From Hyphomicrobiales bacterium (GTDB lineage: Bacteria; Pseudomonadota; Alphaproteobacteria; Rhizobiales; Rhizobiaceae): 64,000 nt of DNA. Below the pieces are notes generated by a model. The model searched no databases, had not been told where the DNA came from, and saw only the letters and a program-made list of their open reading frames with translations. The stretch covers positions 46,442-110,441 of the forward strand of contig UBMP01000012.1 in NCBI GenBank assembly GCA_900466575.1, read 5' to 3'. Position numbers and translations under genes: made by a program. The first letter of the stretch is position 1. Each line of letters starts with the position of its first letter. Positions 1 through 64,000 of the stretch are shown piece after piece.

Positions 1-128
1 AATCGCAGGTGAGGGGGCGGCTTCTCGGCGCGCCCCTCACGTGACCCCCTCACCAAGCCTGCCTCGCCAATCGCTTATCGCTCTTGGGGCAGGCTATCCT
101 CTCCCACAAGGGGAGAGGAGGAGGTGCC
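1..128. repeat. Intergenic palindromic repeat downstream of pntB
   Basis: This GC-rich stretch lies just past the pntB stop codon. It holds a near-perfect hairpin at 98-118 (CCTCTCCC, ACAA loop, GGGGAGAGG) and runs of CCCCTCAC. The same core occurs at 8410-8430, 8557-8577, 35215-35235 and 35318-35338, each time at a gene 3' end. It may act as a transcript end or stabiliser on the minus strand, but there is no clear U-tract. No gene is visible here. The repeat may extend upstream of the window. Confidence 0.6.
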
Positions 129-1562
129 TCAATTGATCAACGGCAGCAGCTTGTTGATCGAGTCCTTCGCGTCGCCGTAATACATCCGCGTATTGTCCTT
201 GTAGAACAGCGGGTTCTCGATGCCCGAGTAACCCGTACCCTGACCGCGCTTGGACACGAAGACCTGCTTCGCCTTCCACACTTCCAGAACCGGCATGCCG
301 GCGATCGGCGAGTTCGGGTCTTCCTGGGCGGCGGGGTTGACGATGTCGTTCGAGCCGATGACGATGACGACATCCGTGTTCGGGAAGTCGTCGTTGATCT
401 CGTCCATTTCCAGAACGATGTCGTACGGCACCTTGGCTTCGGCGAGCAGCACGTTCATGTGGCCGGGCAGGCGGCCGGCGACCGGGTGGATCGCGAAGCG
501 CACTTCCTTGCCGGCCGCGCGCAGCTTGCGGGTGAGTTCGGAAACCGCACCCTGCGCCTGCGCCACCGCCATGCCGTAGCCCGGCACGATAATGACCGAA
601 TCCGCATCGTTGAGCGCTGCTGCAACGCCTTCCGTATCGATGGCAACCTGTTCGCCTTCGACCGCCATCGCCGGACCCGTCGTGCCCCCAAAGCCGCCGA
701 GGATGACCGAGATGAAGGAGCGGTTCATCGCCTTGCACATGATGTAGGAGAGGATCGCGCCCGAGGAACCGACCAGCGCGCCGACGACGATCAGCAGGTC
801 GTTCGACAGCGAGAAGCCGATGGCCGCTGCGGCCCAGCCCGAATAGGAGTTCAGCATCGATACCACGACCGGCATGTCGGCGCCGCCGATGCCCATGATC
901 AGGTGATAGCCGATGAAGAGCGCTGCCAGCGTCATGATGACAATGGCAAGCGTCGAACCGGACGAGAGATAGAAGAAGAGCATGACGAGCGAGATGATCG
1001 CCGCCGCCGCGTTGAGCACATGGCCGCCGGGCAGCTTCTTCGCCTTGCCATCCACCTTGCCGGCGAGCTTGCCGAAGGCGATGATCGAGCCGGTGAAGGT
1101 CACGGCGCCAATGAAGATGCCGAGGAAGGTCTCGACGCGCAGGATGTTGATCTCGACCGGGGTCTTGTGCGCAATCACGGCGGCAAAGCCGGTCAGCGCA
1201 TGACGCGTCGCCTCATCCATGCCGGCAAGCCGGATCATCTCGATATGCGTGTTGAAGCCGATGAGCACTGCCGCCAGACCGACGAGCGAATGCATGGCAG
1301 CCACAAGCTGCGGCATTTCGGTCATCTGCACGCGCTGGGCGACAACCCAGCCGATGGCGCCGCCGATGACGATCATCACCAGCGAAATCAGCCAGTTGCC
1401 TGCGCCGGGGCCATAAAGCGTGGCGAGCACAGCAAGCGCCATGCCGACAATGCCGTACCAGACCGCGCGCTTGGCGCTTTCCTGGCCCGAAAGTCCGCCC
1501 AGCGACTGGATGAAGAGGACGGCTGCGACCACATAGGCCGCCGTGGTAAATCCATATTCCAT
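129..1562 (-). CDS. pntB: NAD(P) transhydrogenase subunit beta
   Basis: This 477-residue inner-membrane protein is the beta subunit of the proton-translocating transhydrogenase, which uses the proton gradient to reduce NADP+ with NADH. The first ~260 residues are a series of hydrophobic helices (domain II). The C-terminal ~190 residues form the NADP(H)-binding domain III, with the family motif [10 protein letters not shown] near residue 330. Length matches the E. coli type (about 460). The ATG at 1562 has a strong GGGGGAGGG ribosome site. The gene follows pntA on the same strand by 17 bases, so the two are surely cotranscribed. Identification is secure. Confidence 0.96.
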
Positions 1563-1579
1563 GTTTCAGCCCTCCCCCG

Positions 1580-3154
1580 TCACGACTTCTGGAACATCGC
1601 GAGCATGCGCCGCGTGACCATGAACCCGCCGAAAATGTTGATCCCCGCCATGAAGACGGAAACCGCCCCGAGAAGCATCACCAGCCAGCTCCCGGAGCCG
1701 ATCTGCATCAGCGCGCCGAGAATGATGATGGAGGAGATTGCGTTCGTGACCGCCATCAGCGGCGTGTGCAGCGAATGCGACACGTTCCAGATGACCTGGA
1801 AGCCGACGAAGCAGGCGAGCACGAAAACGATGAAATGCGACATGAAGCTCGCCGGCGCGAAGAGCCCGGCCAGCAGGATCAGCGCCCCGCCAATCACCAG
1901 CAGGCCGACCTGCTGCTTGGTCTGCGCCTTGAAGGCGGCCGCTTCCGCAGCCCGCTTTTCTTCCGGCGTCAGTTCCTTGGCCTTTTCCTTCGGCTTCTGC
2001 GCCGCGATCGCCTGGATCTTCGGCGGCGGCGGGGGATAAGTGATCTCGCCCTGATAGGTGACGGTCGCGCCACGGATCACGTCGTCTTCCATATTGTGGA
2101 AGAGAGCGCCATCCTTCTTCGGCGTCAGGTCCGTCATCATGTGGCGGATATTGGTCGAATAGAGCGTCGAGGACTGCGCGGCCATGCGGCTCGGAAAATC
2201 CGTGTAGCCGATCACGGTCACGCCGTTGTCGGAGACGATCTTCTGGTCCGGAACCGTGAGGTCGCAGTTGCCGCCGCGCTCGGCCGCGAGGTCGACGATG
2301 ACCGAGCCCGGCTTCATCATGGCGACCATGTCGGCGAGCCAGAGCTTCGGCGCATCGCGGCCGGGAATCAGCGCCGTCGTGATGACAATATCGATGTCCG
2401 GGGCGATCTCGCGGAACTTCTTCAGCTGCGCCTCGCGGAACTCCGGCGAGGAGGGAGCCGCATAGCCGCCTGTCGCCGCGCCGTCCTGTGCGGGACCAGC
2501 AAAGTCGAGGAAGACGAAATTAGCACCCATGGATTCGATCTGCTCGGCCACTTCCGGGCGAACGTCGAAGGCATAGGTGATCGCGCCGAGCGACACGGAG
2601 GTGCCGACAGCGGCCAGACCGGCAACGCCGGCGCCGATGACCAGAACCTTGGCCGGCGGGATCTTGCCGGCGGCCGTCACCTGACCGGTGAAGAAGCGGC
2701 CGAAATTGTTGCCGGCCTCGATCACCGCGCGATAGCCGGCGATATTGGCCATGGAGGACAGCGCATCCATCTTCTGGGCGCGCGAAATGCGCGGCACCAT
2801 GTCCATGGCGATCACATTCGCGCCCGTGCTCTTGGCCTGCTCCAGCAGGTCCTTGTTCTGCGCGGGATAGAAGAAGGAGATCAGCGTCTTGCCGGGGGCG
2901 AGTTTGGAAACTTCGTCGGCGAGCGGCGGGCGCACCTTGGCGATCACGTCGGCCTGCGCATAGAGCGCATCGGCCGTGTCGACCACCGTCACGCCCGCGG
3001 CGCGATAAAGGTCATCGGAAAAGCCGGCGGACTTGCCCGCCCCGCTTTCGATCACGCATTGATATCCGAGTTTCTGTAGCTGGGTGGCGCTGTCAGGCGT
3101 CATCGCGACGCGCGCCTCTCCCTCAAGCCGTTCCCGTGGCGAACCAATCAGCAT
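1580..3154 (-). CDS. pntA: NAD(P) transhydrogenase subunit alpha (fused form)
   Basis: This 524-residue protein carries the NAD(H)-binding domain I. The opening [20 protein letters not shown] is diagnostic, and the mobile-loop signature around [19 protein letters not shown] and a GAGVAGLAA nucleotide-binding turn follow. After a proline-rich linker (YPPPPPKIQ) and a charged helix come about four transmembrane segments. Many alphaproteobacteria split this into pntAA and pntAB; here the two are one chain, as in E. coli. The frame stays open further upstream, but the ATG at 3154 is preceded by AGGAGG and begins at the conserved N-terminus. Cytoplasmic and membrane location, partner PntB. Confidence 0.95.
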
Positions 3155-3526
3155 CGTAAGTCCTCCTGCCCTGCGCTGGAAACATCTTCTCGGACGGCGC
3201 CCCTGCCGTCTTAAATTTTTGAACGCAGTTCGACTTGGTTTAAGCAGGGAACGGTGTAGCATGCAACTCCGCTGACCACGAATCCGGTACTCTGTCGCGA
3301 ATCTGAGACGGTGTTTCCCACGCACATCAACAGGCCGCAGGCCCGGCGGTAAACTTGGAAGCGGTTTGAATTGAAGTGCTTAGCGCCGGTGATCCCGTAC
3401 CGTTCCGCACTCTGCAGAAGCGACCGGCACAAACGGATTGCCGGTATAAATTTTTGAAATCGAAATCAGAATACTGATTTAATTCGATTTAAATTATAAC
3501 GCGGTCTTACCGAAAATTCGGTTATA
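3155..3526. other. Non-coding gap upstream of pntAB with two inverted repeats
   Basis: No convincing gene lies in these 372 bases. Two dyads stand out. AAATCAG-AATA-CTGATTT at 3463-3480 is flanked by outer arms AAATCG (3457-3462) and CGATTT (3485-3490). ACCGAA-AA-TTCGGT lies at 3509-3522, directly after the stop of the upstream acetyltransferase gene. The second may end that transcript weakly. The first could be a regulator site for pntAB or part of the same terminator. I could not pick out a convincing -35/-10 pair. Confidence 0.5.
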
Positions 3527-4048
3527 TTATAGCGTCAGCGTCTTGTGGTAGAATGTCGTGTCGCAAGGGCGGCCATCCGGGAAGAGCGCGTAACCGGGAA
3601 TCACCCCCGCCCGGCTCCACCCCAGATGTTCGTAGATTTGCTCTGCCGGCTCGCCCGTGGCCGTATCCAGCACGAGCAGGCTGCGTCCGCGCGCCGCCGC
3701 CTCCCGTTCCGCCGCATCCATCAGATGCCGCGACAATCCCCGGCCGCGCTGATGCGGATGCACCATCAGTTTCTTGATGTCGGCACGATGAGGCTGGTTC
3801 GGCGGCATGGCGACGCCGATCTGAACGGAACCGACGACGTGCCCCGCCTCCTCCAGGGCCAGCAGCACGATATCGCCGCGCCCGACTGCCTCGGCCACGC
3901 CGCACCAGTAAATCTCGGCGTCTTCAGGCGGGAAAGGCAGCATGTAGCCCATGGACGCGCCGCCGCGCACCGTTTCCGAAAACAGGTCGCTGAGGTCTCG
4001 AAGCGCGGCAAGGGTCGCGGTTTTGTCGAGAATGCGGATATCGGGCAT
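3527..4048 (-). CDS. GNAT family N-acetyltransferase
   Basis: This 173-residue protein has the acetyl-CoA-binding GNAT fold. The central part reads VVGSVQIGVAMPPN (beta 4), followed by the pyrophosphate-binding turn HPHQRGRGLSRHLMDAAE around residues 98-115, then LLVLDTATGEPAEQIYEHLGW. The substrate is not evident. It starts two bases after the stop of the XRE-cupin regulator gene, so the pair forms one operon, and the acetyltransferase is probably the target of that regulator. XRE-cupin regulators paired with GNAT enzymes are common in Rhizobiales. Confidence 0.88.
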   Translation of the reverse strand: MPDIRILDKTATLAALRDLSDLFSETVRGGASMGYMLPFPPEDAEIYWCGVAEAVGRGDIVLLALEEAGHVVGSVQIGVAMPPNQPHRADIKKLMVHPHQRGRGLSRHLMDAAEREAAARGRSLLVLDTATGEPAEQIYEHLGWSRAGVIPGYALFPDGRPCDTTFYHKTLTL

Positions 4049-4050
4049 GG

Positions 4051-4623
4051 TCAGCTCTTTCTCAGGATCACGGCGTAACGGCAGGGTGCAGAGGCGGGAT
4101 TTTCAAACACCGTGCCTTGATTCAATGTCATGTGCAGGCAATCGCCCGTCTCCAACTCATGCCGTGCCCCGTCGCATTCCATGATGAGCCGGCCCTCAAG
4201 CAGCCAGACATATTGTTCCACGGCAGGGTCGGCGAGGACGGGAGGCATGGCGGCGCGGGCACCCGTCGGGAGCGTCACATCGACAAGATCGGTGGCGATC
4301 GCAAATCCCGCCGGCGACACGGCGCGGCGGACGTAGCCTGTCTCTGGATCGCGCCACACCGGCTGCTCGGCAAGGCGCCGCATGGGCGAGGGCGCCTCCG
4401 ATGCGTTCGCAAAGAAACCCGACAAGGTTTCCTTGAGAGGCCCCAACAGCCGCGCCAGCAGCGCCGCCGTCGGACTTGCCTCGCCTCGCTCGATCTTGGA
4501 GATCATGGCCCGGCTGACGCCTGAGGCCGTCGCAAGCTGATCGAGCGTCATTGTGCGATTCTGCCGCAGCGTCTTCAGAGACAGCCCGATCGACTTTTCA
4601 AAATCTTCAGCCAAATTTTCCAT
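4051..4623 (-). CDS. XRE-family regulator with C-terminal cupin domain
   Basis: This 190-residue transcription factor has an N-terminal helix-turn-helix (about residues 12-66; LDQLATASGVSRAMISKIERG). A single-domain cupin follows (about 110-185, with the LLEGRLIMECDGARHELETGDCLHM type of strand pattern) that probably binds a small ligand. The reading frame continues 73 codons upstream, but the ATG at 4623 starts the family-typical N-terminus (MENLAEDFEKSIGLSLKTLR). A dyad at 4635-4648 sits directly before the start. It is cotranscribed with the following GNAT gene. Autoregulation is inferred. Confidence 0.87.
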   Translation of the reverse strand: MENLAEDFEKSIGLSLKTLRQNRTMTLDQLATASGVSRAMISKIERGEASPTAALLARLLGPLKETLSGFFANASEAPSPMRRLAEQPVWRDPETGYVRRAVSPAGFAIATDLVDVTLPTGARAAMPPVLADPAVEQYVWLLEGRLIMECDGARHELETGDCLHMTLNQGTVFENPASAPCRYAVILRKS

Positions 4624-4634
4624 TATAAGAGAAT

Positions 4635-4648
4635 TATAGATTCCTATA
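4635..4648 (-). promoter_or_regulatory. Inverted repeat just upstream of the XRE-cupin gene
   Basis: TATAG-ATTC-CTATA is a perfect 5-bp dyad ending 12 bases before the start codon. On the minus strand a TTGACT lies upstream and a TATAAT overlaps the dyad, but the spacing (14) is too short for a clean sigma-70 promoter. The predicted leader would be very short. A self-repression operator for the XRE-cupin protein is the simplest reading. Confidence 0.4.
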
Positions 4649-4797
4649 GTGGAGTCAAGCGGGTTTGTAACCGACTTCAGGGAAACCGGGGCAGATATCT
4701 CGCAAGACTTCCCCGGCGTGTTGAAGCGCATAAGCGAGCAGCATAGTCTGCGGCAGGAAGGCGAAAGCAGGAAGACGGCGATAGAGGGAGAGGTGAT

Positions 4798-5169
4798 ATG
4801 CAGCATACCAGGCATTTGGAGCTGCGGTGGTCGATCACGCAACGGCTCCTCGGCCCCTGCCGCAGATCGTTTCTCTGGTTGCTCGTCGCTCCGGCGGTGA
4901 TTGTTGTCGCGTTACCGCAAACATCTCATGCCGACGAAGGCCGGCCCCTTGCAGCGTCGCAGGCGACCATCGAATTCGTTGGCCGTCGCGAGCCCGGAAA
5001 CCGCACCGTCGCGCGAAGCTGTCGGTTTAACAAGCAGGCCTATGCCGAAGGCGCCTTGATATCCTGCTCCATGGATCCTGATGCCGGCAAGGGCTGCCCG
5101 CTGGGGCTTCCGTTTTCAAGATGGTCCTGCTCAAACGGAAGATGGGCCCCTTACGGAGCCCACCGATAG
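4798..5169 (+). CDS. Small secreted or membrane-anchored protein, unknown
   Basis: This 123-residue protein has a good ribosome site (GGGAGAGG, 5-6 bases before ATG). A basic N-terminus leads into a hydrophobic segment (about residues 25-42), ending at a possible signal-peptidase site near ASHADEG. The mature part holds the phrase RFNKQAYAEGALISC, which recalls the small DUF1496-type periplasmic proteins. Three further cysteines in the last 40 residues suggest disulfides. Function is unknown. It points toward the outer-membrane protein gene on the other strand, 25 bases away. Confidence 0.6.
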   Translation: MQHTRHLELRWSITQRLLGPCRRSFLWLLVAPAVIVVALPQTSHADEGRPLAASQATIEFVGRREPGNRTVARSCRFNKQAYAEGALISCSMDPDAGKGCPLGLPFSRWSCSNGRWAPYGAHR

Positions 5170-5194
5170 CCTCTTTGCGCGAACCGGCCGGTTG

Positions 5195-6052
5195 TCAGAA
5201 CGCGAAGCCGAGACCCACCTTCAGCGCCACGGTGGATGTCCGGCTGTCCGGCTCGAATGTGCTGTCGATCGACGAAACGGCAGAGCGCCCATAATTGAAG
5301 TTGGTATAATCGACCGAAACATTCGCATGAATAGTATCCGTGATCGCGCGGTCGACCGAAGCGCCGACCATATAGATCGCCGAATTGCCCAGCTTGTAGG
5401 TCTGCGGCGTGATGGCCGCGCCGCCCGCCGTTGCGGTGGTCTTCATGCTGGCTGCGAAGGTCGAGCCGATGAGGCCGTTGACACCCAGCACCCAGCCCGG
5501 CGCCGGGGAATACTGCGCCAGCAGACCGCCGCCGACATAACCGTGCGAATAGTCCTCACGATAACCGCCCGCTCCGGTGACATCACGACGCCACTGGCGA
5601 GCGCCAAGTCCGAGATAGGGTGTCAGCATGAACGCGTCGCTGACCTCGAAGCCTTTGCCGATGCGGAAATCCTCGTTGTAAATCTCGGCATTGTCGCGCT
5701 GGCGCAGATCGCCATAGTTGCCGCCGATGAACGAGCCCACATAGTCGCTATTGCCCTTGTTCCACGACAAACTGCCATAGAGATAGAGGTTCGAGAGGCC
5801 GAGGTCGCCCATCATAGAGCCCGAGAGGGAGAGACCCGGCTGCCAGCCGCGCTCGCTGTCGAGCGGTGTGGAACCGCTGGATTCCAGATAGTCGAGATAG
5901 GCCCCGCTCAAATCGAGGGTCACCTGGTTATTGGCCTTCACAATGTCGCTCCGCGTGCCGCGCAGCGCAAAATCGTCCCCGGCCATCGCCGTTGATAACG
6001 TCCCGACGCAGGCAAATCCCGTCGCCAGCAGAAGTGCCAGATGCTTCTTCAT
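5195..6052 (-). CDS. Outer-membrane beta-barrel protein
   Basis: This 285-residue protein has a signal peptide (MKKHLALLLATGFACVGTLSTAMA) and then a string of amphipathic strands rich in Gly, Tyr and Asp. It ends in the classic terminal phenylalanine (VALKVGLGFAF) recognised by the Bam machinery. The repeated pattern of strand, turn and aromatic girdle points to a small barrel with roughly ten to twelve strands. The ATG at 6052 is chosen because it begins the signal peptide; 17 codons upstream remain open. I cannot assign a ligand. The intergenic region to its 5' side is AT-rich and probably holds its promoter. Confidence 0.75.
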   Translation of the reverse strand: MKKHLALLLATGFACVGTLSTAMAGDDFALRGTRSDIVKANNQVTLDLSGAYLDYLESSGSTPLDSERGWQPGLSLSGSMMGDLGLSNLYLYGSLSWNKGNSDYVGSFIGGNYGDLRQRDNAEIYNEDFRIGKGFEVSDAFMLTPYLGLGARQWRRDVTGAGGYREDYSHGYVGGGLLAQYSPAPGWVLGVNGLIGSTFAASMKTTATAGGAAITPQTYKLGNSAIYMVGASVDRAITDTIHANVSVDYTNFNYGRSAVSSIDSTFEPDSRTSTVALKVGLGFAF

Positions 6053-6220
6053 GTCACAACCCCAAGTCGAATCAACGGACCGCCCGCTGAATATGCGGCG
6101 CATCGTCGAAAGTTATGATGAATGAATTCCTAACTGGCGATCCCGGTCCGAAGATTTAATATTCCGGTAATGTGACGCTTGTCTGATGGACGGTATGCCG
6201 CCTTCCAAAAGATGTGGCGC

Positions 6221-8359
6221 TCAGCGGTTCCGCCGCAACCCGGCAATATCCCCCAGCACGGCATTGGCTGCCGCCATCACATTCGAGCCGGGCCCGAAGA
6301 TTTCGGCGACACCGGCATCGCGGAGGAACTGGTAGTCCTGCTCCGGGATGACGCCGCCGGCGACGACGATGATATCGTCCGCGCCCTTTTCCTTGAGCTT
6401 GGCGATCAGTTCCGGGATCAGCGTCTTGTGACCCGCTGCGAGCGAGGAGACGCCGATGACGTCCACCTTTTTGCCGATTGCCTTATCGGCAACTTCCGTC
6501 GGCGTTTCGAACATGTCGGTAAGGTCCACCCGGAAGCCCATGTCGGCAAAGGCGGTGGCGATCACCTTCGCGCCGCGATCGTGGCCGTCCTGGCCCATCT
6601 TGGCGACGAGGATTGACGGCTCCGTGCCGCGCTCCGCCTTGAAGGCCTCGATCTTGGCACGAATCGCCTTGTATTCCGCATCTTCCTGATAGGCATCGGC
6701 ATAGACGCCGGAAATGACGCGGGTGGAGGCATGATGGCGCGAGAAGGCGCGCTCCATGGCATCGGAAATCTCGCCGAGCGAGGCGCGGGCGCGGGCTGCC
6801 TCCACGGCGGCGGAGAGCAGATTGCCCTGACCCGAGGCGGCAACCTTTTCTAGCGCCTTGAGTGCTGCCTCGACCGTCTTGGGGTCGCGTGTTTCGCGGA
6901 TGCGGGTCAGGCGCGCGATCTGGCTCGCGCGAACCTTCGCATTGTCGATCTCGAGGATGTCCACCGAGGGCTCGTTTTCCAGCCGGAACTTGTTGACGCC
7001 GACGATGACGTCCTCGCCCCGGTCGATGCGCGCCTGCTTGCGCGTGGCGGCTTCCTCAATGCGCATCTTCGGCAGGCCCTGTTCGACAGCCTTGGTCATG
7101 CCACCCAGGCTTTCGACCTCCTGGATCATGGACCACGCCTCTTCGGCGAGCTGCGCCGTCAGCGCCTCGACATAATAGGAGCCGCCGAGCGGATCCACGA
7201 CATTGGTCACGCCGGTCTCATGCTGGAGGATGAGCTGCGTGTTGCGGGCGATGCGGGCGGAAAACTCCGTCGGTAGCGCAATCGCCTCGTCGAAGGAATT
7301 GGTATGCAGCGATTGCGTACCGCCCAGCACGGCGGCGAGCGCCTCATAGGCGGTGCGGACGACGTTGTTATAGGGGTCCTGCTCGGTCAGCGACACGCCA
7401 GACGTCTGGCAATGCGTGCGCAGCATCTTCGAGCGTTCCGACTTGGCGCCGAAATCCGTCATGATCTTCGACCAGAGCTGGCGCGCGGCGCGCAGCTTGG
7501 CGGCTTCCATGAAGATATTCATGCCGATGCAGAAGAAGAAGGAGAGCCGGCCGGCGAAGTCGTCGACATCGAGCCCCTTCTTCATCGCCGCGCGGACATA
7601 TTCCATACCGTCGGCGAGTGTATAGGCGAGTTCCTGGCTGAGCGTCGCGCCGGCTTCCTGCATGTGATAGCCGGAAATGGAGATGGAATTGAACTTCGGC
7701 ATCTCCTTTGCCGTGAACTCGATGATATCGGCCACGATCCGCATCGAGGGTTCCGGCGGGTAGATATAGGTGTTGCGGACCATGAACTCCTTGAGAATGT
7801 CGTTCTGGACCGTGCCCGTCAGCTTGGCGCGCGGCACGCCCTGTTCTTCGCCGGCGACGATGAACATGGCCAGCACCGGAATGATCGCGCCGTTCATGGT
7901 CATGGACACGCTCATTTCGCCAAGCGGAATCCCGTCGAACAGGATCTTCATGTCCTCGACACTGTCGATCGCCACGCCCGCCTTGCCGACATCGCCGACC
8001 ACGCGCGGGTGATCGCTGTCATAGCCGCGATGGGTGGCGAGGTCGAAGGCGACGGAGAGGCCCTTCTGCCCGGCCGCGAGGTTGCGGCGATAGAAGGCGT
8101 TGGACTCTTCCGCCGTCGAGAAGCCCGCATATTGCCGGATCGTCCAGGGCTGGCCCGCATACATGGTGGCACGTACGCCGCGCGTGAACGGGGCGATGCC
8201 GGGGAGCGCGGTGGCGGCGTCGGCGGGCAGGTCATCGGCCGTGTAGAGCGGCTTCAGGGTGATGCCTTCGGGCATTTCCTTGTTCAGCGTCGATGGGTCC
8301 GCGCCCTTGAGTTCCTTTGAAGCGAGAGGGAGCCATGCAGAATTGATCGTCTTCGTCAT
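6221..8359 (-). CDS. mcm: Methylmalonyl-CoA mutase, B12-dependent
   Basis: This 712-residue cytoplasmic enzyme converts methylmalonyl-CoA to succinyl-CoA with adenosylcobalamin. The N-terminal TIM-barrel domain has family phrases such as [20 protein letters not shown] and [18 protein letters not shown]. The C-terminal ~130 residues are the cobalamin domain, with the D-x-H-x-x-G signature (GQDGHDRG, His593 as lower axial ligand) and the downstream AGG and GPGSNV elements. It is the single-chain homodimer form. A GAGGAGACGCC ribosome site precedes ATG 8359. It lies downstream of pccA, and the gap between them is a hairpin-rich repeat. In rhizobia this gene is also called bhbA or scpA. Confidence 0.96.
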
Positions 8360-8409
8360 TTGAGGCGTCTCCTCGATCCTCGGGTTCGTTCATCAACGCG
8401 CGCCGCCCA

Positions 8410-8577
8410 TCTCCCCCTTTGTGGGGGAGAAAGCGATTTCGATGGCTTAGCCGCAGGCTAAACATCAGAAATCGCAAGAGAGGGGGTTGGGCCGCCGCGG
8501 ACCCCCTCACCTGAAAAATCTAGCGCTTAGCTAAAGCTAAGACGCTGATTTTTCTGCCTCTCCCACAAGGGAAGAGG
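8410..8577. repeat. Composite palindromic repeat between pccA and the mutase gene
   Basis: This element has two outer hairpins of the CTCCC-ACAA-GGGAG family (8410-8430 and 8557-8577). They enclose two longer palindromes of related layout. One spans 8433-8475, with arms GCGATTTC/GAAATCGC and inner arms TTAGCC/GGCTAA. The other spans 8513-8554, with arms GAAAAATC/GATTTTTC and inner arms CTTAGCT/AGCTAAG. It sits in what would be the pccA-mcm transcript, so it could act as an RNA stabiliser, partial terminator or mobile palindrome. No coding potential is visible. Confidence 0.7.
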
Positions 8578-8584
8578 CGAAGCC

Positions 8585-10579
<1,995 letters not shown>

Positions 10580-10584
10580 GCTGT

Positions 10585-10962
10585 CTAGACCTCGAATATG
10601 TCGTCGAACGACTGCGGGAAATTGGCCCGCGCGACGTTCATGTTGATTTTCAGGAGCGCCGTGTAGGACTCCGGATCGAAAGGATGCTCGGCAGGGACGA
10701 CCTCGCGCTTGAACAGGCGCGAGAGCCGGCCGGCATCGAGATTGCCGCGCTCGAAAGGCTCTTCACCGAAATGGTGCCAAAGCGCATGGAGAAAGGCCGC
10801 ATCCGCCAAAGGCTCCGTCTTGTCGGCGGTCATCGGACGCGGCTTTTCGAAGAGCTTGGTGACGCCGCGCGGATTGGCGCGGCGGATGGTGAATTGCCAG
10901 CCGGTTCCCGTCAGGCCTGAGGGGAAACCGCGATGCTTGGTCATTTCGGGAAGCTTGCCCAT
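10585..10962 (-). CDS. Conserved small protein of the propionate operon, unknown
   Basis: I do not recognise this 125-residue soluble protein. It has no signal peptide, no membrane segment and no cysteine cluster. Its C-terminal half (ALWHHFGEEPFERGNLDAGRL and YTALLKINMNVARANFP) looks like a compact helical domain. It is wedged five bases after the glutathione-transferase-like gene and five bases before pccA, so it is certainly translated from the same message. An alternative start is ATG 10944. Tight packing suggests a role tied to propionyl-CoA metabolism or to the neighbouring YghU protein, but this is inference. Confidence 0.7.
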   Translation of the reverse strand: MGKLPEMTKHRGFPSGLTGTGWQFTIRRANPRGVTKLFEKPRPMTADKTEPLADAAFLHALWHHFGEEPFERGNLDAGRLSRLFKREVVPAEHPFDPESYTALLKINMNVARANFPQSFDDIFEV

Positions 10963-10967
10963 GGAGA

Positions 10968-11882
10968 TTAAGCCTTCCCGATCTTGTCTTGCGTCTTCGT
11001 GTCGAAGTCGGAGGCGTCATGGCGCTCGTGGAGCTGCATCGCCGGCTCGCCGAACACGCGGTTGACCATCGAGCCACGCTCGACGGCGGGGCGCGCGAAG
11101 AGCTGCTTGCGCCAGCGCTGCACATGCTCGTATTCGTCCACCGACAGGAAATCGCCGGCATCGCTATAGGCAGCCTTGGCCGCCAGACGGCCATACCACG
11201 GCAGGATCGCCATATCGGCAATGGAGTAGTCTGCGCCGGCGATGAATTCGTTGTCGGCGAGCTGGCGGTTCAGCACGTCGAGCTGGCGCTTCACCTCCAT
11301 GGCGTAGCGGTCGATGGCATACTGGATCTTGATCGGCGCATATTCATAAAAATGCCCGAAGCCGCCGCCGAGGAAGGGTGCCGAACCCATCTGCCAGAAC
11401 AGCCAGTTCATCACTTCCGCCCGCTTGCGCGCATCCTTCGGCAGGAAGGCGCCGAACTTGTCGGCGAGATAGGTCATCATCGAGGCAGACTCGAACAGCC
11501 GGATCGGCGCGCCGCCGTCGACCGGCGCATGGTCCATCATGGCCGGGATCTTGGAGTTCGGATTGACCGAAACGAAGCCGGAACCAAACTGGTCGCCATC
11601 GTTGATCCTGATCAGCCAGGCATCATATTCCGCGCCCGAATGACCGGCCGCGAGCAGCTCTTCCAGCAGGATCGTCACCTTCACGCCATTCGGCGTTCCC
11701 AGCGAATAAAGCTGCAGCGGATGCTTGCCGACCGGCAATTCCTTCTCATGCGTCGGCCCGGCAACCGGCCGGTTGATGCTCGCAAACGCGCCGCCATTGC
11801 CCTTGTCCCAGGTCCAGACCTTGGGCGGCTGATAGCCGGCGGGAAAGTTCTTCTCGGGCGGGAATTTGGTGTTGTCGGTCAT
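10968..11882 (-). CDS. yghU: YghU-like glutathione-dependent disulfide-bond oxidoreductase
   Basis: This 304-residue protein is a glutathione transferase of the Nu class, like E. coli YghU (about 288 residues). The N-terminal extension (FPPEKNFPAGYQPPKVWTWD) and the thioredoxin-fold core with GTPNGVKVTILLEE, NPNSKIPAMMD and ESASMMTYLA are diagnostic. An all-helical C-terminal domain follows. It binds two glutathione molecules and reduces disulfides. It lies between pccB and pccA, 78 bases after pccB with a hairpin in the gap. Why a thiol enzyme sits in the propionate operon is unclear. An AAGGA ribosome site supports ATG 11882. Confidence 0.92.
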   Translation of the reverse strand: MTDNTKFPPEKNFPAGYQPPKVWTWDKGNGGAFASINRPVAGPTHEKELPVGKHPLQLYSLGTPNGVKVTILLEELLAAGHSGAEYDAWLIRINDGDQFGSGFVSVNPNSKIPAMMDHAPVDGGAPIRLFESASMMTYLADKFGAFLPKDARKRAEVMNWLFWQMGSAPFLGGGFGHFYEYAPIKIQYAIDRYAMEVKRQLDVLNRQLADNEFIAGADYSIADMAILPWYGRLAAKAAYSDAGDFLSVDEYEHVQRWRKQLFARPAVERGSMVNRVFGEPAMQLHERHDASDFDTKTQDKIGKA

Positions 11883-11923
11883 GACATCATTCCTTTTAAA
11901 CGGGGATTCGACCCATCAAAGTT

Positions 11924-11952
11924 AGGGGCTGGCACCTGAAATAGCAGCCCCT
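11924..11952 (-). terminator. Hairpin between pccB and yghU
   Basis: An 8-bp perfect stem (AGGGGCTG / CAGCCCCT) starts nine bases after the pccB stop on the minus strand. The following bases are only modestly U-rich, so it may be a leaky terminator or an mRNA end-protecting hairpin that lowers yghU-pccA expression relative to pccB. Confidence 0.5.
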
Positions 11953-11960
11953 GCCTTTCG

Positions 11961-13493
11961 TTAAAGCGGAATATTGTCGTGCTTCTTCTTCGGCTGCGTG
12001 ACTTCCTTCGTCTTCAGCATTTCAAACGCCCGGATCACGCGCCGGCGCGTCGAATGCGGCATGATGACCTCGTCGATGAAGCCGCGTTCGGCGGCCTTGA
12101 AGGGGTTGGCGAAGTTGTCTTCGTATTCCTTCGTGCGGGCGGCGATCTTGTCCGCGTCGCCGAGTTCCGAGCGGTAGAGGATTTCGGTGGCACCCTTGGC
12201 GCCCATGACGGCGATCTGGGCGGTGGGCCAGGCGTAGTTGACGTCGGCGCGGATATGCTTGGACGACATCACGTCATAGGCGCCGCCATAGGCCTTGCGG
12301 GTGATGACCGTCACCTTCGGCACGGTGGCTTCCGCATAGGCGAAAAGCAGCTTCGCGCCATGCTTGATGATGCCACCATATTCCTGCGCCGTGCCGGGCA
12401 GGAAGCCGGGCACGTCGACCAGCGTCAGGATCGGAATGTTGAAGGCATCGCAGAAGCGCACGAAGCGGCCAGCCTTCTTGGCGCTGTCGATATCGAGGCA
12501 GCCGGCGAGCACCATCGGCTGGTTGGCGACGACCCCGACGGTCGAGCCGTTCAAACGGATGAAGCCGCAGAGAATGTTCTTGGCGTGATCCTTCTGCACT
12601 TCGAAGAAATCGGCCTCGTCGGCGACCCGCGCGATGACCTCGTGCATGTCATAGGGCTTGTTCGGATTGTCCGGGATGATCGTGTCCAGCGCCATCTCGA
12701 TGCGATCCGGGCGGTCTGCGGTCGGCAGCACGGGCGGTTTCTCGCGGCTCGACAGCGGCAGGAAATCGAACATGCGGCGGATTTCGATGAGCGCCTCGAC
12801 GTCATTTTCGAAAGCGCCGTCCGCGACGGAGGACTTTTTCGTATGCGTCGAGGCGCCACCCAGCTCCTCCGCCGAGACGATTTCATTGGTGACGGTTTTC
12901 ACCACATCCGGCCCGGTCACGAACATGTAGGACGTGTCCTTCACCATGTAGATGAAGTCGGTCATGGCGGGCGAATAGACCGCACCGCCGGCGCAGGGCC
13001 CCATGATGACGGAAATCTGCGGGATGACGCCGGAGGCCTGCACATTGCGCCAGAACACTTCCGCATAGCCGCCGAGCGAGGCGACACCTTCCTGGATGCG
13101 TGCACCGCCTGAATCGTTCAGCCCGATGACCGGCGCGCCGTTCTGCACGGCCAGATCCATGATCTTGCAGATCTTTTCGGCATGCGTCTCGGACAGCGAG
13201 CCGCCGAAGACGGTGAAATCCTGGGAGAAGACATAGGTCGGGCGGCCATTGATCGTGCCCCAGCCGGTGATGACGCCATCGCCCGGAAACTGTTGGGTCT
13301 CCATGCCGAAATCGGCGCAGCGATGCGCCTTGTACATGTCGTATTCCTCGAAGGACCCTTCGTCCAGCAGCACATCCAGCCGCTCGCGTGCCGTCAGTTT
13401 GCCCTTGCCATGCTGCGCATCGATCCGCTTCTGGCCGCCGCCAAGCCGTGCCTCGGCGCGCCGCGCTTCGAGCTTTTCAAGGATGTCCTGCAT
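11961..13493 (-). CDS. pccB: Propionyl-CoA carboxylase beta subunit
   Basis: This 510-residue carboxyltransferase transfers CO2 from biotin to propionyl-CoA. It has the two crotonase-like halves of the family. The first holds [21 protein letters not shown] and [11 protein letters not shown]. The second holds [26 protein letters not shown] and the glycine-rich [14 protein letters not shown] very strong GGAGGAG ribosome site precedes ATG 13493. It is the first gene of the propionate run, divergent from the pccR regulator gene, with a 119-bp shared control region. Confidence 0.96.
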
Positions 13494-13523
13494 CTCTGCT
13501 CCTCCGTATTTCCCTCATTGGTA

Positions 13524-13601
13524 GCGGTAAAATACCGCGACCGGAAGGATTGAAAATGCGATGAAGTGAAAGTATCAAATTAAAAATCTGCAAATTGCAA
13601 A
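13524..13601. promoter_or_regulatory. pccB-pccR control region with dyad and tandem TTTGCA sites
   Basis: Two signals lie in the divergent region. A perfect dyad GCGGTA-AAA-TACCGC spans 13524-13538, 31 bases before pccB, and would lie in its leader or promoter. At 13589-13601 the bases TGCAAATTGCAAA read on the minus strand as two abutting TTTGCA units, ending 11 bases before pccR. TTTGCAAA is, as I recall, the half-site of PccR/RamB-type ScfR regulators, though the reported two-site spacing differs. Autoregulation of pccR and control of pccB are inferred. Confidence 0.5.
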
Positions 13602-13612
13602 GTTGTGAAACC

Positions 13613-15019
13613 ATGCGCGCAAAAAAGCTCTTCATCGGCCGCAAGCTTCGCGACATCCGCGCCGAGGCCGGTCTGACCCAGGCGGGGCTTGCGGGCAAGC
13701 TGGGCATTTCGGTGAGCTACCTGTCGCAGCTGGAAACGAACCAGCGGCATGTCACGGCCCCGGTCCTTCTGGCACTCGCCTCCCAATTCGCGCTCGACAT
13801 CGCCAGCCTCTCGCAGGACGACAGCGACCGGCTGATTGCCGATCTCGGCGAGGCCTTTGCCGATCCGCTTTTTTCCGGCGCCCAGCCGTCGGTGCAGGAT
13901 CTGAAACTGGTGATCCAGAGCGCGCCCGATGTGGCCCATGCATTCCTGTCCATGCATCAGGCGCTGCGCCGGGCCGGCGAGCAGCTGGCGGAGCTGGACG
14001 ACACCATCGCGCGCGCCGCGGCCACCGAACCCACGCCTTATGAAGAGGTGCGCGATTTCTTCCACTATATCGACAACTATATCCACGAGCTGGACATCGC
14101 CGCTGAAAAGCTGGCCGCCGGCATGGGCGAGAGCCCGCGCAACCGCGTGCGCCAGATGGCCGATACGATCGAGAAGAAGCATCGCGTCCGCGTCATCGTC
14201 GGTGGCGACCAGCCGGCCGTCAGGCGCTACGATCCGGTCGGCCGCGTGCTGACGCTGAACCCGCGCGCCGACAATGCGACGAACGCCTTCCAGATCGCCC
14301 ACCAGATCGCGCTCCTGGAGCACCAGAAGGTCATCGACGCCATCATCGCCAAGGCCGAGTTCCGCTCAGCCGATGCCGGCGCCATCTGTCGCATCGGCCT
14401 TGCCAATTATTTCGCCGGCGCTGTCATGCTGCCTTATGGCGCGTTTGCAGCGGCGGCAAAGGAACTGCGCTACGATCTCGAACTCCTCTGCGACCGCTTC
14501 GGTGCGAGCCTCGAGCAGGTCTGTCATCGCCTGTCGACCCTGCAACGGCCGGGCGCCAAGGGCGTGCCCTTCTTCTTCGCGCGCGTCGATCAGGCTGGCA
14601 CGATCACCAAACGTCACAGCGCCACGCGCCTGCAATTCGCCCGTTTCGGCTCGGCCTGTCCCTTGTGGAACGTGCATCGCGCCTTCGAAACGCCGGACCG
14701 GGTTATCCGCCAATTGGCCGAAACCCCGGATGGCGCGCGCTATCTCTGCCTGGCCATGACCGTCTCCAAGCGCTCCGGCGGCTTCCGCGCACCGGTCCAG
14801 CGCCACGCGCTCGCGCTGGGTTGCCAGATCGAATATGCCGGCGAACTCGTCTATGCCGACGATCTCGACATCGGCCGCTCGCAGGCCTTTGAACCGATCG
14901 GCATTTCCTGCCGCATCTGCGAACGCCGCGACTGCCATCAACGCGCCGTGCCGCCGCTGAAACGCAAGCTGATCATCGAGCCGAACGATCGCGGGTTCAT
15001 TCCGTATGATTTTCTGTGA
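13613..15019 (+). CDS. pccR: Short-chain acyl-CoA-responsive regulator (PccR/ScfR type)
   Basis: This 468-residue transcription factor has an N-terminal XRE helix-turn-helix (about residues 8-65; RAEAGLTQAGLAGKLGISVSYLSQLETNQR). A middle peptidase-M78-like (ImmA/IrrE) domain (about 170-300) lacks an evident HExxH zinc site. The C-terminal domain ends with a four-cysteine patch (SCRICERRDCHQRA) typical of short-chain fatty-acyl regulators. These proteins sense propionyl-CoA or a downstream metabolite and activate pccB. The in-frame ATG six codons upstream has no better ribosome site; ATG 13613 starts at the conserved MRAKKLFIG. Confidence 0.9.
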   Translation: MRAKKLFIGRKLRDIRAEAGLTQAGLAGKLGISVSYLSQLETNQRHVTAPVLLALASQFALDIASLSQDDSDRLIADLGEAFADPLFSGAQPSVQDLKLVIQSAPDVAHAFLSMHQALRRAGEQLAELDDTIARAAATEPTPYEEVRDFFHYIDNYIHELDIAAEKLAAGMGESPRNRVRQMADTIEKKHRVRVIVGGDQPAVRRYDPVGRVLTLNPRADNATNAFQIAHQIALLEHQKVIDAIIAKAEFRSADAGAICRIGLANYFAGAVMLPYGAFAAAAKELRYDLELLCDRFGASLEQVCHRLSTLQRPGAKGVPFFFARVDQAGTITKRHSATRLQFARFGSACPLWNVHRAFETPDRVIRQLAETPDGARYLCLAMTVSKRSGGFRAPVQRHALALGCQIEYAGELVYADDLDIGRSQAFEPIGISCRICERRDCHQRAVPPLKRKLIIEPNDRGFIPYDFL

Positions 15020-15234
15020 GGCCGCACGGTGCGACCATCATGCCGCTTGAGCAAAGGATGTTCCTCACCGCGCGTTCGCGTTCGATAGCCCGACGAGACC
15101 CGTCCTTGTGAAGCTGCCCCTCGTATGCCGATCGGTCGTGGACCCTTCGCTTTAACGAAGCATCATCCGATGTGAATACTGATGATGCCTTCGGAAACGT
15201 TGAGGTCGTGAGCGGCTCGGTCCCTGCGGCTCCT

Positions 15235-16005
15235 TCAATGCAGGCCGAATTCGCTCAGCAATTCCTCTCTCAGCTTCACGAACCCGCTTTCGCTGCGGTT
15301 TCGCGGCCTTAGCAGATCGACTTCGATCGTCCTGATCCTCCCGCCCTTCTCCTTCGGCAATACCAGAACGCGGTCAGCGAGGTAGATGGCTTCCTCAAGG
15401 TCGTGGGTAACGATGACCATGGTGACCTTTTCCTCGCGCCAAATGCGGGCCAGCTCTTCCTGCATGGTAAGCTTGGTCATGGCGTCAAGCGCGCCCAGAG
15501 GTTCGTCAAGAAGCAGGATTTCCGGCTGGATGGCGAGCGCGCGGGCGATGCCGACGCGCTGCGCCATGCCGCCCGAGAGCTGTGACGGGTAGGCTTCGAC
15601 GAAGTCCGTCAGCCCCACGAGCTGGACGTAGCGACGAGCGTGCTTTCGGGCCTCGTCGCGCGACAGACCGCGCACTTCCAGCGGGAAGGCGACGTTTTCG
15701 ATGACGGTGCGCCAGGGAAGCAATCGCGGCTCCTGAAAGATGACCGCCCGCTCGGTGCCAACGCCGTGGACGGGCTGGCCGTCGATCAGAACCCGGCCTT
15801 CATCAGCCTCCTCGAGACCTGCGAGAATGCGCAGCAGCGTCGTTTTGCCGGAGCCGCTGGCCCCGACGATCGCGAGGCACTCGCCGCCGCGAATGTGGAG
15901 GTTGACACTGCTGAGCACATTCAGCGCGCGGCCATTGATGTTGAATGTCTTGGAGAGGTCGCGGACAGTCACCTCTCCGCGTAGCGTTTGCGTTGCGGTC
16001 GTCAT
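15235..16005 (-). CDS. ssuB: ABC transporter ATPase, SsuB/TauB type
   Basis: This 256-residue ATPase has Walker A GASGSGKTT near residue 50, a Q-loop FQEPRLLPW, the signature LSGGMAQRVGIARAL and Walker B ILLLDEPLGALD. The sequence around the Q-loop and the D-loop is characteristic of the nitrate/sulfonate/taurine family. It is the last gene of a five-gene minus-strand run (FMN reductase, monooxygenase, permease, binding protein, ATPase). It energises uptake of an organosulfur compound. The exact substrate cannot be read from sequence. The 215 bases between it and pccR show no gene. Confidence 0.85.
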   Translation of the reverse strand: MTTATQTLRGEVTVRDLSKTFNINGRALNVLSSVNLHIRGGECLAIVGASGSGKTTLLRILAGLEEADEGRVLIDGQPVHGVGTERAVIFQEPRLLPWRTVIENVAFPLEVRGLSRDEARKHARRYVQLVGLTDFVEAYPSQLSGGMAQRVGIARALAIQPEILLLDEPLGALDAMTKLTMQEELARIWREEKVTMVIVTHDLEEAIYLADRVLVLPKEKGGRIRTIEVDLLRPRNRSESGFVKLREELLSEFGLH

Positions 16006-16067
16006 ATAAAACCTCGATTGCGATAGCAGCGGCCGGCCTCCAGAACCGGCCGCTGCGGCTAGCCAGC

Positions 16068-17072
16068 TCAGTTGCTGGCAAAGCGTTCCGGCGTGTAAAG
16101 CACGTTTTCGACCTTGATCTGATCTTTCTTGATCTGACCTTCGCGCACGAAGATATCGACCCAGAACTGCAGGTCGCGATCGACCGCCTTGGCGCCGGGA
16201 CGTAGGCCATATCCGGTGAAGTACTGGGCGATGTCGCCATTCTCGCCGCGCGCTGTCAGAACTTTTGCGATGATCTTCTTGGTTTCTTCCGGGTGCGTTC
16301 GAGCATAATCTGCGGCGCGCTCGGATTGCTCGATAAAGACCTTCGCGGCTTTGGGATGCGCGTGGATCCAGTCGCGGCGCAGGACCACGAAGCCCCCGGC
16401 GATTTCGCCGAGCACGTCGGTATCGCCGAAAATCTTCTGCAGTCCACCATTCTTCAATGCGGCACCCTCAAAGGTCTTCTGCCAGTAGCCGAAGGCGGTC
16501 ACGTCGACCTGCCTGGAGCGCAGCACCTGCTCCAGCTGCGGGCCGGGAACGACGACAAGCTTGGCAGCGTTTTCCGGCAGGCCGACGGAATGCAGCGCCT
16601 CGCGCACTGTGTAGTCGAGATGGGCGCCCAGCGTGTTGACCGCTATCGTCTTGCCGGCGAGGTCTTTGATCGACTTGATCGGGCTTCCCTCCAGCGAATA
16701 GAAGATGCTTTCCGTGTCCTTGTTGATGCCGTTCGACGGATAGGCCGCGACAAAGTCGTTGCCGCCGGCGATCGAATTCAACACGGCGGAGGTTGCGGCG
16801 CTGCCGAGTTCGACATTTCCGGATGCAAGAGCGAAAAGCGAAGCCGGACCGCCCTGGGCATAGCCGACATTCTCAATCTTGATTCCTGTGCCGTCGAAGT
16901 AGCCGAGTGCGTCTGCAAGCTCGTGGCCAGAGAGGCCGCCCTGGCTGGCGAGGTAGCGGATCTTCACGTCTTCCGCACCGGCGGCAAAGGCGAAGCTTGC
17001 CGGGGTCGAAAGGAAGAGGCTGGCCGAAAGCGCAGCCAGGCCGTTGAAGCGACGGCGGTTGATGGCGGTCAT
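16068..17072 (-). CDS. ssuA: Sulfonate-type periplasmic substrate-binding protein
   Basis: This 334-residue protein has a signal peptide of twin-arginine appearance (INRRRFNGLAALSASLFLSTPASFAFA) and an SsuA/NMT1-like binding fold. Recognisable elements are KIRYLASQGG, ELGSAATSAVLNSIAGG and GKTIAVNTLGAHLDYTVREAL. ATG 17072 is chosen because it has AAGGAGAG eight bases upstream and begins the signal peptide; the open frame extends 42 codons further. Binding protein for the SsuB/SsuC-like system. A sulfonate, sulfone or sulfonate-ester ligand is inferred from the neighbouring monooxygenase and FMN reductase. Confidence 0.83.
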   Translation of the reverse strand: MTAINRRRFNGLAALSASLFLSTPASFAFAAGAEDVKIRYLASQGGLSGHELADALGYFDGTGIKIENVGYAQGGPASLFALASGNVELGSAATSAVLNSIAGGNDFVAAYPSNGINKDTESIFYSLEGSPIKSIKDLAGKTIAVNTLGAHLDYTVREALHSVGLPENAAKLVVVPGPQLEQVLRSRQVDVTAFGYWQKTFEGAALKNGGLQKIFGDTDVLGEIAGGFVVLRRDWIHAHPKAAKVFIEQSERAADYARTHPEETKKIIAKVLTARGENGDIAQYFTGYGLRPGAKAVDRDLQFWVDIFVREGQIKKDQIKVENVLYTPERFASN

Positions 17073-17130
17073 ACGATTCTCTCCTTGATCAATGGGTTTG
17101 GCGATGGTGCCTGGTCTGTCTCGGGCCGGT

Positions 17131-18009
17131 TCAGGCCTTTGCAGGAGCCCAGCGGCACAGTCGCTTCTGAAGGGTTTCGAGGATACTGTTGGCGACAAGT
17201 CCCAGAGCCGCCAGCAAGAGGATTGCCCCGAACATCAACGGGATCTGGAAATTGTATTGCGCGTTCATCACCTGGAAGCCGAGGCCGCTATTGGCGCCAA
17301 TCATTTCGGCGGCGATCAGCAGCAGGAGCGCGGTGGTGGCGCTCAAGCGCAGGCCGACGAAGATCTGCGGAAGGGCGCCGGGCAGGACAACGCTGCGAAA
17401 GATATGCGAGCGGCGCGCGCCATAGACGCGGGCCATTTCGATGAGCTTGGGGTCAGCCTGTTTCACGCCACCGATTGTGGCGAGCAGGATCGGAAACAGC
17501 GTCGCCCAGAAGATGACGAAGACCTTGGAGGTTTCGCCGAGGCCTAAGAGCAGGATGAAGACAGGATAGAGTGCCAGTGCCGAGGTCTGGCGCAGCAGCT
17601 GCAGGATCGGGTCGAGCGCGCGCTCGACAACCCGTATTCCACCCATGAAAAGGCCGAGCGGAATGCCAAGCGCAACGGCCGCAGCAAAGGCGATGCCGGC
17701 GCGTTGCAGGCTGATGGCGACATCGCGCCAGAGCGGGCCGTTGACGAAGCCGTTGACCAGCGCGTCCCAGATACGGTCAAGCGGCGGGATGACCGCCGGG
17801 TTGATCCACCCGGCGGTTGCCGATACCTGCCAGAGGACGGCGAGGGCGATGATGGAACCATAACGCACGACAACGTTCTGTACACCGCCCCGGACAAGCC
17901 GGCCGAGCACGCCCGTGGAGAAGGCGGGGCCGACCTGCCCGGATCTCAGTCTGCCCGTTTTCGACGGGCTGTTGTTCAGCGGATAGGACTGTTCGATATC
18001 GAGCGCCAT
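17131..18009 (-). CDS. ssuC: ABC transporter permease, SsuC/TauC type
   Basis: This 292-residue inner-membrane protein has about six transmembrane helices. The cytoplasmic coupling helix (EAA-like loop) is in MARVYGARRSHIFRSVVLPGALPQIFVGLRLS near residues 195-225. It belongs to the nitrate/sulfonate/taurine permease family. AGAGGAC precedes ATG 18009. It lies 58 bases upstream of the binding-protein gene and 30 bases after the monooxygenase gene, in one operon. Confidence 0.86.
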   Translation of the reverse strand: MALDIEQSYPLNNSPSKTGRLRSGQVGPAFSTGVLGRLVRGGVQNVVVRYGSIIALAVLWQVSATAGWINPAVIPPLDRIWDALVNGFVNGPLWRDVAISLQRAGIAFAAAVALGIPLGLFMGGIRVVERALDPILQLLRQTSALALYPVFILLLGLGETSKVFVIFWATLFPILLATIGGVKQADPKLIEMARVYGARRSHIFRSVVLPGALPQIFVGLRLSATTALLLLIAAEMIGANSGLGFQVMNAQYNFQIPLMFGAILLLAALGLVANSILETLQKRLCRWAPAKA

Positions 18010-18039
18010 GGGGATGTCCTCTGGTCTGGTGTCTGTCGT

Positions 18040-19401
18040 TTATTCGGCGGCCTGGACGGCGCCTTGCGCCAGCGTCCAGCGGTTCTGCGGGAAAGGCAGG
18101 CCGAGATTTTCGCGCAGCGTCCTGCCCTCGTATTCCGTACGGAAGAGACCGCGACGTTGAAGCTCCGGAATGACCAGATCGACGAAGTCATTCAGGCCCG
18201 TCGGCAGCCACGGCGGCAGGATGTTGAAGCCATCGGCGGCCTCGTTTTCGAACCATTCCTGCAGCGTGTCGGCGATCGTTGCCGGCGTGCCGACGATGGT
18301 GAAATGACCGCGTGCCGAGGCCACCCATTGATAGAGCTGGCGGATGGTGAAGTTGTTCTCGTCGGCGATCTGGCGGATGAGCGCCTGACGGCTCTTCATG
18401 CCTTCCGTCGGCGGGGCCGGCGGCAGCGGGCCGTCGAGATCGGCGCCCGTCAGATCGAGTTCACCGCCGGTGAGGCCCTTGATGAGAGCAAGGCCATCCT
18501 CTTCGAGGATGAGGCTGGTGAGACGTTCGTATTTCTCCTTCGCCTCGTCCAGCGTGCGACCGACGAAGGGCGAGACGCCGGGCATGATCAATACGTGATC
18601 GGGATTGCGGCCAAGACCACGGGCACGGGACTTGATATCGCGATAGAATTCCTGCGCCGTCTCGATGTGCTGGTGGGCGGTGAAGATGACCTCCGCCGTC
18701 TGGGCCGCAAGCCCGCGACCGTCATCCGATTGGCCGGCCTGCACGATCACCGGATGGCCCTGGGGCGAGCGCGAGACGTTGAGCGGGCCGCGAACCTTGA
18801 AATGCTCGCCGCGATGATTTGTGTAATGCACCTTGTTGGGGTCGAAGAAGCGGCCGGTCTCGCGGTCGCGAATGAAGGCGTCGTCTTCGAAACTGTCCCA
18901 GAGTTTCTTGACCACCTCAACGAATTCGCCGGCGCGCTTGTAGCGGAAGGCATGCGGATGCTGATGGTCGAGGTTGAAGTTCTGCGCGGCGGATTCGGTC
19001 GCCGTCGTCACCACGTTCCAGCCGGCGCGACCATCGGAGATGAGATCGAGCGAGGCGAATTTGCGGGCGAGATTAAAGGGCTCCTCATAGGTCGTGGAAG
19101 CCGTGGCGATGAAGCCGAGATGGGTCGTGAGGGGCGCTAGCGCCGAGAAGAGTGTTACGGGTTCGAAGCCAGCCACCTTGGCATTGCCGCCTTCGATGCC
19201 GCCCCCGAAGGCAATTGCCAGTCCATCGGCGAGGAAATAGGCGTCGAAGAGGCCGCGTTCTGCCGTCAGCGCCAGCTGCTTGTGGAATTCGAAACTGGTT
19301 GCGCCGTCCGTCGGCTGGTCGGGATGACGCCAGGCGGCAATGTGCTGGCCGCCGCCGGGAAGGAATGCACCGAGTCTGATCTTGCGTGTCATGATCTTCA
19401 T
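18040..19401 (-). CDS. LLM-class flavin-dependent monooxygenase (NtaA/SnaA/DszA family)
   Basis: This 453-residue protein has the bacterial-luciferase TIM barrel of the two-component FMNH2-dependent monooxygenases. Family phrases include LGAFLPGGGQHIAAWRHP, RAGWNVVTTATESAAQNF, GHPVIVQAGQSDDGRGLAA and TIADTLQEWFENEAADGFN. Enzymes of this family use free reduced FMN and O2 to break C-S or C-N bonds. With an FMN reductase upstream and a sulfonate-type transporter downstream, the likely job is desulfurisation of an organosulfur compound. The start may be ATG 19401 or ATG 19392. Substrate unassigned. Confidence 0.85.
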   Translation of the reverse strand: MKIMTRKIRLGAFLPGGGQHIAAWRHPDQPTDGATSFEFHKQLALTAERGLFDAYFLADGLAIAFGGGIEGGNAKVAGFEPVTLFSALAPLTTHLGFIATASTTYEEPFNLARKFASLDLISDGRAGWNVVTTATESAAQNFNLDHQHPHAFRYKRAGEFVEVVKKLWDSFEDDAFIRDRETGRFFDPNKVHYTNHRGEHFKVRGPLNVSRSPQGHPVIVQAGQSDDGRGLAAQTAEVIFTAHQHIETAQEFYRDIKSRARGLGRNPDHVLIMPGVSPFVGRTLDEAKEKYERLTSLILEEDGLALIKGLTGGELDLTGADLDGPLPPAPPTEGMKSRQALIRQIADENNFTIRQLYQWVASARGHFTIVGTPATIADTLQEWFENEAADGFNILPPWLPTGLNDFVDLVIPELQRRGLFRTEYEGRTLRENLGLPFPQNRWTLAQGAVQAAE

Positions 19402-19481
19402 CTCTTTCTGAGCTTAAAGGGTTGCGACAGGCCTCGCCTCTCCGCGCGGACGCTGCTTCTCGCTGATTATGGATTGTGAAT

Positions 19482-20090
19482 TCAGAAGCCTGCCGCGGCT
19501 GTCTGCTGCTGCAGGCGCAGGTGGCTTGCCGGAGCAAAGCTTCTTTCCTGCTGGCGATGTTCGCGCAGAAAGGGCGCGAACTGCTCGACCGCCCGGTCGA
19601 GCCGGTCCAGCACCGCCCTGTTGGTGAGGCGACCCTCGGCGAAATCGCGTTCGGACACATATACGCCCGTTGCGAGCGTCTGTGTTTCGAAGAAGGCGAA
19701 GAGCGGGCGCAGCTGGTGCTCGATGATCAGGGCATGCTTTTCACCGCCACCCGTTGCAGCCAACAGGATCGGCTTGCCAGCGAGCCACGTTGGATCGATC
19801 AGGTCGAAGAGATGCTTGAAGAGGCCGGGATAGCTGCCCTTGTAGACCGGACTCGCGATTACGAGTGCCTTCGCCTGGACGATCCGGTCGACGATGCTGC
19901 GTGCTTCTTCGCCAAGATCATTAAAGCTGCGCGCGAGGCCGAGTTCCGGTCCGAACTGACCGAGATCGTAGACCTCGGAGTTCTTTTCGAACCGAGTTGC
20001 CACGCGACGAACGGCCTCTTCGGTCAGGACGCGCGTCTTGGAGGGAGTGCTGAAACTGCCGGAAAGGCCCACGATGACAGCGGCGGACAT
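19482..20090 (-). CDS. msuE: NADPH-dependent FMN reductase (MsuE/SsuE type)
   Basis: This 202-residue flavodoxin-fold protein reduces FMN for the adjacent monooxygenase. The phosphate-binding loop LSGSFSTPSKTR is near residue 10, and ASPVYKGSYPGLFKHLFDL and ATGGGEKHALIIEHQLRPLF are typical of MsuE. Of the two ATGs, 20090 is preferred: GGAG lies six bases upstream, whereas ATG 20096 abuts the ribosome site. It heads the five-gene sulfur operon. A GTCTA-N9-TAGAC operator lies 22 bases upstream of the start. Confidence 0.88.
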   Translation of the reverse strand: MSAAVIVGLSGSFSTPSKTRVLTEEAVRRVATRFEKNSEVYDLGQFGPELGLARSFNDLGEEARSIVDRIVQAKALVIASPVYKGSYPGLFKHLFDLIDPTWLAGKPILLAATGGGEKHALIIEHQLRPLFAFFETQTLATGVYVSERDFAEGRLTNRAVLDRLDRAVEQFAPFLREHRQQERSFAPASHLRLQQQTAAAGF

Positions 20091-20112
20091 GCGCATCTCC
20101 TTTGTACATAAT

Positions 20113-20131
20113 GTCTACATTAATAATAGAC
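20113..20131. promoter_or_regulatory. GTCTA-N9-TAGAC operator, copy 1 (msuE operon)
   Basis: Perfect 5-bp inverted arms are separated by 9 bases (CATTAATAA), in an AT-rich promoter region directly upstream of the FMN reductase gene. The same geometry recurs at 22553-22571 and 23167-23185. The adjacent Rrf2-family regulator is the best candidate to bind it. Confidence 0.72.
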
Positions 20132-20262
20132 TAATACCGAGAAAGCGTGTCCGTCCATTCCATAATCAGAGGCTGCGAGAGATGTCCTGAACTCCTGAAG
20201 GCAACGCGCACGATAGAAATTCTCTTCGCGGTTTTGAGCGGTGCCTGACCTGAAAACAATGG

Positions 20263-20289
20263 AGCCGGGACCCTCTCCGGATCCCGGCT
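20263..20289 (-). terminator. Hairpin downstream of the FAD-protein gene
   Basis: The perfect stem AGCCGGGA / TCCCGGCT with an 11-base loop lies about 34 bases past the stop of the FAD protein on the minus strand. It is followed there by TCCATTGTTTTC. It is a reasonable, though not classic, factor-independent terminator separating this operon from the msuE operon. Confidence 0.55.
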
Positions 20290-20322
20290 TCAATGAACGA
20301 TCACGATTTTTGCATTGCGGAT

Positions 20323-21678
20323 TTATGGGAGGCGGGCCACGGAATTGCGTGTGACGTCGCGGCGTCCTGAGGTAATCCGCTCAGCAATCTGACGCGCCTG
20401 TTCGCGGATGTCCGGCACCGCAATCGATTCCCAGAATGTGCCGAGTGTCACCGGACCGATGCCGAAGATGCGCGAGGACGCATCCCCGTTTGCGTTGACG
20501 AGGGCACAGTTGCGATCGAATTCCAGGCCGAGACCCAGCTTTTCCAGCCGTGCCGCGCCGCTTTCCACCAGAGCGCCGACGAGGCCCTTAAGCTCCTGAT
20601 CCGTGCGGCGGCGCACGCCCCGGCAGTCATAGATGATGTCCGCCTTGAACGGGCCCGGCTCGTACCAACCGGGGCGCATGACATTGGCAAACAGCCGGTC
20701 GCCCCGCCGCTCTGCGGAGAGGAAGCGGCCCTTGACGATTTCGAGCTGGCCGCTTTCCAGCGCTGCGGCGATGCGCGTCGCCTGGGCCGGCGGCATACGG
20801 TGGCGATGCACGTCCCAGAAGGCAGCGGCATGTCGGAGGAAGCGCTGACGCGACTCCGTCGGAAGGTTCTTCCAGACCGTCTGGATATGCGGACGCATGC
20901 CGTCCATGACGTCGCGCCAGTCGCCACCATTCTTGACATGCGTGCGCACAAGATCGGTGAGCCACCGGCTGAGATAATGAATGCTGGCGCCGAGCGGGAT
21001 GTCAGCTGTGGAGAGCTGCAGCGGGCGATGCAGCGCGTGACGCTGCGACACGAGCCCCCGCCGCGACACGGCGACAATCTTGCCCTTGTGTCCATTGTCG
21101 AGCAGGGACAGGACCGTATCGACCATGGTCAGGCCCGTGCCGATGACCAGCACGCGCGCGTCCCTGTTTTCCGGAAGCGGATCGGTCCACGGGTTGGACA
21201 GAAGTCCTTCGCTTTCGGGTTTCAGACCGAAGCCAGTCGCCACGATCGCAAAGTGGGCAGGCAGAGACGATCCGTCGGCCAGCGTTACCTCGACGCCGTT
21301 CTCCAGTTCGCGCATGCCGACACAGGCCTGTCTGATGATGCGAAGCTTGCCGACCGGCGCGGTCTCGCGAAGTGCTGCCTCCAGATATTCGCCATAAATG
21401 CTGCGCGGTACGAAGGGACCGTTGCGGGTGAGTTCGGGATAATGAACCGCCAGCCAGCGATCGAAATGATCGGGCGAGCCGGAGAATGCGCTGAGCTGTG
21501 CCGAGCGCACGTTAAAGAGATGCGAGGGGTTTGTCGTCAAATAGGCCAGGCCCTTGCCGATCTCGTCGCTCGCCTCGACCAGTGTGACGCGCAGTGCGCC
21601 ATCGCCCAGCCGGAAGAGATTGGCAGCCATGATGGCCCCGCTGGCTCCGCCGCCTGCGATTACGATGTGATGCGTCAT
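20323..21678 (-). CDS. FAD/NAD(P)-binding protein of the YdhS-like family
   Basis: This 451-residue protein opens with a dinucleotide-binding fold (IVIAGGGASGAIMAANL). A second nucleotide motif VLVIGTGLTMVDTVLSLL follows near residue 175, with an ATG-type motif IVATGFGLKP between them. The layout matches the poorly characterised FAD-NAD(P)-binding proteins such as E. coli YdhS. It lies 40 bases downstream of an Rrf2 regulator gene in the same direction, and between sulfur genes. A redox role in sulfur or cysteine metabolism is inferred from context only. GGGAGGCGG supports ATG 21678. Confidence 0.8.
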   Translation of the reverse strand: MTHHIVIAGGGASGAIMAANLFRLGDGALRVTLVEASDEIGKGLAYLTTNPSHLFNVRSAQLSAFSGSPDHFDRWLAVHYPELTRNGPFVPRSIYGEYLEAALRETAPVGKLRIIRQACVGMRELENGVEVTLADGSSLPAHFAIVATGFGLKPESEGLLSNPWTDPLPENRDARVLVIGTGLTMVDTVLSLLDNGHKGKIVAVSRRGLVSQRHALHRPLQLSTADIPLGASIHYLSRWLTDLVRTHVKNGGDWRDVMDGMRPHIQTVWKNLPTESRQRFLRHAAAFWDVHRHRMPPAQATRIAAALESGQLEIVKGRFLSAERRGDRLFANVMRPGWYEPGPFKADIIYDCRGVRRRTDQELKGLVGALVESGAARLEKLGLGLEFDRNCALVNANGDASSRIFGIGPVTLGTFWESIAVPDIREQARQIAERITSGRRDVTRNSVARLP

Positions 21679-21718
21679 TTCCGCCTCCCGGGTTGGAGCG
21701 GAAACCGCATGGCCCCGC

Positions 21719-22177
21719 TCAGGATATTTCCAGAAACTCGTCTTGTTCGAGGCGCGCCGCCTCCACCATGGACCGCATGTCGGCCAGGGACTTCGTGTCG
21801 AGCACGGAAGCTATCGCCTCCCGGACCTCCAGCATCGACAGACGCACGGCGCATGTCGCTTCGTCGGTACAATCGCTGCAGCGTTGATAGGCCGTACGGC
21901 TGGCGCAGCTGATCGGCGCCAGCGGCCCATCGAGAACCCGCAACGCATGGCCGACCATGATGTCTTCCGGACGATGTGCCAGACGATAGCCGCCGCTGCG
22001 GCCCTTGCGCGTCTCGACAAAGCCGCCATTGCGCAAATCGGCGAGGATCGCGTCGAGAAATTTCTTCGACATGCCGTAGGTCTCGGCGATCTCCACCGAC
22101 TGGGCGACCGTTCCTTCCGGGATGCCCGACAGATAGTGAAGCGCCTTCAAACCATATTTGCCCTTCATGGTGAGCAT
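21719..22177 (-). CDS. Rrf2-family transcriptional regulator, four-cysteine type
   Basis: This 152-residue protein has the Rrf2 winged helix (MLTMKGKYGLKALHYLS; wing RKGRSGGYRLAHRPEDI). The C-terminal region holds four cysteines, C91, C100, C103 and C109, close to where IscR, NsrR and RirA bind an Fe-S cluster. Dimerisation is expected through the long C-terminal helix. Related regulators control cysteine and sulfur genes (CymR) or iron genes (RirA). The surrounding operon content and the shared operator argue for sulfur or cysteine control. The gene is preceded by a 48-residue membrane peptide gene and an operator. Confidence 0.87.
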   Translation of the reverse strand: MLTMKGKYGLKALHYLSGIPEGTVAQSVEIAETYGMSKKFLDAILADLRNGGFVETRKGRSGGYRLAHRPEDIMVGHALRVLDGPLAPISCASRTAYQRCSDCTDEATCAVRLSMLEVREAIASVLDTKSLADMRSMVEAARLEQDEFLEIS

Positions 22178-22360
22178 CGGTCTGCAAATCCTTGTCGCGA
22201 CAGGTTTCGCGGCGCGCCGGAGGCGCCATTCCGCGGCCCGTCATCACTCTCGTCTCGAACTCGTGCATCGCAGGTCTCCGCCGATTTTCTCGGCTGCCTG
22301 ACGATATTGCGGTTTGCGGAGCGGATACCGATCCTTCGGTGCCGCCCGGCTTCACAACCC

Positions 22361-22507
22361 TTAGAAAAACGCACCGGGCTTCAGAACTAGAACCGCAACC
22401 ACGCCATAGGCAGCCAGGAATGCCATCCAGCCCAAGACCCGCCTAGCGGCCGGTCCGCTGAAATTCTGACTCATCTTGATATGCGAATTCGTCCAATGTC
22501 TGGTCAT
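22361..22507 (-). CDS. 48-residue single-pass membrane peptide
   Basis: This short frame runs from ATG 22507 to TAA. It has a strong ribosome site (AGGGAG, about 8-9 bases upstream). The product has a polar, basic N-terminus (MTRHWTNSHIKMSQNFSG) and then one clear transmembrane helix rich in Ala, Leu, Val and Gly (about residues 23-42), ending LKPGAFF. It sits between a GTCTA-N9-TAGAC operator and the Rrf2 gene, so it should be the first gene of that transcript. I do not recognise the family. The gap of about 180 bases to the Rrf2 gene holds nothing else obvious. Confidence 0.6.
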   Translation of the reverse strand: MTRHWTNSHIKMSQNFSGPAARRVLGWMAFLAAYGVVAVLVLKPGAFF

Positions 22508-22552
22508 TAAGGCATCTCCCTTTCAGGGTGGAGCTGCTTCTAACACAGGATA

Positions 22553-22571
22553 GTCTATTACGTTTGTAGAC
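22553..22571. promoter_or_regulatory. GTCTA-N9-TAGAC operator, copy 2 (Rrf2 operon)
   Basis: The arms are perfect and extend to AGTCTA / TAGACT, with a 9-base spacer (TTACGTTTG). The site lies 46 bases upstream of the small peptide start. It implies autoregulation of the peptide-Rrf2-FAD protein unit. Confidence 0.74.
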
Positions 22572-22639
22572 TTTGTAAATTCTCTTTCGACCCCCTTTAA
22601 GAGAAAATTTATCTTCTTTAAGGCGAAAGAGGGGAGAGT

Positions 22640-23104
22640 TCAGCGGTTGAGCGTGTCCACCGGATACGCCGTCGTGCTCTTGATACGCTCCATCGCGAAA
22701 TGCGACGTGACATTCTTCAGCGCCACGGCCTCCGTCAGGCGACGATAAAACGCGTCAAAGGACGCCATGTCGGCGACTGCGACTTTCAGCATGTAATCGA
22801 TCTCGCCTGCCATGCGGTGAATTTCCATCACTTCCGGCATCGCACCGATGGTGTCTGAGAAATTGTTACGCCAAGCGGGGCTATGGTCCGCTGCCTCTAT
22901 TGCGACGAAGACCGTTAGTCCAAGCCCGACCGCCTCCGGGGAGACCAGCGCGACACGGCGCAGGATGACGCCGCTCTGCTCCAGTTTCTGGATGCGCTTC
23001 CAGCACGGCGTCTGCGACAGGGCCACTTGCTCGGCGATCTGCGCAACGGAAAGCGTCGCGTCATTTTGAAGGGCGGCTACGATCTTGCGGTCGATCAGGT
23101 CCAT
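22640..23104 (-). CDS. decR: Lrp/AsnC-family regulator, DecR-like
   Basis: This 154-residue protein has an N-terminal helix-turn-helix (LIDRKIVAALQNDATLSVAQIAEQVALSQTPCWKRIQKLEQ, residues 3-44) and a C-terminal RAM ligand domain. Phrases such as TTPCWKR-type recognition helix, GLGLTVFVAIEA, MPEVMEIHRMAGEIDYMLKV and HFAMERIKSTTAYP closely resemble E. coli DecR (YbaO), the activator of cysteine detoxification. The frame is open 83 codons further upstream, but ATG 23104 begins the family-typical MDLIDRK. A third copy of the shared operator lies 63 bases upstream. Cysteine sensing is inferred. Confidence 0.85.
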   Translation of the reverse strand: MDLIDRKIVAALQNDATLSVAQIAEQVALSQTPCWKRIQKLEQSGVILRRVALVSPEAVGLGLTVFVAIEAADHSPAWRNNFSDTIGAMPEVMEIHRMAGEIDYMLKVAVADMASFDAFYRRLTEAVALKNVTSHFAMERIKSTTAYPVDTLNR

Positions 23105-23166
23105 GTCTCGTTGCCCGGCTGCTTTGGTTTCGGTGCAGGCCACATCAACCGGGATGATATATATTA

Positions 23167-23185
23167 GTCTATAAATTAAGTAGAT
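23167..23185. promoter_or_regulatory. GTCTA-N9-TAGAT operator, copy 3 (DecR-like gene)
   Basis: Left arm TTAGTCTA and right arm TAGATAA share 9 base spacing (TAAATTAAG) with the other two copies, with one mismatch in the dyad. The site is in an AT-rich promoter zone upstream of the Lrp-family regulator gene. Confidence 0.65.
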
Positions 23186-23279
23186 AATTTTTGTTTTGTA
23201 TGCGACGTTTCGCGAAATTTCCATCTCGCTTTTTCGGCCCTGAAGACATTTCAGCCGGCCTTGGGTTCGCACATCGGTG

Positions 23280-23810
23280 TCACCCGCCGTACCACATGCG
23301 CCACAGAAGGCCGTCGCGACGGATGAAGTGGTGCGAGAGCGCGGCAATGACATGAGTGAGCACCAGCGCGATCAGCAGTTTTGCCAAGGCGCCATGCAGA
23401 AAGCGTGGCGGGTAGAGTTCGAAATTCGGCAGCACCGCGCCCGGGCGACCGAGGATGGCGGGCGCGGCGCCGCTGTCGAGAACGATGCCAACCCCGGTCA
23501 CGAGAAGGCCGAGGACAATAAGGTAAAGGGTGTAGTGAATGGCGCTCGCCAGCCTGGCTTCCCAGACCTTGGTTCCGGCCACATGCTCCGGCCGGCGATC
23601 GATCATGAACCACCACGCCAGTCGCAGCAGCGTTAGAACCAGAACGGCGATGGCGACCGGTATGTGGAACCTGAGGATAGCGGCCTTGGCGGCCGGATCC
23701 ACGCTTTGAGCCGCCCGGAAGCCGGAAATCAGCAGGACGGGGATGAGAATGGCTGTCAGCCAGTGGAGGGTGATGGCGACGGCGCCGTAGCGGTCAGACT
23801 TGCTTTTCAT
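23280..23810 (-). CDS. cybB: Cytochrome b561
   Basis: This 176-residue membrane protein has four transmembrane helices and the conserved histidines for two hemes b. They include the His of ITLHWLTA in helix 1, ILRFHIPVA in helix 2, IHYTLYLIV in helix 3 and LTHVIAALSHHFI in helix 4. It moves electrons from quinol across the inner membrane, perhaps to periplasmic acceptors or superoxide. Its start overlaps the MarR gene by 17 bases, so translation is probably coupled and expression follows MarR control. Confidence 0.88.
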   Translation of the reverse strand: MKSKSDRYGAVAITLHWLTAILIPVLLISGFRAAQSVDPAAKAAILRFHIPVAIAVLVLTLLRLAWWFMIDRRPEHVAGTKVWEARLASAIHYTLYLIVLGLLVTGVGIVLDSGAAPAILGRPGAVLPNFELYPPRFLHGALAKLLIALVLTHVIAALSHHFIRRDGLLWRMWYGG

Positions 23811-24267
23811 CGTCGAGGGGTCCTTCGAGTTTGACCTTCAGCGCCAAAAGCACGCGGCGAGCCGTCTTGAGGTCATCGACGGCGATCCCTTCGCCCAGCG
23901 CTTCGGTCAGGGGAGCATAGATCTCATAAGCTTCGTCATAGATCTGACGGCCCTTGGCGGTCAGGATGACAAGATGGGCTCGGGCATGGTGCGGGTTTGG
24001 CGCGAAGGCGACGACCCCCTCCCGTTCCAGATCATTGACGATACGCTGGACATTCTGCCGGCTGGCGCCCAGATCCCGCGCCAGCCAGGCCACGGGTTGC
24101 GGTCGTTCCGCAAAGACGATCGCGCCGAGAATCTGCCAACGCGCACTCGTCAGCCCCAGGGGAGCGACGAGTCGGTCTCCCCAGGTCAATGTCAGGTTGT
24201 TCACACGGAACAGGGTGAGCACGAGGTCCGTCAGGACCGCGGATTTGGTATCTGCTTCGTTTCTCAT
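23794..24267 (-). CDS. MarR-family transcriptional regulator
   Basis: This 157-residue protein has the MarR winged helix: LTSARWQILGAIVFAERPQPVAWLARDLGASRQNVQRIVNDLE covers helices 2-4, followed by the wing (GVVAFAPNPHHARAHLVILTAKG). No redox cysteine is present. It is the first gene of a two-gene unit with cytochrome b561. A perfect 20-bp palindrome lies 17 bases upstream of its start, which points to autorepression. Confidence 0.87.
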   Translation of the reverse strand: MRNEADTKSAVLTDLVLTLFRVNNLTLTWGDRLVAPLGLTSARWQILGAIVFAERPQPVAWLARDLGASRQNVQRIVNDLEREGVVAFAPNPHHARAHLVILTAKGRQIYDEAYEIYAPLTEALGEGIAVDDLKTARRVLLALKVKLEGPLDDEKQV

Positions 24268-24283
24268 GGTTCTATAATGTCAT

Positions 24284-24303
24284 ATTGACATCATGATGTC
24301 AAT
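24284..24303. promoter_or_regulatory. 20-bp perfect palindrome, MarR operator
   Basis: ATTGACATCATGATGTCAAT is a perfect palindrome just upstream of the MarR start codon. A second overlapping dyad (ATGTCA-TAT-TGACAT) begins a few bases closer to the gene, so two dimers might bind side by side. Location and size match MarR-type operators. Confidence 0.75.
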
Positions 24304-24634
24304 TAAATCGCGGGCGTCTTCGTTCCGGTAAATCAAATCCGTTTCGAAGAGAGGGCCGGCGTTCATCTTCCTCGGCGCCTGAGCGGACCGAACGGCAGGC
24401 GGAGCACGCCCGCTCTGGAATGCGGTGGGAGAAGGAAGCGTTGCAGCCGGCTGTTCTTGTGAAAACAGAAAATAAATGGCTAAAGACGCAACGTACTGCC
24501 GTTAACAATTCGTTAATAGGTTTAAAAGGTAAGCATACCTGTATTGAACAGGGAAAAACACGCAAGCTACAGACAAGCGATCGATAATATTGTCAGAGTG
24601 CAAAGTGACGATGATGTCATCAAAGGAATGAGCA
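24304..24634. other. Non-coding gap with candidate promoter region
   Basis: These 331 bases separate the MarR promoter from a small plus-strand peptide gene. I see no supported gene; an 88-codon minus-strand frame here has no ribosome site and poor composition. The only clear signal is a CtrA-type box at 24502-24516. The right part is more AT-rich and probably contains the promoter of the peptide gene. Confidence 0.5.
24502..24516. promoter_or_regulatory. CtrA-like box TTAA-N7-TTAA
   Basis: TTAACAATTCGTTAA matches the alphaproteobacterial CtrA consensus TTAA-N7-TTAA exactly. It lies 119 bases upstream of the 37-residue membrane peptide gene. A cell-cycle-controlled promoter is possible. One match of this kind can also occur by chance in AT-rich spacer. 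Confidence 0.45.
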
Positions 24635-24748
24635 ATGATTGTTCTTGGAATGAGCGCGACGCTGATCGCCACCTCCACGCTGGCGGCGTTTTTCCTTCTC
24701 TTCACTCTGGATACCGCCAGAAAGGCGCCGGTAGACCCCGTGTTCTGA
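24635..24748 (+). CDS. 37-residue single-pass membrane peptide
   Basis: This short frame runs from ATG 24635 to TGA, with AAAGGA about 8 bases upstream. The product has a hydrophobic helix across about residues 3-24 (MIVLGMSATLIATSTLAAFF and onward) and then a short polar tail TARKAPVDPVF. It resembles other tiny inner-membrane proteins but I do not recognise a family. It stands alone between the MarR unit and the YbaK-like gene. A CtrA-type box lies upstream. Confidence 0.5.
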   Translation: MIVLGMSATLIATSTLAAFFLLFTLDTARKAPVDPVF

Positions 24749-24884
24749 TCGACCTTTCGAGCGCACGCCCCAGTCAGTGGCCGGTCCGGCGATGACCGAA
24801 GCGCATGGCCGCAGGCATTGACTTCATGGTCATCACTTGGAAAGACTGCCGGCCGACACAATCGGCCAGGCAAGATCGCATTCC

Positions 24885-25343
24885 ATGAGCATCCAGTCCG
24901 TCAAAGACTTTTTTGCAGACCACGCACCCGACATTTCCGTCATCGAGCTTGAGACAAGCACCGCAACGGTGGCGCTTGCTGCCGAAGGCCACGGCGTCGA
25001 GCCCGGCCAGATCGCCAAGACGCTGGCCTTTCGCACCGATGCAGGCGTGATCCTCATTGTGGCCCGCGGCGACGCCCGGATCGACAACAAGAAGTTCAAG
25101 GCGATTTTCGGCGGCAAGCCGCGTATGCTGGCGCTCGAGGAGGTGGAAGCCGAAACATCGCATCCTGTCGGCGGCGTCTGCCCCTTCGGTCTTCCGCATC
25201 CGATGCCGGTCTATTGCGACATCTCCTTGAAGACCTATGAAGAAGTCGTTCCGGCAGCCGGCGCAATCAACGCAGCTGTCAGGATTTCGCCACAGCGGAT
25301 GGCGGAACTGGCATCTGCCGAATGGATCGATGTCTGCCAGTAA
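24885..25343 (+). CDS. YbaK/EbsC-family aminoacyl-tRNA deacylase
   Basis: This 152-residue protein has the YbaK/ProX editing fold, which hydrolyses mischarged aminoacyl-tRNA (commonly Cys-tRNA-Pro or Ala-tRNA-Pro) in trans. The conserved lysine is in IAKTLAFRTDAGVILIVARGDARIDNKKFK, and the GGVCPFGLPHPMPVYCD segment contains the family GxxxPFG loop. ATG 24885 is preferred over the upstream in-frame ATG because it starts the conserved domain. It is a single-gene unit. The precise amino acid edited is not deducible. Confidence 0.88.
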   Translation: MSIQSVKDFFADHAPDISVIELETSTATVALAAEGHGVEPGQIAKTLAFRTDAGVILIVARGDARIDNKKFKAIFGGKPRMLALEEVEAETSHPVGGVCPFGLPHPMPVYCDISLKTYEEVVPAAGAINAAVRISPQRMAELASAEWIDVCQ

Positions 25344-25470
25344 CGGGTAGAGAGAATGAGCGGCTGTCTTGCGAGTTTGCGGTGAAAGCCGCATCACCTG
25401 AACTGCCCTATTTTTGATTCAGGCAATCCGCACGCAAAACCGCCGCTGACGCACGTCGGCCGGACACGCT

Positions 25471-26193
25471 CTAGAAGCCCGAGCCTCCGAAGGCTTCGCT
25501 CCGCAGCGTTCCATAGAGGATGCTGATATCGAGCAGCAACGAATAGTTATCGACATAATAGAGGTCGGCAGCAGCGCGCGCACGCGACTTGCTGGCGAGA
25601 ATGGTCGGCCCGCGCAGACCCCGCATCTGGGCGAGGCCCGTAATGCCGGGTCGCACGCGATGACGCTTGTGATAATCCGGCACAAGTTCCTCGTAGAGCA
25701 TCCCGGCCGCCTTCATGCCGATGGCATGCGGTCGCGGGCCGACGAGCGACATATCGCCCTTCAGCACGTTGAGAAGCTGCGGAAGCTCATCCAGATTGGT
25801 CTTGCGCAGGACGGCACCCAGCGGCGTGATCCGGTGATCGCCAGCCCGCGTCTGGTCGACGCCGGTGTGATCCGAAAGATCGGCATACATCGTTCGGAAC
25901 TTGTAGACTCTGATCTTCTGGCAGTCCTTGCCCCAGCGCAACTGTGAGAACAGGGCCGGACCTCTGCTGGTCAGGCGAATGGCCAGAGCGATCAGTACCA
26001 GTAATGGCAGCAGCACGATCAGCGCGGAAGCGGAAATCGCGATGTCCATGCCGCGCTTGATCGCAAACTGAACAGGCTTCTCGTCGACGCGCCGCACCGC
26101 TTGGCGTCCGAACCCGACGCCAACAACAGCATTTGAACTCTCTACTAACTCTGCTGTCTCGTGACGAACGAAATCCAGGTCGTTGACCGCCAT
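25471..26193 (-). CDS. ExoY-like undecaprenyl-phosphate sugar phosphotransferase
   Basis: This 240-residue protein begins a surface polysaccharide by moving a sugar phosphate from a nucleotide sugar to undecaprenyl phosphate. One membrane helix lies near residues 50-70 ([20 protein letters not shown]). The catalytic domain has [30 protein letters not shown] and [13 protein letters not shown], all diagnostic of the family. The start is ATG 26193; the frame could begin at a TTG 27 bases upstream. No other polysaccharide gene is nearby, so it is an isolated ExoY homologue. The 127 bases after it hold no gene. Confidence 0.88.
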
Positions 26194-26829
26194 CTGAAAA
26201 TCCCAGCCTGAAATGCCCAACGAATAATCATTTATCCCCGCGGAACGTACATGAGGACAGCTTCACCATACCGGAGAAGACTTCCTGCTGACAACTATTT
26301 TTACACTTCGTTAACCTTGTTCTTAAATTTTTCGTTAACGTCCAGATTTGTGTCGATATCTATTTCAATCGCGGCGAAAATGAATCGGCAACATTTCATT
26401 GTGCGGTGCGATATTCTTTGCTCTTTGATAAATATATGACGCCTAATTTTGGAGAAGTGACGCGGAATCTTACGTAAAGGCACCGATAACCTGCATTTCG
26501 CTTTCTCTGAAAATTCGCGTAATGCTAAAATCTGTTTGCGGACCCCTTCGTCCAAAGTGACCGATACATTCAGCGGGACTAATTATTTCTCCGCTGTTCT
26601 ACAGCCGAACTCGCCTGCGCGAGGTTGCAAACGTGCTATGCGTGCTGCGCGGGGCGCGATTTTCGACCCGAAAACGGCGAAAATTGCTCCAAATCAGCAC
26701 ATTAGAGGACAGCTCGGCGAAAATCGTCCCAAAAAAAATCGGAGGGCCGCATGCGATCGGGCCGCCCCGAGATCGACGGTGCGTGCGCGTGCAAGTTCAC
26801 GGAATACGAAAAAGGCGGGAAACCCCGCC
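26194..26829. other. 636-base AT-rich non-coding region between exoY-like gene and lepA
   Basis: No supported gene lies here; the long plus-strand frame that crosses it is antisense to lepA. Near the exoY-like gene, TTAA occurs three times at exact 12-base steps (26311, 26323, 26335), and TTCGTTAAC is repeated at 26307-26315 and 26331-26339. The right end holds the lepA terminator. An upstream regulatory region for the exoY-like gene, or an unrecognised small RNA, are both possible. Confidence 0.45.
26806..26829 (-). terminator. Factor-independent terminator of lepA
   Basis: Immediately after the lepA stop on the minus strand is a GGCGGG / CCCGCC stem with a GTTT loop, followed by TTTTTC. 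This is a classic intrinsic terminator. Confidence 0.85.
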
Positions 26830-28656
<1,827 letters not shown>

Positions 28657-28737
28657 GGTCCGGGCATATAGCAGCGGCTCAAGCCCCGGAAAAGCGGAAT
28701 TATAAGGGTTTGCGTGGTTAATGACCGCGAGGCACGT

Positions 28738-29142
28738 TCAATTTTCGTCCACTGTGCGCCGGAAGGGCAGAATGGAGCGGATACGCCCATCGCGCAACCA
28801 CAGCCCGCCCCACATGAAGGCGGCGAGATAGAAGCTGAAGAGGATATGCGAGAAGAGCGGACTTTCCGCCCGCACCTGCGTGGCAATCGCACCGCCGAAA
28901 AGGCCTGTCATGATGATCGCGCCGAGCAGACTGGTCGCGGGGATGACATAGAAAACGGTGCCGGCCAGCTCGATAAGCCCGATCATCAGCGCATAGCCAT
29001 GCGGCCAGCCGAGCGCCGCCAGGGTTTCCTCAGCGACTGCCATGCCGAGCAGCTTCGGCGCAACCGACGCGCCCAACATGAAGAGTACAAAGAGGGCGCT
29101 CAAGACGCGCCCGGTCCAGATCATCCAAGGTTTGTCTTGCAC
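28738..29142 (-). CDS. DoxX-like membrane protein
   Basis: This 134-residue protein has four transmembrane helices (around residues 12-30, 48-70, 73-93 and 98-118) typical of the DoxX/DUF-type small membrane proteins. The glycine-rich ALGWPHGYALMIGLIELAG and VIPATSLLGAIIMTGLFGGAIATQVR are family phrases. A GTG start at 29142 is chosen because GGGAGGGG lies seven bases upstream; ATG 29124 is the alternative. It is divergent from the DGPF/sigma factor pair, with a 12-bp palindrome in the shared region. Function in quinone-linked or detoxification redox is speculative. Confidence 0.78.
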   Translation of the reverse strand: MQDKPWMIWTGRVLSALFVLFMLGASVAPKLLGMAVAEETLAALGWPHGYALMIGLIELAGTVFYVIPATSLLGAIIMTGLFGGAIATQVRAESPLFSHILFSFYLAAFMWGGLWLRDGRIRSILPFRRTVDEN

Positions 29143-29164
29143 GCGAAGCCCCTCCCGCCCTTTA

Positions 29165-29176
29165 GTTGATATCAAC
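29165..29176. promoter_or_regulatory. 12-bp palindrome upstream of the doxX-like gene
   Basis: GTTGATATCAAC is a perfect palindrome 22 bases from the GTG start of the DoxX-like gene and within the promoter zone shared with the divergent DGPF gene. It has the appearance of a MarR-type operator. No such regulator is adjacent. Confidence 0.5.
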
Positions 29177-29325
29177 GGTAATATGAGCCACTGCGCTTGG
29201 GCAAGTCCCAGACAAATGATTGCATTTTTTTCACCGGTGATGTCGATTCCCGATCGGGTGGCGCGTCTCTTTGTCGACGGCGCCGATGGGTGGGGCCGAA
29301 GCGAGCCCAAGGAGGGGCGGAATTC

Positions 29326-29691
29326 ATGCAGTACATGCTTCTGATTTACGAGAATGAGGAGATTTTCGGCGGACCGGAGAAGAACGGACCGATGATGGCC
29401 GAGGTGGGGCCGAAGCACTTCGGCTTTATTGGCGAAATGGGCGCGGCGCGCGTCGGCGGGGCGGGCCTGAAGGGGACTGCCTTTGCCACCACCGTGCGGA
29501 CCGAAAATGGCCAGCAGACCATCCATGACGGCCCGTTTGCCGAAACGAAGGAGCAGCTTGGCGGCTATTACCTGATCGAGGTTCCCGATCTCGACGCGGC
29601 CATTGCGCTGGCGAAGAAGGTGCCGCTGGGCAGGGACGGGGGGATCGAAATCCGGCCGCTGATCCCGCTTCCGCCGGGCATGACGCGGTAA
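29326..29691 (+). CDS. YCII-related DGPF-domain protein
   Basis: This 121-residue small soluble protein belongs to the YCII/DGPF family. It opens with MQYMLLIYENEE and carries the hallmark motif in TIHDGPFAETKEQLGGYYLIEVPDLDAAI, ending EIRPLIPLPP. AAGGAGGGG supports ATG 29326. Such proteins are encoded next to ECF42 sigma factors, as here (8-base gap). They are thought to be targets or partners of the sigma factor; the biochemical activity is unknown. Confidence 0.9.
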   Translation: MQYMLLIYENEEIFGGPEKNGPMMAEVGPKHFGFIGEMGAARVGGAGLKGTAFATTVRTENGQQTIHDGPFAETKEQLGGYYLIEVPDLDAAIALAKKVPLGRDGGIEIRPLIPLPPGMTR

Positions 29692-29699
29692 GGGCGGCG

Positions 29700-30932
29700 A
29701 TGGGCGGCGAGGCTCTTGAGGTTGCATTCCGGGAGATGGGCGGGCGTATCGTTGCCGCGCTCGCTGCCCGGTTCCGCGACCTCGACCTCGCCGAGGAGGC
29801 CTTTGCGGAGGCCTGCTCGCGGGCGGCAAAGATTTGGCCGGTCTCCGGTCCGCCGGATGCGCCGTCCGCTTGGCTTTACCGCACCGCCGAACGCGCCGCT
29901 CTCGACATGGTCCGGCGGCGGCAGGTTCGCCAGAGCCTCGCGCAGGAACCGCCGGAGCCGGAACCCAATGCGGAGGAATTGATGACTTCCGATGAGGCCA
30001 TCATCCCGGAAGAACGGCTGCGGCTTATCTTCATCTGCTGCCATCCGGCGGTCGCTCCGGATAGCCGCGCGGCGCTGACGCTTCGGCTCGTCTGCGGGCT
30101 GGACGTTGCCGAGATTGCGCGGGCTTTCCTGACGAACGATATTGCCCTGCAGCAGCGGCTGGTTCGGGCCAAGCGAAAAATCCGAGAGACGGGCGTGAGC
30201 TTCGAAGTCCCCGGACCGGAGCATTGGCCGGAGCGGCTCAGCGCGGTTCTCTCGACGCTCGAAGTTGCCTATTCCAAGGCGCATGAGGATGCGGCGGGCT
30301 CCGGCCGCCACGCCGGGTTTGCGGCTGAAATGCTGGCGCTCACGGCATTGCTTGCTTCGATGATGCCGGAGGAGGCCGAGGTGCAGGCGCTGGCCGCGAT
30401 CATCCGCTTTGCAGAAGCGCGACGCCCGGCAAGGATTGCGGCGGATGGCAGCATGATCCCGCTTTCCGAGCAGGACCCGGCGCGCTGGTCTGCGGAGCTG
30501 ATTGCCGATGCGCGGCGCTATTGCGGACGGGCGCTGTCCATCGGCTCCCCGGCGCCGCGCATTCTCAACATGATGATCCATGCACTCTGGTGCGGCCGCA
30601 AGAGCCTCGACGACCCACCGCCATGGAAGTCCGTGCTCTCGGCCTATGACATGCTGCTGGCCCTTCAGGACAATCCGATCGTCACGATCAACCGTGCGGT
30701 GGCGCTGGCGGAGGTCGAGGGAGCGGAGGCAGCGCTGACGGCCATCGCCGATCTTGAGCCGGCGCGTTTCGGAAATTTCCTGCCCTATCAAGTGTTGATG
30801 GGCGATCTGCTGGTCCGCACGGGCGACATGGCGGCGGCCCGCGCTGCCTTCGACCGGGCGCTGGCGCTGGGGCCCGGCGAGGCGGAAGCGCGCTATCTCG
30901 CCGCACGGCGGGCAGCGCTTTCGGACGCTTAA
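29700..30932 (+). CDS. ECF42-type RNA polymerase sigma factor with C-terminal TPR-like extension
   Basis: This 410-residue protein is far longer than a usual ECF sigma factor (about 180). The first ~180 residues hold region 2 (FRDLDLAEEAFAEACSRAAKIWP, PSAWLYRTAERAALDMVRRR) and region 4 (RAALTLRLVCGLDVAEIARAFLTNDIALQQRLVRAKRKIR). The remaining ~230 residues are a helical, TPR-like domain (e.g. RAVALAEVEGAEAALTAIADLE and AAARAAFDRALALGPGEAEARYLA). There is no anti-sigma factor; the C-terminal domain is thought to regulate activity. It is cotranscribed with the DGPF gene. Confidence 0.92.
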   Translation: MGGEALEVAFREMGGRIVAALAARFRDLDLAEEAFAEACSRAAKIWPVSGPPDAPSAWLYRTAERAALDMVRRRQVRQSLAQEPPEPEPNAEELMTSDEAIIPEERLRLIFICCHPAVAPDSRAALTLRLVCGLDVAEIARAFLTNDIALQQRLVRAKRKIRETGVSFEVPGPEHWPERLSAVLSTLEVAYSKAHEDAAGSGRHAGFAAEMLALTALLASMMPEEAEVQALAAIIRFAEARRPARIAADGSMIPLSEQDPARWSAELIADARRYCGRALSIGSPAPRILNMMIHALWCGRKSLDDPPPWKSVLSAYDMLLALQDNPIVTINRAVALAEVEGAEAALTAIADLEPARFGNFLPYQVLMGDLLVRTGDMAAARAAFDRALALGPGEAEARYLAARRAALSDA

Positions 30933-31000
30933 TACCGGAACATCGGACAGCGGGGGCGCGAAAAGCCTGGCCAGTGTCATCCACTCGCCAGGCCTCGGCT

Positions 31001-32068
31001 TCAGGCGGCATTGATGACCGGGTAATCCGTATAGCCTTCCGCCCCACCGCCGGCGTAGAAGAAGGCCCGGTTCGGCTCGTTGAGAGGCGCACCGATTTTG
31101 AGGCGCTGCACGAGATCGGGATTGGCAAGCGCCATGGAGCCGAGCGCCTCGATATCTGCACGACCTGCGGCGACATCGGCGCCGATCTGATCGCGTGGTC
31201 GGCCGGGGCGGTTCAGAACCAGCGGACCGCCGAAGGCGTGGCGGATCTCCTCCAGAAACGCATCGCTGCGCACATGCAGGATATGGAGATAGGCAAGGTT
31301 CATCTTGCCGAGTTCAGCCGCCAGATGCCGATAGAGATCGTCATTGGTCTCGCCTTCCGCGATGCCGCCCGTGGGGACCCCCGGCGAGAGGCGGATCGCC
31401 GTCTTTTCCGGGCCGATGGCATCCGCGACGGCGCGGGCTACGTCGAGGGCAAAGCGTGCCCGGTTTTCCATGGAGCCGCCATAAACGTCCGTCCGTTGGT
31501 TCGCGTCAGGCGCCAGGAACTGGTGTACCAGATAGCCGTTTGCGCCGTGGATCTCGACACCATCGGCGCCGGCTTCAATCGCCCGCCTGGCCGCATGGGC
31601 GAAGTCGGCGATCGTCTGGCGGACCTCGTCCGTTTCCAGTGCGCGCGGGACCGGCACCGGCAGCATTCCCGTCATCGTGAACATGTCCTCTCCGGCCGCG
31701 ATGGCCGAGGGCGCGACCGGTTGACGGTGATGCGGCGTGTTGTCGGGATGCGACCGCCGGCCGACATGCATGAGCTGGATGAACAGGCGTCCGCCGGAGG
31801 CGTGCACGGCATCGGCAACATTGCGCCAGCCGGCCACATGCGCATCCGTGTAGATGCCCGGCGTTGCGAGATAGCCCTGCCCGTCATCAGAGGGTTGCGT
31901 GCCTTCGCTGATCAGCAGGCCGAGCGAGGCGCGCTGGCCGTAATATTCTGCTGCGAGATCGCCCGGCGTGCCGTCGGGTTTGGCGCGGCTGCGGGTCATC
32001 GGCGCCATGGCGAGACGGTGCGGCAGCGTGAAGGTTGCCAGTTTGAGAGGGCTCCAGAGGTCGGTCAT
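31001..32068 (-). CDS. nemA: Old Yellow Enzyme family alkene reductase
   Basis: This 355-residue FMN enzyme reduces activated C=C bonds and some nitro compounds with NAD(P)H. The TIM barrel shows LATFTLPHRLAMAPMTRSRA, LMHVGRRSHPDN, the substrate-binding pair His/Asn in GVEIHGANGYLVHQFL and YGGSMENRARFALDV. ATG 32068 follows AGGAGAAG and starts at MTDLWSPLKLA, so the open frame further upstream is not used. The divergent LysR gene probably controls it. Confidence 0.93.
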   Translation of the reverse strand: MTDLWSPLKLATFTLPHRLAMAPMTRSRAKPDGTPGDLAAEYYGQRASLGLLISEGTQPSDDGQGYLATPGIYTDAHVAGWRNVADAVHASGGRLFIQLMHVGRRSHPDNTPHHRQPVAPSAIAAGEDMFTMTGMLPVPVPRALETDEVRQTIADFAHAARRAIEAGADGVEIHGANGYLVHQFLAPDANQRTDVYGGSMENRARFALDVARAVADAIGPEKTAIRLSPGVPTGGIAEGETNDDLYRHLAAELGKMNLAYLHILHVRSDAFLEEIRHAFGGPLVLNRPGRPRDQIGADVAAGRADIEALGSMALANPDLVQRLKIGAPLNEPNRAFFYAGGGAEGYTDYPVINAA

Positions 32069-32149
32069 TTTGCTTCTCCTGCAAAGGTGGTGTGAAACTT
32101 GAAACGGAGGTAACGGCGGGTTGCCGGAAGACACGCTTCAATTTAATGA

Positions 32150-32182
32150 TCCAAATTCGTTGCGATAGCTGGTATATTTGGA
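32150..32182. promoter_or_regulatory. Inverted repeat between nemA and LysR genes
   Basis: The arms TCCAAAT and ATTTGGA are perfect and separated by 19 bases, in the 138-bp divergent region. The position, 81 bases from nemA and 24 from the LysR start, suits a regulator site that represses its own gene and controls nemA. Confidence 0.5.
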
Positions 32183-32206
32183 CGCATCGTCTCACTGGTG
32201 GAACAA

Positions 32207-33097
32207 ATGGATCTTCTTGCACTGGCCGATTTCAATCTGGTGGCCCGCCATGGCGGGTTTGGCAACGCAGCACGCATGACGGGGCGACCCAAGGCCACCT
32301 TGTCGCGCCGCGTGGCCGATCTCGAAGCGGGATTGGAACTGCGGCTCTTCGAGCGTGGCGCCCGGAAGCTCAAGCTGACCGAAGAGGGCCGGGCGCTTTA
32401 CGAGCGCACCAGTCAATTGCTGACCGAACTGGAAGAGACGGCAACCTCCATCGCCTCCGGCGGACAATCACCGCGCGGACGTCTGCGCATCAGCGCACCG
32501 CTGATGTTCTCGCAAGCGGCGCTGGGCAAACTCGCGGCGGGCTTTGTGATGCAATATCCTGACATGCGGGTCGAAATCGTGGTCGAGGATCGACCGGTGG
32601 ACATGATCGAGGAGGCCTATGACCTCGTCATCCGCGTCAATCCCGAGCCTGACATCAATCTCGTCGGCCGACCCTTTCTGCACGACCGGCAGGTCGTCGT
32701 GGCGCCGCTCGATTTTGCATGGCCCGCAGACGGGGCTGAAGTCCCGGCCATCGTTCGGGGCGTGGTTCGCAAATCCGACACGTGGAAGCTGACGACGCCG
32801 AACGGAGCGCGCGAGCTTGCGGTCATGCCGATATTGGCCATGTCGGCCAACACGATGGTGCGCGATGCCGTCCTGAAGGGCGCCGGCGTGGCGCGCCTGC
32901 CGCTTTCGCTGGTCAACGGCGATCTCGCTGCTGGGCGGCTCGCGCTTTGGGGCGATATCGAAGGGGTAAAAGTCGCGCTCTGGGCGCTCTACCCGTCACG
33001 CCGTCTGCTGAGCGTCCGGGTGTCGGCGTTTCTCGATTATCTGAGACAGGCCTTCCCGCAGGGAACGCCAGAGGAGCTCGCCGCCTATCTGAGCTGA
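32207..33097 (+). CDS. LysR-family transcriptional regulator
   Basis: This 296-residue protein has the N-terminal LysR helix-turn-helix (LLALADFNLVARHGGFGNAARMTGRPKATLSRRVADLEAGLELRLFERG) and a substrate-binding-protein-like effector domain (GRLRISAPLMFSQAALGKLAAGFV; DLVIRVNPEPDINLVGRPF). ATG 32207 is chosen over the in-frame GTG nine bases upstream. It belongs to the AaeR/DmlR-like group that often sits divergent to a flavin reductase gene. The inducer is unknown. Confidence 0.9.
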   Translation: MDLLALADFNLVARHGGFGNAARMTGRPKATLSRRVADLEAGLELRLFERGARKLKLTEEGRALYERTSQLLTELEETATSIASGGQSPRGRLRISAPLMFSQAALGKLAAGFVMQYPDMRVEIVVEDRPVDMIEEAYDLVIRVNPEPDINLVGRPFLHDRQVVVAPLDFAWPADGAEVPAIVRGVVRKSDTWKLTTPNGARELAVMPILAMSANTMVRDAVLKGAGVARLPLSLVNGDLAAGRLALWGDIEGVKVALWALYPSRRLLSVRVSAFLDYLRQAFPQGTPEELAAYLS

Positions 33098-33143
33098 AGC
33101 CATTCCGCAGTCGGGCCTGCATCAAGCCCTGGATTTGCCGACA

Positions 33144-34028
33144 TCAGAACTGCTCTGGCCAGTCGCGGCGCGTGGCAACCTGCCCTTCCTTGCGCAGCCG
33201 GGTCACTTCGGGCATGTCGATCTCCGCCACCAGCCAGCTTGAGCCAGCAACGTCATCCTCCGAGCTTTCGGCGAAGATGCCCGAGGGCGGCATTCCGTAA
33301 TCCGGGGGCACATAGAGCGCGGCGCGGCCCTTGTTCTCGTCCATGGCGGGCGACCAAGGTGCATTGCCGGCGGTCGGCGAGGCAAGCACGGCGATCTGGT
33401 TTTCGAGCGCCCGCGCCTGCGCGCCGATGCGGACGCGGTAGCTGCCGGCGAGCGTGTCGGTGCAGGAGGGCGCGAGGATGAGATCGGCGCCATCTTCGGC
33501 AAGCTTGCGGGCGAGTATCGGGAATTCGTTGTCGTAGCAGATCAGGATGCCGAGCCTGCCGATCGGCGTGTCGAAGGTCCTCAGCCCATGAACGCCCGCC
33601 GCGATGAACCATTTCTCGCGCTCGAAGCGGGTCATGATCTGCTTGTCCTGCACGCCGATCAGGCCTTGCGGACCGAAGAGGAAGGCGCGGTTGCGGTACT
33701 TGCCATCGGCATCAAGTACCGGGGCCGAGCCGGGCGAAAACAGGATGTTATGGTTGGCGGCGATCTCGGCGCAGAGTTCCACCCAACGCGGGATCAGCGG
33801 CTGGATGCCGGCAATGGAGCCATGAAGGTCCGAGCGGGTTTCGGCATCTAGCTGGCCGGCCAGAACCATGGCGGCATATTCCGGTAATAGCGCCAGTTCC
33901 GCGCCCTGCCGTGCAGGCTCACCCACCAGCGTCGTCAGGTGGTGGGCGTAGGAGTCCCAGGTCTCGATGAGGTCAATTGCATATTGGCAGGCGGCGAGTT
34001 TCACCATCGCGGTCGGCATTCCTTGCAT
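33144..34028 (-). CDS. Carbon-nitrogen hydrolase (nitrilase superfamily)
   Basis: This 294-residue cytoplasmic amidase-like enzyme has the Glu-Lys-Cys triad: Glu50 in ALLPEY, Lys129 in GVQDKQIMTRFEREKW and Cys164 in ILICYDNEFP. The length and the CYDNEFP motif match the group found fused to GNAT domains in some bacteria. Alternative starts are ATG 34019 and ATG 34007 (MVKLAACQYAID, which begins the conserved domain). It follows the GNAT gene by 23 bases in the same direction. The natural amide substrate is unknown. Confidence 0.9.
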   Translation of the reverse strand: MQGMPTAMVKLAACQYAIDLIETWDSYAHHLTTLVGEPARQGAELALLPEYAAMVLAGQLDAETRSDLHGSIAGIQPLIPRWVELCAEIAANHNILFSPGSAPVLDADGKYRNRAFLFGPQGLIGVQDKQIMTRFEREKWFIAAGVHGLRTFDTPIGRLGILICYDNEFPILARKLAEDGADLILAPSCTDTLAGSYRVRIGAQARALENQIAVLASPTAGNAPWSPAMDENKGRAALYVPPDYGMPPSGIFAESSEDDVAGSSWLVAEIDMPEVTRLRKEGQVATRRDWPEQF

Positions 34029-34051
34029 TCAGGCGTTTTCATGCGGGTAGC

Positions 34052-34642
34052 TTAGAGTTCCTTAATCCAGAAGGACATGGGCTTCGGGCTTTCTTCCGCC
34101 TCGTCCAAATCCTGCCAGCTGAATGTGGTTCGCAAATCCGGACGCGGCAGGTAGCCGCGATTGCGCCAGAACTCGTCGAGCGGCACGTAGTCCGCCGGGC
34201 GGCGCGGATGATCCTCCGGACGCTCGACAGCGCAGAAGGTGCAATGCGTCATGCCGCCGATGCTGCGCGCAAAGTTCTCCCGCTCCTCAATGAAGCGCAC
34301 GCCGATCCCCCTGCCGCGATAGCCGGATTTAAGTATGGATTCGCCAAAATAGAAGATGGAGTCCGTGTTGTAGCCGAAGACCGTGAAGGGCGCTTTCACC
34401 TCGCGGGTCTCGCCCTTCATGGGCGTGCCTGTCGCCGCGCCCACGACCTCGTCGCCGTCGAAGGCGAGCACGAAGATCGAGCCCGGCGAGCGGGCATAGG
34501 TGGACAGATATTTCCGCTCATAGTCCTTCGAGCCCTCGTAGAGATAGGGAAAGGCGCGGAACACTTCGATGCGCAGCCGCGCCACATCGTCGAAATAGGG
34601 GACGGCCGCCGGGCCGGAGAAAGTCTTGATCGTCAGCGTCAT
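34052..34642 (-). CDS. GNAT acetyltransferase paired with nitrilase
   Basis: This 196-residue GNAT protein has the acetyl-CoA loop SGYRGRGIGVRFIEERENFA near residues 105-125 and ends FWRNRGYLPRPDLRTTFSWQDLDE. The N-terminus DVARLRIEVFRAFPYLYEG is typical of GNATs that are fused N-terminally to a carbon-nitrogen hydrolase. Here the two are separate adjacent genes in the same order. GGGGAAGACG supports ATG 34642. Acetylation and hydrolysis probably act on the same class of small amide, but this is inference. Confidence 0.88.
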   Translation of the reverse strand: MTLTIKTFSGPAAVPYFDDVARLRIEVFRAFPYLYEGSKDYERKYLSTYARSPGSIFVLAFDGDEVVGAATGTPMKGETREVKAPFTVFGYNTDSIFYFGESILKSGYRGRGIGVRFIEERENFARSIGGMTHCTFCAVERPEDHPRRPADYVPLDEFWRNRGYLPRPDLRTTFSWQDLDEAEESPKPMSFWIKEL

Positions 34643-34768
34643 GGCGTCTTCCCCTACCGAACGGTTCAGTCTCTCAATTTTTACTGCGTTGCCAATGCGA
34701 ACCCGGTTTTCATACGCACCGGGATTCCTCTATATCCCAATCCGATAGAACAACCGGAGTTCCCTTGA

Positions 34769-35170
34769 ATGCACGCCGCCGACCTCATTGCCGCCTATTA
34801 CGACGCTTTCAATGCCGGCGACATGGACCGCTTCCTGTCGCTGCTGACCGACGATGTCGCCCATGACATCAACCAGGGCGAACGCCAGACGGGCAGAAAA
34901 GCCTTCGCAGACTTCATGGCGCACATGAACCGCTGCTACAAGGAACACCTGACGGATATGGTGATCATGACAAGCGCGGATGGCAAGCGGGCATCCGCAG
35001 AATTCGTGGTCAATGGTCAATACCTTGCCACCGACGAGGGCCTGCCGGAGGCGAATGGCCAGACCTACAAGCTGCCCGCCGGCGCGTTTTTCGACATCCG
35101 CGACGGCAAGGTGGCACGGGTGACGAATTACTACAATCTCAACGACTGGATTGCTCAGGTGGGTGGGTAA
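34769..35170 (+). CDS. NTF2-like (SnoaL / ketosteroid isomerase-type) protein
   Basis: This 133-residue cone-fold protein opens with ADLIAAYYDAFNAGDMDRFLSLLTDDVAHDINQGE, the standard NTF2-like helix pair and first strand, and ends RDGKVARVTNYYNLNDW. These proteins act as isomerases, hydrolases or ligand binders. The sequence does not decide which. It is a single gene with a CGGAG ribosome site. A repeat element follows it. Confidence 0.85.
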   Translation: MHAADLIAAYYDAFNAGDMDRFLSLLTDDVAHDINQGERQTGRKAFADFMAHMNRCYKEHLTDMVIMTSADGKRASAEFVVNGQYLATDEGLPEANGQTYKLPAGAFFDIRDGKVARVTNYYNLNDWIAQVGG

Positions 35171-35198
35171 CTTACCTGTAACGGCATCTCGAGCGGTT

Positions 35199-35364
35199 AA
35201 AGACCCCACCCCAACCCTCCCCACAAGGGGGAGGGAGAGTGACTGTTGGGCCATCATCACATTCGGGTGCAGCGACCAACAAGCTTGAATTCAGGGCGAG
35301 CGAGACGCCACGCATCGTCTCCCCCCTTGTGGGGGAGATGGCCGGCAGGCCAGAGGGGGTCTTT
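35199..35364. repeat. Composite palindromic repeat between convergent genes
   Basis: The element is bounded by inverted 9-mers AAAGACCCC (35199-35207) and GGGGTCTTT (35356-35364). It contains two CTCCC-ACAA-GGGGAG hairpins in opposite orientation at 35215-35235 and 35318-35338. It fills the space between the convergent NTF2-like and epimerase genes. It probably ends transcription from both sides. No coding potential is visible. Confidence 0.68.
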
Positions 35365-35374
35365 GCTCCGCCCC

Positions 35375-36376
35375 TCAGATCACCGTGAACCCATGCGCAT
35401 AGGGATCGCGATCATCAATGAAGATCGTGTTGAAGCCGGTCTGGCGGGCCCAGCCGCCGACGGAGGGGATGATGCCTTCGCGGTTGCCGACCTTGACGGC
35501 AGCTTCTACCCGGCCCTTGAAGAGCGAGCCGATGATGCTTTCATGGATGAAGTCGTCGCCGACCTTCAGCTTGCCTTGGGCGGCCCATTGCGCCATGCGG
35601 GCCGAGGTGCCGGTGCCGCAGGGCGAGCGGTCGATGGCTTTTTCGCCGTAGAAGACGGCGTTGCGGGCGGTGGCTTCCGGATGCTTCGGCGCGCCGGCCC
35701 AGAGGATATGACGCAGGCCGTTGATGTCCGGGTTTTCCGGGTGGACGAACTGGTATTTCTCGTTCAGCGCCTTGCGCAGCTTCGGCGAATAGCCGACCAG
35801 TTCCCCGGCGGTGTAGTCTGCGATGTCGCGGAAGCAATCCTGCGGATCGACGATGGCGTAGAAATTGCCGCCATAGGCGACATCCACCTTCACCTCGCCC
35901 AGACCCTCGACTTCCGCCGTCAAGCCTTCTTCATAGAGGAACGAGGCGACATTGGTAAGGCGCACTTCCTCGACGAAGCGGCCTTCCTGTTTATACGTCG
36001 CGACGACCAGACCGGCCGGCGTATCGAGGCGCAGCACGCCCGGCTCCTTCGGCGTAACGAGGCCGTTTTCAATCGCCATCGTCACCGTGCCGATCGTGCC
36101 GTGACCGCACATAGGCAAGCAGCCGGAAGTCTCGATGAAGAGGACGGCGACATCGCAATCGGGGCGCGTCGGCGGATAGAGGATCGAGCCGGACATCATG
36201 TCATGGCCGCGCGGCTCGAACATGAGGCCGGTGCGGATCCAGTCATATTCGGCGAGGAAATGTGCACGCTTCTCGATCATGTTCGCGCCTTCGAGACGCG
36301 GGCCGCCGCCGGCGACCAGGCGGACCGGATTGCCGCAGGTGTGGCCGTCGATGCATTGGAACGTGTGGTTCGCCAT
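35375..36376 (-). CDS. hypF: 4-hydroxyproline 2-epimerase (proline racemase family)
   Basis: This 333-residue enzyme interconverts trans-4-hydroxy-L-proline and cis-4-hydroxy-D-proline. Both catalytic cysteines are present: Cys90 in LPMCGHGTIG and Cys253 in RSPCGTGTSA. That separates it from the Thr-containing dehydratase members. The opening HTFQCIDGHTCGNPVRLVAGG is typical. GAGGATCACC precedes ATG 36376. It follows the D-amino-acid oxidase gene by 18 bases, forming the first two steps of hydroxyproline breakdown. The later dehydratase and deaminase genes are not in this window. Confidence 0.92.
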   Translation of the reverse strand: MANHTFQCIDGHTCGNPVRLVAGGGPRLEGANMIEKRAHFLAEYDWIRTGLMFEPRGHDMMSGSILYPPTRPDCDVAVLFIETSGCLPMCGHGTIGTVTMAIENGLVTPKEPGVLRLDTPAGLVVATYKQEGRFVEEVRLTNVASFLYEEGLTAEVEGLGEVKVDVAYGGNFYAIVDPQDCFRDIADYTAGELVGYSPKLRKALNEKYQFVHPENPDINGLRHILWAGAPKHPEATARNAVFYGEKAIDRSPCGTGTSARMAQWAAQGKLKVGDDFIHESIIGSLFKGRVEAAVKVGNREGIIPSVGGWARQTGFNTIFIDDRDPYAHGFTVI

Positions 36377-36394
36377 GGTGATCCTCGAAAGGTT

Positions 36395-37627
36395 TCAGAA
36401 GCGCTGGGCGCGGAAGGGTTTCATGTCGATGGCCGGGGCCTTGCCTTCGACGAGATCGGCAGCGACTTCCGCCGTGCCCGCGGATTGCGTCAGGCCCAGA
36501 TGTCCATGGCCAAAGGCGTAGACAATCGCAGGCGTGGCCGACGAGGGCGAGATGACCGGTAGGCTGTCGGGCATGGACGGCCGGAAGCCCATCCACTGCA
36601 CACCGCCTTCGGTCTTCAACCCCGGCAGGAAGGTCTTGGCCTTGGCGAGCAGGAATTCGGCGCGCTTCATGTTGGGCGCAAGCTTCAGTCCGCCGAGCTC
36701 CACCGCGCCGCCGACGCGGACGCCCTCGCCGATCTTGCTGACCACGAAGGCGTGGTTGGAGAAGGTCACATGGGTCCTGAGATCGAAAGCGCCGGCCGGC
36801 AGCGTCGTGTTGTAGCCGCGTTCGGTTTCGAGAGGCACGGCATCGCCGAGCTGCGCGGTCAAGGACTTCGACCAAGCGCCGCCGGCAATTACGGCGCGGT
36901 CATAGATGCCGTCGATCCGCCCACCCTCGATCCAGACTCCACCCTCCGCCGGGCGCACGGCCTGCACGGTCGCGATTTCGATGCGCCCGCCGGCCGCGCG
37001 GAAACGCGTCGCCAGTTCCTCGACCCAAAGCTTGGGGTCGGTGACGTTGGACCAGTCGGGGGTGAAGCCCGCATGCGTGAAGCGGGGCGCAATCCCCGGC
37101 TGGATTTCTGCGATCTCGGCCGGACTTTTCAGGAGGCGGAAACGCACACCGTGACGCTCGCGCTCGCGCCATTCGGATTGCGACGCCTCGAACTGCGCCG
37201 CGCCTTCATAGAGCTGCAACTGGCCCTCGCGGCGGAGATGCGCCTCCATGCCGTGGTCCTTCGCCAGCCGCTCCAGCGCGTTGCGCGATTGGGTCATCAG
37301 CGAGACCTGGGCGGCAAGTGCTGCCTCATAGCGATCCGGCCAGCTGGCGCGCCAGAAGCGCAGCAACCAGGGCGCAATATTGAGCGCATAAGCCGGCGGG
37401 ATGGAGAGCGGCCCCAGCGGATCGAGCAGCCATTTCGGCGCCTTGCGCATGACGCCCGGCGTGGCGAGCGGCGCGACATCGGTGAAGGCAAAGGCGCCGG
37501 CATTGCCCTGCGAAGTGGCGGAGGCAACGCCTTCGCGATCGAAGATCGTAACATCGTGGCCGCGCACGGCCAGCTGCAGGCCCGTCGAGACCCCGATGAC
37601 GCCTGCTCCAATGATCGCGATTTTCAT
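36395..37627 (-). CDS. hypO: FAD-dependent cis-4-hydroxy-D-proline oxidase (DadA-like)
   Basis: This 410-residue flavoprotein opens with a dinucleotide-binding fold (IAIIGAGVIGVSTGLQLAVRGHDVTIFDRE) and has the DAO-type C-terminus (GFRPSMPDSLPVISPSSATPAIVYAFGHGHLGLTQSAGTAEVAADLV). It is homologous to D-amino-acid dehydrogenase DadA. Position directly upstream of the hydroxyproline epimerase gene indicates that it oxidises cis-4-hydroxy-D-proline to the pyrroline carboxylate. It is probably membrane-associated and quinone-linked. DadA is the alternative call. Confidence 0.87.
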   Translation of the reverse strand: MKIAIIGAGVIGVSTGLQLAVRGHDVTIFDREGVASATSQGNAGAFAFTDVAPLATPGVMRKAPKWLLDPLGPLSIPPAYALNIAPWLLRFWRASWPDRYEAALAAQVSLMTQSRNALERLAKDHGMEAHLRREGQLQLYEGAAQFEASQSEWRERERHGVRFRLLKSPAEIAEIQPGIAPRFTHAGFTPDWSNVTDPKLWVEELATRFRAAGGRIEIATVQAVRPAEGGVWIEGGRIDGIYDRAVIAGGAWSKSLTAQLGDAVPLETERGYNTTLPAGAFDLRTHVTFSNHAFVVSKIGEGVRVGGAVELGGLKLAPNMKRAEFLLAKAKTFLPGLKTEGGVQWMGFRPSMPDSLPVISPSSATPAIVYAFGHGHLGLTQSAGTAEVAADLVEGKAPAIDMKPFRAQRF

Positions 37628-37670
37628 GTTGGCCTGCTACCAAATTGCCGTGATGTCTCCTGTATATTTT

Positions 37671-37680
37671 TTGTCGACAA
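37671..37680. promoter_or_regulatory. Palindrome TTGTCGACAA upstream of hypO
   Basis: This perfect 10-bp palindrome lies 43 bases upstream of hypO in an AT-rich context. It fits the GT-N2-AC pattern bound by FadR-subfamily GntR regulators, and hydroxyproline genes in rhizobia are under a GntR repressor (HypR). The regulator gene itself is not in the window. Confidence 0.5.
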
Positions 37681-37762
37681 GGTTTTCAAGGGGTGAGATG
37701 GGGAAGCTTGCCTTCCCCTGACGCCGGAAAGACGTTTCCGAATTGAACCCCTTCGAGAGCCG

Positions 37763-37827
37763 CATGTTAGGCCCGCCCGATTTTCTTAACATGGGAGACC
37801 CGACGTCTTCAAAGCTTCGGGTCTCCC
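37763..37827 (-). terminator. Two abutting hairpins downstream of the MFS gene
   Basis: A perfect 11-bp stem (GGGAGACCCGA / TCGGGTCTCCC, 37793-37827) lies 41 bases beyond the MFS stop codon on the minus strand. It is followed at once by a second dyad CATGTTA/TAACATG (37763-37793). The long GC stem is the likely terminator of the MFS gene, although a U-tract is lacking. Confidence 0.6.
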
Positions 37828-37868
37828 GACATGGATCGAGTAAGGACGTCGGCGACAGTGATCCCGGT

Positions 37869-39089
37869 TCAGCTTTGCCTGGCCTTTCGGTCCATCCAGA
37901 TCGACAAGCCTTCCGAGACGGCCGCGATCGCCGCGATCCCCCAGATTGCGCCGGCGCTGACGGCGCCTGCGCCCATGGCCGAACCGATCGAAAAGCCGAG
38001 ATACATGGTCGACGTATTGAGTGCCAGCGCAACGGAAGCCTGCGAGGAGGGGCCGGCGGCAATCAGGCGCGCCATTTGGGCCGGAAAGAACGACCAGACA
38101 CTGAAGCCCCAGGCGGCCACGGCGGCAAGCACCGGGATGAGGGCGAGGCGCGGGGTGAAGGTGGTTGCGAGGCCAAGCACCACAAAGGATGCCGCCAGCA
38201 AGATGAGCGACCAGAGAACGACGCGGTTCGAGCCGAAGCGGTCATTCAGTCTGCCGCCTGTCGTGACGCCGATGGCTGCAGCGAAGCCCCACATGGAAAC
38301 CGTGGCGCCGATGCTGCCTGCTCCAAATCCCAGTACTGCGTTGAGATAAGGCGCGATATAGGGATAGGCTGTGTAGGCGCCGATCGACCAGAAAAGCGTG
38401 ACGCCGAGGAAGCGAAGGACTGCCGGCTGCCGGATGACGCCAACCCTCTGCCTGAGGCTGGCCACCGGAATGTCGGAGCCCGCATCTCTGCGGATGCCTG
38501 CGGCAATGCCGGCGAGCGCCACGAGACTCATGACGGCGACCATGAGAAAGGTGGAGCGCCAGCTGAAGGCCTGCGCGACCACCGCGCCGAGCGGCAGACC
38601 GAGCGCGATGGCAATGGTCATGCCGCCGCTGACAATGGCAAGCGCCCGGCCGCGCTTCTCGACCGGGACGATGACCCCCGCCAGCGAATTCGCGCCGGGA
38701 ACGTAGAGGCCCGAGGCCACGGCCATCAGGATGCGGGCGATCATCAGCGTCGCGAATGAGGCGGAGAAGGCGGCGACGAAATTGCCCGCCGTGAAGAGCG
38801 TCAGCGCCACCAGCAGCGTGTTCCGGCGCGGGAGGCGTGCGGTCAGCACGGTGGTGATGGGCGAACTCAGCGACATGACGAGCGTGAAGACCACGACCAG
38901 CATGGCCGTGGCCGAAAGGCTCATCTTGAGGTCATGGGCAATGGTCGGCAGCAGCGGCGCGATCATGAACCCTTCGGTTCCGATCGCGAATGTCCCGAGC
39001 GCGAGGAAGTAGACCTTGGAGAGTGAGCCTGATGGCGCGGTGGCGCAGGCAGCAAGCGGGGCAGGCGAGGAGGCAGCATTCTGCAACAT
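37869..39089 (-). CDS. MFS transporter, DHA1 (drug or sugar efflux) family
   Basis: This 406-residue inner-membrane protein has twelve predicted helices. The N-terminal domain begins VYFLALGTFAIGTEGFMIAPLLPTIAHDL, typical of AraJ/YdhP-like exporters. The A-loop between helices 2 and 3 and the antiporter motif in helix 5 (GGMTIAIALGLPLGAVVAQ) are recognisable. Substrate unknown. CGGAGAATTCCC supports ATG 39089. It lies 79 bases downstream of the alpha/beta hydrolase gene and may share its transcript. Confidence 0.88.
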   Translation of the reverse strand: MLQNAASSPAPLAACATAPSGSLSKVYFLALGTFAIGTEGFMIAPLLPTIAHDLKMSLSATAMLVVVFTLVMSLSSPITTVLTARLPRRNTLLVALTLFTAGNFVAAFSASFATLMIARILMAVASGLYVPGANSLAGVIVPVEKRGRALAIVSGGMTIAIALGLPLGAVVAQAFSWRSTFLMVAVMSLVALAGIAAGIRRDAGSDIPVASLRQRVGVIRQPAVLRFLGVTLFWSIGAYTAYPYIAPYLNAVLGFGAGSIGATVSMWGFAAAIGVTTGGRLNDRFGSNRVVLWSLILLAASFVVLGLATTFTPRLALIPVLAAVAAWGFSVWSFFPAQMARLIAAGPSSQASVALALNTSTMYLGFSIGSAMGAGAVSAGAIWGIAAIAAVSEGLSIWMDRKARQS

Positions 39090-39168
39090 GGGAATTCTCC
39101 GGCAAGGTTTGACCGCTGGCGCAGCCCGTCAGGGCCGCGCCATGGTGTCCATCAGGCGTTTGCGGGAC

Positions 39169-39984
39169 TCAGCTCAGGAACTGGTCGATCTCGCGTGCGA
39201 AATCGTCGATCACCTGGAAGAGGAAGGCGTGGCCCGCATCCGGATAAAGGATCAGCTTGGCATCCGGTGCCTGCTGCGACAGGACATAAGACCGGTAGGC
39301 CGGCAGCATCACGTCATGCGCGCCGTTGGCGACGAGAATCGGCAGCCGCAGTTCGTTGACCCGATGCAGCACGCCCGGCCAGGTGGAGATCGCCTTGACC
39401 TGGCCCATGAAGCCGAGCGCCGAGGTCTTCGGCCCGAGGTCGGCTTGCGCCCTTATGCGCGCCAGCGATGCGCGGCCGTGGGCGACGGCGCTTTCCGTTT
39501 CGGGGTAGAAGAGGAAAAGGAAATCCTGGTCGTCATTCTCGCTCTTGGTCATCACCTGCGGCACCCGCGGATGCTGCTGCGGACCATCGGCGACCGGGCC
39601 CGGGCTGGAACCGGCCACGATCAGCCGGCGAACGAGATGCGGAAAGTCGAGCGTGAATTGCTGCGCAACGACCCCGCCGAGCGACCAGCCAAGCACATCG
39701 ACCTGGGTGAGGCTGAGCTGCGCTACGATCTCGGCGGCGATGGCGGCCATGCCGGCAATGGTGTCCGGCACCTGGCCTTCCGAGCGGCCGATGCCGGCGC
39801 TGTCAAAACGGACCACACGGCGGTCGGCGGAAATGGCGGCGATGAAGGCCGGATCCCAGTCATCGATCGTGCCGCGGAAACGTTGCAGGAGGAGGAGCGG
39901 AATGCCGCCTTCAGGACCGTCAATGCGATAGGCCAGCCGGCCAAGGGCGGTTTCGAGCCATTGAATGGGAGACTGCTGAGACAT
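39169..39984 (-). CDS. Alpha/beta hydrolase
   Basis: This 271-residue protein has the nucleophile elbow GWSLGG (Ser101), the oxyanion-side segment LLLQRFRGTIDDWDP and the catalytic His in PDAGHAFLFQ. The acid is probably Asp in NGAHDVMLP. The cap region is small. It resembles haloperoxidase/esterase-type hydrolases; substrate unknown. AAAGGAACC supports ATG 39984. It is preceded by the GlxA-type regulator gene on the same strand. Confidence 0.87.
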   Translation of the reverse strand: MSQQSPIQWLETALGRLAYRIDGPEGGIPLLLLQRFRGTIDDWDPAFIAAISADRRVVRFDSAGIGRSEGQVPDTIAGMAAIAAEIVAQLSLTQVDVLGWSLGGVVAQQFTLDFPHLVRRLIVAGSSPGPVADGPQQHPRVPQVMTKSENDDQDFLFLFYPETESAVAHGRASLARIRAQADLGPKTSALGFMGQVKAISTWPGVLHRVNELRLPILVANGAHDVMLPAYRSYVLSQQAPDAKLILYPDAGHAFLFQVIDDFAREIDQFLS

Positions 39985-40090
39985 GATCGGTTCCTTTCAT
40001 CGCCCGGCGGGCTTGTTTCGATGAAAGGAGAATAGGCTTGTTCGGCGATGTCTTTAATGACGTAGAAGCGTCAATTTCGGACGGAGACTT

Positions 40091-41050
40091 TCATGCAGCG
40101 AGTTCGTCGTCCTCGCCTTCGATTAGCTTCAGGCTGCGACGCAGACTCTGTGGCGGCTGGCCGAAGAAACGCAGGAAGGCGCGGCGCATGCGGTCGCGAT
40201 CGGCAAAGCCGGTGTCTCGCGCCACGATCTCGAGCGGATGCTTTCCTTCTTCCAGCATCGCCTTGGCCGCTTCAAGCCGCAGCCGCTCCACGGCCTTTGC
40301 AGGCGATTGCCCGGTTTCCTCGCGGAAAAGCCGGCTGAACTGGCGCGGACTGAGGCTTGCTGCCTCCGCGAGTTCCTCAACCGTCAGCGGATTGCGCAAG
40401 TGTTCCTTCGCATGAATGAGCGCGCGGCGGACGCGATCCGAGCGCGGCTCCAGTTCGAGCAGGGCGGAGAACTGCGACTGCCCGCCCGGACGCCGATGAT
40501 AGACCACCAGTTTACGGGCAATCGCGCGCGAGAGCGCGGCACTGTGATCGTCTTCGATGAGTGCTAGCGTGAGATCGATCGCCGAACTCATGCCTGCAGA
40601 CGTCCAGATCGAACCGTCCTGGATGAAGATCCGGTCCTCGTCGACGATGACATCCGGATAGCACTCCTGTAGCGTGCGGGCATGCGCCCAATGCGTGGTG
40701 GCGCTGCGTCCATCGAGGAGGCCTGCATCCGCGAGCAGAAAAGCGCCGGTGCACACGCCGGCCACCCGCCGCGATTGCTCGCCAGCCTGTCTGATATAGT
40801 CGCGCAAGGCCGGCGAACTCGGCTTTGGCACCAACTCGCCCACCACCATCAGCGTATCGGGAAATTCCGTGAGCGGCTGCGTCTCGATGCCGATGCCAAG
40901 CGAGGAGCGGATGATGCCGCCTTTCTCGGACATGACGGTGAGCTTGTAGACGTCCGAGCCGAGCGATTGATTGGCGAACTCGAAGGCGGTCAATGCGGCC
41001 ATGCCCATGACCTGGAAGCCATTCTCCATGATGAAGCCGATGTGACGAAT
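40091..41050 (-). CDS. GlxA-family regulator (DJ-1/PfpI domain + AraC), ATT start
   Basis: This regulator has an N-terminal DJ-1/PfpI-like domain (residues ~3-170, with the cysteine elbow AGVCTGAFLLADAGLLDGR) and a C-terminal AraC double helix-turn-helix (HLRNPLTVEELAEAASLSPRQFSRLFREETG; DTGFADRDRMRRAFLRFFGQPPQSLR). The first ATG (41029) has no ribosome site and cuts off the family-typical opening RHIGFI. An in-frame ATT at 41050 restores it and has GAGGG seven bases upstream, so an ATT start giving 319 residues is proposed. It is divergent from an SDR gene, its likely target. Confidence 0.85.
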   Translation of the reverse strand: MRHIGFIMENGFQVMGMAALTAFEFANQSLGSDVYKLTVMSEKGGIIRSSLGIGIETQPLTEFPDTLMVVGELVPKPSSPALRDYIRQAGEQSRRVAGVCTGAFLLADAGLLDGRSATTHWAHARTLQECYPDVIVDEDRIFIQDGSIWTSAGMSSAIDLTLALIEDDHSAALSRAIARKLVVYHRRPGGQSQFSALLELEPRSDRVRRALIHAKEHLRNPLTVEELAEAASLSPRQFSRLFREETGQSPAKAVERLRLEAAKAMLEEGKHPLEIVARDTGFADRDRMRRAFLRFFGQPPQSLRRSLKLIEGEDDELAA

Positions 41051-41172
41051 GTTGAAACCCTCATGTCCTATTTTGCCGTTTATATGACATTTGAGACGTC
41101 GCCGTCCAGCGCTAATCTCCAGTCATCGAAACAACGGGAACGAAACGCCCGAAACGACAAAAGGACAGGACA

Positions 41173-41964
41173 ATGACCAACACCAACGGCACCATTCTCA
41201 TCACCGGCGCATCCTCCGGCATCGGCGCGATCTATGCCGACCGCTTTGCTGCCCGAGGTCACGATCTCCTCCTCGTCGCCCGTAATGCCGGCCGACTGAC
41301 CGGCATCGCCACGCAGCTGACCGAGCGCTATGGCGTTTCCGTCCGCACGATCGTGGCTGATCTCGGGGCGGAGGAGGGGCTCAAGGCCGTGGAAGCCGTC
41401 ATTGCTTCCGACGACACGATCACGCATCTCGTCAATAATGCCGGCTTCGGCAGCGCCGCACCGCTTGCCGGCGCCAAGGTCGAGGACATGCAGGCCATGG
41501 TCGCCATCAATGTCACCGCGCCGCTGCGCCTAACCTATGCCGCCGTCCCGCGCTTTGTCTCGCGCGGCAAGGGCACGATCATTAACATCTCGTCCATCGT
41601 CGCCATCGGCCCTGAAGTGCTGAATGGCGTTTATGGCGGTACCAAGTCTTTCGTCCTCGCCTTCAGCCATTCGCTTCGCAAGGAGCTGCAGGGCACTGGC
41701 GTCAACGTCCAGGTCGTCCTTCCCGGGGCGACGGGCACGGAATTCTGGGACGTCGCAGGGCTGCCTGCCAGCAACCTGCCGAGTGAATGGGTAATGTCCG
41801 CCGCCGATCTGGTCGATGCCGCTCTTGTCGGGCTCGATCGCGGCGAATTCGCCACCATTCCTTCTCTGCAAGATGCGTCTGAATGGGATGCCTGGGAGGC
41901 TGCGCGCGCTGCCATGCTGCCGCATCTCTCCAGCCGCAAGCCGGCTGATCGCTACAGCGCCTGA
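41173..41964 (+). CDS. Short-chain dehydrogenase/reductase
   Basis: This 263-residue classical SDR has a cofactor loop TGASSGIG (residues 11-18), NNAG (88-91), a serine at INISS and the catalytic YGGTK (Tyr154, Lys158). The Asp/Arg pattern after strand 2 (VARNAGRL) suggests NADP(H). AGGACAGGACA precedes ATG 41173. It is divergent from the GlxA-type AraC regulator gene, 122 bases away. Substrate unknown. The 230 bases between it and the convergent CLC gene show nothing notable. Confidence 0.9.
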   Translation: MTNTNGTILITGASSGIGAIYADRFAARGHDLLLVARNAGRLTGIATQLTERYGVSVRTIVADLGAEEGLKAVEAVIASDDTITHLVNNAGFGSAAPLAGAKVEDMQAMVAINVTAPLRLTYAAVPRFVSRGKGTIINISSIVAIGPEVLNGVYGGTKSFVLAFSHSLRKELQGTGVNVQVVLPGATGTEFWDVAGLPASNLPSEWVMSAADLVDAALVGLDRGEFATIPSLQDASEWDAWEAARAAMLPHLSSRKPADRYSA

Positions 41965-42194
41965 TCCGGTTGCGCTGACGACGGCGCAGTTGGGAAATGA
42001 TGAACCGTTCATGTCATCACGGAGATGTTCGGCACCATCGTTACACGGAACGAAGTCGCATGGCTGCTCGCGCAGCCGTGCTGACACCTTTTGCAGCATC
42101 GACGTTCATCCAAGCTGTGCAGAGGCCGACGGTCAGGTCCGGCCAAACGCCGCCGACAGAAGGGCCGAGAACGCCCCTGAATTCGGCAAGTCCT

Positions 42195-44015
42195 TCACGA
42201 TGCGCGAGCCTTGAGGGCCTCGTCGGCGACGATGCGCTGCTCGCCGACATCCCAGTGTTCAATATGCTTGTAGATGATCACCTTGTGCTTCAGGAGATCG
42301 CTATGCGCCTTGCAGAAATCTTCAAGCGTATGGCGTTCGGAGATCAGTTCGACGCACATGGTGAGTTCCGGATTGGGCATCTCGAAGCCGTCATCCTGAA
42401 GCTTGCCATGGTTGGAATAGCCGAAATGCGTGTGGTGGGCGATGGCGTTCATGATGCCGTGGGCCTTGGCCTGCATCACCAGTTCGCGATAAAGCGGCTT
42501 GGTCGAGAACCACGAGCCCTTGCCCGGCATCTTCTCGCGCGGCTTCATGTAGATGCGAACCATGCCGATTTCACGCGACGATAGCTGGCTTTGCGTCATG
42601 GTATGGGACCTTTCCGGTGAGTTATCTGGGGCGTTGATGGCGCTGAAGTGGACGCCTGCGATGAAGTCGCCAAGTCTTGCGCCCTTGATGTCGCGGGCGT
42701 GGCGGACGGCAATGTCGGGAGGGATGTCATTGGCGGCGGCCGATTTCGGCACGCCGATGCGCTGCGACAGGTAGATGCTGGAATGTCCGCTGCACAGATA
42801 GGCCACGAAACAGGCGACCGCGAGGTAGACCGAGTGCGTCGCGCCGAACAGCTCGATCCCCATGATCATGCAGGCGAGCGGCGTGTTGGTGGCGCCGGCA
42901 AACACGGCGACAAAGCCGAGGCCCGCCATCAGGTCCGGCGGCGCGCCGAGAATGCCCGCCAGGGCACTGCCGAGGGCTGCACCGATGAAGAACAGCGGCG
43001 TCACCTCGCCGCCTTTGAAGCCGGCGCTCAAGGTGACGATCGTGAACAGCCCTTTCCACGCCCAACTCCAATAGTCGACATGGTCGGGGCGGAAGAAACT
43101 GAGGATGGTCACGTCGCCTGGGTTGGGCGACCAGACGCCAAGACCGAGATATTCGCGGGTTCCCAGAGCATAGGTGAGACCGATCAGGATGACGCTGGCA
43201 AGAACGGGCCGAAGTGGCGCGTAAGGCAGGATCGCCTTGTAGGCCGACGAGGCGGCATGGGACAATTCCGCAAAGACATGTGCCGCCACGCCGAAGGCCA
43301 GGCCCGCAACGACCACCTTGATCATCAGGAGAAGATCGAGATGGAAGCCGTTACCTTCGCCCGCGCCACCCAGGTAGGAAATCGCGTAGTGTACATGGCC
43401 GATGCCCCACGCGTGGCAGGTCCAGTCCGCGATCACCGCGGCCAGAAGCGAGGGCAGCAGCGCCTCGTACTGCATGCGCCCGATGGTCAGCACTTCCAGC
43501 GCAAACACGGCACCCGCAATCGGTGTGCCGAAGACGGCGCCGAAGCCGGCAGCAATGCCTGCCATCAGGAGAATGCGCGTGTCTGCGGGCGTCAGTTTGA
43601 AGAGCTTGCCGAACGCGCTGGCCAGACTGCCGCCCAGCTGCACGGCTGTACCCTCACGCCCCGCCGAACCGCCGACCAGATGCGTGAGAACCGTCGTGAT
43701 CAGGATGAACGGGGCCATGCGCAGCGGCACGCCGCCGCCGGGCTCGTGGATCTGGTCAACGATCAGGTTGTTTCCGCCCTCGGCCGATTTGCCGAACCGG
43801 CCATAGGCCCAGACCATCGCAAAGCCGGCAACCGGCATGCAGAAGATCAGCCAGGGCAATGAAAACCGCAGCTCTGTCGCCCTGTCGAGGCTCCAGAGGA
43901 AGAAGGCGACCAGCGAGCCGACAGCAACCGCCATCGGAACCACGACGACGATCCATTTCGCAAGGCTGCGGGCCTGCTGCAGACGAAGACCGAAAACCGA
44001 TGCGGGCGTCATCAC
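42195..44015 (-). CDS. eriC: CLC-F fluoride/proton antiporter with C-terminal DUF190-like domain
   Basis: This 606-residue protein is a CLC membrane antiporter (~residues 15-450). In place of the chloride-selective GSGIP motif it has GNNLI (81-85), and it has GREGT (119-123), with the proton-coupling Glu. These are marks of the fluoride-exporting CLC-F branch. Residues ~480-600 resemble DUF190 ([32 protein letters not shown]), a small fold linked with fluoride exporters of the CrcB type. An internal ATG at 42599 (residue 473) has GGAAAGG nine bases upstream, so this domain might also be made alone. The start may be GTG 44015 or ATG 44012. A fluoride riboswitch lies upstream. Confidence 0.9.
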
Positions 44016-44107
44016 AGCGACGCTCCGTCAAGGTCCATGATCGAGGCCAAGGAAAGTGAAACAGGAATTCCAGACACGACTCTACTCCTTCGCGTGTTGC
44101 GCGTTGA

Positions 44108-44169
44108 GTAGGAGTCATCAGCTTCGTCAGGGAAGCGGTTCGGCGTAATGCCCGGCAGAATCCATTACC
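44108..44169 (-). promoter_or_regulatory. Fluoride (crcB-type) riboswitch
   Basis: On the minus strand, 93 bases before the CLC-F gene, the leader shows P1 GGTA/TGCC with loop ATGGATTC. An AACCGC linker, a P3 stem GCTTC/GAAGC and the near-invariant 3' end GCTGATGACTCCTAC follow. The loop GGATT can pair with ACTCC of the 3' end as the pseudoknot, with one mismatch. Just downstream CTACTC can pair with GAGTAG (CGCG stem inside), a possible expression platform. Fluoride binding should raise expression. The rest of the 325-base gap (44170-44340) to cydX is featureless. Confidence 0.86.
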
Positions 44170-44340
44170 GTGAGGATTCCTTACTGCAGGGCGTCGCGAA
44201 CTGTCAACTTTGATTTGCCGCCGGATTAGTTGAGGACGTGCGATGGTCCTGGATGCGGGAATAGCGGCCCAACGACGCCGAGGACGGCCAAGCGCAGCTC
44301 CTCATCAGGTCGGCTGCGATTGGCCCCGGGCACGCACGCT

Positions 44341-44472
44341 TTAGCGGCGCTGCCCCTTCTTGCCCTCGCCATTCATCATCTGCCGGTCCTGTTGCATCTC
44401 CAGCCACATGGCGTTGACGACCGCAAAGAGTGCGGCCAGCGGAAGGCCGAGAAGCCAGGCGAAGTACCACAT
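44341..44472 (-). CDS. cydX: Cytochrome bd accessory subunit CydX
   Basis: This 43-residue single-helix peptide begins MWYFAWLLGLPLAALFAVVN and continues AMWLEMQQDR, the standard CydX pattern. It binds CydA and stabilises heme b595/d in the bd oxidase. It follows cydB by 14 bases with a GAGGAGACACG ribosome site. The basic tail GKKGQRR is short. Confidence 0.93.
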   Translation of the reverse strand: MWYFAWLLGLPLAALFAVVNAMWLEMQQDRQMMNGEGKKGQRR

Positions 44473-44486
44473 GGTCGTGTCTCCTC

Positions 44487-45638
44487 TTAGTAGACGGTTT
44501 CGTGGTTGCGGTTGATTTCTGCTTCGGTCACCTTGCCCCACAGGACCTTGTAGACCCAAGCGGTGTAGGCAAGGATGATGGGAACGAAGATCACGGCGGC
44601 GACCAGCATGACGAAGAGCGTCTGATGCGACGACGAGGCGTTCCAGACGGTCAGCGACGACTTGGCATCGATCGACGACGGCAGGATGTAGGGGAACATC
44701 GTCAGGCCAACCGACGAGATGATGCCGATGATGGCCAGCTTCGAATAGAGCATGGTCATCAGGTCTTTGCCGGCGCGCAGGCCGTAGAAGGCGAGCAGCG
44801 AGCCGAGCAGGCCGACGATGGGGGCGACTGCAATCCAGGGACGTTCGGCAAAGGCGGCGAACCAGCTTGCGGTTCGCGCGGTCTCGCTGAAGGTCGGGTT
44901 CGAGGGACCGTCGCTGATGACCTGGCCGACCAGTGCATACCCGCTGATGCCCTTGGCAAGCCACAGCCCTGCCAGAACATAGGTTACAACGGTGACGAGG
45001 GCGGCAACCGAGCCGATGGCGCGGGCGCGATCCCGCACCGGACCGTCTGCCTTCAGCTGCAGCCACGCAGCGCCATGGGTGATCAGCATGGCAACCGAGA
45101 CAACCCCGGTCAGCAGCGCGAAGGGATTGAGCAGGCCGAAGAACGTTCCGTCATAGAAGATTTTCAGGTCGTCATTGAAGCGGAAGGGCACGCCCTGCAG
45201 AACATTGCCCATGGCGACGCCGAAGATCAGCGCCGGCACTGCGCCGCCGACGAACAGCGCCCAGTCCCAGCCATTGCGCCAGGCCGCACTTTCCCGCTTC
45301 GAACGATACTTGAACCCGACCGGGCGCAGTATGAGGGCGGCAAGAACGGCAAACATGGCGAGATAGAAGCCGGAGAAGCTGACGGCATAGAGCGGCGGCC
45401 ATGCGGCAAAAATCGCGCCGCCGCCGAGGATGAACCAGACCTGATTGCCTTCCCAGACCGGGCCGATCGTGTTGATGGCGACGCGACGCTCGCTGTCGGT
45501 TCTGCCGACGAAGGGAAGGAGCGCACCGACGCCAAGATCGAAACCGTCGGTGAGGGCGAAGCCGGTGAGGAGAACGCCGAGCAGTACCCACCACACAACC
45601 CGCAGGATTTCAAAGGGAACAAGTTCAAAGAGGATCAT
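44487..45638 (-). CDS. cydB: Cytochrome bd quinol oxidase subunit II
   Basis: This 383-residue inner-membrane protein has about eight to nine helices. It starts MILFELVPFEILRVVWWVLLGVLLTGFALTDGFDLGVG, the classic CydB opening in which WW and DGFD are conserved. GPVWEGNQVWFILGGGAIFAAWP near residue 80 is also diagnostic. It supports the heme-bearing CydA in the high-affinity oxidase. Five bases separate it from cydA; CGGAG lies before ATG 45638. Confidence 0.96.
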   Translation of the reverse strand: MILFELVPFEILRVVWWVLLGVLLTGFALTDGFDLGVGALLPFVGRTDSERRVAINTIGPVWEGNQVWFILGGGAIFAAWPPLYAVSFSGFYLAMFAVLAALILRPVGFKYRSKRESAAWRNGWDWALFVGGAVPALIFGVAMGNVLQGVPFRFNDDLKIFYDGTFFGLLNPFALLTGVVSVAMLITHGAAWLQLKADGPVRDRARAIGSVAALVTVVTYVLAGLWLAKGISGYALVGQVISDGPSNPTFSETARTASWFAAFAERPWIAVAPIVGLLGSLLAFYGLRAGKDLMTMLYSKLAIIGIISSVGLTMFPYILPSSIDAKSSLTVWNASSSHQTLFVMLVAAVIFVPIILAYTAWVYKVLWGKVTEAEINRNHETVY

Positions 45639-45643
45639 GATCG

Positions 45644-47248
45644 TTACTCCGCAGGTTGCTGGCCAAAGGGCGAGGGGGCCGTCAGCCTGTCACGGTGATT
45701 GGATTGCCAGCGGTCGGTTTCGGGGACGTCGATATACGGGCCTTTCCGAATGTATTTCACCATCAGCCCCATCTCGATGACGAAGAGCACGCTGTAGAAG
45801 AGCACGAAGCCGGCGAGCGTGATGGCGAGGTCTGTCACCGACAGGCTGGAGGCAGACAGAGCGGTGGGCAGAACGCCGTCCACGGTCCAGGGCTGGCGCC
45901 CGAATTCGGCGACGAACCATCCGAGTTCGGCGGCAATCCAGGGCGCCGGGATCAGGATGACGGCCAGCCGCAGCGCGACGCGCGGGAAGCGCATGTTGCG
46001 GAAGGACGACATCCAGAAGAACCAGACCATCAGCGCAATGAAGGAGAAGCCGAGCGCCACCATGAAGCGGAAGGCCCAGAAGAGCGGCCAGACGGTGGGC
46101 ACCGTGTCATTGGCGGCCAGCGCGATCTGCGCATCGCTCGCCTGACGCGGATCATCGACATAGCGCTTCAGGAGCAGGGCAAAGCCCAGGTCCTTGCTGT
46201 GTTCCTCGAAGGTCGCGGCCACATCGGGGGCGACCTTGCCCTTGTTGGCGCGATAGTCCATCAGCGCGTTGTAAGCGACGATGCCGGAGCGGATGCGGGC
46301 CTCCGCCTGCTTGACGAGATCGGCAATGCCCGGAATTTCGCGGGTCAGCGAGCGGGTGCCGATCAGTCCCATCGCATAGGGAATGTGGATTGCATAATGC
46401 GTTTCACGGGCCTGCTGGTCGGGAAGACCGAGAAGCGTGAAGGAGGCGGGGGCTGGCTGCGTTTCCCACATGCCTTCGATGGCTGCGAGCTTCATCTTCT
46501 GCGACAGCGTGACCGAATAGCCCGACTCGTCGCCAAGCACGACAACCGAAAGCGCCGACGCGAGGCCGAAGGAGGCCGCGATCGCGATCGAACGGCGAGC
46601 CAGATCCGTGTGCCGCCCTTTCAGCAGATACCAGGCAGAGACGCCCAGCACGAAGACCGAGGCCGTCACATAGCCTGCCGATACCGTATGCACGAACTTT
46701 GCCTGCGCCACCTCGTTGAACATGACGTCGAAGAACGAGGTCATTTCCATGCGCATCGTCAGCGGGTTGAACGCGGCGCCCACCGGGTTCTGCATCCAGC
46801 CGTTGGCGATCAGGATCCAGAGCGCCGAGAAGTTCGACCCGATGGCGACAAGCCAGGCGACGATGAGATGCGCACGCTTGGAGAGCCGGTCCCAGCCGAA
46901 GAAGAAGAGACCGACAAAGGTCGCTTCCAGGAAGAAGGCCATCAGCCCCTCGATGGCGAGCGGCGCGCCGAAAATGTCGCCGACATAGTGGCTGTAATAG
47001 CTCCAGTTCATGCCGAACTGGAATTCCATGGTGATGCCGGTCGCCACGCCCAACACGAAGTTGATGCCGAACAGCGTACCCCAGAACTTCGTCATCTGCC
47101 GCCAGATCGGCCGATCGGTCATGACATAGACCGTCTCCATGATGGCGACGATGACGGACAATCCCAGTGTCAAAGGCACGAAGAGGAAGTGATAGAGCGC
47201 TGTCATTGCAAATTGCAGTCGTGACAGCTCGACGATGCCGATATCCAT
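45644..47248 (-). CDS. cydA: Cytochrome bd quinol oxidase subunit I
   Basis: This 534-residue subunit carries the three hemes and the quinol site. It starts ELSRLQFAMTALYHFLFVPLTLGLS with the axial His, followed by GVATGITMEFQFGMNWSYYS. The periplasmic Q-loop is of the long E. coli type (segment ETQPAPASFTLLGLPDQQ through LLLKRYVDD). It reduces O2 to water without proton pumping and tolerates NO and cyanide. The promoter region just upstream holds an FNR-like and an NsrR-like site. Confidence 0.96.
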   Translation of the reverse strand: MDIGIVELSRLQFAMTALYHFLFVPLTLGLSVIVAIMETVYVMTDRPIWRQMTKFWGTLFGINFVLGVATGITMEFQFGMNWSYYSHYVGDIFGAPLAIEGLMAFFLEATFVGLFFFGWDRLSKRAHLIVAWLVAIGSNFSALWILIANGWMQNPVGAAFNPLTMRMEMTSFFDVMFNEVAQAKFVHTVSAGYVTASVFVLGVSAWYLLKGRHTDLARRSIAIAASFGLASALSVVVLGDESGYSVTLSQKMKLAAIEGMWETQPAPASFTLLGLPDQQARETHYAIHIPYAMGLIGTRSLTREIPGIADLVKQAEARIRSGIVAYNALMDYRANKGKVAPDVAATFEEHSKDLGFALLLKRYVDDPRQASDAQIALAANDTVPTVWPLFWAFRFMVALGFSFIALMVWFFWMSSFRNMRFPRVALRLAVILIPAPWIAAELGWFVAEFGRQPWTVDGVLPTALSASSLSVTDLAITLAGFVLFYSVLFVIEMGLMVKYIRKGPYIDVPETDRWQSNHRDRLTAPSPFGQQPAE

Positions 47249-47312
47249 GATGCTCTCGCCTGGAAAAACATAGTGATGACCGTATGCTTAGCGCAGCTGG
47301 CGGGCCGTGGAC

Positions 47313-47350
47313 TTGATCGAGGTCAATAAGGTGTATTGGAAATACACATT
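47313..47350 (-). promoter_or_regulatory. FNR-like box and NsrR-like site upstream of cydA
   Basis: TTGAT-CGAG-GTCAA (47313-47326) is a near-consensus FNR/FixK box. Two bases further out is AAG-GTGTATTG-G-AAATACAC-ATT (47328-47350), a dyad that fits the 11-1-11 NsrR consensus (AAGATGyATTT-N-AAATrCATCTT) at most positions. They are centred about 71 and 90 bases upstream of the cydA start, between cydC and cydA. This suggests a separate cydABX promoter activated under low oxygen and derepressed by NO. Confidence 0.7.
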
Positions 47351-47369
47351 TGCGCTGTTTGGTCGCAGC

Positions 47370-49022
47370 TTATCGGAGAGTCACGACGCGATCGGCAAAA
47401 CTTGTCTCCGGCCGCCGGTGCGAGGCCATCAGGATAGCGGCCTCCGGCAGATAGCGACGAATGCCGGCGAGAACATCGTGGGCTGTCTGGTCATCCAGCC
47501 CTTCGGTCGGTTCGTCGAGCAGCAGCAGGCGAGGCCGCCTGAGGAGCACGCGCGCCAGTGCCAGCCGCCGCCGCTCTCCGCCGGACAGACCCGCTCCACT
47601 TTCGCCGAGCATGAAATCCAGCCCGCCCTTTGCGGCGATGACACCATCGAGACTGACGGCCTTCAGCACGTCCCACGCCTCATCCGGCCCCAGATCCGCA
47701 CGGGCAAGCCTCAGCGCGTCCAGGATCGATCCGCTCATCAACGCGCTTCGCTGTGGCAGAAGAGTGGCAAGGCTGAACAATCCGTTGTCATCCAACGTGC
47801 GAATGTCGCATCCATGGATCTTCACGCTGCCGGCATCAGATTGAAGCTGTCCGATCGCCAGAAGCAGCGCGGTCGATTTGCCGATGCCGCTGGGGCCTGT
47901 GAGCGCAACGGTTTCGCCAGCCCTGACGGAGAGATGGAAGTCTTGCAGGATGGTTCGCCCGGGCTGGGTGTATCGCACACCATCCATTCGAAGAGCCGGC
48001 TCTTCGGTGATATGCGCATCCACGATGACGGAGCCACGCGGCATCTCTTGATCGGCGCTCATTTGCGCGTCGACCCGGCGCGCCGCATCCAGAATGCGGC
48101 CAAGCTCGGAAAGGCCGCGATGCAGCGGCGCCATGATTTCCCCCGCCCCCAGCGCACCGAAGAAGCCCAGCGCGGCAAGCGCCGGGTCGATCGCCTTGGC
48201 CTCTGCCAGTCGGACGCCCAGATAGAGGCTTCCCGCGGCGGCGAGCGTGCTCGCCATGCCAAGGAGAACGCCGGAGAGCCGTTCCGCCAGGTCCAGTCTT
48301 GCCTGCTCAATCTGGAGACGGTGCTGTGCGTCCGTCACTGCCGATGTCTGCGCCGCGAGCCGCCCGGCGACGGCCAGTTCCGGCCGCCCCCGCATGAGAT
48401 CGATGAAGCGAAGCCGCACCGCCTGCAAAGCCTTGTGCGCCAAGCGTGAGGGGCGTTGCGCGATCTTCAGCATCATGGTCGCGGAGAGGAGAAAGCCGAG
48501 AACAAGGCTGGCGCCCTGCCACGCGGCGACGGCACCACTTTCGATGCGCCAGACGACAAGAAGGAGGCCGCCAAGCACCAAACCGGCCGAAAGCAGCGGG
48601 ATCACCAGCCGCAGCGCCAGCCCGTCCAGGGCGTCCACGTCGAGCGTGAGGTGGTTCAGCCGCTCCGAACCGTTGAGCGATGCGAGCTTGCGCAGCGGTG
48701 CGCGTGTCATGGCGGCCAGCAATTGCCCGCGCAATTCTGCCAGTCCGGCGAGCGTCGCGTCATGGGTCAATAAACGTTCGCCATAGCGCGCACCCGCCCG
48801 ACCCAGCGCCAGGAAGCGGATCGCCGCGCTCGGACTGAAGACATCGAAGGCGATGCCGGCGCCAGCCAATCCGGCAATTCCGGTCGCCGTGATGAACCAT
48901 CCAGACAGGCCCAGCAGGGCGGTTCCCGCGAAGACAACGAGCACCGAAAACAGGCTGCCGAGGGCGAGCTTGCCGGCATGCGGTCGCCAGACCCGGATGA
49001 AGATGCGCGCGAGCCGTCTCAT
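47370..49022 (-). CDS. cydC: Heterodimeric thiol ABC exporter subunit CydC
   Basis: This 550-residue half-transporter has an N-terminal six-helix membrane domain. The C-terminal ATPase has Walker A GPSGIGKSTALLLAIG, signature LSGGERRRLALARVLL and Walker B LLLLDEPTEGLDDQT. With CydD it exports glutathione/cysteine (and heme) to the periplasm, which is needed to assemble cytochrome bd. Its start overlaps the cydD stop by four bases (ATGA). Confidence 0.93.
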   Translation of the reverse strand: MRRLARIFIRVWRPHAGKLALGSLFSVLVVFAGTALLGLSGWFITATGIAGLAGAGIAFDVFSPSAAIRFLALGRAGARYGERLLTHDATLAGLAELRGQLLAAMTRAPLRKLASLNGSERLNHLTLDVDALDGLALRLVIPLLSAGLVLGGLLLVVWRIESGAVAAWQGASLVLGFLLSATMMLKIAQRPSRLAHKALQAVRLRFIDLMRGRPELAVAGRLAAQTSAVTDAQHRLQIEQARLDLAERLSGVLLGMASTLAAAGSLYLGVRLAEAKAIDPALAALGFFGALGAGEIMAPLHRGLSELGRILDAARRVDAQMSADQEMPRGSVIVDAHITEEPALRMDGVRYTQPGRTILQDFHLSVRAGETVALTGPSGIGKSTALLLAIGQLQSDAGSVKIHGCDIRTLDDNGLFSLATLLPQRSALMSGSILDALRLARADLGPDEAWDVLKAVSLDGVIAAKGGLDFMLGESGAGLSGGERRRLALARVLLRRPRLLLLDEPTEGLDDQTAHDVLAGIRRYLPEAAILMASHRRPETSFADRVVTLR

Positions 49023-50719
49023 GTCGCATCCCCCAAACGGATTTCCCGCCCCATGCGGTCGGCGAGCTGACGATCGTGGGTCGCAACGATCAGCGTCTTT
49101 CCCTGGCGGGCCAAAGCCAGCAGGCTTTCGGTGACGGCTTGGGCATTCGCGGGATCAAGATCCGCAGTAGGTTCATCGGCCAGGACGATGTCGGCTTGGG
49201 CATAGAAGGCACCCGCCAGCATGACGCGTCGTGCTTCGCCGCCTGAGAGGCCGCTCCCGGTTTCCCCAAGCCGTGTCAAAATCCCCTGTGGTAGCGCTGC
49301 GACGACCGGGCGTAGCGACGCGGCCGCGATCGCCGCCTCAAGCCGGTCTTCATCTCGCTGCCCCCGAGATCCGGTGATATTGGAAAGAAGGCTGGCATTG
49401 GCGAAATGAGGCACCTGCGAAACCCAGGAAAGACGCATCCGCCACGGATCGGCAGACACGTCATCGAGATCGACCCCGCAGACATTGATCCGGCCTCGTT
49501 CCGGCCGCGCGAGCCCTGCAATCAGCGCCAGCAGCGTGCTTTTGCCGACGCCGCTGGGGCCTGTGATTGCGATCGTTTCACCGGCGCGGATGTCGATATC
49601 GGGATAGACGATCGTGGCGGATTTTCCGGCAGCAAAGGCCAGGCCGCGCGTTGAGATGCCAACCGGACCGTCGAGCGCCGCGACCTGTTCCCCTTCGCCC
49701 AGGATGCTCATCGTTTCTCGCGACTCGATCTCGGCCAGTTCGCCCGCGACCGCCAGCGCCGCAGCGCGATCGTGCCACGCTGCCGCAAGCTCCCGCAACG
49801 GCGCAAAGAATTCCGGGGCCAGAAGCAGAAGCACGATGCCATGCGCCAGCGTCAAGGCTGCGCCATAGGTGCCGAAGTTGAACGTGCCGAGCAGGCTGAA
49901 GCCGACATAGACCGCCACCATGGCGACGCCCAGCGCCGAAAAGAGTTCGAGCACCGTGGAGGAGAGGAAGGCAACGCGGAGTACCGCCATGGTCCGCTCT
50001 TTCAACGCATCGGCACTGGCGAAGAACTGTCGGACCATGGTGTTGCGTCCATCCAGTACCTTGATGTCGACGAGGGCGTTGAGCCGTTCCAGAAGAAGCG
50101 CGTTGAGTGAACCGGTCTCCTTCAAATGCCTCTCGCTGGCGTCGCGCGCGGCATAGCCGATCAGGGCCATGAAGAGCGGGATCAGAGGGCCGGAGACAAG
50201 AAGGATAAGGGCCGCGGCCCAGGATATGAAGGCGGTTGCGAGCAAGATCGCAAGCGGAAGAACCCGCGTCTTGAAGGCGGCGGTGTGATAGCGCGTGAGA
50301 TAAACAAGCAGAATGTCCAGCTTGTCGCCGATGAGGGCTGCGCCCGCGCCGGATGATGCGGCGTCGGAGAATGGGGAAACGCGGCCTTGCCTCACCGCCA
50401 GGGACGATCGTTCGCTCGCAACAACCGCCTGTGCACTGCGGAACGCGACATGACCGCCCCAGGCATCCAGCCCGTGTCGCAGGAAGCCGAGGCCGAGATA
50501 ACCCAGCGCTGCGTAAAGCGGTGCCAGAAAAGGGGCCGTCCCCGTGACGAGCGCGCCGAGACTGTCGCCGATCAGCAGGCTTTGTGGCAGGACGATAAGA
50601 GCAGCGACAACCGACAGAAGCCCGGCGCGCGTCAATCCGTTTGCAGCGCTCTTCTCCATCTCCTTCAGCCGATCGCCGCCGGGGTCTTCAGATTTTGATT
50701 TGGAACGCACCAGGGACAT
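49019..50719 (-). CDS. cydD: Heterodimeric thiol ABC exporter subunit CydD
   Basis: This 566-residue partner of CydC has a six-helix membrane domain and an ATPase with GPSGVGKSTLLALIAG, LSGGEARRVMLAGAFY and IVLADEPTADLDPAN. It is the first gene of cydDCABX. The ribosome site before ATG 50719 is weak; a later in-frame ATG (MEKSAANGL) is less likely because its purine run abuts it. It is divergent from nsrR, with two FNR-like boxes in between. Confidence 0.92.
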   Translation of the reverse strand: MSLVRSKSKSEDPGGDRLKEMEKSAANGLTRAGLLSVVAALIVLPQSLLIGDSLGALVTGTAPFLAPLYAALGYLGLGFLRHGLDAWGGHVAFRSAQAVVASERSSLAVRQGRVSPFSDAASSGAGAALIGDKLDILLVYLTRYHTAAFKTRVLPLAILLATAFISWAAALILLVSGPLIPLFMALIGYAARDASERHLKETGSLNALLLERLNALVDIKVLDGRNTMVRQFFASADALKERTMAVLRVAFLSSTVLELFSALGVAMVAVYVGFSLLGTFNFGTYGAALTLAHGIVLLLLAPEFFAPLRELAAAWHDRAAALAVAGELAEIESRETMSILGEGEQVAALDGPVGISTRGLAFAAGKSATIVYPDIDIRAGETIAITGPSGVGKSTLLALIAGLARPERGRINVCGVDLDDVSADPWRMRLSWVSQVPHFANASLLSNITGSRGQRDEDRLEAAIAAASLRPVVAALPQGILTRLGETGSGLSGGEARRVMLAGAFYAQADIVLADEPTADLDPANAQAVTESLLALARQGKTLIVATHDRQLADRMGREIRLGDAT

Positions 50720-50773
50720 CTCGGGTAAACTTGTATCTCACATGCGTCTTTGCGCAAAAGGTGCCATCAGGAA

Positions 50774-50824
50774 ATGACATGGATCAAGTTTCACCGAAGG
50801 ACGGCACGGACTGACATAGATCAA
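50774..50824. promoter_or_regulatory. Two FNR/FixK-like boxes between cydD and nsrR
   Basis: ATGAC-ATGG-ATCAA (50774-50787) and CTGAC-ATAG-ATCAA (50811-50824) each match eight of the ten TTGAT-N4-ATCAA positions or close to it. They lie 37 bases apart, in the same orientation. A degenerate NsrR half-site (GATGTATTC) is at about 50842-50850. This suggests oxygen-dependent control of cydDC and nsrR. Confidence 0.55.
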
Positions 50825-50888
50825 TCGCAGCTTTGAAATGTGATGTATTCAAGACAGATAGTCACAGCCATCCGGGGGGACGGGCACG

Positions 50889-51410
50889 ATGCGCATCACG
50901 ATGCGAACCAATTTGGCGATCAGGACGCTGATGTTCTGCGCGGTCAATCCGCATGTCACGGTCCGCAAAAGCGACATTGCCGCCGCGTGCAATGCATCGG
51001 AGCACCATCTCGCGCAGGTCATCCGGACGCTCGGCCATCATGGCTTTGTTGACGCGACGCGCGGCCGTAATGGTGGCCTTCAACTGATGCGCCCGCCCGC
51101 CAGCATCAATATCGGTTCGGTCTTCAGGCTCTTTGAGGCGGATCTGCCCTTCGCGGAATGCTTCAGCGCCTCCAACACCTGTCCATTGGTGGCCGTCTGC
51201 TGGCTGCGTGATGCCATCAGCAATGCAGTCGATGCGTTCTATCGCTCGCTGGACAAGGTTCTCCTCTCGGACCTGATCGATGGCAACGAGAGGCTTGCGG
51301 AACTGCTGCGCCTCAATTTCGGCTGCCGCCGTGAGGGCAGCGACGAACCGCGCGAAACCCTGGCATCGTTTGATCTCGATTCACGCGTTGCCTTGTCGAC
51401 CGCTCTCTGA
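50889..51410 (+). CDS. nsrR: Rrf2-family nitric-oxide-sensing repressor (NsrR-like)
   Basis: This 173-residue protein aligns by eye with NsrR: the opening RITMRTNLAIRTLMFCA, the wing RGRNGGLQLMRPPASINIGSVFRLFEADL and the cluster cysteines C91, C98 and C104 (FAECFSASNTCPLVAVCWLR). NsrR binds a [4Fe-4S] or [2Fe-2S] cluster that reacts with NO and releases DNA. Its target here is most likely the divergent cyd operon. It has a C-terminal extension of about 25 residues with no clear function. Confidence 0.88.
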   Translation: MRITMRTNLAIRTLMFCAVNPHVTVRKSDIAAACNASEHHLAQVIRTLGHHGFVDATRGRNGGLQLMRPPASINIGSVFRLFEADLPFAECFSASNTCPLVAVCWLRDAISNAVDAFYRSLDKVLLSDLIDGNERLAELLRLNFGCRREGSDEPRETLASFDLDSRVALSTAL

Positions 51411-51526
51411 TGCTTGAGCTGCCGGACGTTTTCCAACAAACGCGAAGTCAGCCGAAGATCAAGTGTGCCCGGCATTGAGCCAGATTCTGATGCGATCTCA
51501 AATTATGAAGTGATTTCGAAGATAAA

Positions 51527-51616
51527 TGGCGGACAGAGAGGGATTCGAACCCTCGGTACGCTTTCACGTACACACGCGTTCCAGGCGTGCGCCTTAAACC
51601 ACTCGGCCACCTGTCC
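51527..51616 (-). tRNA. tRNA-Ser (anticodon GGA)
   Basis: The minus strand folds as a class II tRNA with acceptor GGACAGG/(U)CUGUCC, D-arm TGGCCGAGTGG, anticodon loop CTGGAAC (anticodon GGA, reading UCC/UCU), a long variable arm (GTACGTGAAAGCGTAC) and T-arm GGTTCGAATCC. CCA is encoded at the 3' end (51527-51529). Length is 90 bases including CCA. Confidence 0.95.
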
Positions 51617-51959
51617 TTGCCTTGATCCGCCGTGGTTAATCCGGCGGATGCGGGGAGATTGCCCTCGCGGTAATTCCCTGGTCTTTGCGCCGTCAACACA
51701 GGTGTCGTCGGCAGGCCGGGCGGATATATACCGATAGAATTGAAAGGATCAACTGCTTTCTTCCGAAAAAGTTGCCGCTTGTGACGGACGGATGACGAAG
51801 ACGTGATGAGGTGCCTCTTGTCGTTGTGCGCCCCGCTTTCCATTTATGGGACAAGTCGATAAGGTGGGCCGACTTGAGCGCGTGTTCGGGAGGTGATTCA
51901 ACCGGAACACGACAGGTCGGGATGAGACATTAAAACCACTGTGGATGAGATAGAAGGTC
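51617..51959. other. Non-coding region upstream of tRNA-Ser and small membrane gene
   Basis: These 343 bases show no supported gene. The stem ATCCGCC/GGCGGAT at 51625-51649 lies nine bases before the tRNA 5' end. The region should contain the tRNA promoter on the minus strand and the promoter of the following plus-strand gene, but I could not identify consensus boxes with confidence. Confidence 0.45.
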
Positions 51960-52277
51960 ATGCGCTTCCTGCTGCGCTTGTTCAGCGTATTCTTTCTAGC
52001 CGCGGCCGTCGTTGCCGGCACGGCGGATACGATCCAGTCCTTCGCGGCTGACGCGCCGGTCATGACGCCGGGGCTGACGGTGGTGGAGTTCGTGGCGCCC
52101 AAGGCCTTCGAAAAAGCGGAAGCCTATGTCGGTGGCCTGCCGGATGGGAGCCAGTTGCAGGACATGGTTCTGCGCCTCTTCGGCCAACCGGCCTTCGCCC
52201 TGTTTCTCGGGCTTGCGCTGATCTTCTGGATCCTGGGCTACAAGCGCAAGAAGCCAGCGGGTCGCTTCACGGCCTGA
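51960..52277 (+). CDS. Small membrane protein upstream of msrA, unknown
   Basis: This 105-residue protein has an N-terminal signal-anchor-like helix (MRFLLRLFSVFFLAAAVVAG) and a C-terminal transmembrane helix (about residues 78-94, FALFLGLALIFWILGY) followed by a basic tail KRKKPAGR. The middle loop is predicted periplasmic. I do not recognise a characterised family, though such proteins recur next to msrA in Rhizobiaceae. The start lacks a textbook ribosome site. The gap to msrA is 85 bases. Confidence 0.7.
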   Translation: MRFLLRLFSVFFLAAAVVAGTADTIQSFAADAPVMTPGLTVVEFVAPKAFEKAEAYVGGLPDGSQLQDMVLRLFGQPAFALFLGLALIFWILGYKRKKPAGRFTA

Positions 52278-52362
52278 AATGTCTGGAAAAGCACCTTGTC
52301 GCGTCTTTCATGCCGCCTCCCCGTGAAGGCGTGTCCCGATTTCTCGTGTAAAGGAGATGACC

Positions 52363-53013
52363 ATGTTCCTGACCGATCTGATGAACAAGAAAACCGTGAT
52401 GCCGGATCCGGCGCGTGCACTTCCAGGCCGCCCTGAGCCGATCCCGACGTCTGAAACCCATTTCGTCAACGGCCGCCCGCTCGCCGGTCCCTATCCGGAC
52501 GGCATGAAGCGCATCCTTTTTGGCATGGGCTGCTTCTGGGGCGCCGAGCGTCATTTCTGGAAGATCCCCGGCGTGTGGGTCACGGCGGCCGGTTATGCCG
52601 GTGGCTTCACGCCCAACCCGACCTACCAGGAAACCGTCACGGGACTGACGGGTCATGCCGAAGTGGTTCTGGTCGTCTACGACCCGAAGGTGGTGAGCCT
52701 CAACACGTTGCTGAAATCCTTCTTCGAGGCGCATGATCCGACCCAGGGCATGCGTCAGGGCAATGATGTCGGCACGACTTACCGCTCGACCATCTACACC
52801 TATGACGACGCAGACCTGAAAGCGGCCTTTGATGCACGCGATGCATTCCAGAAGGCGCTGAAGGAGAACGGCGTGCGTGCCGAGATCACCACCGAGATCG
52901 CGCCGGCGGGTCCGCTCTATCTCGCCGAGGACTATCACCAGCAGTATCTGGCGAAAAACCCCGGTGGCTACTGCGGCCTGCGCGGCACCGGGGTAACCTG
53001 CGCTATTGATTGA
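52363..53013 (+). CDS. msrA: Peptide-methionine (S)-S-oxide reductase
   Basis: This 216-residue cytoplasmic repair enzyme reduces methionine-S-sulfoxide in proteins. The catalytic motif GCFWG places the nucleophile at Cys57. Resolving cysteines are C204 and C213 ([11 protein letters not shown]), with the [18 protein letters not shown] loop conserved. Of ATGs at 52357 and 52363 the second is preferred, with GGAG six bases upstream. It ends before a strong intrinsic terminator. Confidence 0.95.
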
Positions 53014-53032
53014 GGGTTTTCTAATCTGAACA

Positions 53033-53080
53033 GGGTACGGGTGCGGCTTTCTCGGGCCTCTTCCGTACCCAATCTTTTTT
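53033..53080 (+). terminator. Factor-independent terminator of msrA
   Basis: The perfect stem GGGTACGG / CCGTACCC encloses a long loop with extra pairing and is followed by AATC and a run of six T. It starts about 20 bases after the msrA stop. Confidence 0.82.
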
Positions 53081-53230
53081 GACCGGTTGAGAAATTTTTG
53101 ATGAATTTTGTTTTTCGGCATGCAAGGATGCCGCGAGCTTGGTCCTTCTAGAGGGGAGGCCGGCGTTCCGCGGCCTTGAGTGGAGGGCGGCGGAAAGACC
53201 CGAAAACATCACAAAACAGGGCTTTCAAAA

Positions 53231-54223
53231 ATGAAGAAACTCGCTCTCAGTCTCCTGGCCACGGCGGCCATGGCCGCACCTGTGCTGGCCGCAGACGCCA
53301 AGCCTGCCATCATCTATGACCTCGGAGGCAAGTTCGACAAGTCGTTCAACGAAGCTGCCTTCCATGGCGCCGAGAAGTTCACCAAGGAAACCGGCACCAA
53401 GTTCCGCGAGTTCGAAATTTCCAACGATGCCCAGCGCGAGCAGGCCCTTCGCAAGTTTGCCAAGGACGGTGACAACCCGATCGTGACGGCCGGCTTCAGC
53501 TGGACGGAAGCCATCACCAAGGTCGCTGCCGAATTCCCGAAGACACAGTTTGTCGTGATCGACACCGTCGTGAAGGCCCCGAACGTCAAGTCGATCGTCT
53601 TCAAGGAACAGGAAGGCTCCTACCTCGCCGGCGTCATGGCCGCCATGGCTGCCAAGTCTGGCACCGTCGGCTTCGTCGGCGGCATGGACATCCCGCTTAT
53701 CCACCGTTTCGCCTGCGGTTATGCTGGTGGCGTGAAGTCGGTCAAGCCGGATGCGAAGGTTCTCCAGGCCTATACGGGCTCCGACCCGTCTGCATGGAAC
53801 GATCCGGTCAAGGGCGGCGAAATCACCAAGTCGCAGATCTCGCAAGGCGCTGACGTGGTTTACCACGCTGCCGGCGGCACGGGCGTTGGCGTGCTTCAGG
53901 CCGCTGCAGATGCCGGCAAGCTCGGTATCGGTGTGGACAGCAACCAGAACGGCCTGCAGCCGGGCAAGGTTCTGACCTCGATGATGAAGCGCGTGGACGT
54001 CGCCGTCTACAATTCCTTCATGGATGGCAAGAAGGGTGACTTCAAGGCTGGCGTCGACGTGCTCGGCCTGAAGGAAAAGGGCGTTGATGTCGCCATGGAC
54101 GACAACAACAAGAAGCTCGTGACCCCGGAAATGGAAGCCGCCGTCAAGAAGGCGCGCGAAGATATCGAATCCGGCAAGGTGCAGGTCCACGACTACATGA
54201 CGGACGAAAAATGCCCCTATTGA
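53231..54223 (+). CDS. BMP-family nucleoside-binding periplasmic protein
   Basis: This 330-residue protein has a signal peptide (MKKLALSLLATAAMAAPVLA) and a BMP (basic membrane protein, PF02608) fold. Recognisable parts are IYDLGGKFDKSFNEAAFHGAEKF, FKEQEGSYLAGVMAAMAAKSGTVGFVGGMDIPLIHRFACGY and DVVYHAAGGTGVGVLQAA. There is no lipobox, so it is a soluble periplasmic protein. It binds purine or other nucleosides for the ABC genes that follow. ATG 53231 begins the signal peptide. Confidence 0.92.
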   Translation: MKKLALSLLATAAMAAPVLAADAKPAIIYDLGGKFDKSFNEAAFHGAEKFTKETGTKFREFEISNDAQREQALRKFAKDGDNPIVTAGFSWTEAITKVAAEFPKTQFVVIDTVVKAPNVKSIVFKEQEGSYLAGVMAAMAAKSGTVGFVGGMDIPLIHRFACGYAGGVKSVKPDAKVLQAYTGSDPSAWNDPVKGGEITKSQISQGADVVYHAAGGTGVGVLQAAADAGKLGIGVDSNQNGLQPGKVLTSMMKRVDVAVYNSFMDGKKGDFKAGVDVLGLKEKGVDVAMDDNNKKLVTPEMEAAVKKAREDIESGKVQVHDYMTDEKCPY

Positions 54224-54240
54224 TCGGTTGATGACATGAA

Positions 54241-54275
54241 GGCCGCTCCCGGATTGTCCGGAGGGCGGCCTTTTT
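54241..54275 (+). terminator. Intrinsic terminator after the BMP gene
   Basis: GGCCGC-TCCC and GGAGGGCGGCC form a stem followed by five T, 17 bases past the stop. It probably lets most transcripts stop after the binding protein gene, giving excess binding protein relative to the transporter. Confidence 0.8.
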
Positions 54276-54368
54276 GCCGGATAAGAAAAGCAAGACGGCA
54301 GGGGAAATCGGGCTTATGGCCCGGCATTGGCCAAGGAGTGGCAGCCGATCGTTCGGCGGAACAGTGCC

Positions 54369-54578
54369 TCAGAAATGCGGCGGGCGGCTGATCGGATGGG
54401 CCTCTACGGATGCTTCTTCCAGCGCCAGAAAGCGCTCCGTCAGCCGGTCGAGCTTGACCTGCAGCGCATCGATAATCTTCCACTGGCGGGCAACTTCCCC
54501 GGACAGTTCCTCGATCGTTCTTGCCTGATGCGCAGCATGTTCTTCCAGTCGTGCAATGCGGTCTTCCGTCTGGCTCAT
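54369..54578 (-). CDS. slyX: SlyX family protein
   Basis: This 69-residue protein is a coiled coil of the SlyX family: heptads in RIARLEEHAAHQARTIEELSGEVARQWKIIDALQVKLDRLTERFLALE, and a C-terminal PPHF-type tail (SRPPHF). GGAGGACGACG supports ATG 54578. It lies opposite in direction to the transporter genes around it, between BMP and the ATPase. Function of SlyX is unknown in general. Confidence 0.88.
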   Translation of the reverse strand: MSQTEDRIARLEEHAAHQARTIEELSGEVARQWKIIDALQVKLDRLTERFLALEEASVEAHPISRPPHF

Positions 54579-54692
54579 CTTCGTCGTCCTCCAGAGCGCC
54601 CGGCTTTCGGCCGGGCTTTACAAGCGGCAATTTGCCAGTCAACGTTGACAGCAATGCCGTTGCGGCCGGTCATCATCTGAAAACGGTTTGAC

Positions 54693-56228
54693 ATGAGCGA
54701 TTTTGCGATAGAACTCAAGGGCATCGACAAGCGTTTCGGCGCGGTCCACGCCAACAAGAACATCAATCTCAAGGTGGCCAAAGGGACGATCCACGGCATT
54801 ATCGGCGAAAACGGCGCCGGCAAGTCGACGCTGATGTCTATCCTTTATGGCTTCTATCAGGCCGATAGCGGCGAGATTTTCATTTCCGGCCAGAAGGCCA
54901 ACATCAAGGATTCCAAGGCCGCGATTTCGGCTGGCATCGGCATGGTCCACCAGCATTTCATGCTCGTGGAGAACTTCTCGGTGCTCGAGAATATCATGCT
55001 GGGCGCCGAGGAAAGCGCGATCCTGACCAAGGGCATCACCAAGGCGCGCGCCGAGTTGAAGAGGCTCGAAGAGCAATACGAGATGGAAGTCGATCCCGAT
55101 GCGATCATCGAGGAGCTTCCCGTTGGTGTGCAGCAGCGCGTCGAAATCCTCAAGGCCATCTATCGCAAGGCCGATATCCTCATCCTCGACGAGCCGACGG
55201 GCGTGCTGACCCCGGCCGAAGCCGACCACCTGTTCCGCATCCTCGCCCAGCTCAAGGAACAGGGTAAGACGGTCATCCTCATCACGCACAAGCTGCGCGA
55301 GATCATGGCGATCACCGACGAGGTCTCCGTCATGCGCCGTGGCGAAATGGTCGCCACCCGCAAGACCGCCGAAACGAGCGTGGAAGAACTCGCCGAATTG
55401 ATGGTCGGCCGCCGCGTGCTTCTGCGCGTCGAAAAGGGTGAGGCCAGTCCGGGCGACGTCAAGCTTTCGGTCCGCAACCTCACGGTCCGCGACAGCCGTG
55501 GCGTGACCATGGTCGATAACGTCTCCTTCGACGTCCGGGCCGGCGAAATCGTCGGCATCGCAGGCGTCGCGGGCAACGGGCAGTCCGAGCTTCTGGAGGC
55601 AATTGCCGGCATGCGTTCGGCCACCAGCGGAACGGTCACGCTGAGCGGCCAGCCGGTAGACGTCACCGGCCCCGGCGATCCGGCGGACATGCGCAAACGC
55701 GGTCTCGCCCATGTGCCGGAAGACCGCCATCACACCGGCCTTGTGCTGAAATTCGAAGAAGCCGAAAACGCCATGCTCGGCTATCACGGCGACAGGAAGT
55801 TCGGTCAATCCTTCCTCCTCGATGTCGAAGCCGTCCGCAAGGACGCGATGGAGAAGATCGAGCAATACGATATCCGTCCGCCGAACCCGCGGCTCAAGAC
55901 CGCCAATTTCTCCGGCGGCAACCAGCAGAAGATCGTGCTGGCGCGCGAAATGGAGCGGAACCCCGATGTGCTGATCATCGGCCAGCCGACGCGCGGCGTG
56001 GACGTCGGCGCCATCGAGTTCATTCACAAGCGCATCATCGAGATGCGCGATCAGGGCAAGGCGATCCTTCTCGTGTCGGTCGAGCTCGATGAAATCCGTT
56101 CCCTGTCCGACCGTATCATCGTCATGTTTGCCGGTCGCATTGCCGGCGAGCGCAATCCGGATGCCTCCGAAGGCGAACTCGGCCTGTTGATGGCCGGCGT
56201 GGAAAATAAGCTGGAGGCCGCCGAATGA
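54693..56228 (+). CDS. Nucleoside ABC transporter ATPase (tandem domains)
   Basis: This 511-residue protein has two ATPase domains. The first has GENGAGKSTLMSILYGFY, LPVGVQQRVEILKAIYR and ILILDEPTGVLTPAE. The second has GVAGNGQSELLEAIAGM, a degenerate Walker A, with FSGGNQQKIVLAREMERNPDVLIIGQPTRGVDVGA. This layout is typical of BMP/sugar-type (YufO, NupA) importers. It overlaps the first permease gene by four bases. The upstream slyX gene is on the other strand, so the promoter or readthrough from BMP lies within it. Confidence 0.93.
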   Translation: MSDFAIELKGIDKRFGAVHANKNINLKVAKGTIHGIIGENGAGKSTLMSILYGFYQADSGEIFISGQKANIKDSKAAISAGIGMVHQHFMLVENFSVLENIMLGAEESAILTKGITKARAELKRLEEQYEMEVDPDAIIEELPVGVQQRVEILKAIYRKADILILDEPTGVLTPAEADHLFRILAQLKEQGKTVILITHKLREIMAITDEVSVMRRGEMVATRKTAETSVEELAELMVGRRVLLRVEKGEASPGDVKLSVRNLTVRDSRGVTMVDNVSFDVRAGEIVGIAGVAGNGQSELLEAIAGMRSATSGTVTLSGQPVDVTGPGDPADMRKRGLAHVPEDRHHTGLVLKFEEAENAMLGYHGDRKFGQSFLLDVEAVRKDAMEKIEQYDIRPPNPRLKTANFSGGNQQKIVLAREMERNPDVLIIGQPTRGVDVGAIEFIHKRIIEMRDQGKAILLVSVELDEIRSLSDRIIVMFAGRIAGERNPDASEGELGLLMAGVENKLEAAE

Positions 56229-57352
56229 GCACCCCTTTCGCAAAACTGCCGGGCTGGGTGGAATATGCCCTCATTCCGCTGGTGAACCTTGCAGTCGCCT
56301 TCCTCGTGGCCGGCATTGTTGTGGTCTTCGTGGGTGAAAATCCGCTGGAGGCCGCGCGCATCATGATCACCGGCGCCTTCGGCTCGGGTGAGGGCATCGG
56401 TTTCACGCTCTATTATGCCACCTATTTCATCTTCACCGGCCTTGCCGTTGCGGTCGCCGCCCATGCCGGCCTCTTCAATATCGGGGTGGAAGGCCAGGCC
56501 TATGTCGGCGGCATCGGTGTCGCAGCGGCCTGTCTGACATTCGACCAGAGCATGCCCTGGTATCTCGTCTTCGTGCTCGCAAGCCTTGGCTCGATGGCAT
56601 TCGGAGCGCTCTGGGCGCTGATCCCGGCCTGGCTGCAGGCCTATCGCGGCAGCCACATCGTGATCACCACGATCATGTTCAACTACATCGCATCGAACCT
56701 GATGCTCTACATGCTCTTGAACGTCTTCAAGCCGCTCGGCCAGATGGCGGCGCAGTCGCGCACCTTCGAGCCTGGCGGGCAATTGCCGAAGCTTGACTGG
56801 CTGCTGTCGATCTTCGGGCTCGACATCGGCGGCGCTCCGTTCAACTTCTCCTTCCTAGTGGCGCTGGTTGCGGCCTTCGTTGTCTGGGTACTCATCTGGC
56901 GCACGCGCCTCGGCTACGAAATGCGCACCATGGGCTTCCAGCCGCATGCCGCGCGCTTTGCCGGCATGAAGAGCAAGCGCATCATCGTGATCGCCATGCT
57001 GATCTCCGGGGCTCTCGCGGGCCTGATGGCGCTCAACCCTATCATGGGCGACCAGTATCGCATCCAGCAGGATTTCGTCTCCGGCGCAGGCTTCGTCGGG
57101 ATCGCGGTCGCGCTGATGGGCCGTTCGCATCCGGTCGGCATCGTGCTCGCCGCCATTTTGTTCGGCATGCTCTATCAGGGCGGCGCCGAGCTTTCCTTCG
57201 ACATGCCGGAAATCACCCGCGACATGATCGTCGTCATCCAGGGTCTCGTCATTCTGTTTGCCGGCGCGCTTGAGCATATGTTCCGTCCCGCCATCACCGC
57301 GTTCTTCGCGCGGCTGGGCAAATCGCGCAGCGAAGCGGCAGCAGGGGCCTGA
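56225..57352 (+). CDS. Nucleoside ABC transporter permease 1
   Basis: This 375-residue inner-membrane permease of the BPD_transp_2 (YufP/NupB) family has about ten helices. The conserved AAHAGLFNIGVEGQAYVGGI near residue 80 and GMKSKRIIVIAMLISGALAGLMALNPIMGDQYRIQ region are recognisable. It pairs with the next permease to form the membrane channel. It ends four bases before the next gene. Confidence 0.92.
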   Translation: MSTPFAKLPGWVEYALIPLVNLAVAFLVAGIVVVFVGENPLEAARIMITGAFGSGEGIGFTLYYATYFIFTGLAVAVAAHAGLFNIGVEGQAYVGGIGVAAACLTFDQSMPWYLVFVLASLGSMAFGALWALIPAWLQAYRGSHIVITTIMFNYIASNLMLYMLLNVFKPLGQMAAQSRTFEPGGQLPKLDWLLSIFGLDIGGAPFNFSFLVALVAAFVVWVLIWRTRLGYEMRTMGFQPHAARFAGMKSKRIIVIAMLISGALAGLMALNPIMGDQYRIQQDFVSGAGFVGIAVALMGRSHPVGIVLAAILFGMLYQGGAELSFDMPEITRDMIVVIQGLVILFAGALEHMFRPAITAFFARLGKSRSEAAAGA

Positions 57353-57355
57353 GCC

Positions 57356-58324
57356 ATGGATACCAACACGATCGTCGTTCTCCTTCAGTCCACCATCCGC
57401 GTGTCCGTGCCGCTGATCCTGACCGCGCTTGCGGGCCTCTATGCTGAGCGGTCCGGCGTGGTCGATATCGGCCTTGAGGGCAAGATGCTCGCCGCCGCCT
57501 TTGCGGGCGCGGCGACTGCCGCCGTCACCGGCTCGGCCATCACCGGCATCGGCGCGGCCATGCTGGTTTCCGTCGCGCTGTCGCTCGTCCACGGCTATGC
57601 CTCGATCAGCCAGCGCGGAGACCAGGTCGTTTCCGGCACCGCGATCAACTTCATCGCCGCTGGCGCCACCGTCATTCTTGGTCAGGCCTGGTTTCAGCAA
57701 GGCGGCCGCACGCCCGCCCTTTCCGCCGATGCGCGGCTCTCGACCTACAAGCTGCCGGGTGCTGACGCCGTGCGCGACGTTCCTGTTCTCGGACCTGTCT
57801 ATTCGGATCTTTTGTCAGGCCATTATTTGCTGACCTACTTCGCCTTCGCCATGGTGCCGATCACCTGGTGGGTGCTTTACCGCACGCGCTTCGGCCTGCG
57901 CCTGCGCGCAGTCGGCGAAAATCCGGGTGCAGTCGACACGGCCGGCATCTCGGTTGTGCGCATGCGCTATCTCGCCGTCACCTGCGGCGGCCTGCTTTGC
58001 GGTCTGGCCGGCGCCTATCTCTCGATGGCGCTGGCCAACGGTTTCGTGAAGAACATGTCGGCCGGGCGCGGCTTTATCGCGCTCGCTGCCCTCGTCTTTG
58101 CCAACTGGAAGCCAAAGAACATCCTGCTCACCTGCCTCCTGTTCGGCTTCCTCGATGCGCTGTCGATCTACAGCCAGAACGCGGAACTTCCGATCATGAG
58201 CAGCATTCCGGATCAGGCCATCCAGGCGCTGCCCTATATCCTGACCGTGATCCTCCTTGCGGGCTTCATCGGCAAGGCTTCGCCGCCCAAGGCGTCGGGC
58301 GTGCCCTATGTGAAGGAGCGCTAA
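57356..58324 (+). CDS. Nucleoside ABC transporter permease 2
   Basis: This 322-residue second permease (YufQ/NupC family) begins with hydrophobic helices and holds GLYAERSGVVDIGLEGKMLAAAFAGAA, RTRFGLRLRAVGENPGAVDTAGISVVRMRY and GRGFIALAALVFANWKPKNI. These are typical of the branched-chain-like permease superfamily. Its stop lies one base before the cdd start, so uptake and breakdown of nucleosides are in one operon. Confidence 0.92.
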   Translation: MDTNTIVVLLQSTIRVSVPLILTALAGLYAERSGVVDIGLEGKMLAAAFAGAATAAVTGSAITGIGAAMLVSVALSLVHGYASISQRGDQVVSGTAINFIAAGATVILGQAWFQQGGRTPALSADARLSTYKLPGADAVRDVPVLGPVYSDLLSGHYLLTYFAFAMVPITWWVLYRTRFGLRLRAVGENPGAVDTAGISVVRMRYLAVTCGGLLCGLAGAYLSMALANGFVKNMSAGRGFIALAALVFANWKPKNILLTCLLFGFLDALSIYSQNAELPIMSSIPDQAIQALPYILTVILLAGFIGKASPPKASGVPYVKER

Positions 58325-58325
58325 G

Positions 58326-58718
58326 ATGTCGGCAGACCTCTACGAAGCCGCAAAAAAAGCGATGGCGCTCTGCCATGCGCCCTATTCCAAATTCCCGGTT
58401 GGCGCGGCCATTCGTGCCGAGGACGGAAAGATCTATGCCGGCGCCAATATCGAGAACCTCGCCTTCCCGGAAGGCTGGTGCGCCGAGACGACCGCCATCA
58501 GCCACATGGTCATGGGTGGGGCGAAACAAATTGTGGAGATCGCCGTTATCGCTGAGAAGCTGGCGCTCTGCCCGCCCTGCGGCGGCTGCCGTCAGCGCAT
58601 CAAGGAATTTGCGAGCGTGAATACGCGCATCTATCTCTGCGATGAGGCGGGCGTGAAGAAGACGATGACCATGAACGAACTCCTGCCGCACAGTTTCGAG
58701 ACCGAGGTGATTGGATGA
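58326..58718 (+). CDS. cdd: Cytidine deaminase
   Basis: This 130-residue zinc enzyme converts (deoxy)cytidine to (deoxy)uridine. The zinc and catalytic motif is NIENLAFPEGWCAETTAI (Cys-Ala-Glu), with PPCGGCRQRI holding the other two zinc cysteines and CHAPYSKFPVGAA near the N-terminus. It is the short homotetrameric type. GGAGCGCTAAG precedes ATG 58326. It overlaps the next gene by four bases. Confidence 0.95.
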   Translation: MSADLYEAAKKAMALCHAPYSKFPVGAAIRAEDGKIYAGANIENLAFPEGWCAETTAISHMVMGGAKQIVEIAVIAEKLALCPPCGGCRQRIKEFASVNTRIYLCDEAGVKKTMTMNELLPHSFETEVIG

Positions 58719-59515
58719 GAGCGACGATCGACCTTCTGGTCTCGAAGCTCGACGGCCTGCTGCCGCGTTACGGCATCGTACTCGGCTCCGGCCTCGGCAG
58801 CCTCGTGGACGCGGTCGATGTGGTCACCCGCATTCCCTATTCCGAACTCGATGCCTTCCCGGTCAGCGCGGTTTCCGGCCATGCCGGCGAACTGGTCGCG
58901 GGCAAGCTCAACGGCGTCCCGGTGATCATGCTGTCCGGCCGCGTGCATTATTACGAAAAGGGCGATGCAGCGGCGATGCGCCGGCCGCTGGAAGTGCTGC
59001 ACGGCATCGGGGTAACCAACCTCATCCTCACCAATTCGGCGGGCTCTCTTCGCGAGGACATGCCGCCCGGATCGGTGATGCGCATCTCTGATCACATTAA
59101 CTTCACCGGTCGCAACCCGTTGATCGGTGAGGAAACGGATGCCCGTTTCGTCGGGCTCACCAATGCCTATGACGCCGACATGGCCGCAGACATGGAGCGC
59201 GCGGCGATGAAGACTGGCGTGCCGCTCAAGAACGGCGTCTATATGTGGTTCTCCGGTCCGAGCTTCGAGACACCGGCGGAAATCCGCATGGCGGGCATCA
59301 TGGGTGCGGATGCGGTCGGCATGTCGACCGTGCCGGAAGTCATCCTCGCCCGCTTCCTCGGAATGAAGGTCGCGGCCGCCTCCGTCATCACCAACTACGC
59401 CGCCGGCATGACCGGCAATGAACTGTCACATCATGAAACCAAGGACATGGCCCCTGTCGGCGGAGCCCGGCTGGCAACGATCCTGAAGGACATGATCGCG
59501 GGTGGAGAAAACTGA
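58715..59515 (+). CDS. punA: Purine-nucleoside phosphorylase (trimeric type)
   Basis: This 266-residue enzyme phosphorolyses (deoxy)guanosine and inosine to base plus (deoxy)ribose-1-phosphate. It has GIVLGSGLGSLVDAV with the phosphate-binding loop, RVHYYEKGD, LTNSAGSLREDMPPGS and ADAVGMSTVPEVILARFLGMKV. It is the PNP-I type like XapA or human PNP rather than DeoD. Start overlaps the cdd stop (ATGA). The next gene (deoC) begins one base after its stop. Confidence 0.93.
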   Translation: MRATIDLLVSKLDGLLPRYGIVLGSGLGSLVDAVDVVTRIPYSELDAFPVSAVSGHAGELVAGKLNGVPVIMLSGRVHYYEKGDAAAMRRPLEVLHGIGVTNLILTNSAGSLREDMPPGSVMRISDHINFTGRNPLIGEETDARFVGLTNAYDADMAADMERAAMKTGVPLKNGVYMWFSGPSFETPAEIRMAGIMGADAVGMSTVPEVILARFLGMKVAAASVITNYAAGMTGNELSHHETKDMAPVGGARLATILKDMIAGGEN

Positions 59516-59516
59516 C

Positions 59517-60290
59517 ATGACATCGACCGACCTCAAGGCCGTCGCTACACGCGCGCTCGCCTGCCTCGACCTCACCAATCTCAACGACGACTGCACGCCG
59601 GAAGCGATTGAAAAGCTCTGCGCCGATGCGCAGACCAAGTTCGGCAATACGGCCGCGATCTGCATATGGCCGCGGTTTGTCGCGCAGGCGCGGGAAATTT
59701 TAGGCGCCGGCAATCCCATCAAGATCGCCACCGTCGTTAATTTTCCCTCCGGCGAATTGCCGCTGGAAACGGTCATCGGTGAGACCGAGCAGGCGATTGC
59801 CGATGGCGCGGACGAGATCGACCTCGTCATCCCCTACAAGGAGTTCATGATCGGCCAGAAGGCGTCCGCCCGGCTGATGATTGCCGCTATCCGCGAACGC
59901 TGCAAGGCTCCGGTCAAGCTCAAGACCATCCTGGAAACTGGCAATCTCGAAGACGAAGCCCTCATCCGCGAGGCCTCGGCGATTGCGCTGAAGGAAGGTG
60001 CCGATTTCATCAAGACCTCGACCGGCAAGGTCCGCGTCAACGCGACGCCGGAAGCGGCCCGCATCATGCTGGAAGAGATCAAGGCCTCGGGCAAGCCCGC
60101 AGGCTGCAAGCCCGCCGGCGGCGTGCGCACGGTGGCCGATGCCGCACTGTATCTCGGCATGGCCGATGAGATCATGGGCGCCGGCTGGGCAAAGCCTGAG
60201 ACCTTCCGCTTCGGTGCTTCCGGCCTGCTGGGCGATATCCTTGCGACGCTCGGCGATACGCCGGCCAAGCCAAACACCGCAGCCTACTGA
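59517..60290 (+). CDS. deoC: Deoxyribose-phosphate aldolase
   Basis: This 257-residue TIM-barrel class I aldolase cleaves deoxyribose-5-phosphate to acetaldehyde and glyceraldehyde-3-phosphate. The Schiff-base lysine is in GADFIKTSTGK, with the second lysine in VKLKTILETG. LDLTNLNDDCTPEAIEKLC is at the N-terminus. ATG 59517 is preferred over a GTG five codons upstream since GGAG lies nine bases before it. It belongs to the same operon as cdd and punA. Confidence 0.94.
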   Translation: MTSTDLKAVATRALACLDLTNLNDDCTPEAIEKLCADAQTKFGNTAAICIWPRFVAQAREILGAGNPIKIATVVNFPSGELPLETVIGETEQAIADGADEIDLVIPYKEFMIGQKASARLMIAAIRERCKAPVKLKTILETGNLEDEALIREASAIALKEGADFIKTSTGKVRVNATPEAARIMLEEIKASGKPAGCKPAGGVRTVADAALYLGMADEIMGAGWAKPETFRFGASGLLGDILATLGDTPAKPNTAAY

Positions 60291-60301
60291 GGCGCGGGTC
60301 C

Positions 60302-61609
60302 GTGCTGCCGCAGGAGACCATCCGCCGCAAACGCAATGGCGAGACGCTGACGGGCGAGGAGATCGACCGTTTCGTCGAGGGCTTCACGAAGGGCGAAATC
60401 TCGGATGGGCAGGTTGCGGCCTTTGCCATGGCCGTCTGGTTCAAGGGCATGCGCCGTGAGGAGACCGTGGCGCTGACGCTTGCCATGCGTGACAGCGGCG
60501 ACGTGCTCAATTGGTCGGATATCGGCCGCCCCATTGCCGACAAGCATTCGACTGGCGGTGTCGGTGACAATGTCTCGCTGATGCTCGCGCCCATCGTCGC
60601 CTCGCTGGGACTGGCCGTGCCCATGATTTCCGGACGCGGCCTCGGCCACACCGGCGGCACGCTCGACAAGCTGGAATCCATTGCCGGCTACAACATCATG
60701 CCGGACGAGGCACTGTTTCGCAAAACCGTGCGCGAGACGGGATGCGCCATCATCGGCCAGACCGGCGATCTCGCCCCCGCCGACAAACGGCTCTATGCCA
60801 TCCGCGACGTGACCGCGACGGTGGACAGCGTGCCGCTGATCACCGCGTCTATTCTTTCCAAGAAGCTCGCCGCCGGGCTTGAAACCCTCGTGCTCGACGT
60901 CAAGGTCGGCAGCGGCGCCTTCATGAGCGATCTGGAGGAGGCGCGAACGCTCGCCCGTTCGCTGGTGGAGGTGGCGAACGGCGCGGGCGTGAAGACATCG
61001 GCATTGATCACCGACATGAACCAGCCGCTGGCCGATTGCGCCGGCAATGCGCTGGAGGTCATGCACGCACTGGCATTCCTCAAAGGCGACAAGCGCGGAA
61101 CGCGCAGCGAGACGGTGACGCTGGCGCTTGCGGCGGAGATGCTGGTTTCGGCTGGCGTCGTCGCGACGTCGGAGGAGGGCAGGGCAAAAGCCGAAGAGGC
61201 GATCACCACGGGCAGGGCCCTGGAGACTTTTGGCCGTATGATTGCAAGCCTCGGCGGCCCGGCCGATTTCGTCGAGCGTCCATGGGCCCATATGTCCAAG
61301 GCGAAGGTCGAAGCGGTGGTGCGGGCACCGCAGGCGGGGACGTTAGCCGCGTGCAAAGCTCGCGAGATCGGCATGGCCGTCATTGCGCTCGGAGGTGGTC
61401 GGGTCCTGCCGAGCGATGCCGTCGATCATTCCGTGGGCTTTACCGACTTGCTGCCGCTCGGAACGCGGGTTGAGCAAGGCGATATCATCGCCCGAGTCCA
61501 TGCCCGTGACGAAGCTTCCGCCGCACAGGCGCGTGAGGCGCTTCTGGCAAGTTACACGATCGGCGAGGGTGGACATGATCGGCAACCAGCCATCATCGAG
61601 AAAATCTGA
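60302..61609 (+). CDS. deoA: Thymidine phosphorylase
   Basis: This 435-residue enzyme phosphorolyses thymidine and deoxyuridine to base and deoxyribose-1-phosphate. The signature SGRGLGHTGGTLDKLESI, phosphate site KHSTGGVGDN and the opening PQETIRRKRNGETLTGEEI are diagnostic. A GTG start at 60302 is the only suitable one. It lies 11 bases after deoC. It is the last gene of the plus-strand operon. Confidence 0.94.
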   Translation: MLPQETIRRKRNGETLTGEEIDRFVEGFTKGEISDGQVAAFAMAVWFKGMRREETVALTLAMRDSGDVLNWSDIGRPIADKHSTGGVGDNVSLMLAPIVASLGLAVPMISGRGLGHTGGTLDKLESIAGYNIMPDEALFRKTVRETGCAIIGQTGDLAPADKRLYAIRDVTATVDSVPLITASILSKKLAAGLETLVLDVKVGSGAFMSDLEEARTLARSLVEVANGAGVKTSALITDMNQPLADCAGNALEVMHALAFLKGDKRGTRSETVTLALAAEMLVSAGVVATSEEGRAKAEEAITTGRALETFGRMIASLGGPADFVERPWAHMSKAKVEAVVRAPQAGTLAACKAREIGMAVIALGGGRVLPSDAVDHSVGFTDLLPLGTRVEQGDIIARVHARDEASAAQAREALLASYTIGEGGHDRQPAIIEKI

Positions 61610-61663
61610 ACCTGTTTCTGCCAATTCCAGATCCGAAACCGGCTCGCATTTTGCTGGAATTGC

Positions 61664-62194
61664 TCAGTTCTTCAGGTAGAGGACGCCGTCCTGAACCTTA
61701 TAGGACTTGAGCTTGCTCATGAAGCTCATGCCGACCAGCATGCCCGAGAGCGACTTGTCCTTCAGCACGAAGGCATCGACATCGCGTACGCGCACCGAGC
61801 CGACTTCGAGGCGGTCGAGCGTCACATGGGCAGCCTGCGTCGTGCCGTTGGCGGTGGTCACGGCATAGCGATAGTCGAGGCTGGAGCCGCTGATGCCGAT
61901 GCGCTTGGCGGTTTGTTCGTTGATGGCGACAAAGGTCGCGCCGGTGTCCACGAGGCCGTCGACATCGCGACCGTTGACCCGGAAACTGGCGTTGAAATGC
62001 CCGCCGGCGCCGGCCTTGATGGCCTCTTCCCCGGGGGCGGAGACGGAAACCGGGGTCGTGGCTGCGGTCGTTGCCTGCATGTCCACACCGGGGGACGGTG
62101 CCGTCACGGCGGCGGCTTCAAAGGTCTTGTGGGCTTGCCCGAAATAGACGGCAGAGAGCGCTGCCGCAGCTGCTACAAACAGAAAGCGGTTCAT
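61664..62194 (-). CDS. Retropepsin-like aspartic protease, TIGR02281 family
   Basis: This 176-residue protein has an N-terminal signal anchor (MNRFLFVAAAAALSAVYFGQ) and a single retropepsin-like domain. The catalytic triad is in GLVDTGATFVAI (Asp83), followed by YRYAVTTANGTTQAAHVTLDRLEVG and LVGMSFMSKLKSYKVQDGVL. Such clan AA proteases act as dimers, anchored in the inner membrane facing the periplasm. The role in rhizobia is unknown. ATG 62194 begins the anchor; the frame is open 41 codons upstream. Confidence 0.85.
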   Translation of the reverse strand: MNRFLFVAAAAALSAVYFGQAHKTFEAAAVTAPSPGVDMQATTAATTPVSVSAPGEEAIKAGAGGHFNASFRVNGRDVDGLVDTGATFVAINEQTAKRIGISGSSLDYRYAVTTANGTTQAAHVTLDRLEVGSVRVRDVDAFVLKDKSLSGMLVGMSFMSKLKSYKVQDGVLYLKN

Positions 62195-62280
62195 TGTCTT
62201 CTTATCCCTGTTTTGCGCGGCAGCTTCCTTGTCCGCCTTCGCAATGGGATGACTATTCCTGACAGAAGTTATGAAATTCG

Positions 62281-62320
62281 AAAAATGGCCCGCCCGTACG
62301 AGGTGCGGGCGGGCCATTTT
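62281..62320. terminator. Bidirectional intrinsic terminator near upp
   Basis: ATGGCCCGCCCG / CGGGCGGGCCAT is a perfect 12-bp stem with A5 on one side and T4 on the other. It lies 60 bases past the upp stop codon and upstream of the aspartic protease gene. Transcripts in either direction would stop here. Confidence 0.85.
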
Positions 62321-62379
62321 GAATTGGCTGGTTAACGCGGCGTGAAATGCGGCGAAACTTGGGCGTTGTGAGCTGCGGT

Positions 62380-63009
62380 TTACTTCGTGCCGTACATGCG
62401 GTCGCCGGCATCACCCAGGCCCGGCATGATATACCCAAGCTCGTTCAGATGATCGTCGATGGCGGCGGTGAAGACCGGTACGTCGGGATGGGCTTCGGTG
62501 AAATTCTTGATGCCTTCCGGGGCTGCCAGCAGGCAGAGGAAGCGGATGTTGTTGGCGCCCCGCTCCTTCAGCTTGTCGACGGCTGCAATCGAGGAGTTGC
62601 CGGTGGCCAGCATCGGATCGACCACGATGACGAGACGGGCATCGAGATCGCCAGGGGCCTTGAAGTAATATTCGACCGGCTGCAGCGTTTCATGGTCGCG
62701 ATAGACCCCGATATGCGAAACGCGGGCGGCGGGCACGAGCTCCAGCATGCCTTCGAGCAACCCGTTGCCGGCGCGCAGGATCGAGGCGAAGACCAGCTTC
62801 TTGCCTTCAAGAAGCGGGGCATCCATCTCCATCAGCGGCGTTTCGATCCGCTCGGTGGTGAGCTCCAGATCGCGGGTGACTTCATAGCACAGCAGCGTCG
62901 AGATTTCCCGGAGCAGCCGGCGGAAGCTGGCCGTCGAGGTTTCCTTCTTGCGCATGATCGTCAGCTTGTGCTGCACGAGGGGGTGGGAAATAACCGTGAC
63001 GCCGTTCAT
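62380..63009 (-). CDS. upp: Uracil phosphoribosyltransferase
   Basis: This 209-residue enzyme makes UMP from uracil and PRPP. It has the PRPP loop [10 protein letters not shown] near residue 130, and [19 protein letters not shown] with [28 protein letters not shown] 63009 begins at the family-typical [16 protein letters not shown]; ten codons upstream are open. AAGG precedes the start. It completes salvage of the uracil released by deoA and cdd. Confidence 0.95.
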
Positions 63010-63100
63010 CTGTGCCTTCCAGTCTCTAGATATTCCCAAACAGTCTTAGCGGAATGCCCGCCTCCCGCAAGCTGAACGCGCGTGCTGCAGGCCTTAATCC

Positions 63101-64000
63101 TCAAATCATTGCAAGTAGGCGCGCCCTTGTGTCCTCGTCAACGAAGGCGGCTTCGATAGCTGTGCGGGTCATCCGGTTCAGTTCCCCCTCCGAGAACCCC
63201 ATGCGTGTTCTCGCGATTTCGTATTCCTTCGCCAGCGATGTGTGAAAATAGGGTGGATCGTCAGAGTTGAGCGTGACCTTCACGCCCATGTCGAAGAAGG
63301 TGCGAAGCGGATGGCTCTCGAAATCCGGGAAGACCTGAAGTGCGATGTTCGAGCCGGGGCAGACCTCCAGGGCGATGCCGAGATCGGCAATGCGACGGAC
63401 GAGGTCAAGGTCCTCGATGGCGCGCACGCCATGGCCGATGCGGGTGGGGCGCACGAGGTCGATGGCGTCGCGCACACTATCCGCGCCCGCCAGCTCACCG
63501 GCATGAATGGTGATGCCCAGCCCTGCCTCGCGGGCGATGTCGAAGGCGCGTGTGAAGTCGGCAACCTTCCCGAAGCGCTCCTCGCCCGCCATGTTGAAGC
63601 CCGTGATCAACGGGTCCGGCCGCTCAACGGCAAATTTCGCCGCCGCTTCCACGCGCTCGGCCCCGAGATGACGAACGCCGATGACAACCATGCGGCTTTC
63701 GATCCCGGATTTCGCCTTGGCACGCTTCATCCCCTCCGAAATGCCGGCGATATAAGCCCGCGCGCTCATACCCGCCGAAACGCCGTGATCGGGCGAGACG
63801 AACAGTTCGCCATAGATGGCTCCCGCCGCGGCAATCTCCAGCAGATAGCTTTCTGCCAGCAGCGCAAAATCCTCCTCGCTCTTGAAGAGCGAAGCGGCCG
63901 CATCGTAGCAGCCCAGGAAAGTCGTGAAGTCGTGCCAGACATAGGCGCCGGCCTGGATAAAGGGCGACATGTCGGCCCCGTATTTCGCGGCCTGCGAGAG
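63101..64000 (-). CDS. add: Adenosine deaminase (5' part outside window)
   Basis: The frame runs off the window end; at least 299 residues are visible. Zinc-binding and catalytic residues can be seen in TIHAGELAG (His), [12 protein letters not shown] (His) and [14 protein letters not shown] (Asp). The N-terminal HxH motif is beyond the edge. A Met is present at 63970, but the upstream residues ([10 protein letters not shown]) are family sequence, so it is not the start. It lies 91 bases upstream of upp and likely forms one unit with it. Confidence 0.92.

Follow-up and report, generated by a model that had tools for sequence, protein, structure and literature searches.

Regulators of sulfur supply and the Rrf2 family

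In enterobacteria, the cys, ssu and tau genes are controlled by CysB and Cbl. The targets of these proteins are of the same kinds as those considered here, namely sulfate uptake, sulfonate uptake and flavin-dependent desulfonation, but both are LysR proteins and not members of the Rrf2 family, to which the regulator proposed below belongs. Among Rrf2 proteins, NsrR, RirA and IscR share the fold of that regulator and carry cysteines in the same region; their targets, however, are iron, NO or Fe-S assembly genes rather than sulfur genes, and RirA boxes and NsrR sites differ in sequence from the dyad GTCTA-N9-TAGAC described here. Three cysteines are described for RirA and NsrR (PMC5863699, PMC5411485), whereas the protein at this locus has four.

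The repressor type that we propose is that of CymR, the cysteine regulator of Bacillus subtilis and Staphylococcus aureus, which has the same Rrf2 fold and acts on sulfur metabolism. In B. subtilis, CymR is reported to form a complex with CysK (O-acetylserine thiol-lyase) and to take cysteine as its signal; CymR carries no Fe-S cluster (PMC9338935), whereas four cysteines are kept in the branch described here. In both cases operators lie before genes of sulfur uptake and assimilation, a likeness at the level of target genes. For rhizobia or other Alphaproteobacteria, no description of such a sulfur regulator or operator was found in searches of an open-access library.

Organization of the locus

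A pattern scan of the window, the whole 64-kb stretch of DNA analysed, finds the dyad exactly at 20113-20131 (operator 1, GTCTACATTAATAATAGAC) and 22553-22571 (operator 2, GTCTATTACGTTTGTAGAC), while the sequence at 23167-23185 (operator 3, GTCTATAAATTAAGTAGAT) is a near copy, as its last arm base is a mismatch. No strand is assigned to any of them. All are intergenic and lie 16, 45 and 62 bp upstream of the ATG start codons of msuE, a small-peptide gene and an Lrp gene, respectively. Two exact copies compare with 0.003 expected per window under a first- or second-order Markov model. When up to two mismatches are allowed, nine window matches are found against 6.2 in shuffled sequence; as 18 of 100 shuffles also reach nine, the six two-mismatch matches are meaningless and were dropped as operators, their number being at chance level.

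All genes described at the locus are on the minus strand. Operator 1 precedes the gene for an MsuE-type NADPH-dependent FMN reductase (19482..20096; TIGR03566, 220.6 bits against a cut-off of 212.5). The locus also encodes an NtaA/DmoA-family FMN-dependent monooxygenase (18040..19401; TIGR03860, 581.9 bits, cut-off 279.7), an SsuC-like ABC permease (17131..18009; PF00528, with SsuC as best NCBIfam model at 169.1 bits, below the cut-off of 347), an SsuA-like substrate-binding protein (16068..17198; PF09084, and TIGR01728 at 99.2 bits, below its cut-off of 163.5) and an SsuB-like ABC ATPase (15235..16005; PF00005, all NCBIfam equivalogs below cut-off). The first gene after operator 2 is a reading frame for a 48-residue peptide with one hydrophobic stretch (22361..22507), which had no match in a Pfam search and has homologues in the genus genomes G001, G002, G004 and G005. 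Downstream of the same operator are the genes for the Rrf2-family regulator (21719..22177) and an FAD-NAD(P)-binding protein (20323..21678; PF13454). Operator 3 precedes the gene for an Lrp/AsnC-family regulator (22640..23104; PF01037 and PF13404), whose nearest PDB chain is 3i4p, an AsnC-family regulator. Only general Lrp/AsnC models match this protein, and every NCBIfam equivalog falls below cut-off. The first-pass annotation, which had seen three copies of the dyad and a "DecR-like" regulator, was right in substance, with all three sites standing between genes in promoter position, but both labels need correcting: two of the copies are exact.

Promoter-like hexamers on the minus strand, TTTACA-16-TAGACT, span operator 2 (22552..22579; 9 of 12 matches). 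They are weak by themselves, because two such sites occur in the stretch against 1.2 in shuffled sequence. Around the dyads of the msuE and Lrp promoters, no clear promoter hexamers were found.

The dyad in the genome, the genus and related genera

Elsewhere in the 5.1-Mb genome there is one more exact dyad, 28 bp upstream of the gene for a sulfate-binding protein (sbp). The resulting total of three exceeds the 0.22 to 0.25 expected under Markov models, but the pattern read backwards, used as a control, occurs exactly four times, and with up to one mismatch it occurs 80 times against 17 for the dyad. Because this control has the higher counts, the raw genome count proves nothing; it is position and conservation that carry the proof. 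Fifteen of the 17 places were read in their gene context. Four are the operators already discussed, and ten fall inside coding sequence or upstream of genes that have no evident link to sulfur. The remaining one, a one-mismatch copy before a TauD-family gene, was rejected as a target since a sequence model of the site gives no match there at E<=10. Upstream of cysH in the same genome, no site with two or fewer mismatches was found in 230 bp, at which point the contig starts.

Six genomes of the genus contain 16 exact copies. Fifteen of these are found before the same four transcription units and differ in their spacers, and the remaining copy belongs to the sole member without a close Rrf2 homologue. 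That genome, G003, also has no close sulfate-binding protein or Lrp, and the site model finds no match in it. Counterparts of operator 1 are exact at the msuE promoter in G001, G002 and G005, with other spacers. Those of operator 2 are exact in G002, G004 and G005 and have one mismatch in G001, while those of operator 3 are exact in G001 and G005, have one mismatch in G004 and are degenerate in G002 (8 of 10 arm bases). In pairwise comparisons of genus members, the arms are 93-100% identical, the spacers 50-74% and the flanks 62-85%.

Beyond the genus, Agrobacterium vitis has an exact dyad (L019, at 7064) that likewise lies 16 bp before an msuE match. The first-pass annotation had proposed a sulfur regulon, and this is supported by the copy before sbp and by the genes downstream of the site in other genera, which encode sulfonate-type transporters and luciferase-like monooxygenases and, in a single genome, include cysH. 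The same dyad stands before several sulfur operons and is kept in relatives. Half of the exact copies outside the genus whose gene context was inspected (14 of 28) are without sulfur context; those before PRC-barrel-like genes (L101, L103, L132 and L133) were rejected as sulfur targets. Spacings were compared in 20 regions, most exact copies of which had been the reason for choosing them: with up to one mismatch allowed, 34 copies have the 9-bp spacing and twelve other spacings account for 0 to 5 copies each. In more distant Alphaproteobacteria, 8-of-10 dyad matches before Rrf2 genes occur at what we estimate to be about chance frequency.

The Rrf2 protein as candidate reader

The protein encoded beside operator 2 exceeds the Rrf2 family cut-off widely (PF02082, 110.9 bits against 30) and has a predicted winged-helix Rrf2 fold. 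The best Foldseek matches of its AlphaFold model (pLDDT 92.0) are Rrf2 proteins, led by CymR (2y75, E 3.2e-11), whereas by sequence the best PDB match is not CymR but 4cic, an IscR-type protein. CymR comes from another phylum, and against its NCBIfam equivalog (NF047409) the protein scores 72.5 bits, far under the cut-off of 195. Scores against the NCBIfam models of RirA (57.6, cut-off 193), NsrR (64.6, cut-off 182) and IscR (49.3, cut-off 207.55) are all below threshold as well. Four cysteines are conserved in this Rrf2 branch. The genome encodes another Rrf2 paralogue, 74-75% identical and with 19 of 20 positions the same in residues 34-53, beside the sulfate operon that bears the third exact site.

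The site model matches 60 of 297 Rhizobiaceae genomes, and Rrf2 is present in 57 of these 60 as against 140 of all 297. When the 16 training genomes are left out, Rrf2 is found in 41 of 44 site-positive and 83 of 237 site-negative genomes (Fisher 1.3e-13, a value that ignores kinship, with some genera common to training and non-training genomes). Conversely, 83 of the 140 Rrf2-positive genomes have no site-model match at E<=0.05. Rrf2-positive genomes outside the training set contain 59 sites found by the model, 24 of which are within 10 kb of an Rrf2 among those listed. Exact sites outside the genus, 59 of which were listed, are in Rrf2-positive genomes in 41 cases, 26 of them not linked to Rrf2. 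On this co-occurrence and linkage, together with the paralogue at the sulfate operon, the first-pass proposal that Rrf2 is the likely reader gains support.

Alternative explanations

It is very improbable that the dyad has no regulatory role and arises in AT-rich promoters by chance or through base composition. The control that exceeds the genome-wide count and the copies without sulfur context outside the genus would fit such an origin, but 15 of the 16 genus copies hold to four units while their spacers change, the 9-bp spacing stands out from twelve others (with the caveat on selection given above), and the co-occurrence with Rrf2 persists outside the training genomes. We also consider it quite unlikely that the Lrp/AsnC protein reads the dyad and that Rrf2 is merely one of its targets. 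The Lrp gene does have the near copy in its own promoter, exact in two genus members, and lies near Rrf2 in 15 of 80 Rrf2 loci of other Alphaproteobacteria. Unlike Rrf2, however, close Lrp homologues (E<=1e-50, an arbitrary limit that confines the comparison to close homologues) do not track the site, occurring in 17 of 60 site-positive and 56 of 237 site-negative genomes (p 0.50), and the best Lrp match beyond the genus is 58% identical.

A regulator of another kind, such as a CysB-like LysR protein, might instead read the dyad, with Rrf2 travelling with sulfur genes for other reasons. Enterobacterial sulfur genes are under LysR control, and the co-occurrence tests covered two regulators, Rrf2 and Lrp. 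Yet in this genome the site is tightly linked to each of two distinct Rrf2 paralogues, and 24 of 59 non-training sites lie within 10 kb of Rrf2. Where it precedes the small-peptide/Rrf2 unit, the dyad covers the promoter, a placement more in keeping with a repressor than with a typical activator. This explanation is, in our judgement, unlikely.

Proposed regulon and its significance

We favor the reading in which the 19-bp dyad serves as operator for a sulfur-starvation regulon and the adjoining four-cysteine Rrf2 protein as its repressor, and give this reading a probability of about 0.78. Since the dyad stands before sulfur-scavenging genes, mostly in genomes with this particular regulator gene, it is probably the switch with which this soil bacterium and related bacteria turn on sulfur uptake at sulfur shortage. 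The target classes are best read as sulfate transport, sulfonate-type transport and luciferase-like monooxygenases. From the observed sites, their conservation, gene context and co-occurrence, we infer that Rrf2 binds the dyad, represses in response to a sulfur signal and shares the dyad with its paralogue. The reader would be the Rrf2 protein encoded beside the dyad, and the paralogue next to the sulfate-transport operon probably acts as a further reader in this genome. When sulfur is plentiful, an Rrf2 dimer would occupy the dyad, which overlaps the predicted core promoter at least for the small-peptide/Rrf2 and sulfate-operon promoters, and would block RNA polymerase. At sulfur shortage, Rrf2 would be released and the genes for sulfate uptake and for sulfonate uptake and oxidation expressed, along with the Lrp gene and the unit of small peptide, Rrf2 and FAD protein. 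The likely sensing site is the four conserved cysteines, acting either as an Fe-S cluster or as a thiol switch.

A broader proposal is more tentative. It is possible that the four-cysteine branch, apart from CymR and from NsrR, RirA and IscR, is a widespread alphaproteobacterial sulfur regulator that senses sulfur by the state of an Fe-S cluster or persulfide held on its own cysteines. Such a regulator might use GTCTA-N9-TAGAC in Rhizobiaceae, and diverged operators in other groups, to repress the uptake of sulfate and organosulfur compounds, with a regulon that includes an undescribed small membrane peptide. If the favored reading is true, the regulator, its exact 19-bp operator and a short list of targets become open to direct testing, and with them comes a candidate sensor that may link the state of an Fe-S cluster or of thiols directly with the supply of sulfur.

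Dyad and the units it precedes

The dyad GTCTA-N9-TAGAC is found in two exact copies in the window, at 20113-20131 in the msuE promoter and at 22553-22571 in the small-peptide/Rrf2 promoter. The first-pass annotation had counted three, but the copy at 23167-23185 in the Lrp promoter is only a near copy, with one arm base different. All three are in promoter position as claimed, being intergenic and 16, 45, and 62 bp, respectively, before the ATG codons of minus-strand genes. Markov statistics predict 0.003 exact dyads per window. Genome-wide (5.14 Mb in 44 contigs), the three exact dyads are unimpressive by number because a reversed control pattern gives four, but the third exact dyad is 28 bp upstream of a sulfate ABC transporter substrate-binding gene (sbp). 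Counted with the near copy this is a fourth site, and a more telling one. The sbp product clears the substrate-binding models for sulfate ABC transporters (459.4 bits against a cut-off of 288), and the site heads a transport operon. The operon ATPase clears TIGR00968 (sulfate; 377.3 against 342.75) and misses the CysA equivalog cut-off (381.7 against 502).

Unit one is made up of an MsuE-type FMN reductase and an NtaA/DmoA-family monooxygenase, which both clear their cut-offs, plus an SsuABC-like transporter, none of whose three parts reaches the named cut-offs. Unit two encodes a 48-residue peptide (22361-22507), Rrf2 (21719-22177, minus strand), and an FAD-NAD(P)-binding protein, and unit three an Lrp/AsnC protein (22640-23104, minus strand) for which the DecR-like label is unproven. 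The short peptide has a single hydrophobic stretch, and such a peptide is the first gene behind the dyad in several genera, often followed by a monooxygenase or Rrf2 gene (L116, L117, L131, L223, L230, L245, L247, and L249). Across nine aligned peptides, those outside the genus are 18 to 29% identical to the window peptide, and a Pfam scan of seven found no match in any.

The six genus genomes hold 3, 3, 3, 1, 2, and 4 exact dyads; 15 of these 16 lie upstream of one of four recurring units, namely msuE, small peptide/Rrf2, Lrp, or sbp. At the three window promoters, compared over 4, 5, and 4 sequences, pairwise identity among genus members is 93 to 100% in the ten arm bases, 50 to 74% in the spacer, and 62 to 85% in the flanks; among sbp dyads the spacer is conserved. 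The sixteenth dyad, in G003, is near patatin-like and SDR-like genes (named by eye), and this genome has no Rrf2 at E≤1e-30, sulfate-binding protein at 1e-20, Lrp at 1e-50, or match to the site model R1 (below) at E≤10. The Lrp-promoter site of G002 is degenerate (8 of 10 arm bases). The stretch fetched from G004 has no msuE match, and this genome has two further one-mismatch sites near monooxygenase-like and FAD-protein genes. In another genus, Agrobacterium vitis has an exact dyad 16 bp upstream of its msuE match. Elsewhere in the genus, GTCAACTAACATGTTAGAC, flanked by UxaA-like and GntR-like genes (L009, G000:C28:293719), is identical in three members (L009, G002:C45, G005:C10) and is perhaps a GntR operator.

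Distribution in Rhizobiaceae

Exact dyads occur in 93 of 297 Rhizobiaceae genomes. The exact pattern alone is noisy, since 14 of 28 fetched non-genus loci (L116-L143) have no sulfur context, with 3 unclear and 11 in sulfur, Rrf2, or small-peptide context (sorting partly by eye). At least 15 of 41 exact sites in Rrf2-positive genomes, among those listed, are within 10 kb of Rrf2; one of the 15, in G147, has a non-sulfur neighbor and is probably a chance match. At four loci of other genera (L101, L103, L132, L133), an exact dyad at 1501 directly precedes a PRC-barrel-like gene (by eye) with no sulfur genes around it, and a different regulator with a similar site is perhaps at work. Over 252 kb from 20 fetched regions, copies with one mismatch or none number 34 at the 9-bp spacing and 0 to 5 at each of twelve alternative spacings; for 59 permuted palindromes, the mean number of exact copies is 0.12 (maximum 3). 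As most exact copies had motivated the fetching, the evidence is carried mainly by ten one-mismatch copies, at least one already known beforehand.

R1 is a sequence-only model from 29 sites picked for sulfur context. In the own genome it returns four sites at E≤10, all training sites, and no additional ones. At E≤0.05, R1 matches 60 of the 297 genomes of the family, the window Rrf2 has homologues in 140 at E≤1e-30, and 57 of the 60 have both, the exceptions being G091, G254, and G291. With the 16 training-site genomes removed, Rrf2 is present in 41 of 44 R1-positive genomes against 83 of 237 others, these 83 being Rrf2-positive without an R1 match (Fisher 1.3e-13, uncorrected for kinship). This co-occurrence argues for the encoded Rrf2 as the likely reader, as had been proposed. 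The 44 genomes represent 25 genera, 23 of which are Rrf2-positive throughout; some of the 44 come from the same genus as a training genome. Among the non-training sites, 59 are in Rrf2-positive genomes, and at least 24 of these lie within 10 kb of a listed Rrf2 gene. Lrp shows no association in the same test (17 of 60 against 56 of 237, p 0.50).

Context was read at all 17 R1 loci fetched from non-training genomes. At 15, a luciferase-like monooxygenase, small peptide, Rrf2, or cysH adjoins the site; L232 has a substrate-binding protein, sulfonate-type by eye, and L244 no sulfur context beside the site. Many monooxygenases were identified by eye or weak similarity, and Pfam upheld the call at all three loci scanned (L117, L126, L242). 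In L243 (G275:C24, around 1505), an exact dyad sits between cysH (NF002537, above cut-off) and a different Rrf2 gene, more distant at 41% identity, pointing to a third Rrf2 type that may serve sulfate reduction in some Rhizobiaceae. L191 (G284:C18) has three dyads within 2.3 kb (4218, 6247, 6434; one exact, two one-mismatch), which precede an operon for a sulfate-binding protein, a CitMHS/TrkA_C transporter gene, and rrf2 itself.

Rrf2 proteins and proposed mechanism

Five Rrf2-family genes of the own genome are above cut-off. Two belong to the sulfur branch, the window gene and C29:121152-121574, which is convergent with the sulfate operon. They are 74 to 75% identical and agree at 19 of 20 positions in the stretch with the predicted recognition helix (residues 34-53), and the second paralogue may share the dyads. 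The remaining three have three cysteines in the corresponding region (by reading). The window also has an Rrf2 gene outside the sulfur branch (about 50898-51281, plus strand; G000:C32:97339-97722, L259), with three cysteines instead of the sulfur-branch four, near an MsrA-like gene (by eye). C91, C100, C103, and C109 are conserved in 82 of 82 sequences, a count biased because two of six search peptides span these cysteines; C-x8-C-x2-C-x4/5-C is present in 30 of 30 loci picked by E-value. Among 80 Rrf2 loci from other Alphaproteobacteria, a gene from one of seven sulfur-type clusters is present inside about 5 kb in 37. Cluster representatives are above cut-off for sulfate-binding protein, CysW, SfnB, and taurine-binding protein and below it for SsuC-like and TauD-like; the monooxygenase cluster was labelled from its resemblance to the gene in the window.

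The AlphaFold model of the window Rrf2 (pLDDT 92.0) has as its closest fold match CymR, the cysteine regulator of Bacillus subtilis and Staphylococcus aureus. By sequence, however, 4cic (IscR-type) ranks first and CymR second, and the CymR equivalog is missed (72.5 against 195). Overall, the earlier reading stands, with corrections. Searches of the open-access literature, PMC4344238, PMC5343134, and PMC9338935 included, gave no description of the regulator or operator, which may be described elsewhere.

TTTACA-16-TAGACT overlaps the dyad in the small-peptide/Rrf2 promoter (2 such matches against 1.2 in shuffles, weak alone), as do TTGACT-16-TAGACT in the sbp promoter and TCGACA-16-TAGACT in small-peptide promoters of other genera (both by reading); hexamers are not clear in the msuE and Lrp promoters. 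Because this overlap is a repressor-type position, repression is proposed. The four cysteines suggest a candidate Fe-S or thiol sensor. With sulfur plentiful, the putative Rrf2 repressor would bind the dyad, and with sulfur short it would presumably be released, an outcome that would resemble that of CymR, whose mechanism is described in PMC9338935.
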